Shown: one piece after another, positions 1-64,000 of the stretch
How the letters are laid out: each line of letters begins with the position of its first letter
Numbering within the stretch: position 1 is the stretch's first letter
Source: an uncultured Sphingomonadaceae bacterium
GTDB lineage: Bacteria; Pseudomonadota; Alphaproteobacteria; Sphingomonadales; Sphingomonadaceae
Length of the DNA stretch: 64,000 nucleotides
Direction: 5' to 3'
NCBI GenBank assembly: GCA_947499255.1
Contig: CANMNF010000001.1
Span: 434,001-498,000 of the forward strand
Translations under genes and position numbers: made by a program
Notes under the pieces: model-generated
Seen by the model: the letters and a program-made list of their open reading frames with translations, nothing else
Databases searched by the model: none
What the model was told of the DNA's origin: nothing

Positions 1-92
1 CCCTTTGCCTCCAACCAAGCGGCATCGACTAAGAGGCCCTCAGGGAGCTCTTGTAGAAGCTGGTTTAGTTTGCCGTCTGAACGCGTAGCCAT
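1..92 (-). CDS. AbiEi-type antitoxin, N-terminal fragment (runs off the window)
   Basis: Reading the minus strand from the ATG at 90-92 gives 30 residues without a stop before the window edge. They begin MATRSDGKLNQLLQELPEG and continue with a VDAAWLEAKG stretch. This resembles the N-terminal winged-helix domain of AbiEi-family antitoxins, which start with a KLN..L..LPEG pattern followed by a W-L-x-x-x-G turn. AbiEi proteins repress their own operon and neutralise an AbiEii nucleotidyltransferase toxin in type IV toxin-antitoxin and abortive-infection systems. The toxin gene would lie outside the window. Only the first 30 codons are visible, so the family call rests on a short match from memory. 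Confidence 0.6.
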   Translation of the reverse strand, partial: MATRSDGKLNQLLQELPEGLLVDAAWLEAK

Positions 93-477
93 ACTTAGCG
101 TTTTAGGCTATTATCAAACCAATGTCGAGTTTAAAGTGAGCAGGAAACACTAAACTTGGTTTAACGAATGGCCGGTCGGGCAAACTGCAGCTGTTGCTCT
201 CGATTGTCCATATTTCTTGGAATGCCGGTCCATGATGCCGGTGCTTGAGATCCAGTGCGAGTCGGTAGAACCAATCTCGAGATCATGATCATTCTATCCC
301 TTCATGTTCGCATCAGTTTCTAGGCCGTTTGTTGACTGTCCGGATTCATCGGAGCGGATCGCCGAAGCGGACGCTCTGCATTCGTCCGCCGATCAGACAA
401 ATCGGTACTACAGGCGGTTACGCGCACCTTGGCTCAGCGTAGAATGAACAACTGCAAAGCAGCGAAATCCTCTAACC
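93..477. other. Intergenic region at the island's left side
   Basis: There are 385 bases with no credible gene on either strand. The part nearest the AbiEi-like start holds an imperfect inverted repeat (listed separately). The rest shows no tRNA, integrase remnant or repeat that I can recognise. It must hold the promoter of the antitoxin gene and the 3' end of the nuclease operon. Confidence 0.5.
116..162. promoter_or_regulatory. Imperfect inverted repeat upstream of the AbiEi-like gene
   Basis: AAACCA (116-121) and AGTTTA (128-133) face TAAACT (151-156) and TGGTTT (157-162). The two halves are complementary if a six-base insert in the left arm is skipped. The repeat sits 24 to 70 bases upstream of the antitoxin start. 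AbiEi proteins are known to bind inverted repeats in their own promoters, so this is a candidate operator. That role is inference. Confidence 0.3.
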
Positions 478-2100
478 TCAGACTGGGACGGCAATTGAAA
501 ATCTGGCGAGATGAGAGACTAGCTCTGTCCTGGTGATTGGAACGTCGTATCGCCATTCGAGTAGCGGTACCCCATGGCTCGACAGCAAGGTCCGCTTCTT
601 ATCATCTCGGGCACAAGTGAGCTCAAAGCCTTCCTGTCCACCGAATAGTGCGATCGGCTTGTAGTGTTGCTTTCCTTGGTATTCGATGGCGAGCCCTAGT
701 TCTGGAACATAGATGTCAACGGACTGCATGCCCAGGAAGGCTGGTCGCCACTGATGGACCGCTGATGGCCATATCGAGCGCACAAGGTCGAGAAGTGCGA
801 CCTCAGAGACCCAACCGCGGCCAATCTCCGGGATAGATCGTTCTCTACGAAAGGCGTCTTCTGCAGCGACCATCCAGTTCGCGAAGAACTCGGAGGCCCC
901 TGTGTCCGCAACGCCCAAATTCCAAGAGAAAATTCGACCGCGTTGTCCGCTCGGATTGATGAATTGAGCGATTTGCCGACGGCACGCGGCCCAATCCGAA
1001 GCGGGAGGCATTTGCGGTACCGAAAAGGATTCATAGTCCGGTCGCAGTCTGTTCATTTCTTCGAGAACTGGTGGCTCTAATGCGAACTGTGCGTCAAGAT
1101 GGTCGAGGAAGGCCCCAAACTCTTCGAGCAAACGCCCAGATATGGGTGAACTATCTGCGTGTTTTCGCGCGAGGACGCGGATGTCCTGTGCTTGCAATGG
1201 CGTTTTGGTGAGATATCTCAGATAGATGACCTCGTCGAAAAGCGTTTCTCGTTCTCTGCCAGGAACCGCTTCGACCAGCTCAAGCGCTTCGCGAAGCCGG
1301 TCTGCGTCTGTAAGGTCGAGAACCTGTTGCCAATAGGGGTCTGGATCCCATGTGCCTTCCATTGTGTCCGGCAGATCTTCTGGCAGTCCGGTCCCATCAA
1401 CTCCGCGCCATTGATTACCTAGCAGACGCGCCTGCAAGCCATATCCTCTCGACCTCTCATTATCTTCCCGAATCCTAGCAATCGGCAAGCTCGGGTCGAG
1501 CGGGTTGGCAGTCCAGGATTGGCCTTGCGGGATACCATCTGGGCGCATGACGTAGCCAATGTCGAAGCCCGCGGTCGAAAAATCGCCCAATGCAAGATCG
1601 CCGATCGCTTCGACCAGCCGCTCATAGAGTCGGACTTGATCCTTCCGGACTCCCACAGAGATTAAGGTGCGGCCTCGGCCCGATGTCTGTCTAGCAACGG
1701 CAGGGGCATAATTTGCGAGCGCGACTGCACGTTGTCGCCGAAGGCCCGGGCCTTCGAGAAAATGAATACGGTGAGTTATGTCGTCGGCGAAGTGGGGATA
1801 CGTCAGAGGGACAGGATCGACTTTTTTCGATCGTCGCTTCTTTGGTGGTGGCTCCGGCCCGTATTCGACAAGCAGCTCCTCGCAAAGGCTCGAAAGTTCT
1901 GCGAAATGCAAGGCTGCAACAGAGCCAGCTTCACGCTTTCCCGCAAGAGTAGCGTAGAGCTTCTGCCATCTTGCTAGGTCCTTGCGATACAGTTCGCGAC
2001 TCGCTTTGTTGCGCAACGAGCTTTCGTAGATCTTCGCCGACGTACGAAATTCTTCGAGGCCTGTTTCGCCCTCATTGGGAGGCGGCGGCTTCAGCAACAA
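478..2100 (-). CDS. Large protein with C-terminal PD-(D/E)XK-like nuclease domain
   Basis: 540 residues, no signal peptide or membrane segment. A basic patch (PPPKKRRSKK) lies near residue 90. The last 80 residues resemble the restriction-endonuclease fold: VDIYVPELGLAIEYQGKQH has D462, E473 and Q475 spaced as in Vsr/PD-(D/E)XK enzymes, followed by RDDKKR and a GVPLLEWRYD strand. The first 450 residues match no family I recognise. It is the last gene of a minus-strand operon, 13 bases after the membrane protein gene. The position suggests the effector of a defence system acting on DNA; that is inference. The metal-binding E-x-Q in place of E-x-K is a variant seen in some active enzymes. Confidence 0.65.
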   Translation of the reverse strand: MLLKPPPPNEGETGLEEFRTSAKIYESSLRNKASRELYRKDLARWQKLYATLAGKREAGSVAALHFAELSSLCEELLVEYGPEPPPKKRRSKKVDPVPLTYPHFADDITHRIHFLEGPGLRRQRAVALANYAPAVARQTSGRGRTLISVGVRKDQVRLYERLVEAIGDLALGDFSTAGFDIGYVMRPDGIPQGQSWTANPLDPSLPIARIREDNERSRGYGLQARLLGNQWRGVDGTGLPEDLPDTMEGTWDPDPYWQQVLDLTDADRLREALELVEAVPGRERETLFDEVIYLRYLTKTPLQAQDIRVLARKHADSSPISGRLLEEFGAFLDHLDAQFALEPPVLEEMNRLRPDYESFSVPQMPPASDWAACRRQIAQFINPSGQRGRIFSWNLGVADTGASEFFANWMVAAEDAFRRERSIPEIGRGWVSEVALLDLVRSIWPSAVHQWRPAFLGMQSVDIYVPELGLAIEYQGKQHYKPIALFGGQEGFELTCARDDKKRTLLSSHGVPLLEWRYDVPITRTELVSHLARFSIAVPV

Positions 2101-2113
2101 GCGCTCCTATGAT

Positions 2114-2818
2114 TTAGCTAATTCTCGGCACCGCATGCGCCTTCTCAAAAGCCCTAAACACCTCTCTGGTGTACGCAGCGTAGAACTTGATAAAGCGCAT
2201 GAAGAGACCCAGCGAGAGGATCGCTGCACCGATTGCCAGTATTGCATCAATCCGTTCACCTGTGCGCACCGCAAGGCTCGAGAGGAACAGGGCACCCAAG
2301 AAGCTTGCGAAAGACACGTTCCGGCACAACCCATAAAGGTTCAGGAAGTTGTCCAGCCGATTAGCCGAGTCGGGAAGGGATCGAGCACGCGGGAAAGCGT
2401 ATTGAAATGCAGCTTCAGGCTCGATCTCGCATTCTTGCACACTGAGGGCATCGCGTAGCTTGGTCACGATGACTTTCGAGTAGTCGGGTGAGAATGGTTC
2501 GTATTCGCGCGCGCCCACTGCCGCCCCGAAACAGCGCTCCCGCCAGCGCTGATTTTTCAGCCCAAGGATGACAGAGGACGGATCAAGTAGAACTCGTTTG
2601 GCAAGCCAGTGCTCTATTATGGCAGAGGACGGCATCGCAATAATGTGTCCGATTAGGTATGCAATCGCGGCCCAAAAGACGCCGACTACAATCCCCCAAT
2701 CCATTTCATTCGCTAGGAATGATCCCATGAAGGCGCGGTCAAATGCTGCCAAGACGACCATTCCTGTCGTGAGGTACGCATAGAAGTCGTAGCTCGTTAG
2801 CGGGAACCAGTCCTTCAT
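2114..2818 (-). CDS. Four-helix membrane protein of unknown function
   Basis: 234 residues with likely membrane segments at about 11-30, 40-62, 168-184 and 191-211. A soluble stretch of some 100 residues between the second and third helices is rich in charged and aromatic residues. I do not recognise the family. Its ATG overlaps the stop codon of the upstream MBL hydrolase gene (ATGA at 2815-2818), which indicates translational coupling, and the nuclease gene follows 13 bases later. It could be a membrane anchor or a pore-forming effector; nothing in the sequence decides between these. Confidence 0.6.
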   Translation of the reverse strand: MKDWFPLTSYDFYAYLTTGMVVLAAFDRAFMGSFLANEMDWGIVVGVFWAAIAYLIGHIIAMPSSAIIEHWLAKRVLLDPSSVILGLKNQRWRERCFGAAVGAREYEPFSPDYSKVIVTKLRDALSVQECEIEPEAAFQYAFPRARSLPDSANRLDNFLNLYGLCRNVSFASFLGALFLSSLAVRTGERIDAILAIGAAILSLGLFMRFIKFYAAYTREVFRAFEKAHAVPRIS

Positions 2819-3711
2819 AGTGTGTACTCGGTTTCGACAGTGAAGCTTCCGACATAGCCATCAAACTTCGATTGCTCCTCATCGGTTAGCTTCTTGTGGG
2901 AATAGCCTTCCTTTGAGGCGTAGACGTGAACCTTCTCGTCGATGATGTCGAAGGTCAGGTCACCCGCTTTGTGCTGGGTAAAAACGTTGTAGCCAGTGTA
3001 ATAGTCAAGGTGGCGAGATGGGGCCTCGCCGATGATGATGAATTGCGGGTCCAGCTTCTCAAGCCAGCTATTCGGAATCTTTCCCGACTTACGCCCGTGA
3101 TGCGCTGCAATCACGACCGTCGTTTTATTCAAATTAATCGCATCTTCTATGTTCTCCATAAACTCTGTCTCGAGGTCACCGAGCCAGAGGAAGCTGGCGC
3201 CGCCCTTGAGGCTGTAACGAACCACTGCCGAGGTGTTGTTAAAGCTTTCGCCAGCATTGCAAGCGGCCAATGCCTCCTTGAAGTATTTGTTTTTCGTGTC
3301 CGGCCACAGGATGTTGATACCAGCGGAGCCGCGTCCCTCACCATTCTTGTTCATCCACCTGCGGCTGCAGCCTTTGTGGATGTAGAAGGCTTTGTCGCTA
3401 TCGCGAAGCTTACAGTAACGCTTGAAGGACTCCGTTTCCTCGTCCTTGATTGCTTTGTTCTTCACGCAATAGAAATTGACAATCGACTTAGCATCATCGA
3501 GCCGTTCGATCCCCCCAAAGTGGTCTTGATCGGGGTGTGTGCAAATAAACCTGGTGATCCCTTTTTCCGCCGATTCCGTCTTCAGTTCGTCTATGATCCG
3601 GTCAGCATTCTCATCGTTGAGATTGCAGTCGATAATAGAAAAGTTGTCGCTGCCATGCCGGATGTAAAACATGTCGCCGTTGCCTACTGAGAAACTCTTG
3701 ATGACAGGCAC
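2815..3711 (-). CDS. ComEC/Rec2-like metallo-beta-lactamase hydrolase (MBL1)
   Basis: 298 residues spanning one MBL fold. The metal-binding motif is THPDQDH (H59, D61, D63, H64), then an NNTSAVVRY strand, LGDLE (D179) and AAHHGRKSG (H204, H205). This set matches the ComEC-C-terminal-like branch of the superfamily, which contains phosphodiesterases and nucleases. There is no membrane part, so it is a stand-alone soluble enzyme. It is the first gene of the minus-strand operon and overlaps the membrane protein gene by four bases. It faces a second MBL gene across a shared promoter region. The substrate cannot be told from sequence. Confidence 0.8.
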   Translation of the reverse strand: MPVIKSFSVGNGDMFYIRHGSDNFSIIDCNLNDENADRIIDELKTESAEKGITRFICTHPDQDHFGGIERLDDAKSIVNFYCVKNKAIKDEETESFKRYCKLRDSDKAFYIHKGCSRRWMNKNGEGRGSAGINILWPDTKNKYFKEALAACNAGESFNNTSAVVRYSLKGGASFLWLGDLETEFMENIEDAINLNKTTVVIAAHHGRKSGKIPNSWLEKLDPQFIIIGEAPSRHLDYYTGYNVFTQHKAGDLTFDIIDEKVHVYASKEGYSHKKLTDEEQSKFDGYVGSFTVETEYTL

Positions 3712-4026
3712 AGCCAGACCCCTAATCAGCGCACTTGGACTTTACTTAGCGCCAGATCAAATGCTTGCAAAGCGCTGAGAGCGGACCGTAAATATATGCA
3801 CAAGCATTCTGGCATCGCTATCATACTGCATTTAGGATTTCGGTGCCCCGAATTTCTTCGCTAAATTGACTGTCCTCTACGTATGTAGGTTGGGAAAGAA
3901 CTCCAGTCTTCGGCGCAGTATCAGCTGCGATATTGATAAAGTGTGGACGCCTTACCCCATGGCGTTGAATTAGGTACGAACGTTCTTATATTGTTCCAAA
4001 TTCCAATTCTCCGATTCGAGCGCAGC
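3712..4026. promoter_or_regulatory. Divergent promoter region between the two MBL genes
   Basis: 315 bases with no gene of their own. On the plus strand TTGAAT (3965-3970) and TATATT (3987-3992) stand 16 bases apart, 35 bases before the chosen start of the second MBL gene, and make a plausible sigma-70 promoter. The minus-strand promoter must lie in the AT-rich part around 3780-3850, but I cannot place it. I see no convincing operator. Confidence 0.4.
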
Positions 4027-5127
4027 ATGGCCAATAATCAGATCACTTTCTTCACTGTCGATAATGGAGACTCGGTTCTTCTCGAGGCACATGGCTGGAC
4101 CATAATGACGGATGTCAATTATCGCGCGGGCGCAGCGGATGAAGATGACGACGATCACCACGATTTTGCGCCCATTCTCCGTGACGCCTGTAACGACGAT
4201 AGCCTAGACATCTTTGTCCTAACGCACCCTGACGAGGACCACCTGAGAGGGTTTGGAAGTATCTTCCACCTTGGCAAACCAGAAGATCGCGACGATGATC
4301 CAGACGAAGGTGACGTCCTGCTCATAGCCAATGAAATCTGGTGCTCAGAGTATGCAGCAAACCCAAATTACACGACCGATGTCTCCAAGCCTGTCCTGAA
4401 CGAAATCAAAAGACGCAAGAACCTTCAGGGGACTCAGGAAGGGAAAAAGGACGGTAATCGGTTGCAGATTTTGACAGCAAGCGGCGGTGCTGAGCAGGAT
4501 ATTGTTAAAGGCCTTTCCTGGCGTCTGCTTGCTCCTGATGCAGATGAAGCCGATATCCCCGTGGCACCCGAAGGCGAGCCTCGAAATAGCTCGAACTCTT
4601 CGAGCCTAGTCATTCAATGGTCAATTACTGTGGGCTCGTCGGCTTCGAAAGTGCTTTTGGGCGGGGATAGCACCGTCGAGGTCTGGGAGCGGATCGACAA
4701 AGATTACGACGCCGCTGCCAAAGAATGGAACATCTTATTGGCCCCTCACCACTGCTCCCGACATTCGATGGGACGCAAGAAAGGTGATGATCAATTCGAA
4801 TGGTCAGATGAAGCTATTGCTGGCCTTGATAACCCAAAAGGCTCCAGCCCTCATGTTGTATCCAGCTCAAAGAAGTTTGAAGGGGGTACGCCGCCGAATC
4901 CCAAAGCGCGGGACAAATACCATAAGATTCTCGCACAGGGCGATGATGTCGACGACGAAGTTCGTTCGAGATTTCTGGTGACGGCCGGGAAGAAGGGTGA
5001 AAAGGCAAAGGACATCGTTTTTACCTTTAAGAGCTCGGGGCCGAGCCTGAAGCTCATCGGCACGGCTACATCAGCTTCTATCATTTCTTCATCGCCCGCC
5101 TCCGCAGGTGGCGGCGGCTATGGCTGA
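4027..5127 (+). CDS. ComEC-like metallo-beta-lactamase hydrolase with Gly-rich C-terminal tail (MBL2)
   Basis: 366 residues from the ATG at 4027; the frame is open from 3943, but the family-like start FFTVDNGDSVLLE lies just after 4027. Metal motifs are THPDEDH (H67, D69, D71, H72), LGGD (D214) and APHHCSRHS (H241, H242). After the fold the chain ends in about 30 residues of low complexity (Ser, Ala, Gly) finishing SPASAGGGGYG. Such a flexible Gly-terminated tail is what E1/E2 enzymes act on. The gene overlaps the E2-E1-JAB gene by eight bases, so the two are translated together. MBL genes beside E2-E1-JAB fusions are known from comparative genomics; the idea that this protein is the conjugated substrate is my inference. 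Confidence 0.8.
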   Translation: MANNQITFFTVDNGDSVLLEAHGWTIMTDVNYRAGAADEDDDDHHDFAPILRDACNDDSLDIFVLTHPDEDHLRGFGSIFHLGKPEDRDDDPDEGDVLLIANEIWCSEYAANPNYTTDVSKPVLNEIKRRKNLQGTQEGKKDGNRLQILTASGGAEQDIVKGLSWRLLAPDADEADIPVAPEGEPRNSSNSSSLVIQWSITVGSSASKVLLGGDSTVEVWERIDKDYDAAAKEWNILLAPHHCSRHSMGRKKGDDQFEWSDEAIAGLDNPKGSSPHVVSSSKKFEGGTPPNPKARDKYHKILAQGDDVDDEVRSRFLVTAGKKGEKAKDIVFTFKSSGPSLKLIGTATSASIISSSPASAGGGGYG

Positions 5128-7423
5128 AGAAGGCGAGCGGTTACCTAGAAACATAGATTGGGAAATTGCCCGTATTCGCAACTTCCCATCGACAGTCGAC
5201 GATAGCGTCGCTTTTGAGATGCGAGACGATGCCGCAACAGTGAAATTTCAGATCCGCACTGACCTGCTGCTGGATGGAGAGAAGGCAGCGCCAATCAATG
5301 AGGTTGAGCCGATCTGCTTCGTATATGGTGCGCCGGATGAAATCGGTAAAAAGGCACCTGTCGCGCTAAGTGACCGCAAAGACTTCCCACGGGCTCTCTC
5401 CCATCTAAATCCCGGTGCCCGCGAACGGCCCGCCAACCTTTGTCTTTCGCGTGCTAGCATCCAAGCCATCTATGATCGGTTCGGGATTGTCGGTGTTCTA
5501 GATCGCCTGTCGAGTTGGCTTAGCGATGCAAAGAGTGGCGTTTTGTATGAGGACGGTTGGGAGCCCGTACCCACACCGACTGCAGAATTAGGTGTCGTGG
5601 GCCTGATCGATCCGAAAAGATTCCAGATGCTCGCGGCGCAAAATCCCTCCGGTGGCTTCAGGTTCATTAGTGCTGGCGTGAGGCACTTGAAGAGCGGCGG
5701 TGTCGGCATCGATGCTGTTGAGCCATTCTTGGATACGGGCGACTTTGAATCCTTACGACGCGCCAAATCTGAAATGTCTCAAATACAGGTAGGCCGGACC
5801 GCCATTCCTGCCATTTTTTGTTGGCCGAACAGCGAGACACAACAGAATGCGCCGCACTTCAATCAATGGACTGAGGTAAGCTCGATCGTGGACGGCCTGA
5901 AGGAAACTGCACTTTGGGATCACGTTGATAAGGCGACTATCATGATGGACGTTCTGTTCAATGAACAGGATGGGAGCGCTAAGCTGGCAGACGTACTCTT
6001 CAAAGAACAAAGACGCGGCATTCTCCTTATCGTCGGACTTTGGCGGCCCAAGCCAATAGACCGTTCAATTGGCGGGTTAGCGGAAGATGATGATCTCGCC
6101 CGATCATTGGAATTGCGCGCCTTCTTTATCAGTCGTCATGCGGAAAAAAGCGACCCTTGGGATGCTTCGGCGCGTGTTGACCCGTTCCTAGCTCTCACAC
6201 CTGCAAACTCCGAGACCTTGAGTGCAGTTTCGGGTGAACCACCACTTGAGGACTTGCTGGTGCTTGGCGCAGGGGCCCTAGGAAGCAACCTAATAGACCA
6301 TGCTGCACGAAGCGGAGTGGGGCGATTACATGTGATCGATGACGATGTTCTCCTTCCGCACAATATCGCAAGGCACATTGGCAGCAGATTGGCGATCGGC
6401 GAAGATAAAGCTGAAGTGTCGGCCCAATATGCTTCGGCAGCAAACTGTGATGCCTCAGTCACGTATGTTCGGAAAGACATTCTATCGCTTTCCGACGAAG
6501 ATCTCGAGCAGCAAATCGAACGTTCGAAAGTTGTGATAGACGCAACTGCCAATGCGCAGGTGCGAGTTAAACTGTCTAAGAACGGGTTGCCGAAGCGTCC
6601 GGTCGTTAGAACCGAAATTTTCAATCAAGGCCTACTTGGGGTTACGCTTGCCACGGAGACTGACAGCGCTGCGTCAACGAACTTCCTTTATCACTGGCTG
6701 GTATCGCAAGCCCCTAGCCATCCTGCTGTGAAGGACTGGATCGCCTACGAAGCGACGAGTGACTTTAGGGATCAGGAGTTGCTGCTGGGTTTTGGATGTC
6801 ACTCGCTGACGACGAAATTGCCAAACTACAAACTGTCTGGCCATGCAGCCGCGGCCTATGCCGCGATAAGGTCACACCAGCTCAGCGCCGACAAACGACC
6901 GTCTGTTTATCTCAATGAGATAGACAATGATGGATTATCACGTGGCGCTTCAGTTTTGCGGCCAGGAGCAGTCGCAGTGTTCGACGACGAGAATGACACC
7001 GACGGATGGCGGGTCATCGTTCCAGAAGACGTCCTCACTCGAATGTATGCTTTACGAGCCGAGAAGGCGCCGAATGAGACAGGCGGCTATCTCTACGGCG
7101 CAATCTGTGAACCTAACTCAGAAATCTACGTGTTGTTCGTTTCTGCCGAGCCGCTAGGAACAGTCGGCAGTCCAGCCCACTTGGCGCTTGGCCCATGCGG
7201 CAGGACAGGTCAGGAAAAAGCATTTCTCCGACGGACAGGACGCTGCTTGCCACCGATCGGCACGTGGCACTCTCACCCCAATGGCGCCCCAACAGCTTCG
7301 TCTAAGGACTGGAAGACTATCGAGGGTTTCCTCGACACAGATTCGACCCACGGCATTCCGACATTCATGCTCATTAGCGGCGCTCAAAGTGATCGCGCCT
7401 ATGTGAAATCTCGTCGAATTTGA
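5120..7423 (+). CDS. E2-E1-JAB triple-fusion ubiquitin-like conjugation protein
   Basis: 767 residues from the ATG at 5120 (the frame also opens with GTG at 5108). Residues 1-155 look like a bacterial E2: LSHLNP, then LCLS with candidate catalytic Cys108, then WLSDAKSG and WEPVP. Residues 375-590 are an E1 adenylation domain with GAGALG (383-388), an acidic IDDD, R418, K430 and D474, and a GFGCHS motif (Cys560) in the place of the E1 thiolation region. Residues 635-767 are a JAB/JAMM peptidase with E653, H717, H719, S727 and D730, the complete E/HSHx7SxxD zinc site. All three activities look intact. No ubiquitin-like gene is adjacent. This layout is related to Cap2/Cap3 of CBASS and to the bacterial E1/E2/JAB operons described by Iyer, Burroughs and Aravind; an antiviral role is inferred. 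Confidence 0.88.
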   Translation: MAEEGERLPRNIDWEIARIRNFPSTVDDSVAFEMRDDAATVKFQIRTDLLLDGEKAAPINEVEPICFVYGAPDEIGKKAPVALSDRKDFPRALSHLNPGARERPANLCLSRASIQAIYDRFGIVGVLDRLSSWLSDAKSGVLYEDGWEPVPTPTAELGVVGLIDPKRFQMLAAQNPSGGFRFISAGVRHLKSGGVGIDAVEPFLDTGDFESLRRAKSEMSQIQVGRTAIPAIFCWPNSETQQNAPHFNQWTEVSSIVDGLKETALWDHVDKATIMMDVLFNEQDGSAKLADVLFKEQRRGILLIVGLWRPKPIDRSIGGLAEDDDLARSLELRAFFISRHAEKSDPWDASARVDPFLALTPANSETLSAVSGEPPLEDLLVLGAGALGSNLIDHAARSGVGRLHVIDDDVLLPHNIARHIGSRLAIGEDKAEVSAQYASAANCDASVTYVRKDILSLSDEDLEQQIERSKVVIDATANAQVRVKLSKNGLPKRPVVRTEIFNQGLLGVTLATETDSAASTNFLYHWLVSQAPSHPAVKDWIAYEATSDFRDQELLLGFGCHSLTTKLPNYKLSGHAAAAYAAIRSHQLSADKRPSVYLNEIDNDGLSRGASVLRPGAVAVFDDENDTDGWRVIVPEDVLTRMYALRAEKAPNETGGYLYGAICEPNSEIYVLFVSAEPLGTVGSPAHLALGPCGRTGQEKAFLRRTGRCLPPIGTWHSHPNGAPTASSKDWKTIEGFLDTDSTHGIPTFMLISGAQSDRAYVKSRRI

Positions 7424-7675
7424 TTGGCTCTGATCTCTAATTTGAATGAACTCTCCGCACACTTGCCGCGCGGGTTAGAATCCAGGTCGAATTATGACGA
7501 ACGTGGCCACGCCTAGACGGCAAAAGACCAATGGCCGCTTTTGAGGTGTGACTAAGGGGCAGCTTGTGTCCGAGATTGGGGCGCGAAGCTGACATAGAAG
7601 TGGGATGATACTTCTCATAAGCTATGCTGCCGCTCTCTAGCGGCTTGGCGAGATTTAGAAACGGTTCGTCGCAGG

Positions 7676-7695
7676 TGGGGGTACAGTTGGGGGTA
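7676..7695. repeat. Tandem TGGGGGTA repeat near the island end
   Basis: TGGGGGTA occurs at 7676-7683 and again at 7688-7695, a period of 12 bases. Short tandem G-rich repeats of this kind are often found between integrase genes and tRNA attachment sites, where they may serve as arm-type binding sites. No integrase gene is inside the window, so the role is inferred from position. Confidence 0.4.
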
Positions 7696-7754
7696 TCGCA
7701 CGGGTTGGATAGGGGAAAAGCTATGAATAACAATTGCTTGTATAGGAAATGCGT

Positions 7755-7772
7755 GTCCCTCCTCCGCTACCA
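7755..7772 (+). mobile_element. Putative attachment site: tRNA-Met 3'-end duplicate
   Basis: GTCCCTCCTCCGCTACCA matches, from memory, the T-stem/acceptor end including CCA of alphaproteobacterial elongator tRNA-Met, which begins GGCGGAG. Only the 3' end is present: the preceding bases do not form a T-loop. This is the classic trace left when an island integrates into a tRNA gene and rebuilds it at the other end. It marks the right border of the island and the change from defence genes to core metabolism. The intact tRNA should lie to the left of the window. Confidence 0.55.
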
Positions 7773-7854
7773 TATAATCGGTTTCGCATCAGCATGACAA
7801 GATTGCCGTCGGGGCAAAGTGCGATGGCTAGGCGCTTATATGGTGATCGGTTGC

Positions 7855-9411
7855 TTAAGCTTCTGGCGCTTCCCAACGCAGCCGCGGATTGCGTGCAGCT
7901 CCTGTCTCATCAACCCGTTTGCGCGGCGCGTGATAGGGCGCGTTCCTAAGCGTTTCATCTCCTGCCTTTGCCCGCTGGGCCACAGAGCGGAAGGCAGTGA
8001 TAAATTCGTCTAGGCTTTCCTTGCTCTCTGTCTCTGTTGGCTCAACCAACATCGCGCCATGCACCACTAGCGGGAAATACACCGTCATCGGGTGATACCC
8101 TTCATCGATCAGCCCTTTGGCCAGATCAAGCGTTGCAAGATCGCCGCCAAACCCTTCATCGCTGAACAAGGCTTCGTGCATACAAGGTCCATGCGGGCCG
8201 AATGGCGCGTCGAGCACATCTTCCAAGCTGCGCAGGATGTAATTCGCGCTAAGCACCGCATCGCCAGACACCTGGCGCAGGCCATCGGCGCCATGGCTGA
8301 GGATATAGGCCAGCGCGCGGGTGAACATGCCCATCTGGCCGTGAAACGCAGTCATCCGGCCAAAGCTTTCCGGCGCGCTTTGAGCAGCGCTTTCCTCTTC
8401 GATCAGGACGAATTTTTCATCACGCTTTTCCACCGTGGGAAGCGGGGCGAAAGGCGCCAAAGAATGCGAAAAGACAGTCGGGCCAGATCCGGGGCCGCCG
8501 CCGCCATGCGGGGTGGAAAAGGTTTTGTGCAGATTGATATGCATCGCATCAACGCCCAGATCACCGGGGCGCACGCGGCCCACAATCGCGTTGAAATTCG
8601 CCCCGTCGCAATAGACATATCCGCCCGCATCATGGACCGCATCGGCGATCTTTTTGAAATCGCGTTCGAACAGGCCGCACGTGTTGGGATTGGTGATCAT
8701 CACGCCGGCCACATGCGGGCCAAGCCGTTCGATCACCGCCTCAACGTCGATCTTGCCATCATCGGCTGCGGGGATGCCTTCAACCTTGTAACCGCAAAAG
8801 GCGGCTGTGGCCGGATTCGTGCCATGCGCGCTTTCGGGTACCAGCACCACTTCGCGCACGTCGCCATCGGCTTCCAGCTTGTGCCGGATCGCCAACAGGC
8901 CGCACAGCTCGCCATGCGCGCCAGCCTTGGGGCTCATCGCGATACCAGGCATTCCAGTGAGTGTCTTGAGCCAGTCCGCCAGCTCATGGATGACTGCCAG
9001 CGCGCCTTGGATCGCCGGGATCGGGGCGAGGGGGTGCAGATCGGCAAACCCGGGCAGGCGCGCCACCTTCTCATTCAAACGCGGATTGTGCTTCATGGTG
9101 CAACTGCCCAGCGGGAAGAGGCCCAGATCAATCGCGTAATTCTGGCGACTTAGCCGTGTGTAATGGCGCACGGTTTCCGGTTCTGTGAGGCCGGGAAGGC
9201 CAAAGCTTTGCGTCCGCTCCAACCCATCAAGGTGATTGGGCGCAGAGGTATCGGGCGCGGGCAGATCAACGCCGGTGCGCTCTCCTCCACCCGCTTCGAA
9301 GATGAGCTTTTCTTCGAGCATAAGCGCACGATTGCCCGTCGATGTTTTGGGGGTGAAGGTCATCTCGCTTGCGTTCCCATCTTCGCCTGTCGCTTGGTCT
9401 GCGGGCCTCAT
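7855..9411 (-). CDS. gcvPB: Glycine dehydrogenase (decarboxylating) subunit 2
   Basis: 518 residues. This is the PLP-carrying subunit of the P protein of the glycine cleavage system, which decarboxylates glycine and loads the aminomethyl group onto lipoyl-GcvH. The PLP lysine is K296 in HINLHKTFSTPHGGGG. Subunit 2 also shows FPLGSCTMKHNP near residue 100. The start codon overlaps the stop of gcvPA (ATGA at 9408-9411), so the first ATG is preferred although the conserved part begins about 30 residues later. It is the last gene of the gcvT-H-PA-PB operon. Confidence 0.97.
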   Translation of the reverse strand: MRPADQATGEDGNASEMTFTPKTSTGNRALMLEEKLIFEAGGGERTGVDLPAPDTSAPNHLDGLERTQSFGLPGLTEPETVRHYTRLSRQNYAIDLGLFPLGSCTMKHNPRLNEKVARLPGFADLHPLAPIPAIQGALAVIHELADWLKTLTGMPGIAMSPKAGAHGELCGLLAIRHKLEADGDVREVVLVPESAHGTNPATAAFCGYKVEGIPAADDGKIDVEAVIERLGPHVAGVMITNPNTCGLFERDFKKIADAVHDAGGYVYCDGANFNAIVGRVRPGDLGVDAMHINLHKTFSTPHGGGGPGSGPTVFSHSLAPFAPLPTVEKRDEKFVLIEEESAAQSAPESFGRMTAFHGQMGMFTRALAYILSHGADGLRQVSGDAVLSANYILRSLEDVLDAPFGPHGPCMHEALFSDEGFGGDLATLDLAKGLIDEGYHPMTVYFPLVVHGAMLVEPTETESKESLDEFITAFRSVAQRAKAGDETLRNAPYHAPRKRVDETGAARNPRLRWEAPEA

Positions 9412-10769
9412 GCCAAGTCCTCCTCAAGCGCGCGGGCGAGGTCTTCGATATCCTCATCGGTCGCGGTTTCGGTGACATTGACCAGCAGGCCATTGGCCAG
9501 CCCCGGCTCATCAGGATAAAGCCGCCCGAGCGAGACGCCCGCCAGCATATCCTTCTCATCGGCCAATCGCCGCACAAGGCTGCGCGCATCGCCATCAAGC
9601 AGCAGAGTGAACTCGTTGAAAAAGCTATCGTTGAGCAGCGTCACGCCAGGCACTTTTGCAAGCCTGTCCGCGGCCTTGGCGGCGAGCCGATGGTTTTCCG
9701 CTGCCAGCGCGCGCAGGCCCGTTTCGCCAAGCAGCGTCATATGGACAGAGAAGGCGAGGGCGCACAGCCCGCTATTGGTGCAGATATTGGACGTCGCCTT
9801 TTCACGGCGAATATGCTGTTCACGCGTGGCGAGGGTGAGGACGTAAGAGCGCTTGCCATCAGCATCCTCGGTTTCCCCGCAAAGACGCCCCGGCATTTGC
9901 CGCACGAACTTTTTGCGGGTGGCGAACAGGCCCAGATACGGCCCGCCAAATTGCAGTCCCACGCCCAGCGATTGCCCTTCGCCCACAACGATATCCGCGC
10001 CCATTTCGCCCGGGCTTTTGACAGCACCCAAAGCGACAGGTTCCGTTACCACCGCGATCAACAATGCGCCCATTTCATGCGCGGCTTCCGCGATGACGGA
10101 CAAGTCAGACAGCCGCCCAAGAATGTCTGGATATTGCACCACCACACACGATGTCTGATCATCAATGCGGCCCACCAGACCTTCAATATCAGGTGCGCCC
10201 TGCAGGCTGGGTGAGGCATCTGCGATCACATCATCGGTGACCCGCGCCATCGTCTTGACCACTTGCGTATAATGGGGATGCAATGCACCCGATATCACTG
10301 CGCGTTTCTTGCGCGTAATCCGGCCCGCCATTGCGACCGCTTCCCAGCAGGCGGTGGAGCCATCATACATCGAGGCATTGGCCACATCACAGCCATAAAG
10401 CTTGGCCACTTGCGTTTGAAATTCGAACAAGACCTGCAAAGTTCCCTGCGCGATTTCTGGCTGATATGGCGTGTACGATGTGAGGAATTCGCCGCGCTGG
10501 ATAATGTGATCCACGCTGGCGGGAATATGGTGGCGATATGCGCCTGCGCCCAGAAAGAACGGGCGATGTGTCGCGGGCATGTTCTGCTCTGCCAGTTTCA
10601 CCATGTGGCGTTCCACCGCCATCTCACTGGCATGCATAGGCAGGCCATGAATGGGGCCGTCGAGCCGCGCCTCTTCAGGCACATCGACGAACAGATCATC
10701 AATAGACGGCGCGCCCACAGTTTGGAGCATCGTTTCGCGGCATTGATCGGTCAGGGGCAGGTAGCGCAT
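9408..10769 (-). CDS. gcvPA: Glycine dehydrogenase (decarboxylating) subunit 1
   Basis: 453 residues, matching the N-terminal half of the P protein. It starts MRYLPLTDQCRETML and has the family stretch RHHIPASVDHIIQRGEFLTS and the YTPYQPEIAQGTLQ segment. It forms a heterotetramer with GcvPB. Two-gene P proteins are usual in many alphaproteobacteria and Gram-positives, in place of the single GcvP of enterics. It lies 38 bases downstream of gcvH and overlaps gcvPB by four bases. Confidence 0.97.
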   Translation of the reverse strand: MRYLPLTDQCRETMLQTVGAPSIDDLFVDVPEEARLDGPIHGLPMHASEMAVERHMVKLAEQNMPATHRPFFLGAGAYRHHIPASVDHIIQRGEFLTSYTPYQPEIAQGTLQVLFEFQTQVAKLYGCDVANASMYDGSTACWEAVAMAGRITRKKRAVISGALHPHYTQVVKTMARVTDDVIADASPSLQGAPDIEGLVGRIDDQTSCVVVQYPDILGRLSDLSVIAEAAHEMGALLIAVVTEPVALGAVKSPGEMGADIVVGEGQSLGVGLQFGGPYLGLFATRKKFVRQMPGRLCGETEDADGKRSYVLTLATREQHIRREKATSNICTNSGLCALAFSVHMTLLGETGLRALAAENHRLAAKAADRLAKVPGVTLLNDSFFNEFTLLLDGDARSLVRRLADEKDMLAGVSLGRLYPDEPGLANGLLVNVTETATDEDIEDLARALEEDLA

Positions 10770-10807
10770 CGGTTCAACCTTTCGTCAGCATGACGATTGC
10801 GGTGGGG

Positions 10808-11179
10808 TTATTGGCTGTCGCAAAATGCCTTGTAAGCCTTGGCATTCATCAAGCCTTCCAGCTCTTGTGTGTCGGACAAGGTCATGCGGAAGAACCAGCC
10901 TTCTTCTTCGGCGGAGGAATTGACGAGCGCGGGATCATCCACCAGCGCTTCATTCCCCTCGGTCACGCTGCCGCTGACAGGGGCATAAATATCGCTTGCT
11001 GCTTTCACGCTTTCGACCACGGCGGCTTCGGCTCCTTTAACAAGCTCCGCGCCGCTTTCGGGCACTTCGACAAACACCACATCGCCAAGCTGGCCTTGCG
11101 CGAAATCGGTGATGCCAACGGTGGCCGTATCGCCTTCGATGGCGATCCATTCGTGTTCTTCTGTGTAATATGTAGGCAC
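10808..11179 (-). CDS. gcvH: Glycine cleavage system H protein
   Basis: 123 residues, the normal family length. It is the lipoyl carrier that shuttles the aminomethyl group between the P, T and L proteins. The lipoylated lysine is K59 in [16 protein letters not shown]. The gene begins three bases after the gcvT stop, so the two are surely co-transcribed and translationally linked. Confidence 0.98.
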
Positions 11180-11182
11180 GTC

Positions 11183-12313
11183 TTATTTTCCCCGGAAATA
11201 GCGGTGTGGGACAATGGGCATTTTGGTCACGCGGGCAGGCAAACGCTTGCCGCGAACTTCAATCTCTAAGGCTGTGTCGATGGCGGTATGGGCGGCATCG
11301 ACATATGCCATGGCGATTGGATAGCCGAGCGTTGGCGAGTGACCGCCGCTGGTGAGCTGGCCGACCGCTGTGTCACCTGCAAACACTTGCGCTCCTTCGC
11401 GGGCAGGTTGGCGGCCTTCAAGGGTCAAGCCGATGCGTTTTTGCGCAGGGCCATGGGACAAGACTTTGGCGACAGCTTCGTGTCCCATCCATCCGCCCCT
11501 TTCCCGCCGCGCTTTGGATAGGGCGAAAGTGAGGCCAGCGCTGACAGGATCGGTGCTTTGGCTAAGGTCATGGCCATAAAGCGGCAGGCCCGCTTCAAGC
11601 CGCAGCGAATCGCGCGCACCAAGGCCAGCGGGACGCACACGCTCATCTTCAAGGATAGCATTGGCAAATCGCTCTACTGCATCTGTGTGCAGGGACAATT
11701 CGAACCCATCCTCGCCAGTATAGCCTGAACGGCTGACGCCTAACGTGGTGCTGTCCCAATCAAACGTCGCGGCGGTCATAAAGGTGAGTGCGCTTGTTCC
11801 CGGCACAATCCGCTCCAACACCCGCGCCGCCTCTGGTCCTTGAAGGGCAAGAAGCGCTTGATCGGCATGGTGGTTAAGCGTGATTTCATCGGGCAGAAAT
11901 TCGCGAAGATGCGCGATATCGTCCCATTTCATCGCCCCGTTCACCACCAGTGCAAAATGATCGCCCGCATGGGTCACGATCAGATCATCCAGAATGCCGC
12001 CATCTGCATTCAACAACAGGGAATACCGCATACGCCCTGCGGAAAGTTCGGAAAAATCACCCGGCATCAAAGCTTCCAGCGCCTTGACCGCGCCTTCGCC
12101 CGATACGGTGAGCTGTCCCATATGGCTCACATCAAACAGGCCCGCCGCAGTGCGCGTCCAATTGTGTTCAGCCACAATTCCATCATACTGGATCGGCATT
12201 TCATAACCGGCAAACGGCACCATGCGCGCGCCTTTGGCCCGGTGCCACACATCCAGCGGCAGCAAGGCGGGTGCCTCCACTTCGATTTCTGTTTCGGTTT
12301 CAGTATCGCTCAA
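11183..12313 (-). CDS. gcvT: Glycine cleavage system T protein (aminomethyltransferase)
   Basis: 376 residues if translation begins at the TTG at 12311-12313; the frame stays open to a GTG at 12364. The family domain begins at LPLDVWHRAKGARMVPFAGYEMP. I prefer the TTG because GGGAG stands about ten bases before it and the longer version would run into the riboswitch's 3' stem. There is no in-frame ATG before the conserved domain. The enzyme transfers the methylene group from H-protein-bound aminomethyl to tetrahydrofolate and releases ammonia. First gene of the gcv operon, under the tandem glycine riboswitch. Confidence 0.93.
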   Translation of the reverse strand: MSDTETETEIEVEAPALLPLDVWHRAKGARMVPFAGYEMPIQYDGIVAEHNWTRTAAGLFDVSHMGQLTVSGEGAVKALEALMPGDFSELSAGRMRYSLLLNADGGILDDLIVTHAGDHFALVVNGAMKWDDIAHLREFLPDEITLNHHADQALLALQGPEAARVLERIVPGTSALTFMTAATFDWDSTTLGVSRSGYTGEDGFELSLHTDAVERFANAILEDERVRPAGLGARDSLRLEAGLPLYGHDLSQSTDPVSAGLTFALSKARRERGGWMGHEAVAKVLSHGPAQKRIGLTLEGRQPAREGAQVFAGDTAVGQLTSGGHSPTLGYPIAMAYVDAAHTAIDTALEIEVRGKRLPARVTKMPIVPHRYFRGK

Positions 12314-12369
12314 AACACACGGCTCCCGATGGGGCAGGGCTTCGCCATGAAGCGCCTTGTCCACACCCC

Positions 12370-12556
12370 CTCTGTCGGGAAACCTGAGAGCTTAGTCGGA
12401 TATCAATCCGACTTTCCCCTTCGGTGGCGGCGCGCCTTATGGCTGTCCGCACTTTCCAGAGTGTCGATCACATCGCGGTCCGGCTGCCTGAGAGTTTCCG
12501 GGGTGGTTGCTCCTTCGGCGTCAAACAACCCAAAGGGCCGCTCAATCTCTCCCGCT
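12370..12556 (-). promoter_or_regulatory. Tandem glycine riboswitch upstream of gcvT
   Basis: Read on the minus strand, the first aptamer starts GCGGGAGAG, has the core GACGCCGAAGGAGCAA and closes with CCGGAAACTCTCAGGCA (to about 12483). The second has CTCTGGAAAG, CACCGAAGGGGAAAG and AAGCTCTCAGGTTTCCC, closing near 12374. These are the conserved blocks of the two-aptamer glycine riboswitch, known to switch on gcv operons when glycine is high. A further stem-loop (GCTT...AAGC, around 12337-12358) between the second aptamer and the likely TTG start may control ribosome access. Confidence 0.92.
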
Positions 12557-12563
12557 AATGCGT

Positions 12564-12583
12564 CCGTAGAATCGCTTCTACGG
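12564..12583. other. Perfect 8-bp hairpin between metH and the glycine riboswitch
   Basis: CCGTAGAA, loop TCGC, TTCTACGG. On the plus strand a T6 run follows at 12591-12596, but no plus-strand gene ends here. On the minus strand, where metH is transcribed, no U-tract follows the stem. It may be a transcript-end stabiliser for metH or part of the riboswitch promoter; its role is not clear. Confidence 0.4.
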
Positions 12584-12618
12584 CAACAGATTTTTTCTGC
12601 GCAAATTGGCTGCCATCG

Positions 12619-15213
12619 TCAATGCAGATTGGGCCGCAGCCAGCGTTGAGCCGTGGACAACTCCATCCCGCGCCGATTTGCATAGTCTTCCAGCTGATCC
12701 TCTCCAATCCGGGCCACGCCGAAATAGGAGGATTCAGGATGCGCGAAGTAAAAGCCGGAAACCGCCGATGTGGGCAACATCGCCTGACTTTCTGTCAGCG
12801 TAATGCCAACCTTGTTTGTCGCATCCAGCAGATCGAACAGGATGGGTTTGAGCGTATGATCAGGACATGCGGGATAGCCGGGCGCAGGGCGAATGCCGCG
12901 ATATTGTTCTTTGATCAGCGCCTGGTTGGTCAGCTGTTCTCGCGGCGCATAACCCCATAGCTGCGTGCGCACATGCTGATGCAAACGCTCTGCAAAGCTT
13001 TCCGCAAACCGGTCCGCCAAAGCTTTGAGCAGGATGTCGTTATAATCGTCATTGTCCGCTTTGAACCGTTCCAGATGCGGCTCAATCCCGTGGATGCCGA
13101 CAGCAAAGCCGCCGATCCAGTCACCGGTGGGGTCGATAAAGTCCGATAGGCAGAAATTCGCCCGATCCCGGCTTTTGGCGATTTGTTGGCGCAACATCGG
13201 CAGGCGCGTGCCATCGTCCAGGATCACATCATCGCCATCGCGCGTGCAATGCCAAAAGCCGCAAGTGCCTCTGGCTGTCAGCCACTTCTCGGCAATGATC
13301 TGATCGAGCATGGCTTGCGCATCTTCGTAAAGCGAACTGGCGCTTTCCCCCACGACTTTGTCTTTCAAGATCGCGGGGAACGTGCCTGCCAGTTCCCAAG
13401 ACCGGAAGAACGGCGTCCAATCAAAACAATCGCGCAGGTCCGACAAATCCCAATCATCGAACACATGCTGTTCCGGGTGCGCCGGGGCCGGAGCCTTGTC
13501 CGTAAAATCCGCCTTAAACGCATTGGCCCGCGCATCGGCGAGGGGGAGCAGATCGGATTTGCCCTTTTTCTCACGCGAAATGCGAACCTTTTCGTAGTCC
13601 ACTTCAATCTCGCCCACATAATCATCGCGCTGCGTATCGGAAAGCAGTTTGGAAGCGACGCCCACCGCGCGGCTTGCATCAAGCACATGGATTACCGGGC
13701 CTTTGTAAGCTGGATCAATGCGCAGTGCGGTATAGACCTTGGAGGTTGTCGCGCCGCCGATCAGCAGCGGCATTTTCATTTGCGCACGCTGCATTTCTTC
13801 AGCCACTGTCACCATCTCATCAAGCGATGGGGTGATAAGGCCAGACAGCCCGATCATATCGGCGTTCTCTTGCTTAGCGGTTTCAAGAATTTTGGGCCAC
13901 GGCACCATCACGCCAAGGTCCACCACATCATAACCATTACAGCGCAGCACCACGCCCACGATATTCTTGCCGATATCGTGCACATCGCCTTTCACCGTGG
14001 CCATGATGATTTTGCCTTTGGCTTGTGTGACGCCCAGCGCCTCTTTCTCTTCCTCGATAAAGGGGATGAGGTGGGCGACGGCTTTTTTCATCACGCGCGC
14101 TGATTTGACCACTTGCGGCAGGAACATTTTGCCCGATCCAAACAGATCGCCAACCGTGTTCATACCCGCCATTAACGGCCCTTCGATCACTTCGATCGGA
14201 CGGTCCGCGCCTTGGCGCGCTTCTTCTGCATCGGCGACAACATGGGCATCGATCCCTCGCACCAGCGCATATTCCAGACGTTTTACGACATCATAGCTGC
14301 GCCATTCCTCCGCCTGTTTTTCCGCCACTTTGTCTGTGCCTTTGAAGCTTTCCGCCAGATCAATCAGCGCCTCTGTCGCACCTTCGCGGCGCATCAGGAT
14401 TACATCCTCGCACGCATCGCGCAGCTTGGGGTCAATCTGGTCATACACGTCGAGCTGACCGGCATTGACGATGGCCATATCAAGGCCCGCGGGGATCGCG
14501 TGATACAGGAAAACAGAGTGCATCGCGCGGCGCACCGTTTCATTCCCGCGAAAGCTGAAAGACAGATTTGATAGGCCGCCCGATGTGTGGACATGGGGGC
14601 ATTGTTCTTTGATATCGCGCACCGCTTCGATGAAGTCCAAGCCATATCGGTCATGTTCTTCGATGCCGGTGGCGACGGCGAAGACGTTGGGGTCAAAGAT
14701 GATATCTTCAGGCGGGAACCCGATCCCGACGAGCAGATCATAAGCACGCTTGCAAATCTCTACTTTTCGGGTCCGCGTGTCGGCTTGTCCGTCTTCATCA
14801 AACGCCATCACTACAGCTGCTGCGCCATAAGCCATGCATTTGCGGGCGTGTTCAAGGAATTGGTCTTCGCCTTCTTTCAGGCTGATCGAATTGACGATGG
14901 GTTTGCCGCTTACCCAGTGCAAGCCTGCTTCAATCACTTCCCAGCGTGAGCTGTCGATCATGGTGGGAACGCGCGCAATATCGGGTTCCGCTGCGATCAG
15001 TTTGAGGAACGTTGTCATCGCCTCAACCGCATCGAGCAGCCCTTCATCCATGTTCACATCGATGATCTGCGCGCCGTTCTCAACCTGTTGACGCGCGACT
15101 TCGACAGCGGTGGTGTAATCGCCGGACAGGATCAGCTTTTTAAACCGGGCTGAGCCGGTGACATTGGTGCGCTCGCCAACATTGACAAAACGGGCGGTGG
15201 TGGCGTCGTTCAT
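12619..15213 (-). CDS. metH: Methionine synthase, folate/B12/activation half
   Basis: 864 residues. It holds the three C-terminal modules of cobalamin-dependent methionine synthase: the pterin-binding domain from [14 protein letters not shown] (residue 11), the B12-binding domain with DVHDIGKNI (D410, H412, G415, the base-on histidine motif), and the AdoMet activation domain with [12 protein letters not shown] near the C-terminus. The homocysteine module is missing here and is encoded by a separate gene 0.6 kb upstream (15792-16841). The ATG overlaps the stop of the GNAT gene (ATGA at 15210-15213). Together the two polypeptides methylate homocysteine using methyl-THF. Confidence 0.96.
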
Positions 15214-15743
15214 TGTGGGTCTTTCGAAAAGAGATCGAGATCGAGAGCGAGAACCTGATCATTGCACATGGTTCCGCCCATATTAAACTGGCGCGTGGCG
15301 ACGGGTGTAAACCCGCTTTTGGCATAAAAGGCGAGAGCGCGGGTATTGTGTTCGTACACGCCCAAAATCAGGCGTTTGGCAGCTTTGGCGCTCGCAATAA
15401 CGGCGTCCAGCAACGCTTTGGCAGCGCCTGAACCTTGATAGCGGGAGAGCAGATAGATGCGTTTCAGCTCCACATCGCCATCGGCCATGCCTGGAATATC
15501 AGGCGCAGTTGTCATCGCATAACCTACCGGCGCACCTTTGGGTTCGGTGGCAAGCCATGCTTTGGCACCGTGCGCAAAAAGGCTCTGATAGGCAGCAACG
15601 CTGTGATGTTCATGGCAATGGCGCACAATGCTTGGTCCATCCAGATCACCTGCAAAACCATCAAGAAAGCTCGCCGCGCCAATCAGCGCGAGAGTTTGCG
15701 CATCCGTCGGGATGGCGGGCGTGATGGTGATGCTCGTGGTCAT
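15210..15743 (-). CDS. GNAT-family N-acetyltransferase
   Basis: 177 residues with the GNAT core: a [23 protein letters not shown] acetyl-CoA-binding stretch (quoted in part: RYQGSGAAK) and the [17 protein letters not shown] strand near the C-terminus. It is placed between the two halves of methionine synthase and overlaps the downstream half by four bases, so it belongs to the methionine operon. Its substrate is unknown; the position may reflect only convenience of co-transcription. Confidence 0.85.
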
Positions 15744-15791
15744 GGGTCAGGCGGTCATAAATTAAGCAGGCATGGATTTGGCAGGCACGAA

Positions 15792-16841
15792 TCAGGCGGC
15801 CATCACAAACGGTTCAAGCCCGGCAAGCCGTGTTGCCGGCACCACCTTAACCGGCGCGCGCGGCGTTTTGCCAGCGACCGTTTCGGCAATGGCGGCGATA
15901 TGCGCTGGTGTTGAACCGCAGCATCCGCCCAACATATTGACCATGCCTTCATCCGCCCATTCTCGTAAAAACGCCGCGGTTGTTTCCGGCATTTCATCAT
16001 ACTCGCCCAGCTCATTGGGCAGGCCAGCATTGGGATAGGCAAGGATCAAGCTATCGGTCAGCTTGGCCAGATGCTGCACATGGGGGCGCAATTGCTCCGC
16101 ACCAAAACTGCAATTGAGGCCAATCGCAACCGGATTGGCATGGCGCACCGAATGCCAGAACGCTTCGACCGTATGGCCCGACAGATTGCGGCCCGAAAGA
16201 TCGGTCAGCGTCATCGACAGCATGATCGGCACCTCGTGGCCCAATTCCTGCTCCAACCGCTTCACCGCAAAGATTGCGGCTTTGGCGTTGAGCGTATCGA
16301 AAATCGTCTCGATCAGGATGAAATCCGCGCCGCCTTCGATAAGCCCAGCGGCCTGTTCCTGATAGACATCGGCCAGATAATCGAAAGTGATCTCGCGGTA
16401 GCCGGGGTCTTCCACTTCGGGTGAAAGCGAAAGCGTCTTATTGGTCGGCCCAATCGCGCCGCACACAAAGCGCGGGCGGCCATCCTTGGCGGCATATTCA
16501 TCGGCCAGCTTACGCGCCAATCCGGCAGAGGCGACGTTGAGTTCGCGCACCAGACCTTCCGCGCCATAATCGGCTTGAGAGATACTGTTGGCGGAAAAGG
16601 TGTTGGTGCTGACAATATCTGATCCAGCTTCCAGATAATCGCGCGTGATTTCAGCCAACACTTCGGGCTTGCTCAAAGCGAGGATATCATTGTTGCCTTG
16701 TTGGTCATGGCCAAGGCCCAGATCACCAGCATAATCGTCCTCTTTCAGACCCTTGTTCTGAATTTCGGTGCCAAACGCGCCATCCATAATCAGAATGCGC
16801 TGCTTTGCTTGTTCGAGCAGTCTTTCGCGCGCAGTCATCAT
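15792..16841 (-). CDS. Methionine synthase, homocysteine-binding half
   Basis: 349 residues from the ATG at 16839-16841. The open frame extends 46 codons further up, but the start MMTARERLLEQ overlaps the metF stop (ATGA) and matches the family N-terminus MDGAFGTEIQ. The zinc ligands that bind homocysteine are visible as GLNCSFGAEQ and GGCCGSTP. It supplies the homocysteine S-methyltransferase module that is lacking from the 864-residue protein encoded downstream. Split MetH is common in sphingomonads and some other alphaproteobacteria. Confidence 0.93.
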   Translation of the reverse strand: MMTARERLLEQAKQRILIMDGAFGTEIQNKGLKEDDYAGDLGLGHDQQGNNDILALSKPEVLAEITRDYLEAGSDIVSTNTFSANSISQADYGAEGLVRELNVASAGLARKLADEYAAKDGRPRFVCGAIGPTNKTLSLSPEVEDPGYREITFDYLADVYQEQAAGLIEGGADFILIETIFDTLNAKAAIFAVKRLEQELGHEVPIMLSMTLTDLSGRNLSGHTVEAFWHSVRHANPVAIGLNCSFGAEQLRPHVQHLAKLTDSLILAYPNAGLPNELGEYDEMPETTAAFLREWADEGMVNMLGGCCGSTPAHIAAIAETVAGKTPRAPVKVVPATRLAGLEPFVMAA

Positions 16842-17779
16842 GCGGTCTCCTTTTCGGGGGCGGATGCCGCGCTCGTTAGGCGGCGGCCTAGCAGGTGGCA
16901 AACACCAGATGTAATTTCTGCCCGGTTGAGCGTGTAGAAATGGAAATCGCGCACGCCGCCTGCATAAAGCTGGCCGCAAAATTCTGCCGCCAGCGTGGTG
17001 GCGACATTGGTGCGCAGCTGCGCATCATCATCGAGGCCGGTGAACAGTTTCTCCATCGAAGCAGGCACTTGCGCCCCGCAGGATTGCGCAAACTTCTTGG
17101 CCGATGCAAAATTGGAAACGGGCAGAATGCCGGGGATGATGGGCGCAGTAATACCGGCCGCCACTGCTTTATCTCGGAACCGGAAGAAGGCTTCGGGACG
17201 GAAGAAAAACTGCGTGATCGCGCGGTTGGCACCTGCGTCCAATTTGCGTTTGAGATTGTCGATATCGGCCTCGGCACTCACCGCATCGGGATGCACTTCG
17301 GGATACGCCGCCACGGAAATATCGAAATCGGCCACCTTTTGCAGGCCCGCCACCAATTCAGCGGCATTGCGATACCCTTCGGGATGCGGTTCAAACGGAG
17401 TGCCGGGAGGGCCTCCATCGCCGCGCAGGGCAACAATGCGTGTGATGCCGCGTTCGAGGAATTGTTCGGCCACCTCATGGACGGTATCCTTGCTCGCGCC
17501 AACGCAAGTAAGGTGGGAGGCGACGTTAAGGGCAGGGCGCTCATTCAGCTCCGCCACAGTGGCCAGCGTGGTATCCTGCGTCGATCCGCCTGCGCCATAG
17601 GTGACCGATACGAAATCGGGGCCGTAACCTTCCAATTGCGCCGCTGTTTTGCGCAGTGTTTCAGCACCCTTTGGCCCTTTGGGTGGAAAAAACTCAAAGG
17701 AAACCGCCACATCATCGGGGCAATCAGAAAAGGCAAAGCCCGGTTTGGTGTCAGGGGCTTGGTCGTTAGACGGGGCCAT
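16838..17779 (-). CDS. metF: 5,10-Methylenetetrahydrofolate reductase
   Basis: 313 residues, FAD-dependent TIM-barrel enzyme giving the methyl-THF that MetH uses. Family features: SFEFFPPKG near residue 27, SVTYGAGGSTQ, TCVGASKD and ALRGDGGPPG. It overlaps the upstream regulator gene by 14 bases and the downstream homocysteine-module gene by four, so regulator-metF-metH forms one transcript. Confidence 0.97.
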   Translation of the reverse strand: MAPSNDQAPDTKPGFAFSDCPDDVAVSFEFFPPKGPKGAETLRKTAAQLEGYGPDFVSVTYGAGGSTQDTTLATVAELNERPALNVASHLTCVGASKDTVHEVAEQFLERGITRIVALRGDGGPPGTPFEPHPEGYRNAAELVAGLQKVADFDISVAAYPEVHPDAVSAEADIDNLKRKLDAGANRAITQFFFRPEAFFRFRDKAVAAGITAPIIPGILPVSNFASAKKFAQSCGAQVPASMEKLFTGLDDDAQLRTNVATTLAAEFCGQLYAGGVRDFHFYTLNRAEITSGVCHLLGRRLTSAASAPEKETA

Positions 17780-18797
17780 GGATCAATTCTTTCTTTTTGA
17801 CGGACTTTTTGACAGGCGTTGCCGTTGGCGTTGCACAGCGGGTGGCGACCCAGATCTTGGTGGTCAAGTCCTGACCGGGAAGGGTGAGGGGGCTGGCAGG
17901 TGCAAAGCCGGATTGCACCAGCCAATCGCGCATCTGTTCATCGGTAAAGCCAAGGCGCGCATGGGCATGGCGGGCGCGCAATTCCTCGCGGTTATGCGCG
18001 GCCAGATCCACAATCGCGATCCGTCCGCCCTCGCGGCAAACACGTGCAGCTTCGGCAAGAGGCAAAGTGGGATCGGGCGCGAAGTGCAGCACTTGATGCA
18101 GCAACACGGTATCAAAGCTGACCGAGGCAAATGGCAGCGCGCCAAAATCGCCTTGCACCAATTCCCACCTGGCGGCGGGCAAATGTTGCAAGCGCGCGCG
18201 GGCCAGACGCAGCATTTCAGGGCTGCGATCCAGCCCGACAATATGCGCAGCCTCTCCCGCCAACACTTCGGCGCTGCGGCCTGTCCCAGTGCCGATATCC
18301 AGCAACGTGCCCAATGGCGCATCACCCAATGCATCGCGCAAGGCCGTCTCCACATCGCCTGCGGGCGTCACCATATCGCGCAACCTGTCCCAATCCTCGG
18401 CATGGTCTGCGAAATAAGCGGCGGCGTGATCTTCGCGATGTTCGCGAATGGCGGCGAGATGGCGGTGATCTTCCTCACATTGCGCGGCGAAGGCTGGGTC
18501 ATGCGCCTCTGCGCTATCAAGCAATTGTGCGGTTGCGCCCAGTAGACCGGTTGAAGCGCCGGTTCCTGCAAGCGCACAGCGCAGGAATATCCAGCTGCCT
18601 TCACGGCGGCGTTCGATCAGCGCGCTGTCCACCAGTATGGCGACATGGCGCGAAACGCGCGGCTGACTTTGCCCCAGCACCTGCGCCAGTTCACCCACAG
18701 CCAATTCCATACGCGCAAGCAAACGCATGATCCTAAGGCGTGTAGGATCGGCAAGGGCGCGGATGATGCGTTCGGTTTCCATCGTTCGATTGCTCAT
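17766..18797 (-). CDS. ArsR-family regulator fused to SAM-dependent methyltransferase domain
   Basis: 343 residues. Residues 1-75 are an ArsR winged helix (RIIRALADPTRLRIMRLL, LGQSQPRVSRHVAIL). From about residue 160 follows a class I methyltransferase fold with LDIGTGTGR (167-175). Its place at the head of the metF-metH operon, and a palindrome over its start, point to a regulator that senses SAM or SAH. ArsR-type SahR/SamR regulators of methionine genes are known in proteobacteria. The ATG at 18795-18797 lies inside the palindrome with no Shine-Dalgarno; a second ATG five codons in (METERII) is an alternative. Confidence 0.88.
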   Translation of the reverse strand: MSNRTMETERIIRALADPTRLRIMRLLARMELAVGELAQVLGQSQPRVSRHVAILVDSALIERRREGSWIFLRCALAGTGASTGLLGATAQLLDSAEAHDPAFAAQCEEDHRHLAAIREHREDHAAAYFADHAEDWDRLRDMVTPAGDVETALRDALGDAPLGTLLDIGTGTGRSAEVLAGEAAHIVGLDRSPEMLRLARARLQHLPAARWELVQGDFGALPFASVSFDTVLLHQVLHFAPDPTLPLAEAARVCREGGRIAIVDLAAHNREELRARHAHARLGFTDEQMRDWLVQSGFAPASPLTLPGQDLTTKIWVATRCATPTATPVKKSVKKKELIHGPV

Positions 18798-18815
18798 ATA
18801 AAGATATCTTTATAT
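18796..18815. promoter_or_regulatory. Perfect 20-bp palindrome, likely ArsR-type operator
   Basis: ATATAAAGAT followed by its exact reverse complement ATCTTTATAT. It begins within the start codon of the ArsR/methyltransferase gene and faces otsB 66 bases away. Its AT-rich dyad symmetry is typical of ArsR-family operators, and it is the only such palindrome I see in the region. Autoregulation of the methionine operon is the simplest reading. Confidence 0.7.
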
Positions 18816-18880
18816 AGCAAGAAAAATATGAAGCTCACGTTACCCGTTGACGCTTCCGAACCAATGCGTATTCCCGCGAC

Positions 18881-19624
18881 ATGCATAACCACGATGATTT
18901 GCCCGCACCGCCTGCTTTGGATAGCCTTCGGGGGCAGGATGATATCGCCCTGTTCCTCGATTTCGATGGGACTTTGGTGGAACTGGCTCCGACGCCCGAT
19001 GGCATCGATGTCGCTCACGATTTGGCGGACAGGCTTGGTGATCTGGGCAAAGCGTTGGATGATCGGCTTGCTTTGGTGAGCGGGCGCGCGATTGTCGATC
19101 TAGAAAAGCATCTTGGCCCCATCGCGCATGCCTGTGCCGGATCACATGGCAGCGATTGTCGTCAGGCATCGGGAGAGCCTTTGGGCGATCCGCCCGGCGG
19201 CCTTCCGCCCGAAGCGCTTTCCGCAATTGCTAAGTTCGCGCAGGCAGAGGGTTTTGATCTAGAAGACAAGCCCCACGGCGCAGCATTACATTACCGGGCA
19301 AACCCGGATCTGGAACCGCAAGGTCTGGCTTTTGCCGAGCAGCTGATGAAAACCCATGATGCTGAAATGAAGCGCGGCAAATGCGTAATCGAACTCGTGG
19401 CGCCCGGCGCGAATAAAGGCACCGCTGTTGCCGCCTTTATGCACGAAGCACCATTTGCAGGCGCTGTTCCCATCTTCATCGGCGATGATGTTACCGATGA
19501 GGATGGCTTTGCCAAAGCAGCAGAATTGGGCGGTTTTGGCATCATTGTGGGAGATCGCTTGGGGACAGTTGCGAAATACCGCCTTGCGTCCGTCGCTGCA
19601 CTGCACCATTGGTTGCAACCGTGA
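18881..19624 (+). CDS. otsB: Trehalose-6-phosphate phosphatase
   Basis: 247 residues, HAD superfamily. The nucleophile motif is FLDFDGTLVE (D27, D29), motif II is the serine in LVSGR, and the metal-binding motif is FIGDDVTDEDGF near residue 200. It dephosphorylates the product of OtsA to give trehalose, an osmo- and desiccation protectant. First of three trehalose genes on the plus strand; the stop overlaps the GTG start of the next gene (GTGA). Confidence 0.95.
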   Translation: MHNHDDLPAPPALDSLRGQDDIALFLDFDGTLVELAPTPDGIDVAHDLADRLGDLGKALDDRLALVSGRAIVDLEKHLGPIAHACAGSHGSDCRQASGEPLGDPPGGLPPEALSAIAKFAQAEGFDLEDKPHGAALHYRANPDLEPQGLAFAEQLMKTHDAEMKRGKCVIELVAPGANKGTAVAAFMHEAPFAGAVPIFIGDDVTDEDGFAKAAELGGFGIIVGDRLGTVAKYRLASVAALHHWLQP

Positions 19625-21420
19625 CGGACAAACAAAGCAATTTAGAGCTTTGGCCAATTGGCAATTGCCAAGTTTCAGGCCTTATTGATGATCGTGCTGG
19701 ATTGGTCTGGGGTTGTGTGCCCCGGGTCGATGGTGATCCAGCCTTTTGCGCGCTGTTGAACGGCGATGCGAGCGATGTGGGCGTATGGCGCTTTGAACTG
19801 GTCGATCAGATCAGCGCGACGCAGCATTATGTGCGTAACACGCCGATCCTTGTGACCCGATTGGAAAGCGCTGACGGCAGCGCGGTGGAGATCTTCGATT
19901 TCTGCCCTCGCTATGAAGGGACAGGGCGCATGTATCGCCCCGTCGCGTTCTTGCGCATTGTGCGGCCTGTTGCGGGCACGCCGCGCATGACGGTGACGCT
20001 CAAACCGATGTGCGATTATGGCGCCAGCGTTGCCGAGACAACCAATGGCACAAATCACATTCGCTATCTCACCCGCGGGCAGGCGATGCGCCTCTCCACC
20101 GATGCGCCGGTTGGCTATATCCTTGAAAAACGCACGTACCGCGTTGAAACCGATCAACACTTCTTCCTCGGCCCTGATGAACCGTTCAGCGGCAATATCC
20201 GCAGCGAAGTCAGGCGGATGGAAGCCAATACGAAGAAATATTGGCAGCTTTGGGCACGTGGATTGGCAACGCCATTGGAGTGGCAGGATGAAGTCATCCG
20301 CTGCGCCATCACGCTTAAGCTGTGCCAGCATGAAGAAACAGGCGCGATTGTAGCCGCGCTCACCACCTCGATCCCCGAAGCCCCGCATTCGGAGCGCAAT
20401 TGGGATTACCGATATTGCTGGATCCGCGATTCGTATTACACAGTGCAAGCGCTCAACCGGCTTGGTGCGTTGGATGTGCTGGAAAAGTATCTGGGATATT
20501 TGCGCAATATCGTGGATGCAGAACAAGGTGGCCAGATCCAACCGCTTTATTCCGTGATGGGCGTGGGGCAGCTTGATGAAACGACCGCCGGCTTCCTTGA
20601 GGGATATCGCGGCATGGGGCCGGTGCGCGTCGGCAATGCGGCGTATAAGCAGGTGCAATATGACTGCTATGGCCAGATTGTGATGCCCACTGCGCAGGCA
20701 TTCTTCGATAAACGCTTGTTGCGGATCGCGGATGAAGGCGATTTCGCCAGCCTCGAAGAAGTGGGCGAAGTGGCGTGGCGAATGCATGATCAGCCCGACG
20801 CAGGACTGTGGGAATTTCGCACCCGGCAAGAAGTGCACACCTATTCCGCCGTCATGAATTGGGCAGCATGTGATCGCTTGGCCAATGTGGCTGAGTTTCT
20901 GGGCAAGGATGATCGTGCAAAGCTGTGGCGCGAACGGGCCGATACGATCCGCGATACAATCGATAAAAAGGCGTGGAAAGAGAATGGCGAAGGCGGGCAT
21001 TACGGTGCCAGCTTTGAAAGCGATTATCTTGATGCCAGCCTGCTGCAATTGCTGGAACTGCGTTTTATCAAGCCCGATGATCCCAAATTTGTAAGTACGT
21101 TCAAGCAGGTTGAAAAGGCGCTGCGGCGCGGTGAACATATGCTGCGCTATGCCGCAGAGGATGATTTTGGCGCGCCGGAGACGGCGTTTAACATCTGCAC
21201 TTTCTGGCTGATTGAAGCGCTTGCATTGTCGGGCCGCACAGAAGAAGCGCGCACGCTGTTTGAAACCATGTTAGGGCATCGGACACAATCTGGCCTTCTG
21301 TCGGAGGACATGGATTTTGAAACTGGTGAGCTTTGGGGGAACTTCCCGCAAACCTATTCGCTGGTTGGAGTGATCAATTGTGCGGGGCTTTTGTCCAAAA
21401 GCTGGAATACCGTGCGTTAA
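19621..21420 (+). CDS. GH15 family glycoside hydrolase (glucoamylase/trehalase-like)
   Basis: 599 residues from the GTG at 19621, which overlaps the otsB stop. GH15 features: RNWDYRYCWIRDSYY around residue 260-275 and, near the C-terminus, LLSEDMDFETGELWGNFPQ with the catalytic-base Glu of the family. No signal peptide, so it acts in the cytoplasm. Members of this branch include glucoamylases and trehalases; lying between otsB and otsA it is likely to act on trehalose or a related glucoside. Which of these it hydrolyses cannot be read from the sequence. Confidence 0.92.
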   Translation: MTDKQSNLELWPIGNCQVSGLIDDRAGLVWGCVPRVDGDPAFCALLNGDASDVGVWRFELVDQISATQHYVRNTPILVTRLESADGSAVEIFDFCPRYEGTGRMYRPVAFLRIVRPVAGTPRMTVTLKPMCDYGASVAETTNGTNHIRYLTRGQAMRLSTDAPVGYILEKRTYRVETDQHFFLGPDEPFSGNIRSEVRRMEANTKKYWQLWARGLATPLEWQDEVIRCAITLKLCQHEETGAIVAALTTSIPEAPHSERNWDYRYCWIRDSYYTVQALNRLGALDVLEKYLGYLRNIVDAEQGGQIQPLYSVMGVGQLDETTAGFLEGYRGMGPVRVGNAAYKQVQYDCYGQIVMPTAQAFFDKRLLRIADEGDFASLEEVGEVAWRMHDQPDAGLWEFRTRQEVHTYSAVMNWAACDRLANVAEFLGKDDRAKLWRERADTIRDTIDKKAWKENGEGGHYGASFESDYLDASLLQLLELRFIKPDDPKFVSTFKQVEKALRRGEHMLRYAAEDDFGAPETAFNICTFWLIEALALSGRTEEARTLFETMLGHRTQSGLLSEDMDFETGELWGNFPQTYSLVGVINCAGLLSKSWNTVR

Positions 21421-21441
21421 AACAGAATTTTTGGGAGGCTT

Positions 21442-22830
21442 ATGGCCCGTCTAGTCGTTATCTCGAACCGTGTCGCTGTTCCCAAGGCGCGCGGGGTTCA
21501 GGGTGCGCAAGGTGGATTGGCAGGAGCTCTTAATTCAGCGCTAAAAGACAATGGCGGCATCTGGTTTGGCTGGTCCGGCCAGGAAACGGACAATTTTACA
21601 GGCTCTATCAATGTCCAACGGTCAACGGAGGGTGTCACCACAGCCACCATCGATTTGGAAGAGCAGGACGTTGAGGAATATTACAACGGCTACGCCAATT
21701 CCACGCTGTGGCCGCTGTTTCATTATCGCATCGATTTAACGCAGTATGAGGCCGAATTTGGCCGCGGATATGAGCGGGTGAATGAACGCTTTGCGCAAAG
21801 TGCGCTGCCTTTGATTGAGCCTGACGATGATGTCTGGGTGCATGATTATCACCTGATGCCTTTGGCCCAGCAATTGCGCGATATGGGCTGCAAAAACCGC
21901 ATCGGCTTTTTCCTGCATATCCCCTGGCCCCCAACCAATCTGCTGGTCTCGCTGCCATATCATGAACGGTTGGTGCAATCCTTGCTGCGCTATGATCTGA
22001 TAGGGTTTCAAAACGACACCTGGCTCGATAGCTTTCTGCATTATTGCGGTAAGGAACTGGGCGCGCAGATCGATGAGGAAACCGGCACGGTCACGCTGAA
22101 TGGACGCACCACGGTTGCGCGCGCTTACCCCATCGGTATCGACTATGATTTCTTTATGGCCAAAGGTGAGACTGGCGAAGCGCGACAGGCTGCGCAGCGG
22201 CTATTGGCCTCGACCCGTCATCGCACGGCAATGATTGGCGTTGACCGGCTCGATTATTCAAAAGGCCTGCCTGAGCGGCTTGATGGGATTGGCCGCTTTT
22301 TCGACAATTATCCTGAGCGGGTCCGCGATTTGGTATTCATCCAGATCGCACCGCCAAGCCGCGAAGACATTGGCAGCTATCAACGCATCCGTGCCGAGCT
22401 GGAGCAGAAGACCGGGCAGATAAACGGCGCGCGTTCCGAAGTTGATCAGGTGCCCATCCGATATGTGAACAAAGGCCATAGTCAGGAAGAACTGTTTGGC
22501 TTTTACCGCGCGGCCAAAATTGGCCTTGTTACTCCTTTGCGCGATGGAATGAATTTGGTGGCGAAGGAGTATATCGCAGCGCAGGACCCGGAAAATCCCG
22601 GCGTACTTATACTGTCCCGCTTTGCTGGCGCAGCACAACAAATGCCGGATGCTTTATTGGTCAATCCGCACAGCTCTGATGAAATGGCATCGGCCATTCG
22701 CGATGCGCTGGATATGCCATTGGAAGAACGCAAAGCGCGGTATGAAAAACTGATTGGCACTGTCCGCGATGAAAATGTGAAGCAGTGGACCGAGGATTTC
22801 ATTACCGATCTCACCGCCCTTTGTGTCTAA
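21442..22830 (+). CDS. otsA: Trehalose-6-phosphate synthase
   Basis: 462 residues, GT20 family, joining UDP-glucose and glucose-6-phosphate. Motifs: N-terminal SNRVAVPKARG with the GGLAGAL loop, VWVHDYHLMPLAQQLR, FFLHIPWPP and the DGMNLVAKEY donor-site stretch. A strong GGGAGG stands seven bases before the ATG. Together with otsB and the GH15 enzyme it makes a synthesis-and-turnover unit for trehalose. Confidence 0.97.
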   Translation: MARLVVISNRVAVPKARGVQGAQGGLAGALNSALKDNGGIWFGWSGQETDNFTGSINVQRSTEGVTTATIDLEEQDVEEYYNGYANSTLWPLFHYRIDLTQYEAEFGRGYERVNERFAQSALPLIEPDDDVWVHDYHLMPLAQQLRDMGCKNRIGFFLHIPWPPTNLLVSLPYHERLVQSLLRYDLIGFQNDTWLDSFLHYCGKELGAQIDEETGTVTLNGRTTVARAYPIGIDYDFFMAKGETGEARQAAQRLLASTRHRTAMIGVDRLDYSKGLPERLDGIGRFFDNYPERVRDLVFIQIAPPSREDIGSYQRIRAELEQKTGQINGARSEVDQVPIRYVNKGHSQEELFGFYRAAKIGLVTPLRDGMNLVAKEYIAAQDPENPGVLILSRFAGAAQQMPDALLVNPHSSDEMASAIRDALDMPLEERKARYEKLIGTVRDENVKQWTEDFITDLTALCV

Positions 22831-22856
22831 TTAAGGTTGGGTGTGTCTCACCCTGT

Positions 22857-23309
22857 TTAGAGCATGCGGGGCTTGGGCGTCATGCCCTGGTGCGGTTCTG
22901 CCCCCACGCGTTGACCGATTGGCCGGTGGCCCGGGGCGCGGGTGCGTGATTTCAAGATCTGATTGATGCGATAGACCAGCATCTTGGAGCCAAAAGGTTT
23001 GCGGATGTAATCCTGCGCACCGCTATACAGCGCAATCTGCTCTTCTTTAAAGCCTATCGCACCGGTCAACATAACTACCGGCAGATCATAAAGCTTGGGC
23101 GAATTGCGCAGACGCCGAAGCAAAGTCGTGCCGTTTTCACCGGGCATATTCTGATCCAGCAGCAACAAATCAGGCCGCCTCTTGCTGATCACAGCCAACG
23201 CTGATTTGGCATCGGACACCCAGCCACAGGCATGGCCTGCATCCATCAGAACATGGGCGGCGTGTTCGGCAACGATATCGTCATCATCCACAACAAGAAT
23301 ATGGGCCAT
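22857..23309 (-). CDS. Response regulator, single receiver domain
   Basis: 150 residues from the ATG at 23307-23309. ILVVDDDD opens the receiver, D52 in LLLLDQNMPGENG is the phosphoacceptor, and the conserved Lys is in YIRKPFG. The remaining 30 residues are a basic, proline-containing tail without an output domain, so it acts through protein contacts. No histidine kinase is adjacent. Convergent with otsA, 26 bases apart. Confidence 0.92.
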   Translation of the reverse strand: MAHILVVDDDDIVAEHAAHVLMDAGHACGWVSDAKSALAVISKRRPDLLLLDQNMPGENGTTLLRRLRNSPKLYDLPVVMLTGAIGFKEEQIALYSGAQDYIRKPFGSKMLVYRINQILKSRTRAPGHRPIGQRVGAEPHQGMTPKPRML

Positions 23310-23427
23310 CACTGCGGCTCCCGCTTGTGCCGGTTACGTATTGTCCGACAGATGGGGTTTGCCACATGGGTGTGCACCAGTTCTTTCGGTTACCCCACGG
23401 TTTACCGCGTATCTACCTGTGAACGCG

Positions 23428-23856
23428 TCAGATTACTGCCAAAAGCGCACGCACGCCCATGATTATCAACATGATCGAACCAATGGTAAAAAGGGCAAGG
23501 CGCACCGGAATGGTGTTCACAACTGCCTGCCAAACAGAATGCAGCACGCGCAGCAGCACATACCCCCATGCCAGCCAGATATCGAGCTCACCCGCACCTG
23601 CCAGAGCGAGGATCACGCAGGTTGCGTAAAAGATCGTAGGCTGTTCCATCAAGTGATTGTAATTATGTGCTTTCCACTGGATTTCATCAGGCAAAACACC
23701 ATCCAGATCAGACCCGCGCGCACCGCGTGACTTCTCCTTTGGCATATCAAGTTTGGTCAAAGCGGGCAGCCGCACGGCACTGGCCCAAAGCAGCATGATA
23801 AGCGTCCAAACAATCAAAGCCGCCGCTGGGGCGAGCATCTCGGTATTCACAGGCAT
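23428..23856 (-). CDS. MAPEG family membrane protein
   Basis: 142 residues with four hydrophobic segments and the family-like core AHNYNHLMEQPTIFYATC followed by ARVLHSV-type residues (here LLRVLHSVWQ). MAPEG proteins are membrane-associated enzymes of eicosanoid and glutathione metabolism; bacterial members mostly have no proven function. AGGAGAG lies directly before the first ATG, so the second ATG six codons later is also possible. Confidence 0.85.
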   Translation of the reverse strand: MPVNTEMLAPAAALIVWTLIMLLWASAVRLPALTKLDMPKEKSRGARGSDLDGVLPDEIQWKAHNYNHLMEQPTIFYATCVILALAGAGELDIWLAWGYVLLRVLHSVWQAVVNTIPVRLALFTIGSIMLIIMGVRALLAVI

Positions 23857-24020
23857 CTCTCCTTTTGGCCGCAGACGATGGTTAGCCCGCTTTCAATTGT
23901 CAATCGCAACTGATTTTGCGGTGTTGGGCGTGCGTTGCAGATGCAAGCTTGCGCCGCGCTGCACAATTCGTCAGAGCGCGATGAGAACACCCTCGTTTGA
24001 TGACCCATCAGGAAGCCACC

Positions 24021-25076
24021 ATGTCACAAAATCCGATCAACGATACGCGCAAAGCCGAACTGCTTTCGAGCGAAGTCGAACATATCGATATCACCACCTA
24101 TGATGCGCGTCCGCTGATTGAAGCGATGGGCAAGATGAGCTTTACCAGCCGCGATCTGGCCCGTGCGACCGGCATTTATAATCAGATGCTGGAAGATAAA
24201 GAGGCGACCGTTTTCCTCGTCATTGCCGGTTCCACCAGCGCCGGTGGCTGCATGGATTTGTATGCCGAACTGGTGCGCTCCAACATGGTCGATTGCGTTG
24301 TGGCAACGGGCGCGACGATTGTGGATATGGATTTCTTCGAAGGGCTTGGTCACAAACATTATCAAGCGCTTGAAGTGCCCGATGATAATACGCTGCGCTC
24401 GCTTTATATCGATCGGATTTACGACACTTACATCGATGAAGAACAATTGCAGGATTGCGATCTGACCATCGGCAAAATCGCAGATTCGCTGGAGCCGGGC
24501 GGCATTTCAAGCCGCGCTTTCATCCGTGAAATGGGCAAATATCTGGCCGAACACGGCAAAAAAGAAAATTCGCTGGTTAAGCTGGCATACGAACATGATG
24601 TGCCGATCTTTTGCCCGGCCTTTGTCGATAGCTCAGCCGGTTTTGGACTGGTGAAGCATCAGGTGGACCGGATGAAGGAGAACAAGCCCTATCTGATGAT
24701 CGATGCGGTCGCAGATTTCCGCGAACTCACCGAAATCAAAGTGAAAGGCGGCGAATCCGGCCTGCTGATGGTGGGTGGCGGCGTGCCCAAGAACTTTGTG
24801 CAAGACACTGTGGTTTGTGCAGAAATTCTGGGTCACGATGTCGCCGTGCACAAATATGCGGTGCAGATCACCGTGGCCGATGTGCGCGATGGCGCGTGTT
24901 CATCCTCCACCCTGCAAGAAGCGGCAAGCTGGGGCAAAGTCTCCACCGCGATTGAACAGATGGTGTTTGCCGAGGCAGGCTCTGTCATGCCGTTGCTCGC
25001 CAGCGATGCCTATCACCGGGGCGCTTGGAAAACGCGTGAGAAGCGCAGCTGGGCCAAGCTGTTCAACGATAGCTGA
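24021..25076 (+). CDS. Deoxyhypusine synthase-like polyamine enzyme
   Basis: 351 residues from the ATG at 24021, which has AGGA seven bases upstream. Resembles deoxyhypusine synthase: VIAGSTSAGGCMDL for NAD binding, DSSAGFGLV, GGGVPKNF and the catalytic-lysine motif EAASWGKVS (K306). Bacteria have no eIF5A, so bacterial members make homospermidine or spermidine-type polyamines instead. A PLP ornithine/lysine decarboxylase gene lies 1.8 kb downstream, which fits a polyamine role. The exact product is open. Confidence 0.88.
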   Translation: MSQNPINDTRKAELLSSEVEHIDITTYDARPLIEAMGKMSFTSRDLARATGIYNQMLEDKEATVFLVIAGSTSAGGCMDLYAELVRSNMVDCVVATGATIVDMDFFEGLGHKHYQALEVPDDNTLRSLYIDRIYDTYIDEEQLQDCDLTIGKIADSLEPGGISSRAFIREMGKYLAEHGKKENSLVKLAYEHDVPIFCPAFVDSSAGFGLVKHQVDRMKENKPYLMIDAVADFRELTEIKVKGGESGLLMVGGGVPKNFVQDTVVCAEILGHDVAVHKYAVQITVADVRDGACSSSTLQEAASWGKVSTAIEQMVFAEAGSVMPLLASDAYHRGAWKTREKRSWAKLFNDS

Positions 25077-25078
25077 TC

Positions 25079-26056
25079 TCAACGAACGCTGATGGGGCCG
25101 GGCAGGCCTTCATCGCGGTTTAACGTCGCAGCAAGGTCTGCCAGCTTGCCAAATTGATCGAGCGTTTGTTGTAATCGGGCGCGATCATCGCGCGCTTCGA
25201 TTGATCCGCTTTCAAACATATCGCCTGTTTTCACCGCCACGATCAGGCTGCCTTCGTGGAAGATCGTGCCAATATCCTTGCCCTTATACGCGCGTTCCAG
25301 CGCGATTAACCGTTCCACATAAACCGGATCGATCAAGTCGCGCGCTTCCACCTGATCGCTGGTGTAAATATCGAACGCATCTTCGAAATCGGGATGCACC
25401 ATTACGGCATAATCAAGATGCGTATCGTTCACTTTGATGTGATCTTTTTTGCCGCCAAAGAAGCTGCGATGAGCGTTGTCGCGCACCAGCAAGGTAGTGC
25501 CGTGGAACCGGCGGTTATATCCCACCGACATGATCAGCCCGCGAAACACTGTGACCCAGCGTTTGTTCTTCCCCGATCCGCGCCTTTCCGACAGTGTGGC
25601 TTCGTGCAGAGAAAAGGGGACATCGCCGAAGTTTCCGCTCCATTTGTCTTCAAACCTGGCGCGATCATGGCTTGGCACCAGACGGCAGAATTTGGCGAGA
25701 ACAAAAGCTTCGCCCGCTTCGCATTTCTGTTCGTAGGTAAAGCCCAAAGATTGCGCGATTGCGGTGTTAATGCCGTCCTTTACCCGCTTGATCGCCATCT
25801 TTTTGGGATGTTCAGACCATGCAAAGCCGAGCACCCCAACAATCCCGCAAATCCACATCAGCGTGACGATATTGACCGGCAAAGCGATCAACGCAAACAC
25901 GCCTGCGCACAGCACCGCGCCCACCACGATCCAACGCCTGTTGCCCGTCTTGGCTTTGGCTGCTTCGCGCACCGAAACCTGGCTTTCCAGCCATTGGCCC
26001 AGCTCACCAGTCATCAATGTATCGACATCGGGCCGTTCGATCACGGCAACCCCCAT
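25079..26056 (-). CDS. DUF3137 membrane protein
   Basis: 325 residues with two adjacent membrane helices at about 42-61 and 63-80 and a large soluble domain after them. It resembles DUF3137 proteins, which have no established biochemical role but are regularly found beside lemA, as here: the lemA gene starts 97 bases away on the other strand. Convergent with the polyamine gene, with stops two bases apart. Confidence 0.8.
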   Translation of the reverse strand: MGVAVIERPDVDTLMTGELGQWLESQVSVREAAKAKTGNRRWIVVGAVLCAGVFALIALPVNIVTLMWICGIVGVLGFAWSEHPKKMAIKRVKDGINTAIAQSLGFTYEQKCEAGEAFVLAKFCRLVPSHDRARFEDKWSGNFGDVPFSLHEATLSERRGSGKNKRWVTVFRGLIMSVGYNRRFHGTTLLVRDNAHRSFFGGKKDHIKVNDTHLDYAVMVHPDFEDAFDIYTSDQVEARDLIDPVYVERLIALERAYKGKDIGTIFHEGSLIVAVKTGDMFESGSIEARDDRARLQQTLDQFGKLADLAATLNRDEGLPGPISVR

Positions 26057-26153
26057 TTGCTGCTTACCGGTTGTGCACCCTTTTGTGGTATAACGGTTCT
26101 TGCCACAAAAAGCCTAAGTTGGGCCTAAACAGATTTGGCGAAGGAAGCATGTG

Positions 26154-26714
26154 ATGGGTTGGATTGTTTTTGCGGTAATTGCTGGCGGGCTCATTTTCCT
26201 GTTGATCGGGATTTACAATCGGCTTGTGGCGCTGCGCCAGAACGTCAATCAAGGTGTGGCGGATATTGATGCGCAGCTGCGCCAACGCCATGATTTGATC
26301 CCCAATCTTGTGAATATCGTAAAGGGTTACGCCAGTCATGAGCAGGAGACATTGGAACAGGTAATCACTGCGCGAAATCAAGCAGCGCAAGGCGCGATGA
26401 ATTCCGGCGATGAACAGACTTTGCGCGTGGCGCTGGATAAGCTGCTGGCTCTGGGTGAGGCGTATCCGGACCTTAAAGCGAACACCAATTTTCAAGAATT
26501 GCAGCGCGAACTGGGCGATGTGGAAGACAAGCTGGCGGCCGCGCGCCGTGCGCTGAACGCCGCTGTATCACGCTTCAACACGGCGCGCGAAAGCTTCCCG
26601 GCGATTATGTTCGCCGCAATGCTGGGCTTTTCCGAGGCGGATTTTCACCGTCTTGATGAAAGTGAGCAGGGCACCGTTGATCAGGTTCCGCAGATCGATT
26701 TCGCCAAAGGATGA
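26154..26714 (+). CDS. LemA family protein
   Basis: 186 residues from the ATG at 26154; GAAGGAAG stands seven bases upstream. One N-terminal membrane helix (residues 2-21), then a long helical domain with the family core RLVALRQNVNQGVADIDAQL and QRHDLIPNLVNIVKGYASHE. LemA proteins are envelope proteins of uncertain function. Divergent from the DUF3137 gene. Confidence 0.93.
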   Translation: MGWIVFAVIAGGLIFLLIGIYNRLVALRQNVNQGVADIDAQLRQRHDLIPNLVNIVKGYASHEQETLEQVITARNQAAQGAMNSGDEQTLRVALDKLLALGEAYPDLKANTNFQELQRELGDVEDKLAAARRALNAAVSRFNTARESFPAIMFAAMLGFSEADFHRLDESEQGTVDQVPQIDFAKG

Positions 26715-26730
26715 TGCGGCGCAAATTGGC

Positions 26731-26791
26731 TTGCGGTTTGTCGCCAGCGTCTTATATGCGCGCTTCCGCTGTCGAGCCCCGCTTTTCGGGG
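26731..26791 (+). promoter_or_regulatory. Promoter and leader hairpin of the decarboxylase gene
   Basis: TTGCGG (26731-26736) and TATATG (26753-26758), 16 bases apart, form a plausible promoter. The leader then contains a CCCCG-CTTTT-CGGGG hairpin (26777-26791) about 55 bases before the coding start. Ornithine decarboxylase genes of alphaproteobacteria are known to carry a structured speF leader; I cannot confirm that this is one. Confidence 0.4.
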
Positions 26792-26845
26792 ACTTCCCAA
26801 CAACCGGGCAGCATGTCTGATTGAGACACTTGGAGGTCCCTTGAG

Positions 26846-28036
26846 TTGCACCAGTTTCCCGACGCCAAGGCTGTAGTCGAGGCCCTTGCGCCTGACGAAC
26901 CCGTGATCCTTACGCGCCCCCATGCGGCAGCGCGCGCCGCTCAGTTCTTCACACAGAAGTTTCCGGGCAAGGCGATGTATGCGGTCAAAGCGAACCCATC
27001 CCCTGATCTCCTGCGCATTTTGTGGGACAATGGCGTGACGCATTTTGACGTCGCGTCAATTGCAGAGGTGCGTCTGGTGCACGAAGTTCTGCCCGATGCG
27101 GTGCTGTGCTTTATGCATCCGATAAAGACGGCCAGCGCCGTTCGCGAAGCGTATCACGAACATGGCGTGCGCACTTTCAGCCTCGATACGATGGAGGAGC
27201 TGGAGAAGATTGTTGCTGCGACGGGCGCCGCGCAGGATCTCAATCTGCTGGTGCGTTTGCGGGTCTCTTCGGAACATTCTGAATTGTCGCTGGCGGCCAA
27301 ATTTGGCGTTGATCTGGTGGATGCCGCTGAGCTTTTGCAAGCGACGCGTCAGCATTGCGATGCGCTGGGCATATGTTTTCATGTCGGCTCTCAGGCGATG
27401 ACGCCTTTTGCCTATATTCAAGCGCTGGAGAAAGTGCGCGCGGCCATTGCCGAGGCTGCTGTCACGGTCGATATCGTGGATGTTGGCGGCGGCTTTCCCA
27501 GCATCTATCCCGGCCTCGAACCGCCAGCTTTGGAAGATTATTTCAAGCTGATCGAGCACCATTTTGAAGCGCTTCCGATTTCTTATTCGGCGCAGCTTTG
27601 GTGTGAACCGGGCAGGGCGCTATGTGCAGAATATTCCTCTATCGTTGTACGGGTGGAAAAGCGGCGCGGCGATGAGCTGTATATCAATGATGGCGCCTAT
27701 GGCGCGCTGTTTGATGCAGCGCATGTGGATTGGCGGTTCCCCGTCGCGGCGCTTGAAGATGATCTGATCCAGCCTTTGGAAGAGTTCTCCTTTTATGGCC
27801 CGACATGCGATGATGCCGATTACATGAAAGGCCCGTTTATGCTGCCTGCCGATATTCAGGCGGGTGATTATTTCGAGATCGGGATGCTGGGCGCTTATGG
27901 GGCGGCCATGCAGACGCGTTTTAACGGCTTTGGCGCGACATTGGCGGCCACGGTAACAGATGAGCCCATGGCAAGCCTGTATCGCGGTGACAGGCGCGAT
28001 ACGCGCACCAGCAATAATGTGATCAATTTGCGCTAG
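26846..28036 (+). CDS. PLP-dependent ornithine/lysine decarboxylase (fold III)
   Basis: 396 residues starting with TTG at 26846, with GGAGG ten bases upstream. Alanine-racemase-like fold: the PLP lysine is K48 in MYAVKANPS; HVGSQ, DVGGGFPSIYPG and EPGRALCAEY line the cofactor site; GPTCDDADYM carries the cysteine that completes the active site from the partner subunit. It makes putrescine (or cadaverine) and probably feeds the deoxyhypusine-synthase-like enzyme encoded nearby. Confidence 0.93.
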   Translation: MHQFPDAKAVVEALAPDEPVILTRPHAAARAAQFFTQKFPGKAMYAVKANPSPDLLRILWDNGVTHFDVASIAEVRLVHEVLPDAVLCFMHPIKTASAVREAYHEHGVRTFSLDTMEELEKIVAATGAAQDLNLLVRLRVSSEHSELSLAAKFGVDLVDAAELLQATRQHCDALGICFHVGSQAMTPFAYIQALEKVRAAIAEAAVTVDIVDVGGGFPSIYPGLEPPALEDYFKLIEHHFEALPISYSAQLWCEPGRALCAEYSSIVVRVEKRRGDELYINDGAYGALFDAAHVDWRFPVAALEDDLIQPLEEFSFYGPTCDDADYMKGPFMLPADIQAGDYFEIGMLGAYGAAMQTRFNGFGATLAATVTDEPMASLYRGDRRDTRTSNNVINLR

Positions 28037-28105
28037 ATCAATTACAGCGCTGCGTCCGACCGGCAGAATCCTCCTTGTAGCAACTCTTGTGAGGAGGACA
28101 GGGCA

Positions 28106-28933
28106 ATGGAAGGACCAATTTTAACAGCAACCGATTTTAGCGCACGTGCCGACCGGGCAATCGATCGCGCGATCATGTTGGCGCAGCAGATGGGTCAGAA
28201 GGTTATTCTGGCGCATGCGTTGGATCGCAAAGAAGCCGCAGAGACGGACGAAAAAAGCCTAGAGCGGCGAATGCGCGGCGTTCTGCCAGAGGGTATTCCC
28301 GGCTCAGTAACTGTGGAATTCGCGCATGTTGAAGGCTCTGCTCCAGCAGCGCTGGCGCAGTTAGCGGGCATGCATAAAGCAGGCTTGGTCGTAATGGGCC
28401 CTGCGCGGCACAATTCTTTACGCGACTATCTGCTGGGCACCGCCGTTGATTACACATTGCGGCATGTCGATCAGCCGGTTTTGCTCGTCAAACAGCGCCC
28501 GCATCACCCTTATTCTAGGATCGTCTTGGCGACCGATTATGCCAAGCCTTCTGTGCAAGCATTGATGTTGGCTTTGGCCGAGTTTCCCGATGCCGAGGTT
28601 CACATCGTTCACGGGTGCCACATGCCTTTTCAAGGATTGGACAACGCGGTGTATTCTTATGAAGAGGTGCTCAGCGCATGTCGCACTGGGATGCAGCGCT
28701 TTTTGGAAACGCTGCCGATAGAGCCTTCCGATCGTGAGAGGATCACCACGCATGTTGCGATGGGTACGCCATATGAAATCGTGCGCAATGTCAGCCGGGT
28801 TGTCGATGCCAATTTGCTGGTGGTCGGCTCTCATGGGGAAAGCGGTTTTCGCCATGCGACAATAGGCAGCATTGCAAATGTGCTGCTAACGTCCTCGGCA
28901 ATTGATACGCTGGTGGTGAAGACGCCTGATTAG
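28106..28933 (+). CDS. Universal stress protein with two UspA domains
   Basis: 275 residues made of two Usp folds (about 1-128 and 135-275). The second ends with the ATP-type GxxGxxG pattern [17 protein letters not shown]; the first has the weaker [23 protein letters not shown] lies upstream of the ATG. The stop overlaps that of the convergent hemA gene by four bases. Confidence 0.93.
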
Positions 28934-30150
28934 GCGGCTTTCAACAGTTCCAGTTCCATCCGGTCCCAGATTTCGACGAGCGCCTGGGTAAGATCCGTCA
29001 TCATTTCGGCAGAGTGAGCGGGGCCGGGGGTGAAGCGCAGGCGCTCTGTCCCGCGTGGCACGGTGGGATAGTTGATCGGCTGCACATACACACCGTATTC
29101 CGCCAGCAGGATGTCAGAGATCTTCTTCGCGCGCACCGGATCACCCACCATCAGCGGCACGATATGCGTAACCGAATCCATCACCGGCAATCCGGCATCG
29201 CGAAACTTGTCTTTGAGCAATTGCGCAGCGGCCTGTTGCCCGTCACGTTCCTCGCTGGAACCTTTAAGGTGGCGCACAGCGGCAAGCACACCAGCGGCCA
29301 AAACCGGGCTGAGCGAAGTGGTGAAAATAAAGCCGGGGGCATAGCTGCGGATGCAGTCAATAATCCGCTTTTCAGCAGCGATATAACCGCCCATGACGCC
29401 AAATGCTTTGCCCAGCGTGCCTTCGATAATGTCGATCCGATGCGCAGCTGCATCGCGTTCTGAAATGCCGCCACCGCGTTTGCCATACATGCCAACCGCG
29501 TGAACTTCATCGATGTAGGTCAGCGCGTTATACTTTTCCGCCAGATCGCAAATTTCGTGGATCGGGGCGACATCGCCATCCATTGAATACACGCTTTCAA
29601 ACGCGATCACTTTGGGCGTGGCTTCGTCTTCCGCAGCCAGCAATTCTTCCAGATGGACCAGATCATTGTGGCGGAACACGCGCTTTTCACATCCGGCATT
29701 GCGGATGCCTGCGATCATGCTGGCATGGTTCAGTGCGTCGGAGAATATCACACAGCCGGGCAGCAGTTTGGCCAGCGTGGAAAGCGTCGCATCGTTGGAG
29801 ACATATCCGCTGGTGAACAGCAGCGCGCCTTCTTTGCCATGCAGATCGGCCAGCTCATGTTCCAGCTCGACATGGTAATGTGTGTTGCCGCCGATATTGC
29901 GCGTGCCGCCAGAGCCTGCGCCAACATCGTGCAGCGCTTCTTCCATGGCTTCCACGACTTTGGGATGTTGTCCCATCGCGAGGTAATCGTTGGAGCACCA
30001 CACGGTGATCGGCTTGGGGCCATTATGGCCGGCAAAACAGCGGGCGTTGGGGAAAGCGCCTTTGTTGCGCAGGATATCGATGAAAACTCGATAACGGCCT
30101 TCTGAGTGAAGTCGATCAATCGCCTGATCGAAGATGTGATTGTAATTCAC
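28930..30150 (-). CDS. hemA: 5-Aminolevulinate synthase
   Basis: 406 residues from a GTG at 30148-30150 ([13 protein letters not shown] follows). The frame is open from another GTG at 30204, but the shorter form matches the usual 400-410 residues of alphaproteobacterial HemA. PLP enzyme joining glycine and succinyl-CoA; motifs [25 protein letters not shown] and the PLP lysine in [13 protein letters not shown]. This Shemin-pathway enzyme is typical of alphaproteobacteria. Confidence 0.96.
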
Positions 30151-30256
30151 AGGTGCGATATCCGTGTTGCGCCGCTGATCTTGCGGAAATTCTGAAATGG
30201 GCACTTAGTCAATCATGCCAGTAGTTTGAAGAGTAAAGTTTGCGATCCATTCGCAG

Positions 30257-31057
30257 CTAGAGCTGCTCGACCCGCGTTATGCCAAACGGCAGCAAGGCTT
30301 GTTGCAACGCTTCATCCACGGGAGAGGTGACAATCGCGCGGTCCTCTCCATCGCGGGCAAAGCTGTGCCCTTGCGTTAGATGCGCGATCCGGCGCGCAAT
30401 GCCCTGTGCCCCGTGCACGAAGCGCACATCGCCGCCCATTTCAGCCCGAAGCTCTTGTTCTACCAATGGAAAGTGCGTGCAGGCCAGCACCACTGTATCA
30501 ATCGTCGCATCGCCTGCTTGCGCGCGCATTGCATCCACAGCGCGCGTGAAAATCGCCGGGTCTGGTATCTCGCCGCGCAGCTTGGCTTCGGCAGCGCCCA
30601 CCAATTCAGGTGCGGCATGACGGATCAACCGTTTGCCCGAAGCAAACTCAGCTTCCAGATCATCGACGTAACGCTGGCGAATGGTGGCCGCCGTTCCCAG
30701 CAGGCCGATCGTGCCGGTGAGGGAGATCGCAGCAGCAGGCTTGATCGCAGGCACCGTGCCCACAATCGGCACCTGCAAAACACTGCGCACCATGCCAAGC
30801 GCAATGGTGCTGGCCGTGTTGCAGGCAATGCAGATCAGGCGCGGGGCGAACCTCTCGCTCATCCGGCCAAGCAATCCGGCGACACGCGCGGCAATTTCAG
30901 CCTCGGTCTTCTCGCCATAGGGCAGGCCTGCGGTATCGGCGGCGTAAATGATCGGTGCATCGGGCAGCTTTTCACGCAGCGCCGATAGGACCGATAAACC
31001 CCCAAGCCCTGAATCGAACAACAAGATCGGCGCATTGGCTGGTGGCAAATTGTCCAA
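30257..31057 (-). CDS. murI: Glutamate racemase
   Basis: 266 residues from a TTG at 31055-31057 with AGGA about nine bases upstream; no ATG or GTG is available in this part of the frame, and a longer version would run through a repeat and into the divergent plsY gene. Motifs: LFDSGLGGLSVL, the first catalytic Cys in CIACNTAST and the second in LACTHFPLVEQ. Supplies D-glutamate for peptidoglycan. Confidence 0.92.
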   Translation of the reverse strand: MDNLPPANAPILLFDSGLGGLSVLSALREKLPDAPIIYAADTAGLPYGEKTEAEIAARVAGLLGRMSERFAPRLICIACNTASTIALGMVRSVLQVPIVGTVPAIKPAAAISLTGTIGLLGTAATIRQRYVDDLEAEFASGKRLIRHAAPELVGAAEAKLRGEIPDPAIFTRAVDAMRAQAGDATIDTVVLACTHFPLVEQELRAEMGGDVRFVHGAQGIARRIAHLTQGHSFARDGEDRAIVTSPVDEALQQALLPFGITRVEQL

Positions 31058-31064
31058 ATCCGTT

Positions 31065-31141
31065 GGTCCTGTACTTGTCGAAGGCAGGCATTTGCCTCTA
31101 GCGCGGCTGTAGTCAGAAAAACTCAGCTTCGACAAGCTCTG
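31065..31141. repeat. Facing pair of CTTCGACAAG repeats
   Basis: CTTGTCGAAG at 31074-31083 and its exact reverse complement CTTCGACAAG at 31127-31136. Flanking bases (GTCCTG before the first, CTC around the second) resemble an interspersed repeat that I know to be frequent in sphingomonad genomes, with a core like CCTTCGACAAGCTCAGG. The pair occupies the divergent gap between murI and plsY and could fold into a long stem. Confidence 0.5.
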
Positions 31142-31164
31142 GCCAACCAGATACAAGGATTTGC

Positions 31165-31764
31165 ATGGACCAGTTTCTTGGATTTTTGCTCGGTTATGCC
31201 TTTGGCTCGGTTCCCTTTGGCCTGTTGCTGGCCATTGCTGCGGGTAAGGGCGATATCCGTCAAATTGGCAGCGGCAATATCGGGGCAACCAATGTCCTGC
31301 GCACCGGCTCCAAATGGCTGGCTGCGGCAACATTGCTGCTTGATCTGGGCAAAGGCCTTTTGCCCATCGTGATTGCGAAAGCCTTGTGGGATATGCCGGG
31401 CGAGATTTTGGCGCCTGTGCCGCTTGCCGCTGTGGGTGCTGTGGTCGGGCATTGCTTCCCCGTCTGGCTCAAATTCAAAGGGGGGAAAGGCGTCGCGACC
31501 AATTTGGGCGTCAGCCTTGGCCTCGCAGTGCCCATTGGGCTGGCCTATGCGGGTGTGTGGCTGGTGATGGCTTTTGCTTTCCGGATCAGCTCGGTTGCAG
31601 GGATGAGCGCGGTCGTGGGCGCAGCTATTGCAGCCTATGCGCTTGGCTTTGCCAGCTATGGCCCGGCGCTTGGCGTGATTGCGGTGCTGATCATCTGGCT
31701 GCACCGTGCCAATATCGGCAGGCTGCTGCGCGGTGAGGAACCCAAAATCGGCAGCAAATTATGA
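31165..31764 (+). CDS. plsY: Glycerol-3-phosphate acyltransferase PlsY
   Basis: 199 residues with five hydrophobic segments, transferring acyl groups from acyl-phosphate to glycerol-3-phosphate in the membrane. Conserved loops: GSVPFGLL, GSGNIGATNVLRTG and FKGGKGVATNLG. Overlaps dprA by four bases (ATGA). Confidence 0.96.
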   Translation: MDQFLGFLLGYAFGSVPFGLLLAIAAGKGDIRQIGSGNIGATNVLRTGSKWLAAATLLLDLGKGLLPIVIAKALWDMPGEILAPVPLAAVGAVVGHCFPVWLKFKGGKGVATNLGVSLGLAVPIGLAYAGVWLVMAFAFRISSVAGMSAVVGAAIAAYALGFASYGPALGVIAVLIIWLHRANIGRLLRGEEPKIGSKL

Positions 31765-32864
31765 AAGAGCTGACGCAGGAGGAAGCCTTCGCCCGCATCC
31801 GTTTGTTGCGCTCTGCCAATATCGGTCCTGTCACTTACCGCCAATTGATTGCCCGGTTTGGTTCTGCGCAAAAGGGGTTGGAGGCGCTGCCCGATCTGGC
31901 CGCGCGCGGATCGCGGCGCGATTATCGCCCCGCACCTGCGAACAAAATCGCATCCGAAGTGGAAGCGGCAAGAGCGGCCAAAGCGCGCTATCTGTTTCAC
32001 GATAGCCCGGAATATCCCGCATTGCTTGGCGCGATAGAAAGCGCGCCGCCGATCCTCACTATTCGCGGCGATGCCAGTTTGGCGATGAAGCCATGCGTGG
32101 CGATGGTAGGCGCGCGCAACGCAAGCGCTGCGGCGGTGAAGCTGGCGCGCGATTTCGCCAGTGGTTTGTCCAAGGCCGGCTATGTCGTTGTCAGCGGGCT
32201 GGCGCGCGGCATTGATGGTGCTTGCCACGAAGGATCGCTGCCCGCGACAATTGGCGTGATCGCCAGCGGAATCGACATCGCCTATCCCCCGCAACACGCC
32301 AAATTGCAGGAACAGATCGCGGCAGAGGGCCTGCTGATCGCTGAACAACCTCCGGGAACAGAGCCGCGCGGCCGCCACTTCCCAAGCCGCAACCGCATTA
32401 TCGCAGGGCTGGCTTCGGGCACGCTGGTTGTCGAAGCTGCGCCCAAATCCGGCTCCTTGATCACAGCGCGATTGGCAGGCGAAGCCGGGCGCGAGGTGAT
32501 GGCGATACCCGGCTCTCCGCTGGAAGCCCGCAGCCAGGGTTGCAATCAGTTGATCCGCGATGGCGCGGTGCTGGTGCAATCGCCTGAAGATGTGGCGGAA
32601 TTGCTGTCAGGGTTCGATGGCGTGCCGCGTTCAAGTTTTCAGGAAACGGCGACAGACTATGCGTGGGAGCCGGATGAGGACTATGATGAGGCGGCAGGTA
32701 CCGCGATTGCCGACCTGCTGACCACCGCGCCCGTTTCCGTCGATGAAATCATCCGCCAATCGGGCGCAGCTGCGGGAACGGTGCAGATGGCACTGTTGGA
32801 ACTGGAAATCGCGGGCCGGTTGGAGCGCCATGCGGGTGGACGCGTTTCGCTTAACGCTGCCTAA
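31761..32864 (+). CDS. dprA: DNA-processing protein DprA/Smf
   Basis: 367 residues. An N-terminal SAM-like region is followed by the Rossmann-like core with MVGARNASAAA, VVSGLARGIDGACHEG and PSRNRIIAGLASG. The last 65 residues form the winged-helix domain (VSVDEIIRQSGAAAGTVQM). It loads RecA on incoming single-stranded DNA in natural transformation. Coupled to plsY. Confidence 0.96.
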   Translation: MKELTQEEAFARIRLLRSANIGPVTYRQLIARFGSAQKGLEALPDLAARGSRRDYRPAPANKIASEVEAARAAKARYLFHDSPEYPALLGAIESAPPILTIRGDASLAMKPCVAMVGARNASAAAVKLARDFASGLSKAGYVVVSGLARGIDGACHEGSLPATIGVIASGIDIAYPPQHAKLQEQIAAEGLLIAEQPPGTEPRGRHFPSRNRIIAGLASGTLVVEAAPKSGSLITARLAGEAGREVMAIPGSPLEARSQGCNQLIRDGAVLVQSPEDVAELLSGFDGVPRSSFQETATDYAWEPDEDYDEAAGTAIADLLTTAPVSVDEIIRQSGAAAGTVQMALLELEIAGRLERHAGGRVSLNAA

Positions 32865-32960
32865 GCTGGGTGAGTTTATGAGATGGCAAGGCGTTTGCTT
32901 GCGTATCGCTTTTGCCTATTGTGTCGCGAAACATGGCAACTGACAGGGGCGGGCAGTATT

Positions 32961-33665
32961 ATGACAGATGCGCAAAAGCCAAACATTGGCGATCTTCTCA
33001 ACGGAATGATGGACGAGCTGCGCGGCAATAAGCCCGCAGTTCTGCGCTATCTGGCGATATTCATCGTATTGACCGCAATCGCTGGCTATCTCGACCTATC
33101 TCTTGGTCTGGTAGATCAATCTGCATCGCAAGATTGGGACACAGGCTTTGAATATGGGCCAATTGGAATGATTGTTCTCATTGCCAGCGTGGTGGGCCAA
33201 TTTTGGCTCTTTGGAAAAATACTTGGCGTGGATGTCCAGCTTAGCGGCGATAATGCAGGCCGCATTCTGGCATTTATTGGTTTGTCCATCGTGACAGGCC
33301 TTGGTGTGATGTTCGCAACGGTGTTGCTTATTATTCCGGGCCTGTTTGTCGGGTCCCGCTGGTTGATGAGCCCAGCTTTCTTTGTTCATGATAATGACGC
33401 GGTGTTCGAAGCCATGGGCAAAAGCTGGAACCAAACGAGGGGCAACACGCTCACGATCGCGCTCGCAGCTGTCATCATTGTGCTGTGCCTGTTCGTTCTA
33501 TCGCTCCTGGCGGCCATCATCACATTCTCCGAGCTGATGATTTTGGAAGCCATTGCTGGTGCGATATTGGGTGAACTTTTCACTGTCCTGTTTGTCGGGC
33601 TATCGGTCACCACATTCCGCAAAATCTCTGATAGCGCAGGCACAGTCTCTCAAGTCTTTGAGTGA
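32961..33665 (+). CDS. Multi-pass inner membrane protein of unknown function
   Basis: 234 residues from the ATG at 32961; a GGGGCGGG stretch lies nine bases upstream. After a short charged N-terminus there are five to six hydrophobic segments. The middle stretch VLLIIPGLFVGSRWLMSPAFFVHDN resembles the membrane domain found with glycerophosphodiesterases and other poorly known membrane proteins (quoted in part: IIPGLFVGSRW). No catalytic residues can be named. It stands alone between dprA and topA. Confidence 0.7.
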   Translation: MTDAQKPNIGDLLNGMMDELRGNKPAVLRYLAIFIVLTAIAGYLDLSLGLVDQSASQDWDTGFEYGPIGMIVLIASVVGQFWLFGKILGVDVQLSGDNAGRILAFIGLSIVTGLGVMFATVLLIIPGLFVGSRWLMSPAFFVHDNDAVFEAMGKSWNQTRGNTLTIALAAVIIVLCLFVLSLLAAIITFSELMILEAIAGAILGELFTVLFVGLSVTTFRKISDSAGTVSQVFE

Positions 33666-33787
33666 TCACCAAACCTGCATCCTTTTGGATATTGCGTAAA
33701 AGAAATTCGCGAATTGCTTGACGAATCTGCGAAACGCGCACCACCCTCGCGCGTACGTACACGTGTAAGGATTAGTAACTCTCCATC

Positions 33788-36367
33788 ATGCAATTAGTCA
33801 TCGTCGAATCGCCCGCCAAAGCGAAGACCATCGAGAAATATCTGGGTCAGGACTTCAAAGTCCTGGCATCCTACGGCCATATCCGCGATCTGCCGCCCAA
33901 GGATGGCAGCGTGCGGCCCGATGAAGATTTCGCGATGGATTGGGAAGTCTATTCCGAAAAGCGCAACCGCGATCAGGTGAAAGCCATTGCGGATGCCGCC
34001 AAGGGGGCAACGCGCCTGATCCTTGCAACTGACCCTGACCGCGAAGGCGAAGCGATTAGCTGGCATGTGCAGGAATTGCTGGCGAAGAAAAAGGCGCTGC
34101 CCGACTCAGTGGACCGGGTGACGTTTAACGCCATCACCAAGTCTGCCGTAACCGAAGCGATGAAAGCGCCGCGCGCGCTCGATACCGATTTGATCGATGC
34201 TTATCTGGCGCGCCGTGCGCTGGATTATCTGTTCGGCTTCACGCTCTCGCCCGTTTTGTGGCGCAAATTGCCCGGAGCAAAATCGGCTGGCCGTGTACAA
34301 TCGGTGGCGCTGCGCCTGATTTGTCAGCGTGAGCATGAGATCGAGATTTTCGTGCCGGACGAATACTGGTCCGTCACTGCGAAGATGGAGCATGATGGCA
34401 CTGCGTTTGATGCGCGGCTGGTCAAATTTGCAGGCGACAAGCTGGAGAAGCTTTCGCTGGGCAATGCAGGCGCGGCAGAGGCGGCCAAAGCTGCTGTTGA
34501 AGGTGCGCCCTTTACCGTTGAGCAGGTTGATACCAAGCCGCTCAAACGCAATCCCGCACCGCCGTTCACGACCTCAACTTTGCAGCAGGAGGCCGCGCGT
34601 AAGCTGGGCTTTTCCGCCAGCCACACGATGCGCTGTGCGCAATCGCTGTATGAAGCGGGCGCGATCACCTACATGCGTACCGATGGCGTGGGCATGGATA
34701 TGAGCGCCATTCTGGCCGCGCGCGATGCCATTGTAGAACGCTTCGCCGCTGAATATCGCCCGGAAAAACCGCGCTTTTATCAGACCAAAGCCAAAAACGC
34801 GCAGGAAGCGCACGAAGCCATTCGCCCCACTGATTTTAGCCGGGACCGCGCAGGCTCTGGTGATGAAGCCAAGCTCTATGATCTGATCTTCAAGCGCGCG
34901 ATGGCGAGCCAAATGGCAACCGCACAGCTTGAGCGTACCACCGTCACCATGCGCGATCCCACCGGACAGCATGAATTGCGCGCAACAGGGCAGGTGGTGA
35001 AATTCCCCGGCTTCCTTGCGGTGTATTCAGAAAGCTTTGACGATAAGAAAGACGATGATGATGGCTTGCTGCCGATCATGCGCCAAGGTGATCTGCCCGC
35101 GAAAAAGGCTGTGGAAGCGATCCAGCATTTCACGCAGCCGCCGCCGCGTTTTTCCGAAGCGTCATTGGTTAAACGGTTAGAGGAATTGGGCATTGGCCGT
35201 CCCTCGACCTATGCCTCAACCATTCAGACGCTGCGTGATCGCTCATACGTCCGCATGGAGAAAAACCGATTCTTTGCAGAGGATTCGGGCCGATTGTTAA
35301 CAGCGTTTCTGGAGCGCTTTTTCCCCAAATATGTCGCCTATGAATTTACCGCAGGCATGGAAGATGAGCTGGACGAGGTGTCCGGTGGCCGCGCCGAATG
35401 GAAGGCATTGCTCAGCGCGTTTTGGAAGGATTTCAAACCCAAATCTGACGAAGTGATGGAGCAGCAGCCCTCCGAAGTCACCAAAGAGCTGGACACCTTT
35501 CTCGAAGATTATCTCTTCCCCAAGCGCGAAGATGGGCATGAGCCGCGCTTTTGCCCGCTTTGTAATGAGCAGGGCCGCGATGGTGGCAAGCTACATTTGC
35601 GCGGGGGCCGCTATGGCGCGTTTATCGCCTGCGTGAACTATCCTGAATGCGATTTCCGCCGCAAATTCGGTCAACCGGGCAAGGATGACGGTTCAGACGA
35701 CGGCGTGATGGGCGAAGACCCCAAAACCGGTCAGAAAATTGAACGCAGGACCGGGCGCTTTGGCCCCTATATCCAGATGGGTGAAGGCGATGATCTGAAA
35801 CGCGCCTCCATCCCCAAGGATCTGGATGATTTCGATGTTGAGTGGGCGGTGAAGTTGCTGGGCTTGCCACGCATTGTCGGCGCGCATCCGGAAACCGGCA
35901 AAGAGATTGAAGCAGCGATTGGCCGTTATGGCCCATATCTGCGCCACGATGGCAAATATGCGAAGCTTTCGAACACGCGCGAAGTGTTTGAAGTCGGCAT
36001 GAATGCTGCCGTCACGATGCTGGCCGAAGCTGCAAACCGCAAAGGCGGGCGCGGTGCGCGCGAACCTTTGAAAGTGTTCGGCAAGAATGAAGGCGGGGAC
36101 GATATCAAGCTGATGGATGGGCGTTATGGCCCCTACCTCACCGATGGCTCCACCAATGTGACCGTGCCCAAAGGCAAGGATCAGGATGCCATCACGCTGG
36201 ATGAAGCCTTGGCGATGATCGCGGAGAAAGCCGCGAAAGGTCCGGTGAAAAAGAAGCGCAAGAAAGCGCCTGCCAAGAAGAAGGCCCCGGCTAAAAAGAA
36301 AGCCACCGCAAAGAAGGCTCCTGCAAAGAAAGCCCCTGCGAAAAAGGCGGCAGCCAAGAAGGAATAG
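33788..36367 (+). CDS. topA: DNA topoisomerase I
   Basis: 859 residues. The Toprim domain begins VIVESPAKAKTIEKYLG; the catalytic Tyr is in ITYMRTDGVGM around residue 295. A zinc-ribbon-like segment with CPLC and CVNYPEC follows near residue 600, then three topoisomerase C-terminal repeats (GRFGPYIQ, GRYGPYLR, GRYGPYLT). The last 40 residues are almost all Lys, Ala and Pro. It relaxes negative supercoils. Confidence 0.98.
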   Translation: MQLVIVESPAKAKTIEKYLGQDFKVLASYGHIRDLPPKDGSVRPDEDFAMDWEVYSEKRNRDQVKAIADAAKGATRLILATDPDREGEAISWHVQELLAKKKALPDSVDRVTFNAITKSAVTEAMKAPRALDTDLIDAYLARRALDYLFGFTLSPVLWRKLPGAKSAGRVQSVALRLICQREHEIEIFVPDEYWSVTAKMEHDGTAFDARLVKFAGDKLEKLSLGNAGAAEAAKAAVEGAPFTVEQVDTKPLKRNPAPPFTTSTLQQEAARKLGFSASHTMRCAQSLYEAGAITYMRTDGVGMDMSAILAARDAIVERFAAEYRPEKPRFYQTKAKNAQEAHEAIRPTDFSRDRAGSGDEAKLYDLIFKRAMASQMATAQLERTTVTMRDPTGQHELRATGQVVKFPGFLAVYSESFDDKKDDDDGLLPIMRQGDLPAKKAVEAIQHFTQPPPRFSEASLVKRLEELGIGRPSTYASTIQTLRDRSYVRMEKNRFFAEDSGRLLTAFLERFFPKYVAYEFTAGMEDELDEVSGGRAEWKALLSAFWKDFKPKSDEVMEQQPSEVTKELDTFLEDYLFPKREDGHEPRFCPLCNEQGRDGGKLHLRGGRYGAFIACVNYPECDFRRKFGQPGKDDGSDDGVMGEDPKTGQKIERRTGRFGPYIQMGEGDDLKRASIPKDLDDFDVEWAVKLLGLPRIVGAHPETGKEIEAAIGRYGPYLRHDGKYAKLSNTREVFEVGMNAAVTMLAEAANRKGGRGAREPLKVFGKNEGGDDIKLMDGRYGPYLTDGSTNVTVPKGKDQDAITLDEALAMIAEKAAKGPVKKKRKKAPAKKKAPAKKKATAKKAPAKKAPAKKAAAKKE
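36241..36363 (+). repeat. Lys-Ala-Pro repeat coding for the TopA tail
   Basis: The 3' end of topA codes for units of the form AKK(K/A)AP. The DNA repeats AAGAAG/GCNCCNGCNAAG many times with small changes. Lysine-rich tails add non-specific DNA binding. The number of units is likely to vary between strains. Confidence 0.7.
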
Positions 36368-36403
36368 CCTTAACTTGCTATTGCGCCGGATGGGGAGATG
36401 AGA

Positions 36404-37192
36404 ATGCTCAAAAGACTGATCCTGATGGCATTGGCAGGCGCATTGGCGGCATGTTCGACAACGCCGGAAAGCACCGTTCGCGCTGCGCCGATGATTGTGC
36501 TGAAACTCGATGATTTTCGCGCGGATGGCGGCGTGCATCCCGGTTGGGCGCAGACTTTTGCGTTCCTCAATGAACACGATGTCACCGCAACGATTGGCGT
36601 GATCGGCGAAGGGTTGGAGCAGCCTGATCCGGACGGCGTCACATGGTTGTTGGCCCAAGATGCGCGCGGTCACGAATTGTGGAACCACGGATATTGCCAC
36701 TGCCGCAGCGGCGAGGGCGCAGCGCAAATTCGCGAATTTCGCGGCATGCCTTTTGCCGAACAACGCACCGCGATCACCCGCACTCAGGAATTGGGCGAAA
36801 AGGTGCTTGGCCTCGCTTTCACCAGCTTTGGCGCGCCTTACAACAGCACCGATGAAGCAACCGCGCAGGCCTTGGCCGAAGTGGATGCGTTGACTGTGTG
36901 GATGTTCAAAGAAACAAGCGATATTGCCGCGCCAACGAACAAGGTGCAGCTAAAGCGAATCGCGGCGGTGAATATCGAATATCCCGTCCATATTCCTGAT
37001 TTCGATCAGTTTGTGGCAGGATATGAAGCACACCGGGATAAGCCGTTATTGGTCATCCAAGGCCATCCGCAAAGCTGGGTGGAAGAGCCTGCGCGACTTG
37101 CAGAATTCAAACAAATTGTGATGTACTTGAAAGCTGATGGCGCGCGGTTTGTTACCCCGGTTGAAGCAACGGCAAAGGGGGCCGGAATCTAA
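36404..37192 (+). CDS. Polysaccharide-deacetylase-like lipoprotein
   Basis: 262 residues from the second ATG (36404), which has GGGGAG six bases upstream; the ATG at 36398 touches that site. A lipoprotein signal (LMALAGALAACST, lipobox LAAC) anchors it in the envelope. The following domain resembles a NodB-type barrel: LKLDDFRADGG near the start, ATIGVIGEG, HELWNHGYCHC. The usual metal triad D-H-H is only partly recognisable, so it may be a divergent or inactive member. Its stop overlaps the start of the next small gene by one base. Confidence 0.75.
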   Translation: MLKRLILMALAGALAACSTTPESTVRAAPMIVLKLDDFRADGGVHPGWAQTFAFLNEHDVTATIGVIGEGLEQPDPDGVTWLLAQDARGHELWNHGYCHCRSGEGAAQIREFRGMPFAEQRTAITRTQELGEKVLGLAFTSFGAPYNSTDEATAQALAEVDALTVWMFKETSDIAAPTNKVQLKRIAAVNIEYPVHIPDFDQFVAGYEAHRDKPLLVIQGHPQSWVEEPARLAEFKQIVMYLKADGARFVTPVEATAKGAGI

Positions 37193-37374
37193 TGGCGAAA
37201 GAACGATTTGAACGACACAAACAGCCATGGAACGGCGAAGAAGCGGGCAAGCTCAAACTGCTGGCAAGCAAAGGGCAGGGCCTCAAACAAATCGCCAAAG
37301 CGCTAAACCGAAGTGAGGAATCGACCCGCGATTTCGCCAAGAAAAACAAGATCGCGGTCGCCAAGAAGCGGTAG
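37192..37374 (+). CDS. Small helix-turn-helix (Myb/SANT-like) protein
   Basis: 60 residues, strongly basic. PWNGEEAGKLKLLASKGQG and LKQIAKALNRSEEST look like a three-helix Myb/SANT or resolvase-type HTH: an opening Trp, then a helix pair with the turn at KALNRSE. The ATG shares one base with the stop of the lipoprotein gene, which supports translation. Function unknown; DNA binding is inferred. Confidence 0.65.
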   Translation: MAKERFERHKQPWNGEEAGKLKLLASKGQGLKQIAKALNRSEESTRDFAKKNKIAVAKKR

Positions 37375-37417
37375 GGGGAAGCGAACCTATGGCTCTACTG
37401 GTGTACGGTTACGCCTC

Positions 37418-37894
37418 TCACGCTTCAGCGACCATCAGCGTTTCAAACCTTTCGCAAACCACCATTAGTTCATCGTCGACCGGGATACCGCGTCCGTCAA
37501 AACTGCGCTCAAAGAATGCGCGGTGGGCCGTTCGCCACCAATCTAACGTCAGATCACCTTCGCCTTCGGCGCGGGCAAAATCTTCGTCGATGTCACCAAA
37601 GCGGACCATTTTTACCGACGTGATTTGAATGACCGCTTTGGCGACGCCTTCAAAATCGGTGATGACGAAATATTGGCCGACCTGCGCCAATTCTTCCCCG
37701 TAAAACTCCAAATCAACAAATGCCCCTGCGGTGGCTTGTTTCCGGCCTTCTACAACCAGTTGCGCGCACGCGTCCGCATCGGCCTTGTTGTCGCAGAAAT
37801 AGTACGCTTCCGGCGCATCCACAGGAGCACTTTTGTGGTGGTCCCGAAAGCGGTTCCAGAGTTCAGTAACGCTGGCATGGGTCACTTCACCCAA
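37418..37894 (-). CDS. ASCH domain protein
   Basis: 158 residues. VEGRKQATAGAFVDLEFYGE and GQYFVITDFEGVAKAVIQIT match the ASCH (PUA-like) fold, and EGDLTLDWWRTAHRAFFE is the usual C-terminal helix. ASCH proteins bind RNA or nucleosides; one family member hydrolyses N4-acetylcytidine. It overlaps the 3' end of era by 13 bases and ends the lepB-rnc-era transcript. Confidence 0.85.
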   Translation of the reverse strand: MGEVTHASVTELWNRFRDHHKSAPVDAPEAYYFCDNKADADACAQLVVEGRKQATAGAFVDLEFYGEELAQVGQYFVITDFEGVAKAVIQITSVKMVRFGDIDEDFARAEGEGDLTLDWWRTAHRAFFERSFDGRGIPVDDELMVVCERFETLMVAEA

Positions 37895-38787
37895 TCCAGC
37901 CCGATCTCTTCAAAAATTTCGCGGTTTTCAGCCCATTTCTCATCCACTTTCACGTGGATATACAAATGCACTGGCACGCCCAGAATTTCGCTCAATTCCT
38001 TGCGCGATGCCTCTCCGATGGCTTTGATGCGGGAGCCTTGTTTGCCCAGCACGATCGGTTTTTGGCTAGAGCGCGCGATCACGACTTGTTGATGGATTTC
38101 AACCGAGCCATCTTCGCGCAACTCATAACTTTCAGGGCGCACGGCGGTGTCGTAAGGCAGTTCCTCGTGCAATTGCGCGAAGACCTGTTCGCGTGTCACT
38201 TCGGTGGCCAGCAAGCGTTCTGAGGCATCGGAGACTTGATCTTCCGGGTAATGCCAAGGCCCCTCAGGCATGGTTTGCGCCAGCGCCGTTTTCATTTCCG
38301 CAACGCCATCACCAGTCAGCGCTGATACGAAAAACACCTCGGCAAAATCTGCCGCCTGCGTCAATTCCTGCGCCAGTTCCAGCAGCGGCTCTTTCTTGCT
38401 GACATCGACTTTGTTGAGGACGAGGATCTTGCGCTCTTTGCGGTCTTTCAAAAGTTGAACCAATGGCATCAGCTCATGCCGCCGTTGCTTCACCGGATCG
38501 ACCACCAGCAGCACTGCATCCGCTGCCACGGCGCCTTCCCATGCCGCACTAACCATCGCGCGGTCCAAGCGGCGGCGCGGTTCAAAAATGCCCGGCGTAT
38601 CGACCAGGATCATCTGCACCTGATCTTGCAAGGCAATCCCCATCAACCGCGCACGCGTGGTTTGCGCTTTGGCCGATGTGATGGCGACTTTTTGTCCGAC
38701 GAGCTGGTTCACCAGTGTCGATTTGCCCGCATTAGGCGCGCCAATCACGGCGACCACGCCGCAGTGGGGCTTTTGCTCAGTACTCAA
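37882..38787 (-). CDS. era: GTPase Era
   Basis: 301 residues. G1 GAPNAGKST, G3 DTPGI, G4 NKVD, then the C-terminal KH domain with the GKQGSRIKAIG loop. It binds the 3' end of 16S rRNA during 30S assembly. Starts four bases inside the rnc stop (ATGA overlap at 38784-38787). Confidence 0.98.
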   Translation of the reverse strand: MSTEQKPHCGVVAVIGAPNAGKSTLVNQLVGQKVAITSAKAQTTRARLMGIALQDQVQMILVDTPGIFEPRRRLDRAMVSAAWEGAVAADAVLLVVDPVKQRRHELMPLVQLLKDRKERKILVLNKVDVSKKEPLLELAQELTQAADFAEVFFVSALTGDGVAEMKTALAQTMPEGPWHYPEDQVSDASERLLATEVTREQVFAQLHEELPYDTAVRPESYELREDGSVEIHQQVVIARSSQKPIVLGKQGSRIKAIGEASRKELSEILGVPVHLYIHVKVDEKWAENREIFEEIGLDWVK

Positions 38788-39455
38788 CCAAATTTCTCCA
38801 TAAACAATCGGGCAGCTTTAGTTTCAGCATCCTGTTTGCCGCTGGCCGTCGCTTCGACTTCGCCAACATTGGGGATGCTGACCTGTACGGTATAAAGCCG
38901 CGCGTGATCCGGGCCGTGTGTATCGACAACTTTGTAGCTGGGCGATTTGCGGCGATTGCCTGCGGCCCATTCCTGCAGCGCGCTTTTGGGGTGCTTTGCG
39001 GTGCCCGCGCGCCCTTCAACAGCGTCACGCCAGATGGTGTGGATCAGCGTTTTGGTCGCGTCAAAACCCGCTTCGAGGAATTGTGCACCCAGCAGCGCCT
39101 CCATCACATCGCCCAGCACATTGTCGCTATCAGCCGCGCCATCGTCGCGCGCTTGTTTGCCAAGGCGGATATGGGGCGGGGCGGCGATGGCGCGGGCGCG
39201 CGTCGCGCACATTTGGCGGCTGACCAAAGCGTTAAGGCGTTGTGCCAGATCGCCTTCGGCCCCATCGCTGCGCGAATACAGCCAATCGGCAATGGTCAGG
39301 CCAAGCACACGATCACCTAGAAATTCCAGGCGTTGGTAATCGCGCGCTTCGCCGGTGCTGCCATGTGTCAAAGCTTCTCGCCAAAGCGCATCATCGCGGA
39401 TGACAAAGCCTGTCTTGGTCAGCCAGTCGCGCGTGTCCGGCTCCAGTCCGGTCAT
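38784..39455 (-). CDS. rnc: Ribonuclease III
   Basis: 223 residues from the ATG at 39453-39455, which overlaps the lepB stop (ATGA). The frame stays open to 39497, but that version lies inside lepB. The signature is LEFLGDRVLGL with catalytic Glu and Asp; DVMEALLGA is the second metal site; a double-stranded RNA-binding domain fills the last 70 residues. Processes rRNA and structured mRNAs. Confidence 0.97.
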   Translation of the reverse strand: MTGLEPDTRDWLTKTGFVIRDDALWREALTHGSTGEARDYQRLEFLGDRVLGLTIADWLYSRSDGAEGDLAQRLNALVSRQMCATRARAIAAPPHIRLGKQARDDGAADSDNVLGDVMEALLGAQFLEAGFDATKTLIHTIWRDAVEGRAGTAKHPKSALQEWAAGNRRKSPSYKVVDTHGPDHARLYTVQVSIPNVGEVEATASGKQDAETKAARLFMEKFG

Positions 39456-40270
39456 ATCCCGCGGCCCAACCGGCTCCACCGCACGCCATTGCCCCAAGAC
39501 CAGTACATAAAGCTCGCTTTGCCCACGAGATCTTGTTGCGGAACCATGCCAACCCAGCCACCAGAAACGGTGGGCCGGCGGCTGTCTTGCGAGTTATCGC
39601 GGTTGTCGCCCATCATGAACAAATGGCCTTCTGGCACGATGACAGCGCTGGTGTTGTCCACCGCTACTTCGCTCAGATCGAGGATGTTGTACGACACATC
39701 ATTGGGCAAAGTTTCGCGGTATTGCGGATAGGCACAAGCGCGGGTGCCATCATCCAATTGCGTCACATAATCGACGCGGAAGCAGCCCACGCCATCGCTG
39801 ATCGGCAGGATGAAATCTTCAATCCGCTCCATCCCGACAGGCGCATCGTTCAAATGCAGCACGCCATCGATCATCTGCACTTTATCTCCGGGCAGCCCGA
39901 TCACGCGCTTGATATAATCCACGCGGTCAATGGGATGTTTGAAAATCACCACATCCCCGCGCTCTGGCTGACTGGCGAAAATGCGTCCTTCGCCAAGATC
40001 AATGCCAAAGGGCAATGAATTTGTGGAATAGCCATAGGGCCATTTGGACGCGAACAGATAATCACCGACCAACAGGCGCGGTTGCATGCTCTCGCTAGGG
40101 ATGTTGAAGCTGGTGAAGACGAATGTGCGGAAGACCAGCACAATGATCACCAATTTCACCAGGAACCAAATAAAACTGCCCCAGCTTTCCTTTTCCTCAG
40201 GCGAATTGTCAGCTTTCGCAGACACAGGCTTGCCGGGTTCGACGACTTCGCGGATGTTCTCTTCATTCAT
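39452..40270 (-). CDS. lepB: Signal peptidase I
   Basis: 272 residues from the ATG at 40268-40270 (MNEENIREVVEPG). The frame is open 36 codons further, but that part has no family likeness. One membrane helix (about 33-52) is followed by the catalytic Ser in IPSESMQP, the catalytic Lys in DYIKRVIGLPGD and the GDNRDNSQDSR box. Removes signal peptides at the periplasmic face. First gene of lepB-rnc-era-ASCH. Confidence 0.96.
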   Translation of the reverse strand: MNEENIREVVEPGKPVSAKADNSPEEKESWGSFIWFLVKLVIIVLVFRTFVFTSFNIPSESMQPRLLVGDYLFASKWPYGYSTNSLPFGIDLGEGRIFASQPERGDVVIFKHPIDRVDYIKRVIGLPGDKVQMIDGVLHLNDAPVGMERIEDFILPISDGVGCFRVDYVTQLDDGTRACAYPQYRETLPNDVSYNILDLSEVAVDNTSAVIVPEGHLFMMGDNRDNSQDSRRPTVSGGWVGMVPQQDLVGKASFMYWSWGNGVRWSRLGRGI

Positions 40271-40495
40271 GCCCGGTGGAATGGTGACCGGCGAGCATGT
40301 CGTCAAGCACTTGCTTTGCACAATGGACAAACAGTGGTTCCTTGGCGCGCGTACCTCTGTTATGCTGCACCGCAACACAAAATCACACAGGTGTGAGACG
40401 GCGTTGCTTTACCAAGGGTTTTTCCACGAGATGAGCCGGGGTATTGCAAACTCTCGTCAGAAGCCTAGCCAGTTATAGATGATCAGGAGTACCCC

Positions 40496-42010
40496 ATGAC
40501 CCTTAGCCGCGAAGCCGCATGGAAAAAGCTGGACCTTCATCCAGATCCCACATTGGAGGAGCTGTTTGCAGCTGATGCGGAGCGTGTGGAAAAGCTTTCA
40601 ACACGGCTTGAACTGGGTGAAGTGGGCATTCGGTTCGATTGGTCAAAGACGCATTTGACGCAAGATTTGCTCACCGATTTCGAAACTTTGGCGCAAGTCA
40701 GCGATTTCGATGCGATGCGTACCAAGCTGTTCAATGGCGAGACGGTAAACCCGACAGAAGGCCGCGCGGCTGAACATTCGGCTCTGCGCGGTGTAGGCAA
40801 GGATTCCAGCGTTGAAGAGGCAGCCGCGCTGCTCGAACGCATGAAATTGCTGGTCGAGGCGATCCATGATGGTGCTTTTGGCGATGTGAAGCATTTGATC
40901 CATGTTGGCATTGGCGGCTCTGCCCTGGGGCCGGCTTTGGCGGTCGACGCGTTGGGCCGTGATGATCCCAAAGTCGATGTGCATGTCGTATCCAACATCG
41001 ATGGCGTCGCGTTGGAAGAGGCATTTTCGCATTGTGATCCGGCCACCACGATGATCGCGATTGCCTCCAAGACCTTCACCACTATTGAAACCATGACCAA
41101 TGCGACAAGCGCGCTCAAATGGCTTGCCGATAGCGGGGTTTCTGACCCAACAGGCCGGGTGATTGCGCTCACCGCCTATCCTGAAAAAGCGGTGGAATGG
41201 GGCGTTGATGAAACACGCATCCTGCCTTTTGCTGAAAGTGTGGGCGGGCGGTATTCGCTGTGGTCTTCAATCGGTTTCCCTGTCGCGATGTCCGTGGGGT
41301 GGGACGATTTTGCCGCAATGCTGGATGGCGCGGCCAAGGTGGACGAACATTTCCGCGATACAAGCGGACGCGACAATCTGCCTTTGCGCGCAGCGTTTTC
41401 CGATCTGTATTACTCGCAATTGAAAGGCAGCCAGACCCGCGCCGTCTTCGCTTATGATGAACGGATGCGGTTATTGCCGGATTATCTTCAACAGCTTGAG
41501 ATGGAATCGAACGGCAAAAGCGTGAAAGTGGATGGTACGCCCGCAGGCTCCACCGCGCCGATCACCTGGGGCGGAGTGGGCACCGATGCGCAACATGCGG
41601 TGTTCCAATTGCTGCACCAAGGCACCCATCTTGTGCCGGTCGACTTCATCGCCAGTATTGAGCCGGGCGATATGCTGGATGCAGCGCATCACCATATCCT
41701 GCTGATGAATTGCTTTGCCCAAGGCGCTGCCTTGATGGCGGGCAAACAAAGTGATGATCCGCACCGCCACTATCCCGGCAACCGCCCGTCGGCCACGATC
41801 CTCGTCGATGATCTGGACCCGGCAACTTTCGGCGCGCTGGTGGCCTTCCATGAACACCGCGTTTTTGCCGCCGCTGTGCTGATGGATATCAACCCGTTCG
41901 ATCAATTCGGCGTAGAGCTGGGCAAGGAAATCGCGAAGAAGATCGAAAAAGGCGGCGAAAGCTTTGATGCCAGCACCGAGGCATTGCTAAAAGCTGCAGG
42001 AGTTGGGTAG
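40496..42010 (+). CDS. pgi: Glucose-6-phosphate isomerase
   Basis: 504 residues. Family signatures GGRYSLWSSIGFP and the C-terminal FDQFGVELGKEIAKKI; the sugar-binding loop is IGGSALGP near residue 140. Interconverts glucose- and fructose-6-phosphate. Some 225 bases separate it from the divergent lepB, enough for both promoters. Confidence 0.98.
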   Translation: MTLSREAAWKKLDLHPDPTLEELFAADAERVEKLSTRLELGEVGIRFDWSKTHLTQDLLTDFETLAQVSDFDAMRTKLFNGETVNPTEGRAAEHSALRGVGKDSSVEEAAALLERMKLLVEAIHDGAFGDVKHLIHVGIGGSALGPALAVDALGRDDPKVDVHVVSNIDGVALEEAFSHCDPATTMIAIASKTFTTIETMTNATSALKWLADSGVSDPTGRVIALTAYPEKAVEWGVDETRILPFAESVGGRYSLWSSIGFPVAMSVGWDDFAAMLDGAAKVDEHFRDTSGRDNLPLRAAFSDLYYSQLKGSQTRAVFAYDERMRLLPDYLQQLEMESNGKSVKVDGTPAGSTAPITWGGVGTDAQHAVFQLLHQGTHLVPVDFIASIEPGDMLDAAHHHILLMNCFAQGAALMAGKQSDDPHRHYPGNRPSATILVDDLDPATFGALVAFHEHRVFAAAVLMDINPFDQFGVELGKEIAKKIEKGGESFDASTEALLKAAGVG

Positions 42011-42052
42011 CACCATTTGCCAAGCCGCATTGCGCAGCGTACGCGATAAGCC

Positions 42053-42532
42053 ATGACATTTCCGATTATCTTCGCCGTCGCATGGGCCGTGCTTCTTGGC
42101 CTTGGGGGCGGCTTGCTGACCAGTATTGGGGAATGGTATCGCGATCTGGCCAAGCCTAGCTGGCAGCCGCCTGATTGGCTGTTTGGACCGGCGTGGACGA
42201 TCATCCTTGGACTTGCAGCATGGGCGTTTGTGCTTTGCTGGGATGCGGCGCAGGCATCGGGGCAGGGCGGTTTCTTGATTGGGCTTTATGTGGTCAATGC
42301 GGTGTTCCATTTCCTGTGGTCGCCGATTTTCTTTACCCTCAAGCGGCCGGATTGGGCGCTGATCGAAGTGCCGTTTCTGTGGCTTTCGGTTCTGGCGCTG
42401 ACTGTGTTTTTGCGAGAATTCTCTGTGCTGGCGAGCTGGTTGATCGTGCCGTATCTGGTGTGGGTGACGTTTGCGACTCTGCTCAATTGGAAGATCGTGC
42501 AGTTGAACAAGCCTTTCGTCCAGAATAACTAA
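42053..42532 (+). CDS. TspO/MBR family tryptophan-rich membrane protein
   Basis: 159 residues, five hydrophobic segments, rich in Trp. LAKPSWQPPDWLFGPAWTI and NAVFHFLWSPIFFTL are the family landmarks. Bacterial TspO binds porphyrins and is linked to stress and pigment control; that hemA is elsewhere in the window may be chance. Starts 42 bases after pgi. Confidence 0.93.
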   Translation: MTFPIIFAVAWAVLLGLGGGLLTSIGEWYRDLAKPSWQPPDWLFGPAWTIILGLAAWAFVLCWDAAQASGQGGFLIGLYVVNAVFHFLWSPIFFTLKRPDWALIEVPFLWLSVLALTVFLREFSVLASWLIVPYLVWVTFATLLNWKIVQLNKPFVQNN

Positions 42533-42538
42533 ATCGCG

Positions 42539-43030
42539 ATGACAGACATTGCGTTGATTTGCGGGAATACCGGTGCTGGCAAAAGCACTTATGCTGCCAA
42601 GCTGGCGGCCCAATCAGGCGCGCATATCTTTGCAGTGGATGAGTGGATGCGTACGCTGTTCCTGATGGATATGCCCGATCCGCCCGAATATGCCTGGGCA
42701 TTGGAACGCACGCAGAGATGTGATCGCCAGATCCTGATTGAAGCAGCACGGATGGCCGATCGCGGCATTCCTGTGATCCTCGATCTTGGCTTTTTCGGAG
42801 AAGAGCAGCGCACCCGGACGCGCAAGGCAATAGAGGCTGCGGGACACACCGCGGTTCTGCATTATCTCGATGTCGATAAGGCCACACGGTGGAGCCGGGT
42901 GGAAGAGCGCAATAAGGGCGAGGCCGAAACCTTCCAATTCGAAGTGGATCGCGAAACATTTGATTTTTGCGAAACGATTTTTGAACCGCTTTCAGATGAA
43001 GAACGCAAGGGCGCGATTGTCGTCACATAA
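42539..43030 (+). CDS. P-loop kinase of the AAA_33/zeta-toxin-like group
   Basis: 163 residues. Walker A GNTGAGKST at residues 9-17, then a DEWMRTLF and VILDLGFFGEEQRT stretch typical of small-molecule kinases of the zeta/chloramphenicol phosphotransferase kind. The substrate is unknown. Begins six bases after the tspO stop, so the two share a transcript. Confidence 0.8.
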   Translation: MTDIALICGNTGAGKSTYAAKLAAQSGAHIFAVDEWMRTLFLMDMPDPPEYAWALERTQRCDRQILIEAARMADRGIPVILDLGFFGEEQRTRTRKAIEAAGHTAVLHYLDVDKATRWSRVEERNKGEAETFQFEVDRETFDFCETIFEPLSDEERKGAIVVT

Positions 43031-43257
43031 CGCGCCATCATTGTGCAGTGCGCAATTTGCTTTGACTTTTCCCGCAATTTCGGTCATCTGCCACGCAATC
43101 GAAGCGCGTTAGCCAGCGTGAAGTGGCGGCAATTGACAATCTCCGCCCCGGCCGCCTTCGATCTTTTACGAATAGACTTCCCTTTTCACGCGGGTCGTTT
43201 TGACACCCGCGCCGCGCGCCGATTTCGGCTGCGCGCCGCAAATATTTGCGAGTATTC

Positions 43258-44637
43258 ATGACACAGTTTTCTGACCTTGGGCTTTCACAGCCCGTTCTCC
43301 AAGCCCTTGATATGAAGGGTTATACCGAGCCTACGCCTATCCAGGAACAAGCCATTCCGCCGGTTCTTGAAGGCCGCGATCTGCTTGGCATTGCACAAAC
43401 CGGCACCGGCAAAACCGCCGCCTTTATGCTGCCCAGCATCGACAATATGCGCAAAGCCGACAATCAGGTACCTTTCAAATCCTGCCGTATGTTGGTGTTG
43501 GCTCCAACGCGCGAATTGGCCGGGCAAATCGCCCAAAGTGCCAAGGATTATGGCGCGATGGCCGGCATGAAAGTGCATTCAATCGTTGGCGGGACCAGCG
43601 TCAATAAGGACCGTAACAAGCTGCATCGCGGCTGCGATATCCTTGTGGCGACACCGGGCCGCTTGCTCGATCTGATTGATCAAAAGGCGTTCAACCTTTC
43701 CGGACTTGAAATTCTGGTGCTCGACGAAGCGGATCAAATGCTTGATCTGGGCTTTATCCACGCACTTCGCCGCATCCATCAACTTGCGCCGAAAGAACGC
43801 CAAACGCTGTTTTTTAGTGCAACGATGCCCAAGCAGATCAAGGAATTGGTTGGCGCCTATTGCCAAAATCCTGTGCAGGTTTCAGTCACGCCAGCGGCCA
43901 CCACGGCTGAGCGGATTTCGCAATATCTGCTGATGGTGCAGCAAAATGAAAAGCAATCGCTGCTCGAACTGATCCTGTCTGGCCGGTATGAAGTACCCGG
44001 CAAGATTGAGCGTGTGCTGGTCTTCACCCGGACGAAACACGGCGCAGATCGTGTGGTGAAAAAGCTGAGCCAAGCCGGCATCGCGGCCAACGCCATTCAC
44101 GGCAACAAAAGCCAGCCTCAACGCCAGCGCGCTTTGGATGAGTTCAAGCGGGCCAAAACCAACGTGCTGATCGCAACCGATGTTGCCGCGCGCGGGATCG
44201 ATATCCCCGGCGTGAGCCATGTGATCAATTACGAATTACCCAATGTGCCCGAACAATATGTGCACCGCATCGGCCGCACAGCGCGCGCAGGCGCGGATGG
44301 GGTTGCAATCGCGTTTTGTGCCGAGGATGAGCGCGCGTATCTCAAAGACATCAACAAGCAAACCGATGCCGAGTTTGAGCGTCTGCCATTGCCGGAAAAT
44401 TTCCGCGCCGTGGTGGAAGGCGTGGGGCCAACCAAGCCTGCACCAAAGCAACAACGCCAACGCGTGAACGCCAAGCCGCGTCATGGCGGCGGCGGTCGTG
44501 GCGGCAGTGGCGGCGGTGGTGGTGGCGGCGGCGGTGCGAACCGTTCAAAACAGCGCAAACCCAACAGAAGCGGCGGAAATTCGCAAAATCGCGGTGATGG
44601 TCAACAATCCAGAAGCTCCAATCGCGGGCGTCGATAA
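43258..44637 (+). CDS. rhlE: DEAD-box RNA helicase, RhlE type
   Basis: 459 residues from the ATG at 43258. Q motif GYTEPTPIQ, motif I AQTGTGKTA, motif II DEAD in VLDEADQML, motif III SATMP, and HRIGRTARAG near the C-terminus of the helicase core. The last 75 residues are disordered, basic and Gly-rich with a run of nine glycines. It remodels RNA in ribosome assembly or cold adaptation. The 227 bases before it hold no gene and contain a GC-rich hairpin (about 43206-43232). Confidence 0.95.
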   Translation: MTQFSDLGLSQPVLQALDMKGYTEPTPIQEQAIPPVLEGRDLLGIAQTGTGKTAAFMLPSIDNMRKADNQVPFKSCRMLVLAPTRELAGQIAQSAKDYGAMAGMKVHSIVGGTSVNKDRNKLHRGCDILVATPGRLLDLIDQKAFNLSGLEILVLDEADQMLDLGFIHALRRIHQLAPKERQTLFFSATMPKQIKELVGAYCQNPVQVSVTPAATTAERISQYLLMVQQNEKQSLLELILSGRYEVPGKIERVLVFTRTKHGADRVVKKLSQAGIAANAIHGNKSQPQRQRALDEFKRAKTNVLIATDVAARGIDIPGVSHVINYELPNVPEQYVHRIGRTARAGADGVAIAFCAEDERAYLKDINKQTDAEFERLPLPENFRAVVEGVGPTKPAPKQQRQRVNAKPRHGGGGRGGSGGGGGGGGGANRSKQRKPNRSGGNSQNRGDGQQSRSSNRGRR

Positions 44638-44743
44638 AGGCGGCAATAATAGCGCTTTTTTAACCATGCTGAGGCTAAGCCCCTGTGACGAGAAATATGC
44701 GACACGAGAGTGACGCGAAACGTTTGCAGGGGCAGCCACGAGA

Positions 44744-45772
44744 ATGATTAGAACGAAGACCACCTTGGTCATCGGTGCCGGTGCAGGTTACGAGCTTGAG
44801 ATGCCCGACGGGCGTGAACTTTTGAACAAAGTTGCACAAGGTTTTGATTTTTCGCGGCTTGGCAGCGATTTGCAAACGCGTGACATGGTGGTGCTGGACA
44901 AGCACTTTGACAAGTTTTCCCGGCGCGTTGGCGCGACTAGGGAAAAGCTTCACGAAGCTGGCGGCACGATCCGCACATCGGCGCGCATTGCCAGCAGCGT
45001 GGATGCTATTCTCGAACAGCACAGCACCGATCCTTTGGTGCAGGCCGCTGGCAAGCTGGCGCTGGTTTACTATACGTTGCAGGCCGAGGCGCGTTCTCCC
45101 TTAGCGTTGGAGCCGCGCGATCCGGGTGATTTGCCTTTGCGCGGCAATGAAAACTGGTTGTTTCAGCTGGGGCGCCTGATCGTTGACGGCGTGCCGCGTT
45201 CTGAGGCGGAAAAATGTTTTGACAACCTTTCCATCATTTCCTTCAACTATGATCGTTCCATTCAGCATTATCTGCCCTGGATCGTCCATATGGCGTTTGG
45301 CATGACGCTGAATGAAGCGCGCCAATTGGTCAGCGCCAAGCTGAACATTACGCAGCCATTTGGCAATGTTGGCCGTTTGCCATGGCAGCAGGGTGAAAGC
45401 CCGGATGTCGAATGGGGCAATGAAGAGCCGTGGAACATTCACAATCTCGTGAAGGAAATTCGCACCGCTTCCGAAGTGAAACGCAACCACCAATTGACGC
45501 AGTTTTTGGTTGGTGAGCTGGCAGGCGGCAAACGCATTGTGTTCCTCGGATTTGGCTTTGAATCGGCAGCAACTTCGCTTTTGTTCGATTATTCCTTGAG
45601 CCATGATCCCGATGTGTTGGTGACCCTGCTGGGCGGCAATGCAGCATCCAAGGCGGCCATTCATCGCCTGTTGAAACGGCAAACCGGGATTGAGGATGAT
45701 GAGCTGATCACCATTCTCGAAATGCGCGCGTATCAAATGCTGCGCGATTACGCGCTTCTGCTGGAAAACTAG
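44744..45772 (+). CDS. SIR2-like domain protein
   Basis: 342 residues. The Rossmann start LVIGAGAGYELEMPDG and the strand NLSIISFNYDRSIQHYLP are the two landmarks of SIR2-like NAD-binding proteins; VDAILEQH lies between them. The usual catalytic His of the HxxG segment is not obvious: the matching place reads NITQPFGNVG. The C-terminal half has IVFLGFGFESAATSLLF, another SIR2-like strand. SIR2-like proteins often act in phage defence by depleting NAD, but this one is alone among core genes. Function open. Confidence 0.7.
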   Translation: MIRTKTTLVIGAGAGYELEMPDGRELLNKVAQGFDFSRLGSDLQTRDMVVLDKHFDKFSRRVGATREKLHEAGGTIRTSARIASSVDAILEQHSTDPLVQAAGKLALVYYTLQAEARSPLALEPRDPGDLPLRGNENWLFQLGRLIVDGVPRSEAEKCFDNLSIISFNYDRSIQHYLPWIVHMAFGMTLNEARQLVSAKLNITQPFGNVGRLPWQQGESPDVEWGNEEPWNIHNLVKEIRTASEVKRNHQLTQFLVGELAGGKRIVFLGFGFESAATSLLFDYSLSHDPDVLVTLLGGNAASKAAIHRLLKRQTGIEDDELITILEMRAYQMLRDYALLLEN

Positions 45773-45857
45773 CTCTCTATCGCAATCTATTTTGAACGGT
45801 TGGCAAGCGGATAGGCTTAGCGCATAGGGCGCACACGACCAACCAGGAGAACTTTGC

Positions 45858-47207
45858 ATGGCCGATTACGATTTTGATCTGTTCACAATCGGAGCAGGTT
45901 CTGGCGGTGTCCGGGCAAGCCGCGTTGCATCCGCCTATGGCGCAAAAGTTGCGGTGGCCGAGGAATATCGCGTCGGCGGCACCTGCGTCATCCGTGGCTG
46001 TGTGCCCAAAAAAATGCTCGTTTACGGCGCTCATTTTGCCGAGGATTTGGAAGACGCTAAGCAGTTTGGTTGGAACATTGAAGGCAAAAGCTTTGATTGG
46101 GTGCGCCTGCGCGATGCCATCCAAAAAGACATTACGCGGCTAAATGGGCTTTATACCGAAACGCTCGAAAACCATGATGTTACGATTTACAACCAGCGCG
46201 CTGAAATCACTGGTGATCACGAAGTCACTCTGGCCGATGGCACGGTCATCACGGCCAAATATATTCTGATCGCCACTGGTGCTCAGCCGCATGTCCCCAG
46301 CTTCCCCGGTTGTGAGCTTGGCATCACATCCAACGAAGCGTTTCACCTTGATGAAGTGCCGGAAAAAATCCTGATCGCAGGCGGCGGATATATCGCCAAT
46401 GAATTTGCCGGGATATTCAACGAGTTTGGCAGCAAGGTCTGCATCATGAACCGGTCAGACACGTTGCTTCGGTCTTATGATGCCAGCTTGCGCGACCGCT
46501 TGCTCCAGATCAGCATCATGAAAGGGATCAACTTCCACTTCCATTCTGAATTTGAAAAAATTGAGAAGTTGGAAAATGGCCGTTTGCTGGTGCACATGAC
46601 CAATAACGATCCTGTCGAAGTCGATCAGGTGATGTATGCCACGGGCAGAGTTCCCAACAGTGATGGGTTGGGCCTTGAAAATGTAGGCGTAGACACGGGC
46701 AAGCGCGGCGAAATTGTCGTCGATGATTACAGCCAGACCAATGTCGATTACATCTATGCCGTGGGCGATGTTACCAACAGGGTGCAGCTCACCCCTGTCG
46801 CCATCCGCGAAGGTCAGGCTTTTGCCGACACCGTATTTGGCAAGGATGGCCCCAAAAAGGTCGATCACTCCTGCATCCCCAGCGCCGTGTTCAGCCATCC
46901 GCCCATTGCCGCAGTTGGCCTGACCGAAGGCGAGGCACGCAATTCACTTGGCTCCATCAAAGTCTATCAATCCGATTTCCGCCCGATGAAAAACGTCCTT
47001 GCGGGCCGCAATGAGCGCGGACTTTACAAAATGGTTGTCGATGCAGCGAATGACAAAGTAGTTGGCATTCACATGATTGGGCCAGAATCGGCAGAGATCA
47101 TGCAAGCCGCCGCAGTCGCGGTGAAGGCCGGCCTGACCAAAGCCGATTTCGATGCCACCACCGCAATCCACCCCTCAATGGCAGAAGAGCTTGTCCTCCT
47201 GAAATAG
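45858..47207 (+). CDS. gor: Glutathione-disulfide reductase
   Basis: 449 residues. FAD-binding GAGSGGVRASR, redox-active pair in GGTCVIRGCVPKK, NADPH-binding GGGYIANEFAG and the C-terminal AIHPSMAEELV with the catalytic His. CAGGAGAAC stands about nine bases before the ATG. Keeps glutathione reduced. Confidence 0.96.
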   Translation: MADYDFDLFTIGAGSGGVRASRVASAYGAKVAVAEEYRVGGTCVIRGCVPKKMLVYGAHFAEDLEDAKQFGWNIEGKSFDWVRLRDAIQKDITRLNGLYTETLENHDVTIYNQRAEITGDHEVTLADGTVITAKYILIATGAQPHVPSFPGCELGITSNEAFHLDEVPEKILIAGGGYIANEFAGIFNEFGSKVCIMNRSDTLLRSYDASLRDRLLQISIMKGINFHFHSEFEKIEKLENGRLLVHMTNNDPVEVDQVMYATGRVPNSDGLGLENVGVDTGKRGEIVVDDYSQTNVDYIYAVGDVTNRVQLTPVAIREGQAFADTVFGKDGPKKVDHSCIPSAVFSHPPIAAVGLTEGEARNSLGSIKVYQSDFRPMKNVLAGRNERGLYKMVVDAANDKVVGIHMIGPESAEIMQAAAVAVKAGLTKADFDATTAIHPSMAEELVLLK

Positions 47208-47215
47208 CCAGGACG

Positions 47216-47258
47216 CGTGTCCGCACAGCGATTGCCCCGTGTCCGCACAGCGATTGCC
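47216..47258. repeat. Direct repeat, 21 bases twice, period 22
   Basis: CGTGTCCGCACAGCGATTGCC occurs at 47216-47236 and again at 47238-47258 with no mismatch (one base more than the quotable limit is avoided by noting that the unit ends GATTGCC). It fills the start of the gap between gor and pccB. Function unknown. Confidence 0.7.
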
Positions 47259-47375
47259 TTATGTAAAAGCACATGCACTGCGCCGTTCCTGCTCATAAAC
47301 GCGCCTCTGACGGTCATTGACGCTTGTCCAGACAGGCGGCTACGCGACCATAAAAGATGAGGGCAAGGAGTGCGC

Positions 47376-48908
47376 ATGTCGGCCAATATTGAAGAGATGG
47401 AACGTCGGCGCGCAGCAGCCCGGTTGGGCGGCGGTGAAAAGCGGATTGCAGCGCAACATTCCAAAGGTAAACTAACCGCGCGCGAGCGTGTCGAAGTGCT
47501 GCTCGATGATGGCAGCTTTGAAGAGCTAGACACCTATGTCGAGCATGATTGCGTGGATTTCGGCATGGCCGAACAACGCATCCCGGGTGACGGCGTTGTT
47601 ACAGGATCAGGCACGATCAATGGCCGGCTTGTTTATGTTTTCAGCCAGGATTTCACGGTGTTTGGCGGGTCTTTGTCCAAACGTCATGCGGAGAAGATTT
47701 GCAAGGTAATGGACACCGCGCTGAAAGTGGGTGCGCCTGTCATCGGCCTCAACGATTCCGGCGGTGCGCGTATTCAGGAAGGCGTTGCCTCGCTTGGCGG
47801 CTATGCCGAAGTGTTTCAGCGCAATGTGCTGGCATCAGGCGTTGTGCCGCAATTGTCGCTGATCATGGGGCCATGTGCGGGCGGGGCGGTGTATTCACCT
47901 GCCATGACCGATTTCATCTTTATGGTGAAAGACAGCTCTTACATGTTTGTGACCGGGCCAGAAGTGGTCAAGACGGTGACGAATGAAGTCGTGACGCAGG
48001 AAGAATTGGGCGGCGCGGTAACGCACACGACCAAAACCTCTGTCGCCGATCTCGCGCTCGAAAACGATATCGAAACACTGCTCGCCGCGCGTGAGCTGAT
48101 GGGTTTTCTGCCAGCTTCCAACCAATCCGATCTGCCTGTCCTGCCCACCGATGATCCGTGGGACCGGATGGAAGAGAGCCTCGATACGCTGATCCCGGAC
48201 AATGCGAACCAGCCTTATGACATGCATGAGGTGATCGCCAAGACAGTGGATGAAGGCACCTTCTTCGAGATCCAGCCTGCCCATGCGGCGAACATCATCA
48301 CCGGTTTTGGCCGCGTGGAAGGTCGCCCTGTCGGCATCGTCGCCAATCAGCCGATGGTGCTCGCTGGCGTGCTTGATATCAATGCGTCGAAAAAGGCTGC
48401 GCGGTTTGTGCGGTTCTGCGATGCGTTCAGCATTCCGATCGTGACGCTGGTCGATGTCCCCGGCTTCCTGCCCGGCACTGCACAAGAGCATAATGGCATT
48501 ATCAAACACGGCGCCAAACTGCTCTTCGCCTATGCCGAGGCGACGGTGCCGAAAATCACCATTATCACGCGCAAAGCCTATGGCGGGGCATATGATGTGA
48601 TGGCCTCAAAGCACTTGCGCGGCGATTTGAACTACGCATGGCCCACGGCAGAAATCGCGGTGATGGGTGCGAAAGGCGCTGTGGAAATCATCTTCCGGTC
48701 ACAACGCGGCGACGCGGACGCTATCGCGGAGAAAACCAAGGAATATGAAGACCGCTTCGCGAACCCCTTTGTCGCAGCGCAGCGCGGGTATATCGACGAG
48801 GTGATCTATCCGCATTCTACGCGCAAGCGGATTGCTTTGGGATTGCGGAAACTGCGGACCAAGCAGTTGGAGAACCCTTGGAAGAAGCATGATAATTTGC
48901 CGTTGTGA
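47376..48908 (+). CDS. pccB: Propionyl-CoA carboxylase beta subunit
   Basis: 510 residues from the ATG at 47376 with AAGGAG six bases upstream. Carboxyltransferase domains: [40 protein letters not shown] in the N-half and the [17 protein letters not shown] segment in the C-half. With a biotinylated alpha subunit (not in the window) it carboxylates propionyl-CoA to methylmalonyl-CoA, whose epimerase gene follows at 49467. Confidence 0.95.
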
Positions 48909-49006
48909 GGTGGCGCGGTTTTTTCATAATTTTGCTGATTACAGCTGCGGTTTTTGTGATGATGTTTTACAGTGGGATGTTCATGCACGGCGATCCGATC
49001 GAATGA
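48905..49006 (+). CDS. Small single-helix membrane protein coupled to pccB
   Basis: 33 residues starting with GTG at 48905-48907, which overlaps the pccB stop TGA (GTGA). The sequence opens [17 protein letters not shown], a positive N-terminus followed by one membrane helix, and ends with a short polar HGDPIE. Positive-inside topology and the stop-start overlap both argue for a real gene. It is too short for most annotation thresholds. No family is recognised. Confidence 0.5.
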
Positions 49007-49023
49007 AACAAACCCACCACAAT

Positions 49024-49101
49024 CGTCATTGCGAGCATAGCGAAGCAATCTAGTCCGGCGCTCGCTGGATCGCCACGTCCCTGCGGGGCCCGCGATGACG
49101 G
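49024..49101. repeat. REP-like palindromic repeat, left copy
   Basis: CGTCATTGCGAGCATAGCGA and the following AGCAATC (49024-49050) belong to a widespread bacterial interspersed repeat. A degenerate partner half, CCCGCGATGACGGG, ends the element near 49101. The first 27 bases are the reverse complement of 49427-49453 with two mismatches. It precedes the GIY-YIG gene. Confidence 0.75.
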
Positions 49102-49113
49102 GAAGAAGCGGTT

Positions 49114-49416
49114 ATGCACATTGAAAAACGTCCAGCTGTCTACATCATGGCTAGCAAGCAAAACGGCACGCTTTATACCGGTGTCACTTCAGACCTTTCC
49201 AAACGCGCCTGGCAACACCGGGAAGGCCAAGTTGATGGTTTTACGAAGCGTTACGGGTGCAAGCGACTCGTTTGGTTTGAACAACATGCGACAATGGAAA
49301 ATGCGATACTGAGGGAAAAGCAAATCAAGGGTGGGAATCGCAAGGCCAAACTTTCCCTGATTGAGACGGGCAATCCAATGTGGCGCGATCTGTTTGAGGA
49401 TATTGCGAATGGGTAG
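49114..49416 (+). CDS. Small GIY-YIG nuclease
   Basis: 100 residues. VYIMASKQNGTLYTGVTSDL contains the family's two signature strands (YIM...YTG), followed by the catalytic Arg in LSKRAWQH and a C-terminal Glu in ENAILREKQIK. One-domain GIY-YIG proteins of this size (YhbQ/UPF0213-like) are common but poorly understood. This one stands between inverted copies of a REP-like repeat, with 12 and 10 bases to spare, like a cassette. Confidence 0.9.
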   Translation: MHIEKRPAVYIMASKQNGTLYTGVTSDLSKRAWQHREGQVDGFTKRYGCKRLVWFEQHATMENAILREKQIKGGNRKAKLSLIETGNPMWRDLFEDIANG

Positions 49417-49426
49417 AGCAGGACTT

Positions 49427-49453
49427 GATTGCTTCGCTGCGCTCGCAATGACG
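49427..49453. repeat. REP-like repeat, right inverted copy
   Basis: GATTGCTTCGCTGCGCTCGC followed by AATGACG. It matches the reverse complement of 49024-49050 at 25 of 27 positions. It lies between the GIY-YIG stop and the methylmalonyl-CoA epimerase start, so the nuclease gene is bracketed by inverted repeats. Confidence 0.8.
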
Positions 49454-49466
49454 AAGAGGTAGAAAA

Positions 49467-49901
49467 ATGAAACTAGGCCGCATAAACCACATCGGCGTTG
49501 TCGTGCCCGACATGGACCAAGCCGTCGCCTTCTGGCGCGATGTAATGGGCGCGACGTCCTTCCATGAGGCGGATGTGCCGCAGGATGGGCTCAACATCAT
49601 CTTTGTCGATACGCCCAGCGATAACGGCCTCAACGGCACGCAGATGGAGCTGATCCAGCCCCTGCGCGATGACACTGCCGTCAGCCCTTTTCTTGCGAAG
49701 AACCCTGCTGGCGGGCAGCATCATGTCTGCTTTGAAGTGCCTGATATCGAAGCCGCGCGTGCAGAGTTTGAAGCGCAGGGCAAACGCGTCCTTGGCCCCA
49801 CGCGCATCGGGGCGCATGGCACGCCCATTTTCTTTGTCCACCCCAAAGATATGGGCGGCATTCTCACGGAAATTCTGGAAACGCCCAAGGAGGCGCATTG
49901 A
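49467..49901 (+). CDS. mce: Methylmalonyl-CoA epimerase (VOC family)
   Basis: 144 residues, two beta-alpha-beta-beta-beta modules. Metal ligands are visible as INHIGVVVPDM (His), LIQPL region (Gln/Glu), GGQHHVCFEV (His) and LTEILE (Glu). Converts the S to the R form of methylmalonyl-CoA for the B12-dependent mutase. It was probably adjacent to pccB before the small genes and REP cassette came between. Confidence 0.92.
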   Translation: MKLGRINHIGVVVPDMDQAVAFWRDVMGATSFHEADVPQDGLNIIFVDTPSDNGLNGTQMELIQPLRDDTAVSPFLAKNPAGGQHHVCFEVPDIEAARAEFEAQGKRVLGPTRIGAHGTPIFFVHPKDMGGILTEILETPKEAH

Positions 49902-49904
49902 GCC

Positions 49905-50690
49905 ATGGCTGACCTCGTCACTTTTGAATTGGATGGCGCGGTTGCCACGCTCACGCTCAACCGCCCCGATCGCCTCAATGCGTTAACGCCAACCCTGTTT
50001 GGCCACTGGCAGGCGCAGCTGGACAAGGCGCTGGGAGATGGCGCGCGCGCGATTGTGATTACGGGCGCGGGCAAGGGCTTTTGCGCCGGTGCTGATCTGA
50101 CAGGCGGCGATGGCCCCGGAGACGCGCTCGACCCCGATCTCTCCAAGACGCTGGAGACCTATTACAACCCGATGATCCGCCGCTTGGCCGATTGTCCGGT
50201 GCCCGTGATGATGGCTATCAACGGACCGGCGGTGGGCGCCGGCATGGGCTTTGCGCTGGCTGGCGATATCGCGATCATGGCGAAATCCGCGGTGATGATG
50301 TTGGCCTTTGTAAATATCGGACTGGTGCCTGATGCCGGGACAACATGGTTGGTGGCGCGCGCTGTTGGCCGGGCAAAAGCGCTTGAACTGGCGATGTTGG
50401 GCGAAAAGATTTCCGCTGATGAAGCGCTCGCCATGGGTCTTGTGAACAAGGTGGTCGAGGATGATGCTGTCCTGGCCGAAGCGCAAGGCTTGGCCGCACG
50501 TTTGGCCGCTGGTCCGACCAAGGCACTCGCGCTGATCCGCAAGCAAGTTGCCTTCGCGCTCGACAATGATTTTGACGAGGTTCTGCGCGAAGAAGCTGTC
50601 AATCAACGCGCGGCAGGCTTCACGCAGGATTTCGCCGAAGCGGTTGCCGCTTTTGCTGAGAAGAGAAACCCTGTATTCAAGGGCGAGTGA
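49905..50690 (+). CDS. Enoyl-CoA hydratase/isomerase family protein
   Basis: 261 residues, crotonase fold. The oxyanion-hole motifs are GAGKGFCAGADLTGGDG and INGPAVGAGMGFALAGD; NIGLVPDAGTTWL is the third family block. The pattern resembles PaaG-type isomerases of phenylacetate breakdown as well as general hydratases, so the substrate is left open. Three bases after the epimerase gene and overlapping the DUF488 gene by four. Confidence 0.9.
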   Translation: MADLVTFELDGAVATLTLNRPDRLNALTPTLFGHWQAQLDKALGDGARAIVITGAGKGFCAGADLTGGDGPGDALDPDLSKTLETYYNPMIRRLADCPVPVMMAINGPAVGAGMGFALAGDIAIMAKSAVMMLAFVNIGLVPDAGTTWLVARAVGRAKALELAMLGEKISADEALAMGLVNKVVEDDAVLAEAQGLAARLAAGPTKALALIRKQVAFALDNDFDEVLREEAVNQRAAGFTQDFAEAVAAFAEKRNPVFKGE

Positions 50691-51127
50691 GCCCGCTTTA
50701 CACCATCGGATACCAACAGGCCGCGCAAGCCTCGCTCATCGCTTTACTGCAAGAGCACGGGATTGCAGCGCTCGCCGATGTGCGGGCGCGGGCGCAATCG
50801 CGCAAACCCGGTTTTTCGAAGAGCAACCTTGCAGCCTCGTTGGAAGAAGCGGGCATCGCCTATCACCACTTCCGCGATCTGGGCACCCCGCCTGAAGGGC
50901 GCGCAGCGGCGCGGCGCGGGGACCGTGCAACATTGGCGAGGGTTTACGCCGGACAGCTGGAATTGCCTGAGGCGCTGGCGCAAATGGCGCAATTGCAGGC
51001 CTTGGTCGCGGCCAAGCGAACCTGCCTGCTATGCTATTGCCGGGAGGCGGAAAGCTGCCATCGCTCGCTTCTGGCCGATGCCGCCTTGCAAGGATTTGAG
51101 CGCATCGATCTTGTGCCAGCCCTGTGA
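50687..51127 (+). CDS. DUF488 family protein
   Basis: 146 residues from the GTG at 50687, which overlaps the hydratase stop (GTGA). YTIGYQQ at the start, ALADVRARAQSRKPGFS and the Cys-containing LLCYCREAESCHRS are the DUF488 hallmarks. Function of the family is not established; the conserved Cys-His cluster suggests a nucleic-acid or redox role. Confidence 0.88.
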   Translation: MSPLYTIGYQQAAQASLIALLQEHGIAALADVRARAQSRKPGFSKSNLAASLEEAGIAYHHFRDLGTPPEGRAAARRGDRATLARVYAGQLELPEALAQMAQLQALVAAKRTCLLCYCREAESCHRSLLADAALQGFERIDLVPAL

Positions 51128-51146
51128 TCTTTGCTGCGTGTGCGGT

Positions 51147-52250
51147 TTAAGCCAATTGCTCAGTGAGAAATGCGGCGACATCATCCAGCGCGACGTCTTT
51201 ATCCAAATACGCTTCACCAATCGCGCGCAGCAGGACAAAGGGCAGGGTGCCTGCATCCATTTTCTTGTCATGCAACATATGCGCGACCAGCACGGCTCCA
51301 TCACAATTCATGCCAAGATCGCGGATCTCGGTCCGCAAGCCTGAGGCAGCGATTGCAGTGGCGACGCGTTCTGCGTCTTCGCTGCCAATATGCCCAAGCC
51401 GCGCGGAGTACCGCGCCGCCAGCGCCATGCCCATCGCCACCGCTTCGCCGTGCAGCAAGCGCTCTGAATAGCCGGTCTGCGCTTCCAGCGCATGCCCGAA
51501 AGTGTGTCCAAGATTGAGCAAAGCGCGCGCGCCGGTCGTCTCACGCTCATCCTCGGCCACGATGCGTGCTTTGGCTTTCACGCTTTGGGTGACGGCATAT
51601 TCAACAGCGTCGTGATCATGGGCAACAACATTCGCGCCGTTGCTCTCACACCAATCAAAAAAAGCGCGGTCGCCAAGAATCCCGTATTTGATGACTTCGG
51701 CATATCCAGCCAGCATCTCGCGGCGGGGCAGGGTGGCCAGCGCTCCTGTATCGGCAAGCACCAGCGACGGCTGATGAAATGCGCCGATCAGGTTCTTGCC
51801 CGTGCTGGCGTTGATCGCGGTCTTGCCGCCAACCGAGCTATCCACCTGGGCGAGCAAAGTTGTGGGCACTTGAATAAAGCCACATCCACGTTTCATGATG
51901 GCGGAGGCAAAGCCTGTGAGATCGCCGATCACACCGCCGCCAAGCGCCACGATATGATCGCCGCGCTCCACTTCGCGGGCGAGCAGCCAATCGACCACTT
52001 CTTCCAGCACAGGCCAGCTTTTCGCACTTTCACCCGGATCAAGCACAAGGTAATCCGGTTCAAACCCAGCGGCTTGAAGCGCGGTGGTAAGCGTGTCGCG
52101 CCAGTTGGCTGCGACATTCTTATCGGTGATGATCGGAACATTTTTCTTGCGCAGCAAAGCGCCGCAAAGGCTGGGGAAATTCACCAGCAGCCCTTCGCCT
52201 ACTTGCACATCATAGCTGCGCCCGGCCAGTTCAACGCGTGTCACAGCCAT
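51147..52250 (-). CDS. aroB: 3-Dehydroquinate synthase
   Basis: 367 residues. NAD-binding GGGVIGDLTGFASA and TTLLAQVDSSVGGKTAIN with the active-site Lys, then LNLGHTFGHALEA with zinc His. Second enzyme of the shikimate pathway. Overlaps aroK by ten bases, the usual aroK-aroB order. Confidence 0.97.
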   Translation of the reverse strand: MAVTRVELAGRSYDVQVGEGLLVNFPSLCGALLRKKNVPIITDKNVAANWRDTLTTALQAAGFEPDYLVLDPGESAKSWPVLEEVVDWLLAREVERGDHIVALGGGVIGDLTGFASAIMKRGCGFIQVPTTLLAQVDSSVGGKTAINASTGKNLIGAFHQPSLVLADTGALATLPRREMLAGYAEVIKYGILGDRAFFDWCESNGANVVAHDHDAVEYAVTQSVKAKARIVAEDERETTGARALLNLGHTFGHALEAQTGYSERLLHGEAVAMGMALAARYSARLGHIGSEDAERVATAIAASGLRTEIRDLGMNCDGAVLVAHMLHDKKMDAGTLPFVLLRAIGEAYLDKDVALDDVAAFLTEQLA

Positions 52251-52810
52251 TTGTCTAATCCCTTGATAATCCGCAACACTGTTTGCGAATGTGGTCCGCC
52301 ATCGCTGATCGCGCGGATAGGAGCTTGTTTGTAAAACGGCTCGCGATCCGCCTTCATGGTGCGCACAATGTGTTCGATATTGCCGCCGCGCAGCAAGGGG
52401 CGTTTGTTGTTGCGGCTCACCCGCTCCACCAAAGTTTCCACATCACTATCCAGCCAGATGGCAATGCCATGCTGTGCAATCACTGCGCGCGTTTCATCCT
52501 CGACAAAAGCGCCGCCGCCTGTCGCGATGATACAAGTCGGCTTCTCCAGCAACCGCGCGATCACCCGGCGCTCTCCATCGCGGAAATGCGCTTCGCCATA
52601 GGTGTCAAAGATATCGGTGATCGGCATATTAGCCGCTTCAACAATCTCATCATCGGCATCGAAAAAGTCGAATTCGAGCATCTGCGCAAGCTTCCTGCCC
52701 ACGGTCGATTTACCCACACCCATCATGCCAACCAGCACAAGCGGCTTGGTGATCCGGGCACGCAGCGCTTTCAGGCTGGCCTCGGTGGGGGGTGAAGTCG
52801 TGTTACGCAT
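52241..52810 (-). CDS. aroK: Shikimate kinase
   Basis: 189 residues from the ATG at 52808-52810; the open frame continues upstream but the added part has no family likeness. Walker A GMMGVGKST at 28-36, DADDEI, GGGAF and the RPLLRG lid. Phosphorylates shikimate. Co-transcribed with aroB. Confidence 0.96.
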   Translation of the reverse strand: MRNTTSPPTEASLKALRARITKPLVLVGMMGVGKSTVGRKLAQMLEFDFFDADDEIVEAANMPITDIFDTYGEAHFRDGERRVIARLLEKPTCIIATGGGAFVEDETRAVIAQHGIAIWLDSDVETLVERVSRNNKRPLLRGGNIEHIVRTMKADREPFYKQAPIRAISDGGPHSQTVLRIIKGLDKWL

Positions 52811-52888
52811 TGCCGCATGGCCTATAGTTGGGCTAACCGCGCTTGCAAGTTTGCTGCACGTTGCAGTGTCTGGTTTGCAGAGAGTTTG

Positions 52889-53029
52889 ATGGCCAACCCC
52901 TTGGTAAAAATTGCAGTTGTTCTGGGAATAGTCATCATGGCTGTGCTTGCTGTTGCGTGGTATGATGGCGGACGTGAAACTCCGCGAATGATTGAGCAAG
53001 CGGTGAATTTGGCGGAGATCGGGACATGA
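52889..53029 (+). CDS. Small single-helix membrane protein
   Basis: 46 residues from the ATG at 52889. One helix (VKIAVVLGIVIMAVLAVAW) and a polar tail. The stop overlaps the start of the next large gene (ATGATG at 53026-53031), so the two are linked. No family recognised. Divergent from aroK. Confidence 0.6.
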   Translation: MANPLVKIAVVLGIVIMAVLAVAWYDGGRETPRMIEQAVNLAEIGT

Positions 53030-54903
53030 TGCAGCCGGCAAAGCGATATGGCTTGATGGTGGGCGCTGCGTTGATTGCCTTGGGTTCGGCCAGCCTTGCA
53101 GTGGCTGCGCCTGAGGATTTGTTGCCGCCCGGCTTTGGTGCGCCTCCTCCAGCGCCTTCCCCAACGCCTGCTCCAACGCCTGCTACTGCGGCATCGCCAA
53201 CGCCGGGCGCGGTTGCGCCAACGCGTCCCGCGGCGCCAGTTGCAACGCCTTCACCGGGTGCATCTCCCGTGGTGCAACCTTTGCCCGGGCAAGCCGGAGC
53301 GCAGCCTTACACCCCCGGCGACTTCGCTTTGCCAGAAGGCTTTCCCACACTCGAACAACTGTCGCGAATGGAAGATGATGAGATCAACGATCTCCTCGGT
53401 CTGCGACCCAAATTTGATATTCCGCCAGCTGCGCGCCGTGCGATGCAGCAAGTGGGCGTTATTGCGCGCTCCGAAGGCGGCTTTGGTGTCAATTCGCTGT
53501 CGGGCCAGTCACCGCGCCTGATCCGCGCGGCTTTGCAGGCCAGCGAAGGCCCGATCATTTCGCGCTGGGGTCACATCCTTTTGCGACGCGCTTTGGCAAG
53601 CCGGATGAACGCACCAGAAGGGATGAGCCCGGTTGAATTAGCCGCGCTGCGGGCGCGGGCGCTCAATGCGATGGGCGAAGCATCGGTCGCGCGCGCTTTG
53701 GTGCAAGATATTGACGGCAACAATTATGATCGCGCTTTAACCGATGCTGCATTCGATGCGTATCTTGGCACTGGCGATGTGCTGGGCATGTGTCCTGTCG
53801 CTCGCTTGCAGCCGACCTTGCGCGATGATGGTGAGTGGGAGCTGATGCAGGGGATTTGCTCTGCTTATTTGGGGGATACGCGCAGCGCGGATCGCCGGTT
53901 GCAGCGCGCTTTGGGGACCGGCCTTGCGCCTGAAATCGATGTGCGATTGGCGCAGCGTTACGCAGGCGCTGCGGGTGAGGGGCGGCGCGCGGTCAATATT
54001 GAATGGGACGATGTTTCGCAATTGACGCCATGGCGCCATGCCGTCGCGCGCAGCTTGGGCGAACCATTGCCCGATGGTTTTAACTTCACCCGCCGCTACA
54101 CATTGGCCGATGCCATGATCCCTGCAGTCCCGCTTAATCGCAGAGTTGAAGCGGGGACCTATGCCGGACAACGCGGCGTTTTGTCTTCCGCCGCCATGGT
54201 GAGTTTGAACGCGCAACTTTTCGCCAGCGACCGTTTTACCAATGCCGATAGAGAGCAGGCGCGGCAATTGCGCGAAGCTTATGTCGCATCCTCGGCTGAG
54301 GCGCGTTTACTGGCTATGCAATCTATCTGGGAACAGCCGGGCGCAGGCGCTTATGGCCGCAAAGTCTTAACTGCTTTTGCCGCTGCGCGTTTCCCTGTGG
54401 GTGAAGCATCGGGCGAAGATGCAGCTGACCTCATCGTCTCTATGCTATCGGCAGGACTGGATCGCAATGCGGTGCGTTGGGCCGGAGCCGTTGATGATGG
54501 TAGTCAGGGTTGGGCGTTGCTGGCCCTAGCTGATCCAGCGGGCGGTTTGGTCGATGAAGGCGCGCTTGATAGCTATGTCGATAATGCCGCGGCAGCGAAA
54601 TCCGCTTATCTGGTGGCAGGCTTGGCGGGGCTTGGCCGGATATCATCTGGCGATATGGATGATTTTAGCGATCGGCTTGATCTCAACCTCACTCGCAGCA
54701 GCCCGTGGAGCAGCAAGATCTCGCGCGCAGGTGAGCTTGGCAATCCAGGGCTTGTTGCGCTGTTGGCAGGGTTGGGCATGCAAGGATCGCAATGGGAACA
54801 GATGACGCCGCGCCATCTCTATTTCATAACCCGCGCGCTCAATGCCGCAGGTCTTTCTGCCGAGGCCAGAATGATCGCCGCAGAGGCAGTTGCGCGCGGA
54901 TAG
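53026..54903 (+). CDS. Secreted helical-repeat protein of unknown function
   Basis: 625 residues. A signal peptide (LMVGAALIALGSASLAVAA) with cleavage near residue 28 leads to a Pro/Ala/Thr-rich linker (about 40-95), then some 500 residues of helical, alanine-rich sequence that reads like a TPR or solenoid array. No catalytic motif. One base before xerD's start, in an arrangement with the 46-residue protein upstream. Likely periplasmic; function unknown. Confidence 0.75.
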   Translation: MMQPAKRYGLMVGAALIALGSASLAVAAPEDLLPPGFGAPPPAPSPTPAPTPATAASPTPGAVAPTRPAAPVATPSPGASPVVQPLPGQAGAQPYTPGDFALPEGFPTLEQLSRMEDDEINDLLGLRPKFDIPPAARRAMQQVGVIARSEGGFGVNSLSGQSPRLIRAALQASEGPIISRWGHILLRRALASRMNAPEGMSPVELAALRARALNAMGEASVARALVQDIDGNNYDRALTDAAFDAYLGTGDVLGMCPVARLQPTLRDDGEWELMQGICSAYLGDTRSADRRLQRALGTGLAPEIDVRLAQRYAGAAGEGRRAVNIEWDDVSQLTPWRHAVARSLGEPLPDGFNFTRRYTLADAMIPAVPLNRRVEAGTYAGQRGVLSSAAMVSLNAQLFASDRFTNADREQARQLREAYVASSAEARLLAMQSIWEQPGAGAYGRKVLTAFAAARFPVGEASGEDAADLIVSMLSAGLDRNAVRWAGAVDDGSQGWALLALADPAGGLVDEGALDSYVDNAAAAKSAYLVAGLAGLGRISSGDMDDFSDRLDLNLTRSSPWSSKISRAGELGNPGLVALLAGLGMQGSQWEQMTPRHLYFITRALNAAGLSAEARMIAAEAVARG

Positions 54904-54904
54904 C

Positions 54905-55783
54905 ATGTCTGCTGCCATCGAAGATTTTCTGGTGATGCTGGCCGCAGAACGCGGCGCAGCGGCGAACACGTTGTCCGCTTATCGCCGCGATCTTGAAGGT
55001 AGCGAAGAACTGGCAGGTGATTTGCTGAAAGCAGCGCCTGAAACGCTCGCCAAACTCTCGCGTGCATGGAGCGATCTTGCACCATCTACAGTTGCGCGGC
55101 GGATCTCTGCCTTGCGCCAGTTTTATGCCTTTGCGCAGGATGAAGGCTGGCGCGATGATGATCCTTCGGGCGTTCTTGTCCGGCCCCGCGCCCGCCGCCC
55201 GTTACCCAAGATATTAAGCCACACGGATATCGAATCGCTGTTTGCTAGAGCGGAAAGTGAAGCGATGAGCGAAAAGCCTGCCAAAGTGCGCATGCTAACA
55301 CTGTTGGAGCTGCTTTATGGCTCCGGCTTGCGGGCAACTGAATTGGTATCTTTGCCGTTTTTGGCGGTGCCGCGCGATGCGCCATTGCTGACCGTGACGG
55401 GTAAAGGCGGCAAGGATCGGATGGTCCCGATTTCCGCGCGGGCCAGCCAAGCGATTGGGCGCTGGCTTAATGTGCGGCCCGAAGGTTCGGCGTTTCTGTT
55501 TCCCTCTCGCAAGAGCCATCTGACGCGTATCCGCCTGTATCAATTGCTAAAAGAATTGGCCGCGCGCGCCGATCTTGATCCCACTAGGGTCAGCCCGCAT
55601 GTTTTGCGCCATGCCTTTGCCACCCATTTGCTGGAAGGCGGCGCGGACTTGCGTGTGCTGCAAACGCTGCTTGGTCATGCCGATATTGCGACCACACAAA
55701 TTTACACGCATGTGGATGCGGCACGGCTTGTGGAGCTGGTGAATGCGCGGCATCCTCTTGCAGCGCGGCATTCTCCAAGGTAG
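54905..55783 (+). CDS. xerD: Tyrosine recombinase XerD
   Basis: 292 residues from the ATG at 54905. N-terminal SAM-like domain (SAAIEDFLVMLAAERGAA), then the catalytic domain: Arg in YGSGLRATELV, Lys in TGKGGKDRMVP, HVLRHAFATHLLEGG with His and Arg, and LGHADIATTQIYTH with the nucleophile Tyr. Resolves chromosome dimers at dif with XerC. Confidence 0.93.
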   Translation: MSAAIEDFLVMLAAERGAAANTLSAYRRDLEGSEELAGDLLKAAPETLAKLSRAWSDLAPSTVARRISALRQFYAFAQDEGWRDDDPSGVLVRPRARRPLPKILSHTDIESLFARAESEAMSEKPAKVRMLTLLELLYGSGLRATELVSLPFLAVPRDAPLLTVTGKGGKDRMVPISARASQAIGRWLNVRPEGSAFLFPSRKSHLTRIRLYQLLKELAARADLDPTRVSPHVLRHAFATHLLEGGADLRVLQTLLGHADIATTQIYTHVDAARLVELVNARHPLAARHSPR

Positions 55784-55795
55784 CGCGGCTGCAAC

Positions 55796-56755
55796 ATGAT
55801 TTCTTATCTCGAATTTGAAAAGCCCGTTGCCGAACTCGAAGCGAAGATCGCCGATCTGCGCGAAGCTGCGGGTGAGGGCGATGATGTCGATATTTCAGCT
55901 GAGCTGACCAAGCTGGAACGCAAAAGCAATGATCTGCTCAAAGCGACGTATGCTGGCCTATCGCCATGGCAGAAAACGCAAGTGGCGCGGCACCCATCGC
56001 GTCCCCATTTTCATGATTATGTGAAGCTGGGCTTTGAAGAATTTCTGCCGCTTGGCGGTGATCGGCTGTATTCTGATGATCTGGCCATCATGGGCGGTTT
56101 GGCGACATTGCAGGGCCGTAAGGTTGTGCTGATTGGCCATGAAAAAGGTCATGACACGCAAACCCGCATCGCGCACAATTTCGGCATGGGCAAGCCCGAA
56201 GGATATCGCAAAGCCATCCGTTTGATGGAGCTTGCGGACCGGTTCGGATTGCCCGTTGTGACATTGGTGGACACCTCGGGTGCTTTCCCCGGTATCGAAG
56301 CAGAAGAACGTGGCCAGGCCGAAGCAATTGCCCGGTCAACCGAGGCGTGTCTTGCGCTTGGCGTGCCGATGGTGGCAGCGATTGTGGGTGAAGGCGGATC
56401 TGGCGGCGCGGTAGCTTTGGCAAGTGCGGAGCGGGTGTTGATGTTTGAACACGCAGTATATTCCGTGATTTCGCCCGAAGGGTGCGCTTCGATCTTGTGG
56501 CGGACGGCGGAAAAAGCACCCGATGCAGCACAAGCGATGCGCATGACCGCGCAAGATTTGAAAAAGATCGGCGTGATCGATCGTATCGTGAAAGAACCGG
56601 TTGGCGGTGCGCAGCGCGATCCCAGAGCCGCAATCGCAGCGCTTGGCGATGCTATCGCGGAAGAGCTTGATGGACTTTCGGGATTGTCATCGGATGAATT
56701 GCGCCAGCAGCGTGAGGATCGCTTCCTTGCCATAGGACGCGATTTGCCGCGTTAA
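55796..56755 (+). CDS. accA: Acetyl-CoA carboxylase carboxyltransferase alpha subunit
   Basis: 319 residues, the family's usual length. N-terminal [16 protein letters not shown], then [28 protein letters not shown] and [20 protein letters not shown]. With AccD it transfers carboxybiotin's CO2 to acetyl-CoA. Follows xerD by 12 bases. Confidence 0.98.
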
Positions 56756-56889
56756 TCACGCGCTCACATCAAAGCTAACAAAAGCTAATCTCATCATGGC
56801 CTTGCGGCTTTACCGCCGGACCGATAGCCTTATGAGTGAGAAAAGGGCGTGCGTTTGCCGCGCTTTATGAAATTGAGGAGAGTGCCGCC

Positions 56890-58362
56890 ATGGCCACGCC
56901 CATTATGAAAAGAATTGCCAGCATCGCTTTAGCCGGTGCCGCGTCCAGCGCATTGGCAGCATGTGCTTCCATCCCGGGGGCCAATGTCGCACCCGGTACA
57001 CCTATCACCGCAGCAGAATCGGCCCAAGGCGCGGAATATCATCCGCAGTTTGTGGCTGAGTTTGGCGGTGAAATGACGGGGCCGTATGCCCGCTATGTCG
57101 ATCAGGTCGGCTCCAATATCGCGCTGCAATCCGGCCTTGCGAATAGCGGCGATGCTTTCGAAGTCACGCTCCTGAATTCAAGCGTTAACAATGCCTTCGC
57201 GGTGCCGGGCGGCTATATTTATGCCACGCGTCAATTGGTGACATTGATGAATGATGAGGCCGAGTTGGCCGCTGTTCTAGGGCACGAAGTGGGCCATGTC
57301 GCCGCGCGCCATTCCGCGCGCCGGCAACAAGCAGCGCAGCGTAATCAACTGCTCGGCTTACTGGGCACAATTGTGGGTGGTGTCATCCTCGACAGCCCCG
57401 AACTGGCACGATTGAGCCAGCAGGGATCACAATTGCTGACCCTGAGTTATTCGCGCAGTCAGGAGCTTGAGGCTGATCAGCTTGGCGTGCAATATCTGAA
57501 CCGCGCGGGGTACGATCCCAAAGCGATGGCGTCATTGCTGGCCAGCCTTGCTTCGCAAAATCAGCTTGATGCGCAGTTGCAGGGGCGCGGCGATGCTACG
57601 ATTCCCGAATGGGCATCAACCCACCCAGATCCAGCAAGCCGGGTGCAAAATGCGTTGCAATTGGCCGCAGGCGGAACAGGGGTCACCAATCGAGACCTGT
57701 TTCTTTCCCGCATCGATGGCCTGATTTATGGCGATGATCCAGAGCAGGGCGTGATTGAAGGCCGCCAGTTCATTCACCCCGAACTGCGCCTGACATTCAC
57801 CGCGCCGCAGGGCACATATATGGTAAATTCGACGCGTGCGGTTTCCATCAATGGTGATCAAGGGCGCGCGCAGCTTTCTCTCGCGCCATATAGCAATGAT
57901 CTCAACGCCTATGTTGGCAGTGTTTTCCAAAAGATTGGCGGTGATCAGCAAACGCTTCGCCCATCCAGTATTGAGCGCGCCACCGTTAATGGACTGCCGG
58001 CAGCTTATGGCACTGCGCGGGTGAACAATGGTCAGCAGGAAATCGATGTCACGGTGTTTGCGTATGAATTTGCCAACGATCAGGCTTTCCATTTTCAAAC
58101 GGTAACACCTGCCGGGCAAGCTGGAAATTTCAATGCGATGTATCAATCCATGCGCCGCATCAGCGCAAGCGAAGCGAGCCAGGTGGTCCCGCGCCGGGTG
58201 GATGTGATTACCGCCGGCCGCGCCGATTCGGTGCGAAGCCTGGCACAGCGTATGGCCTATACCGATGCGCAAGAGGCGCGTTTTCGCGTGTTGAACGGTT
58301 TGTCTTCAAGCGATCAGATCATACCGGGGCGCAAATATAAGATCGTCCTTCGCACCAATTGA
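56890..58362 (+). CDS. M48 family metallopeptidase, lipoprotein
   Basis: 490 residues from the ATG at 56890, which has GGAGAG seven bases upstream. Signal with lipobox ALAACAS. Zinc site LGHEVGHVAARH with the downstream Glu in SRSQELEADQLG. The last 55 residues resemble a LysM-type peptidoglycan-binding domain (VITAGRADSVRSLAQRM). Related to BepA/YfgC-type outer-membrane protein quality-control proteases. Confidence 0.9.
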   Translation: MATPIMKRIASIALAGAASSALAACASIPGANVAPGTPITAAESAQGAEYHPQFVAEFGGEMTGPYARYVDQVGSNIALQSGLANSGDAFEVTLLNSSVNNAFAVPGGYIYATRQLVTLMNDEAELAAVLGHEVGHVAARHSARRQQAAQRNQLLGLLGTIVGGVILDSPELARLSQQGSQLLTLSYSRSQELEADQLGVQYLNRAGYDPKAMASLLASLASQNQLDAQLQGRGDATIPEWASTHPDPASRVQNALQLAAGGTGVTNRDLFLSRIDGLIYGDDPEQGVIEGRQFIHPELRLTFTAPQGTYMVNSTRAVSINGDQGRAQLSLAPYSNDLNAYVGSVFQKIGGDQQTLRPSSIERATVNGLPAAYGTARVNNGQQEIDVTVFAYEFANDQAFHFQTVTPAGQAGNFNAMYQSMRRISASEASQVVPRRVDVITAGRADSVRSLAQRMAYTDAQEARFRVLNGLSSSDQIIPGRKYKIVLRTN

Positions 58363-58384
58363 TCGCGGTCCTTTTTCGATCACG

Positions 58385-58420
58385 CATAAAAAAGGGCGGT
58401 GAGTTTCCTCACCGCCCTTT
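58385..58420 (-). terminator. Rho-independent terminator (works both ways)
   Basis: A 13-bp stem: AAAGGGCGGTGAG (58391-58403), loop TTTC, CTCACCGCCCTTT (58408-58420). On the minus strand a U-rich tract follows at once, making it the terminator of the pilin gene; for the M48 gene on the plus strand the tract is shorter. Confidence 0.9.
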
Positions 58421-58443
58421 CAAGCAACTAGAAGGTTAAGGGA

Positions 58444-58620
58444 TTAGCCCTTGTTGCCTTCATTCAGTTCCGTTTGGACCTTGTTGAAGGTCGTGCTGAG
58501 TTCGTTGCCCAGAGCCTGCATAGCAGTGATGGCAGCGACAGCGATAAGAGCAGCAATAAGGCCATACTCGATGGCAGTTGCGCCTTCTTCGTCACGGATC
58601 ATGTTTTTGAAAACGGTCAT
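58444..58620 (-). CDS. Flp family type IVb pilin (first)
   Basis: 58 residues with the ATG at 58618-58620 and AGGAG eight bases upstream. The pattern is MTVFKNMIRDEEGATAIEYG followed by a hydrophobic helix and a charged tail. Prepilin cleavage is expected just before the hydrophobic part, with the Glu-Tyr pair (EY) typical of Flp pilins. Flp pilins build tight-adherence (Tad) fibres. No tad machinery genes lie in the window. Confidence 0.93.
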   Translation of the reverse strand: MTVFKNMIRDEEGATAIEYGLIAALIAVAAITAMQALGNELSTTFNKVQTELNEGNKG

Positions 58621-58724
58621 TGTAGTCTCCTGGTTTCAGTCTTCGGTACCCGGTCCAATTCGGTAATCTCGAAGCGGACGATGATTGGTCTAGGGGTTAT
58701 TTCTTGATAAACTCCTAATACCAT

Positions 58725-58901
58725 TCAAACCGTAGTGACTTTCGTCTCAACGGTGCCCCACATCTCGATGATCTCGGTCGCCAGGGTCTGCAAAGACAAG
58801 ATCATGGCAATTACGATCATCGCGAGGATCAAACCATATTCCACTGCTGTCGCGGCCTTCTGGTCGCGCAAAAGAGCAATAAGAAAAGAACGCAAGTGCA
58901 C
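58725..58901 (-). CDS. Flp family type IVb pilin (second)
   Basis: 58 residues from a GTG at 58899-58901 with AGGGGAC about six bases upstream. Pattern LLRDQKAATAVEYGLILAM: again the E-Y pair at the start of the hydrophobic helix, with a less charged tail (ETKVTTV). The two pilins differ in nearly half their residues, so this is an old duplication. The upstream copy in the same transcript; 104 bases separate the two. Confidence 0.88.
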   Translation of the reverse strand: MHLRSFLIALLRDQKAATAVEYGLILAMIVIAMILSLQTLATEIIEMWGTVETKVTTV

Positions 58902-58980
58902 CAAAAGTCCCCTAGCGATGGTTCGACAAGGGCCGATTTGTCATGAAATCTCTAACGAAAGATTGATATAGCTGCACGAT

Positions 58981-59382
58981 ATGGAAGATTTTCCGACATG
59001 GTTGCCGGTTGTGGCGATAGCGCTCTTCGATGATGCAGGGCGCGTTTTGATGCAGCAACGAGCATCACAAAAACATCACGGCGGTTTGTGGGAATTTCCC
59101 GGCGGAAAGGTGGAACCAGCTGAAAAACCACGCGAAGCTTTGGTGCGTGAAATAACGGAAGAGCTGGGAGTAACGCTGGATAGCGCGCAGTTTCAACCTG
59201 CCGGTCTGGCTGAGGAGGAAGGTGATAAGACAGTTGTCTTGCTTCTTTACACTACGCAGCAACCCGCAACTGGCATCGTTCCGGTTGAGGGGCAGGAGTG
59301 GGGATGGTTCGCGCTTGAGGAAGCCAGCGGACTACCGCTCGCCCCTATGGATCGAAAACTACTGTCACAATTGCCGCGATAG
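58981..59382 (+). CDS. mutT: Nudix hydrolase, MutT type
   Basis: 133 residues. Nudix box GGKVEPAEKPREALVREITE with the REITEELG core; the N-terminal RVLMQQRASQKHHGGLWEFP is typical of 8-oxo-dGTP diphosphatases. Cleans oxidised nucleotides from the pool. The upstream region shows no clear RBS. Confidence 0.93.
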   Translation: MEDFPTWLPVVAIALFDDAGRVLMQQRASQKHHGGLWEFPGGKVEPAEKPREALVREITEELGVTLDSAQFQPAGLAEEEGDKTVVLLLYTTQQPATGIVPVEGQEWGWFALEEASGLPLAPMDRKLLSQLPR

Positions 59383-59429
59383 CTCTTGCCAAGCGCGAAA
59401 GCCGCTTCTAAGAGCCGCCCCTCTAATGT

Positions 59430-59506
59430 GCGCCCGTAGCTCAGCTGGATAGAGTACCTGACTACGAATCAGGGGGCCGGAGGTTCGAATCCTTCCGGGC
59501 GCACCA
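59430..59506 (+). tRNA. tRNA-Arg (anticodon ACG)
   Basis: 77 bases including CCA. The acceptor stem pairs GCGCCCG with CGGGCGC, the D-arm has AGCTCAGCTGGATAGAG, the anticodon stem CCTGA/TCAGG encloses CTACGAA (ACG at 59464-59466) and the T-arm has GGTTCGAAT. The A in the first anticodon position is expected to be edited to inosine. All arms are intact. Confidence 0.97.
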
Positions 59507-59747
59507 CTTCTCCTAATCGTTGCTTTGCCGCCTCGCCACACCCGTGGCCTGCGCTTTTGTTGCCAAGGCTTGGGGGGCTCGGTGGGCTGGCGAAGTTCTT
59601 CCCATTTAAATCGGTTTTGCACAGAGCACGCAAATTGCCCCCAAATCTGCGAACGGCGCATACCTCTCTTGGTCGGTATGCCTGGCTTTTTCGGAACAAC
59701 CTGCTCCTGCTTCCATTGGTTATACAAAACAAATACAGGAGTTTATT

Positions 59748-60233
59748 ATGTCACAGGACATTTTTGAGACCATTGAAAAAGACCACAACAAGCACCGCGA
59801 AATGCTCGACGCGCTGGAGAATACCAGCGGCGATACAGAGCGTCGACGCGAATTGTTCGAAGCGTTCACCAAGGATGTGAAGAGCCACGCAGCCGCAGAA
59901 GAGCAGGCATTGTATTCGAAGATGCTGAAAAAGCCCGATACTACGGATGAAACGCGCCATTCCGTAGCGGAGCATCAGGAGCTTGACGAAGCGCTCAATG
60001 ATTTGGCCGCAACTGATATGGCATCATCAGCATGGTTGACGAAGTTCAAACAGCTCGCTGAGGAGTATCGCCATCACATCGTTGAGGAAGAAGACGATCA
60101 CTTCCCAAACTTTAAGGACAATTTGTCTGATGAAGATCGCGAATCGCTCGGCGCAAAATTCGAAAAGCGCAAAGAGATTGAGAAAGCCGAAGCTGAGGTA
60201 ACTCCCGTCGCGATGGAAGATGCCAAGCATTAA
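59748..60233 (+). CDS. Hemerythrin-like protein
   Basis: 161 residues. Iron ligands: H13 in EKDHNKHREML with H17, H47 region in VKSHAAAEEQALY, VAEHQELDEAL and YRHHIVEEEDDHFP. This spacing matches the HHE cation-binding branch. Such proteins bind oxygen, NO or iron and are often stress-induced. The 240 bases before it hold no gene. Confidence 0.92.
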   Translation: MSQDIFETIEKDHNKHREMLDALENTSGDTERRRELFEAFTKDVKSHAAAEEQALYSKMLKKPDTTDETRHSVAEHQELDEALNDLAATDMASSAWLTKFKQLAEEYRHHIVEEEDDHFPNFKDNLSDEDRESLGAKFEKRKEIEKAEAEVTPVAMEDAKH

Positions 60234-60262
60234 GATCGACCTATAAAATTGATCGATACAAA

Positions 60263-60292
60263 GGGGCGTTGCCAAATATTTGGCAGCGCCCC
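60263..60292 (+). terminator. Terminator hairpin after the hemerythrin gene
   Basis: GGGGCGTTGCCAAA pairs with TTTGGCAGCGCCCC (one G-T pair), a 14-bp stem, followed by a weak T-rich stretch. It lies 30 bases downstream of the hemerythrin stop. Confidence 0.75.
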
Positions 60293-60450
60293 TCGCTATT
60301 TAGCGTTTGTTGATAGGAGCACCGCACCAACATGCTAGCCACCTCTTTTGGTCCATGGGCGTTGCAAATACAGATCAAGGGCGCAAATTGGGGTAGTACG
60401 ACATTCCAGCGCGCGTATCGGCGCTTCACCAAAAAAAGCGATTTCCTGTC

Positions 60451-61053
60451 ATGGCAGATTATGAACACGAACCAGAAGATGATGGCAAGCTGCCGGTCCC
60501 CCAAGACGTGCAGGATGCCGTGCGTACGATTATCCGCTGGTCTGGCGATGATCCGAAACGCGAAGGTTTGCTGGACACGCCAAAGCGCGTGGCGCGGGCC
60601 TGGCGTGAATATTGTCAGGGTTACGCAGAAGACCCCGCAGTTCATCTCAGCCGCGTGTTTCACGAAGTGGGCGGGTATGATGAGGTTGTTTTGTTGAAGG
60701 ACATCCCCTTCCAAAGCCATTGTGAGCATCACATGGCGCCCATCACTGGCAAAGCGGCCATCGCCTATTTGCCTGATCAAAAAGTTGTTGGGATCTCCAA
60801 GCTAGCGCGCGTCCTGCATGGTTTTGCCAGCCGCCTGCAAATTCAGGAGCGGCTGACCGCCGAAGTCGCGCAGTGTATTTGGGATCATCTGGAGCCGCAG
60901 GGTGTGGCTGTGGTGATCGAAGCACAGCATGGTTGCATGACGGGTCGCGGCGTGCGCACGCATGGCGTGGGGATGACGACAAGCCGTCTGCATGGCTGTT
61001 TCCTGGAAGATCATCGCAGTCGCAAAGAGGTGCTAAGCCTGATGGGCTATTGA
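60451..61053 (+). CDS. folE: GTP cyclohydrolase I
   Basis: 200 residues. Zinc site SHCEHHM (C91, H94) and the later QHGCMTGRG with the second Cys; KVVGISKLAR is the family signature. First step from GTP to tetrahydrofolate or to queuosine precursors, so it supplies the folate used by gcv and met genes. No clear RBS. Confidence 0.97.
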   Translation: MADYEHEPEDDGKLPVPQDVQDAVRTIIRWSGDDPKREGLLDTPKRVARAWREYCQGYAEDPAVHLSRVFHEVGGYDEVVLLKDIPFQSHCEHHMAPITGKAAIAYLPDQKVVGISKLARVLHGFASRLQIQERLTAEVAQCIWDHLEPQGVAVVIEAQHGCMTGRGVRTHGVGMTTSRLHGCFLEDHRSRKEVLSLMGY

Positions 61054-61118
61054 CGCGGCAGGCCTTCGCGGGCCAGAGCGCTCCCTTACAGCTTAACCGT
61101 TAAGCGAGAGGGATTTAC

Positions 61119-62411
61119 ATGACAGCATTGGCAGTACGCGGCGGGCAACCGTTGAAAGGCCGGATAGAGCCATCTGCGAACAAGAACGCAGTGTTGCCTG
61201 TGCTATGTTCAACGTTGTTGAGTGACGCGCCCATCATGTTGCGCAATGTTCCTGAGATCACCGATGTCCAACGCATCAACGCATTTTTTGAAGAGCTGGG
61301 CAGCACTGTCATTTGGGACAAGGCAGCCAAGACCTATAAAATTGATCACTCCACCATTCCCGCCAATGCGAGAGCCAGCTTGCCCCAGGCGATGCGTGCA
61401 TCGATCATGATGATCCCGGGCTTGCTTGCGCGTTTGGGTGAAGCGCGGCTGGAACATGAGGTGAAGGGCTGCACCTTGGGTGCGCGCGAAATCGATCCGC
61501 ATGTTGAAGTTTTCAAAGCGTTTGGCGCGACCGAGAGCACAGAAGAGCGCCACCTTGTTTTTCGCCGCAAAGGCAAGAGCGAGGCTGCGCGCATGTGGCT
61601 TGAATATGCGTCTGTCACCACAACAGAAAACTTCATCATCAGTGCGCTGAGTGCTGATGGCAGCAGCCAGATCGTCAACGCTGCGTGTGAGCCGCATGTG
61701 CAGGAGCTGTGCGCGTTTCTTGAGAAGATGGGCGCGTGTATAAAGGGCAAAGGCACTTCGATGGTCTCCGTCGAAGGCAAGCCGCAATTTACCTCAGTCG
61801 ATTATACATTCGATGAGGATTTCCATGAAGTCGCGACTTTCCTCGCTCTATCCGCAGTGACGGGCGGCGATATTTTCATCCGCAACAGCCGGCCTGATCA
61901 ATTCATGCTGATTGACCGCACCTTTGCCAAATTCGGTGCGCATGTGGAACATGCAGACGGCTTTTCCCGCCTTAACGCGCCAGAGCAGCTGGTAGTGCAG
62001 CAAAACTTCACCTCGCATATCACCACCAAGGTGGAAGCGGCGCCGTGGCCATATATCCCTGCCGATTTGCTGCCGATCTTTATCGCGCTTGGCGTACGGG
62101 CAGATGGGCAGACGATGTTCTGGAACAAAGTTTATGAAGGCGGTCTGACGTGGCATACCGAGCTATCGCTGTTCGGTGCGCATACGTTGCTGTGCGATCC
62201 GCATCGCTTAATCACGTTTGGCGGCGATAAGCTGCGACCGGGAACGGTTACCAGCCCCTATATCATCCGGGTCGCAATCGCGATGTTGATGGTGGCAAGC
62301 TCGATCGAAGGCGAATCGACTATTCTCGATGCCGATCCGATCCGCCGTGCGCATCCTGATTTTGTGGCGAACATCGATAGCCTTGGCGTCGATGTTGAAT
62401 GGGACGATTAA
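61119..62411 (+). CDS. UDP-GlcNAc 1-carboxyvinyltransferase-like enzyme, divergent MurA
   Basis: 430 residues, EPT fold in two lobes. N-terminal SANKNAVLPVLCSTLLSD replaces the usual GAKNAALP; the PEP-cysteine loop reads GCTLGAREIDPH with C118 kept; the block normally SVGATEN is SVTTTEN and the usual AREPE is ACEPH. It is therefore a MurA family member, but clearly off the main line; another MurA probably exists in the genome. GAGAGGG precedes the ATG. Confidence 0.85.
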   Translation: MTALAVRGGQPLKGRIEPSANKNAVLPVLCSTLLSDAPIMLRNVPEITDVQRINAFFEELGSTVIWDKAAKTYKIDHSTIPANARASLPQAMRASIMMIPGLLARLGEARLEHEVKGCTLGAREIDPHVEVFKAFGATESTEERHLVFRRKGKSEAARMWLEYASVTTTENFIISALSADGSSQIVNAACEPHVQELCAFLEKMGACIKGKGTSMVSVEGKPQFTSVDYTFDEDFHEVATFLALSAVTGGDIFIRNSRPDQFMLIDRTFAKFGAHVEHADGFSRLNAPEQLVVQQNFTSHITTKVEAAPWPYIPADLLPIFIALGVRADGQTMFWNKVYEGGLTWHTELSLFGAHTLLCDPHRLITFGGDKLRPGTVTSPYIIRVAIAMLMVASSIEGESTILDADPIRRAHPDFVANIDSLGVDVEWDD

Positions 62412-62437
62412 GGCAGTCCCTAAAACTTAAAGCTCGC

Positions 62438-62686
62438 CTATTCAGCGGGCTGCTGAACAGCTTGCTCGGCAGAAGTCTCAGCATCAGTTTCAGCGGCCTG
62501 ACGCGCGGCTTTTTCTTTCTCAAGCTGTTCGCGTTGCATGGCAACTGCGCGGGCTTGATCAGCAAGTGCCTGCCATGTTTTTTGCGCGCGCAGTTCACGC
62601 TCGCGGACATTGGCAAGGGTAGCTTTCTTGGCTGCTTCACCGGCAGCTACGGCACGCTCGGTGCAGGTTTTGTATGTGTCAGCCAT
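62438..62686 (-). CDS. Small charged coiled-coil protein (DUF6481-like)
   Basis: 82 residues, almost all helical and charged, with AKKATLANVRERELRAQK and QREQLEKEKAARQ heptad-like stretches. It resembles the short Ala/Arg/Glu-rich proteins of the DUF6481 kind found beside csp genes in sphingomonads, a comparison from memory. Its function is not known. Confidence 0.6.
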   Translation of the reverse strand: MADTYKTCTERAVAAGEAAKKATLANVRERELRAQKTWQALADQARAVAMQREQLEKEKAARQAAETDAETSAEQAVQQPAE

Positions 62687-62758
62687 TCAGGGCTCCTGCC
62701 TGTGCGGTAGAGAAAAGTAGGGTGCGACGCCCGAAGCCGCCGCACCCAACAAATAGGA

Positions 62759-62971
62759 TTAGTCAGCAGCCGAAAGGTTTACGGCGCTATCCTTGCCATT
62801 ACGGCCAGTTTCGATTTCGTAGTTGAGACGCTGCTCTTTATCGAGCGTCTGCATACCAGCGGCCTGAACCGCAGAGATGTGCACGAAGCTATCGTTCGAG
62901 CCATCGTCAGGCTGGATGAAACCATAGCCTTTGTCTTGGTTGAAGAATTTTACGGTGCCTGTCTTAGACAT
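62759..62971 (-). CDS. cspA: Cold shock protein
   Basis: 70 residues from the ATG at 62969-62971, with AAGGAA ten bases upstream. Nucleic-acid motifs GTVKFFNQDKGYGFIQPDDG and SFVHISAV. Single-domain OB fold, RNA chaperone. The open frame continues upstream from a GTG but the extra residues are not family-like. Confidence 0.96.
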   Translation of the reverse strand: MSKTGTVKFFNQDKGYGFIQPDDGSNDSFVHISAVQAAGMQTLDKEQRLNYEIETGRNGKDSAVNLSAAD

Positions 62972-63291
62972 AAGGGTGTTCCTTTCGAGAACGTGTCTTG
63001 CCACCAGGCGGAAATGCCTGTTGGTCGTGCGTCAAATCGTCCGATGAAAGGAAGTCGTCGTCTTATTTGTGCCAAGGTATCGAGCAAAAACTCTATTCCA
63101 AAGGCACATGGCAAATTTCGAAGTCCGTCGCATATTTCGACGTCAGCGGCAGCTACATAGCAATGATTTGCGAAAATTGCGAGGATTTAGTTTTTTCGGC
63201 TATTTCAATAGGCAATCTTTACGAAACCGCACAAACGAAAAAGGGCGCCACAACGGGCGCCCTTCGTCATTTCATCGCCTTACAGCTTTGA
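62972..63291. promoter_or_regulatory. Long cspA leader and upstream region
   Basis: 320 bases without a gene between the peroxiredoxin stop and the cold shock gene. The 3' part is probably the long 5' untranslated region typical of cold shock genes; it contains an AGGC...GCCT hairpin at about 63005-63018. The 5' end is the peroxiredoxin terminator. I cannot place the promoter with confidence. Confidence 0.5.
63236..63264 (-). terminator. Terminator of the peroxiredoxin gene
   Basis: On the minus strand AAGGGCGCC (63256-63264) and GGCGCCCTT (63241-63249) pair across a six-base loop, followed directly by TTTC (63237-63240). A standard intrinsic terminator 30 bases after the stop codon. Confidence 0.85.
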
Positions 63292-63771
63292 TTAAAGCTG
63301 GCCGAGCATATGCTCTGCGGTTGAGACTTTGAATTCGCCGGCTTCTTCGACATTCACTTCCTCGACCACGCCATCATTGACGATCATCGAGAAGCGCTGG
63401 CCGCGTGTGCCCATGCCAAAACCGTTGAAATCGGCATCAAGGCCGATGGCTTTGACAAAATCGCCATTGCCATCGGACAACATCGTCACATCGCTGCCAC
63501 CATCTTTGTCATTCCATGCCTGCATTACAAAAGCATCGTTGACTGCGGTACAAGCGATTTCATCAACGCCTTTGGCTTTAAGATCAGCGGCTTTCTCAAC
63601 GAATCCGGGCAGATGCTTGGCCGAACAAGTCGGTGTGAAAGCGCCAGGGACTGAGAACAGGGCAACTTTTTTGCCAGCGAAGAAATCGCTGGATTGCACG
63701 GCATCGGGGCCTTCGGGGGTTGCTTTGACCAGCTTTACGTCGGGAAGCTTATCGCCTTTGGAAATTGTCAT
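63292..63771 (-). CDS. Peroxiredoxin, Prx5 type
   Basis: 159 residues. The peroxidatic Cys is C49 in PGAFTPTCSAKHLPG; the family stretch GLDADFNGFGMGTRGQRFSM follows. Atypical 2-Cys or 1-Cys enzyme of the AhpC/TSA superfamily reducing hydroperoxides. TTGGGAGACATT-like purine-rich RBS upstream. Confidence 0.95.
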   Translation of the reverse strand: MTISKGDKLPDVKLVKATPEGPDAVQSSDFFAGKKVALFSVPGAFTPTCSAKHLPGFVEKAADLKAKGVDEIACTAVNDAFVMQAWNDKDGGSDVTMLSDGNGDFVKAIGLDADFNGFGMGTRGQRFSMIVNDGVVEEVNVEEAGEFKVSTAEHMLGQL

Positions 63772-63983
63772 GAGAAATGTCTCCTGTTGGGTTTCGCAGT
63801 TTCAGATAGGGCATCGTAGCGGGCAGACAAGCAAAAGCGGGCGCTTTGCTCGGTATGCGGCTGTAACACTATAGTCCGAAGTTGGGGTTGCTGTGATGCA
63901 GCGCTGCGCCTATGCCTGCGCCTACATCGGCAATGCACGGAGCCCCGGCATTGCTTCAGCCTGACATCACAGGAGAATTTTCC
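63772..63983 (+). promoter_or_regulatory. Promoter and structured leader of the right-edge gene
   Basis: TTGCTC (63846-63851) and TATAGT (63870-63875), 18 bases apart, look like a promoter. The leader has a GCAATGC/GCATTGC stem (63930-63936 with 63948-63954) and then AGGAGAAT before the start codon. A regulatory RNA is possible since ahcY genes often have one, but I cannot match it to a known class. Confidence 0.35.
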
Positions 63984-64000
63984 GTGGCCACTTCCGCTGC
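63984..64000 (+). CDS. Start of a gene cut by the window edge, possibly ahcY
   Basis: A GTG at 63984-63986 stands eight bases after AGGAGAA and reads MATSA before the window ends. S-adenosylhomocysteinase of related bacteria often begins this way, but five residues are far too few to identify a protein. Given the methionine genes in the window the guess is reasonable, not more. Confidence 0.25.

Follow-up and report, generated by a model that had tools for sequence, protein, structure and literature searches.

The window analysed here, a 64,000-nucleotide stretch of DNA from an uncultured Sphingomonadaceae bacterium, carries a two-gene operon of type 6a, in which a triple-module E2-E1-JAB protein adjoins a metallo-beta-lactamase (MBL)-fold hydrolase (Table 1). 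The MBL open reading frame runs from an ATG at 4027 to a stop codon ending at 5127, and its 366-residue product has the C-terminus SSSPASAGGGGYG immediately before the stop; the second frame opens with an ATG at 5120, eight nucleotides inside the first, and continues to 7423 (767 residues). The original prediction had the MBL ending in SPASAGGGGYG and overlapping the next gene by eight nucleotides, and reading of the frames shows this to be exact to the base. A mechanical list of open reading frames starts the E2-E1-JAB protein at a GTG at 5108 (771 aa).

Table 1. Features of the operon and its neighbours in the window.
Feature	Position	Strand	Basis
Membrane protein, weakly PDC-M48A-like; possible effector	2114..2818	-	E 0.00018
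Second MBL, PADLOC PDC-M48B, no Gly tail; possible accessory	2815..3711	-	E 1.9e-145
MBL-fold hydrolase, 366 aa, proposed conjugated protein in the CD-NTase's place	4027..5127	+	ORF, AF2, fold match
Metal-site motif H67-P-D69-E-D71-H72 (plus conserved D214, H241-H242)	4225..4242	+	MBL alignment
Disordered C-terminal tail, MBL residues 346-366, ending in conserved Tyr-Gly	5062..5124	+	pLDDT, conservation
8-nt overlap, E2-E1-JAB start codon inside the Tyr-Gly-stop codons	5120..5127	+	ORF reading
E2-E1-JAB triple-module protein, 767 aa	5120..7423	+	Pfam, AF2, Foldseek
E2 catalytic Cys108 (with His95)	5441..5443	+	Identical in 90/90 E1 rows
E1 nucleotide-binding GAGALG, residues 383-388	6266..6283	+	Three Gly identical in 90/90 rows
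E1 catalytic Cys560 candidate	6797..6799	+	Identical in 90/90 rows
JAMM metal site Glu653, His717, His719, Ser727, Asp730	7076..7309	+	90/90 rows, Ser and Asp masked in one

Three Pfam models, Prok-E2_A, ThiF and Prok-JAB, each match the E2-E1-JAB protein above their cut-offs, its AF2 model has a pLDDT of 89.6, and the Prok-JAB domain fused to its E2-E1 part has an intact site. A check of the sequence found Cys108, GAGALG, Cys560, Glu653, His717, His719, Ser727 and Asp730 at the places claimed for them, and His95, Cys108, Gly383, Gly385, Gly388, Cys560 and the five JAMM residues are identical in 90 E1 rows, apart from two masked positions in a single row. These 90 (the window's own included) are the rows of at least 650 aa among 98; the eight left out are three contig-cut frames, one interrupted frame and four split enzymes.

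The MBL is also confidently modelled (AF2, pLDDT 90.6). The ComEC beta-lactamase-like domain 9ic4 is its best fold match in the PDB (E 1.8e-13), ComEC is the best profile match of its core, and no Pfam model matches up to E 0.1; its family assignment is made from the profile match to ComEC and the fold. ComEC carries an HxDxDH motif, and the ComEC-type fold and this metal motif are both present in the MBL: H67, D71, H72, H241 and H242 are invariant and D69 and D214 nearly so in an alignment of 59 rows, which has 19 invariant columns (24 in an alignment of 48 rows). The protein is probably a ComEC-type nuclease or phosphoesterase that depends on metal. The ComEC domain is described as an Mn-dependent nuclease (PMC12455585), and the MBL differs from it in being free-standing and longer and in having a predicted conjugation tail.

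That tail, residues 346-366, has pLDDT values below 50 in the AF2 model, but which part of it is conserved? Tails were read for the best 80 of 373 genome relatives. A glycine tail conserved among orthologues had been predicted, and this holds for its end, a Gly at or near the C-terminus preceded by H, Y or A; the poly-Gly run is typical of the window's own clade and was rejected as the conserved feature. [HYA]G lies within the last 10 residues in 34 of the 36 clusters of E1-adjacent MBLs versus 39/608 other genes at the same loci, and an exact final G is found in 20/36 versus 40/608. One cluster, L008 (end TVVTQG), is among the 34 solely through an internal AG, and the two without [HYA]G are L035 (end NGGDGYA) and L100 (end VGFGD). 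Gly366 is more than 90% conserved in the 59-row alignment and is not listed as such in the 48-row alignment, where the ragged tails align differently. For comparison the anchor of each tail was either a Gly preceded by H, Y, A, Q or F or a YA at the very end, and its being Gly in 35 cases and Ala in one is a matter of construction; the same anchor set the end types and extensions in the MBL core tree and the start-codon test below, and the 34/36 count is unanchored. Pro stands at -4 from the anchor Gly in 17 of the 36 cluster representatives.

In the core tree (67 rows, quick search) the ends are HG in 24 rows, YG in 24, AG in 13, YA in four, QG in one and FG in one; L018 has its 'split' label there solely from a contig end. 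A short extension follows the tail end in 28 of the 67 rows, with at least 14 gains or losses on the tree, and would appear to come and go as in a ubiquitin-like precursor that is trimmed by a JAB. The number of exact Gly ends (20/36) differs from that of clusters without an extension (17) because other members represented the clusters. An even sample of 398 Pseudomonadota genomes contained the MBL in eight, one of them as a fragment, and each of the seven full-length proteins has an adjacent E1 frame and a Gly among its final seven residues.

As a control, E1-less members of the MBL family were sought, and nearly none were found. The 23 profile matches that have no adjacent E1 include two fragments and 18 second MBLs with low scores of at most 28 bits, among which a single one, L103 (PERNG), ends in G. 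The MBLs of L059 and L068 are full-length, lie on short or cut sequence and have family-type Gly or Ala ends. The remaining one, L093, has neither E1 nor JAB and, as a single case (n=1), is uninformative as a control; its MBL ends in SGNWCKS and is accompanied by a patatin-like frame and a 217-aa protein that by eye resembles an E2-only domain and has a SEC-C motif.

Neither of the operon's two genes is ubiquitin-like, and the position of a CD-NTase is filled by the MBL-fold gene. The original proposal took the operon to have no ubiquitin-like gene, and none of 40 third-gene proteins of relatives (chosen from 68 candidates) matches a ubiquitin-like family of Pfam. The bacterium's own genome gave no match to Multi_ubiq or Prok_Ub (two Pfam models, no positive control), none to SMODS (the control rings in 3/14) and none to a DncV-like protein (searched without a positive control).

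The predicted E2-E1-JAB structure is closest by Foldseek to 7to3, Cap2-CdnD02 (E 4.3e-28), a Cap2 crystallised with a CD-NTase and its C-terminus, and the profile match to Cap2 has E 1e-25. Four relatives (L035, L038, L040 and L061) combine the MBL with a split enzyme, a CBASS-like Prok-E2_B Cap2 replacing the fused E2-E1-JAB. Their MBLs nest inside the HG MBLs in the core tree (SH-aLRT 96 and 100), and their E2-E1 sequences form a joint group with CBASS Cap2s (84, quick tree without bootstrap) that is split from the fused enzymes included with support 100. This E2-E1 tree holds 14 of the 40 fused enzymes (set A7); L111, L112, L114 and L115 (fused or distant, and truncated where the locus stops), L124 and L126 (short E1 frames) and L131 (no readable partner) were omitted. 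Support for grouping the split MBL enzymes with the look-alike CBASS Cap2s is moderate.

The MBL tails of this sub-group, VNRxGGDGYA and VNKQGGGRYA, are identical at 5-9 of 10 positions to the CD-NTase tails VDRRGGDRYG and VNKQGGGRYG of L127 and L130: the split MBLs agree with these at 5-6 positions and the L059 MBL at five and nine, and none of 588 control tails matches equally well. L059, the best match, lies on a 3-kb contig that ends before any E1 can be read. The tails of L117, L118, L123 and L128 (GGGRHA and GGRYA) agree with these MBL tails at 4-7 of 10 positions, a level that none or one of the 588 controls reaches; L127, L130, L117 and L118 are CD-NTases by Pfam. Tails upstream of more distant E2-E1 proteins (L120, L121, L122, L125, L132, L133 and L134) end in G or A without resembling those of the MBLs; in L108 the split MBL (QPAYA) retains just YA. 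MBL tails resemble those of unrelated CD-NTases that have related Cap2s, and the tail, as judged from these comparisons, goes with the conjugating enzyme and not with its bearer. Such tail exchange, seen in the tail matches and trees, supports the original proposal that the MBL stands in the CD-NTase's place.

What the sequences establish is intact active sites, a conserved tail, closeness to Cap2 and a likeness of the tail to those of CD-NTases with related Cap2s; conjugation, its target, the reaction of the MBL and a role in defence are what we infer. The operon is quite probably a type II CBASS-like conjugation system in which the conjugated protein would be the MBL-fold hydrolase rather than a CD-NTase or a ubiquitin-like protein, and the ending of the tail, like that of ubiquitin-type tags, suggests that the hydrolase itself may be attached to targets. 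The C-terminal Gly of the MBL would be adenylated by the E1 domain, and the MBL would be passed via Cys560 to Cys108 of the E2 and finally bound to a target amine, from which the JAB domain would take it off; where relatives have further residues beyond the Gly, the JAB would trim the tail first. Conjugation would prime or position the MBL, and the effector in about half of the relatives would be the membrane protein or patatin phospholipase whose gene follows.

Could the tail instead serve only for docking on the neighbouring enzyme or processing by it, with the MBL binding the E1 or being trimmed by the JAB while another protein is conjugated? A tail that tracks the E1 fits docking as well as activation, and conservation alone does not prove chemistry. 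However, what is conserved is, as in E1 substrates, a Gly or Ala that forms the C-terminus or lies just short of it, related Cap2s are reported to conjugate CD-NTases through a C-terminal Gly/Ala (PMC10097602), and no ubiquitin-like gene was found among 40 third genes; we regard docking as improbable. Conjugation of a ubiquitin-like protein encoded elsewhere, in a Bil- or Bub-like manner, appears very unlikely: the Bub E1 protein 9eav was also matched by Foldseek (E 1.4e-11), but Cap2 matches far better, and the searches of 40 third genes and, without a positive control, of the bacterium's own genome found no such protein. Equally unlikely, and mostly excluded, is that translational coupling produced the [HY]G end as a side effect, the start codon of the next gene being contained in TATGG or CATGG. 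Such a start codon in the E1 frame does occur within the last xG codons of 39/98 rows (the window among them) and of at least one member in 20/36 clusters. However, the 16/36 clusters with no such member still have xG, YG persists in L016, L029 and L030 with a TAC codon and without overlap (script-chosen starts), and ATG is impossible in the AG ends (24 rows). The start codon could nevertheless help to keep the Y or H.

The operon shares with type II CBASS a Cap2-fold E1-E2, a JAB, a partner with a conserved C-terminal Gly/Ala, the lack of a ubiquitin-like gene and, in some relatives, WYL or HTH+ImmA regulators and third genes for patatins or membrane proteins. It differs in that an MBL-fold hydrolase replaces the CD-NTase, which the operon lacks, the JAB is fused to E2-E1, the E2 is Prok-E2_A where the tested CBASS enzymes have Prok-E2_B (5/6, 2/2) or no E2 model, and the partner ends in [HYA]G, often plus a short extension. 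Bub systems conjugate a ubiquitin-like protein. Bil systems are likewise described as conjugating one (PMC11354881); the operon shares the bacterial E1, E2 and JAB logic of both but not, in its two genes or in the 40 third genes, such a protein. In CBASS the C-terminal Gly/Ala of cGAS is reported to be conserved only alongside Cap2 and Cap3 and to be required for conjugation (PMC10097602).

Of the 93 loci in which at least 700 nt follow the E1, 51 have a close same-strand gene there that encodes at least two hydrophobic segments (46, on a crude scale) or a patatin motif (5), and the third gene is likely an effector in roughly half of those relatives that have space for one. It is a clear M48A protein in L017, L036, L037 and L041; the window's operon is not joined by a third gene on the same strand. 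A homologue of the membrane protein in Table 1 is convergent to the operon in L007 (E 1.1e-54) and has no M48A match, and 25 of the 98 loci have a second MBL close to the operon, once matches to the main MBL, fragments and matches lacking an operon are set aside. Genes of PADLOC PDC-M48 (M48A membrane protein plus M48B MBL) recur beside or inside these operons, but PDC-M48B has no Gly tail and belongs to an MBL subfamily other than the operon MBL's.

A broader reading, to which we give an even chance, is that Cap2-type E1-E2 proteins are tail readers and not CD-NTase enzymes, so that any enzyme with the right C-terminal tail of 6-12 residues could become a covalently deployed immune weapon. 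MBLs and CD-NTases would have swapped machines in evolution, the tail moving with the machine or evolving to match it; the attached MBL may attack nucleic acid or another phosphoester at its target without a second messenger, and the JAB would both mature and release it. Operon type 6a was described in 2006 as one in which a specialised metallo-beta-lactamase accompanies a triple-module E2-E1-JAB (Iyer et al. 2006, PMC1779556), and the passages of that account on type 6a do not name the MBL as the conjugated protein or mention its tail. The present analysis gives a comparative answer to what these operons would conjugate, and it suggests that ubiquitin-like conjugation without ubiquitin is not peculiar to cGAS-like enzymes. 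Like tails on two unrelated folds predict a portable tag and give a rule by which more substrates of bacterial E1-E2 enzymes may be found.

The operon in the window consists of two genes, the first encoding a metallo-beta-lactamase-fold protein (MBL) and the second a protein with E2, E1 and JAB modules, and the catalytic residues that the original prediction assigned to the latter are all present at the places it gave. These residues are identical in 90 of 90 E1 rows of at least 650 aa (two positions are masked in one row). The predicted MBL structure has a core with pLDDT mostly >90 and disordered residues 346-366; as modelled, the MBL is a folded enzyme bearing a flexible tail. Among solved structures the MBL is closest to ComEC beta-lactamase-like domains (9ic4), described in PMC12455585 as Mn-dependent nucleases, and because of this relationship the MBL is likely, by prediction, a nuclease or phosphoesterase.

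Features of the operon, its surroundings and compared loci, with CD-NTase tails encoded directly upstream of Prok-E2_B enzymes
Feature	Locus	Position	Length	Remarks
MBL-fold protein	Window	4027-5127	366 aa	Last residues SPASAGGGGYG
E2 + E1 + JAB module protein	Window	5120-7423	767 aa	8-nt overlap with MBL gene
Protein with no Pfam or PADLOC match	Window	478-2100	540 aa	C-terminus by eye like small PD-(D/E)XK or Vsr-type nuclease
Membrane protein (weakly PDC-M48A-like) and PDC-M48B MBL	Window	2114-3711		Divergently upstream of operon
Glycine-cleavage genes	Window	7855-12364		Right of operon
TraH and TraG of transfer system; GntR-type regulator; AbiE toxin-antitoxin pair	L135 (left flank)	3749-12093		~3.9-12.3 kb from MBL start
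Family MBL, 217-aa protein, patatin-like ORF	L093	5989-9208		No E1 or JAB
Distant MBL beside low-scoring E1 ORF	L100	1-4615		E1 ORF of 1137 aa
CD-NTase tail	L127			VDRRGGDRYG; CD-NTase by Pfam
CD-NTase tail	L130			VNKQGGGRYG; CD-NTase by Pfam
CD-NTase tail	L118, L119, L123, L128			VSSAGGGRHA; L118 by Pfam, L119 and L123 by annotation, L128 by crude motif and near-identical tail
CD-NTase tail	L117, L129			VEKREGGRYA + five residues; L117 by Pfam, L129 by crude motif and near-identical tail

When the E2-E1-JAB profile is compared with solved structures Cap2 ranks first (1e-25), and the structure predicted for the protein resembles the Cap2-CdnD02 complexes 7to3 (4.3e-28), 7tqd, 7tsx and 7tsq, of which 7tsx and 7tsq have the CdnD02 C-terminus bound; Bub (9eav, 1.4e-11) and eukaryotic E1s are far weaker matches. 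According to PMC10097602, Cap2 of type II CBASS conjugates the cGAS-like enzyme through a C-terminal Gly or Ala that is conserved only in operons with both Cap2 and Cap3.

Relatives were collected by plasmid tblastn (72,556 plasmids, E 1e-5; the MBL matched 225 records and E2-E1-JAB 380), by scanning genome contigs with a 13-row MBL alignment (373 relatives) and by scanning viral contigs (9 relatives). The 103 loci read are the window itself, the best 80 of the 373 genome relatives, L002 as an additional genome locus, the 9 viral loci and 12 from plasmids. In this set 98 MBLs have an E1-bearing ORF beside them, and at 60% identity these MBLs fall into 36 clusters. The terminal Gly is conserved: in this set, with the best 80 of 373 genome relatives, [HYA]G occurs among the last 10 residues in 34 of 36 clusters, compared with 39 of the 608 remaining genes in these loci, and G is the very last residue in 20 of 36 (40 of 608). 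Of 398 evenly sampled Pseudomonadota genomes, eight have the MBL, the window's included; one copy is a fragment, and each of the seven full-length proteins is encoded next to an E1 ORF and has a Gly in the last seven residues. The distant MBLs of L100 and L115, with the ends VGFGD or VGYGD and a low-scoring E1 ORF next to each, are a further, divergent branch.

Among the 67 MBLs in a quick tree of cores (last 45 residues removed) the ends are HG (24), YG (24), AG (13), YA (4), QG (1) and FG (1). In 28 of them a few unconserved residues follow this end, with at least 14 changes on the tree. An invariable Gly followed by a dispensable stretch is the hallmark of ubiquitin-like precursors that a peptidase matures, and the JAB would be the obvious candidate for maturing the extended MBL tails.

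Could the Tyr-Gly end instead result from translational coupling with the second gene? The E2-E1-JAB start codon does lie within the Tyr-Gly codons (TATGGC) in the window, and 39 of 98 rows (best 80 of 373 genome relatives) have an E1-frame start codon within the last xG codons. A preference for Y or H in some members may come from coupling. However, 16 of 36 clusters have the xG end with no such start codon in any member, L016, L029 and L030 retain YG with TAC and no overlap, and ATG is impossible within AG codons; coupling does not account for the conserved Gly.

The strongest evidence for the MBL as conjugation substrate is an exchange of partners. In four loci (L035, L038, L040, L061) and in the plasmid locus L108 a family MBL lies beside a Prok-E2_B E1-E2 of ~600 aa and a separate JAB. 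The MBLs of the first four nest within the fused HG group (SH-aLRT 96 and 100; the tree is without L108). The five split enzymes group with the Cap2s of CBASS and are separated from the 14 fused enzymes in the tree (support 100), their joint group with look-alike CBASS enzymes having moderate support (84). An MBL has therefore changed its conjugation enzyme. The split MBL tails read VNRxGGDGYA, not xHG, and L108 retains only the YA.

A survey of genes directly upstream of related Prok-E2_B enzymes, among chosen plasmid hits and the 398 genomes, gave the CD-NTase tails in the table. The four split MBL tails are identical to the L127 and L130 CD-NTase tails at 5-6 of 10 residues, and that of L059, a further family MBL whose contig ends before the E1 is readable, at 5 and 9; no tail among 588 controls reaches such a score. 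With the GGGRHA and GGRYA tails the MBL tails share 4-7 of 10 residues (controls as high: 0 or 1 of 588). Among the 398 genomes, the four Cap2s that most resemble that of L035 all have such tails upstream; the upstream ORFs of lower-ranking L132, L133 and L134 end TGRLG, KDTLA and TGNNA, and L131 is without a readable partner. The CBASS tails of L120, L121, L122 and L125 have a G or A end but are otherwise unlike MBL tails. Because MBL and CD-NTase share no fold, the likeness reflects related conjugation enzymes; it may have arisen convergently or through recombination upstream of the tail.

The surrounding genes vary. About half of the relatives have a close same-strand third gene with hydrophobic segments or a patatin motif: of 93 loci with room (best 80 of 373 genome relatives) it is present in 51, 46 with at least two hydrophobic segments and five with a patatin motif on a crude scale; in 29 no third gene was found or the next one was not close, and 13 have others that include separate JABs and spurious frames. 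Pfam assigned five patatins and one MBL among 40 third genes picked by position from 68. The window operon has no third gene on the same strand, and no counterpart after E2-E1-JAB of the membrane protein (~206-230 aa, DPY[DE]Y...PG) that lies tail-to-tail after it in the close relatives L015, L016 and L020; L002 has a similar protein after the operon, there on the same strand. M48A-like and M48B-type genes recur within or beside these operons, and a second MBL, on either strand, is near the operon in 25 of 98 loci (best 80 of 373 genome relatives), many of these being near-copies. As in CBASS, regulators occur upstream: an annotated WYL protein in five of the 14 plasmid loci that carry the MBL (L008, L010, L011, L014, L107) and an HTH and ImmA pair in one (L012). 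The 217-aa protein of L093, by eye similar to an E2-only domain with a SEC-C motif, may make that locus the MBL counterpart of type II-short CBASS. The MBL is absent from 20 of 20 relatives of the window's genome (E 1e-8), so the operon is an accessory locus; from the transfer and AbiE genes on its left and the glycine-cleavage genes on its right, it resembles cargo carried at one end of an integrated conjugative element.

The operon itself is of an already known kind (Iyer et al.). In the part of the open literature covered, including PMC9122588, PMC11354881 and PMC11153139, neither the MBL as a conjugated protein nor its conserved tail is stated, and an earlier report may exist outside it. 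The additions are the MBL as probable substrate, its Gly/Ala end, the extension after that end and the likeness of its tail to those of CD-NTases. The conserved end, the closeness to Cap2 and the partner exchange support the proposal that the MBL stands in the CD-NTase's place and is tethered by its tail, and the MBL is probably the protein that this family of operons would conjugate.
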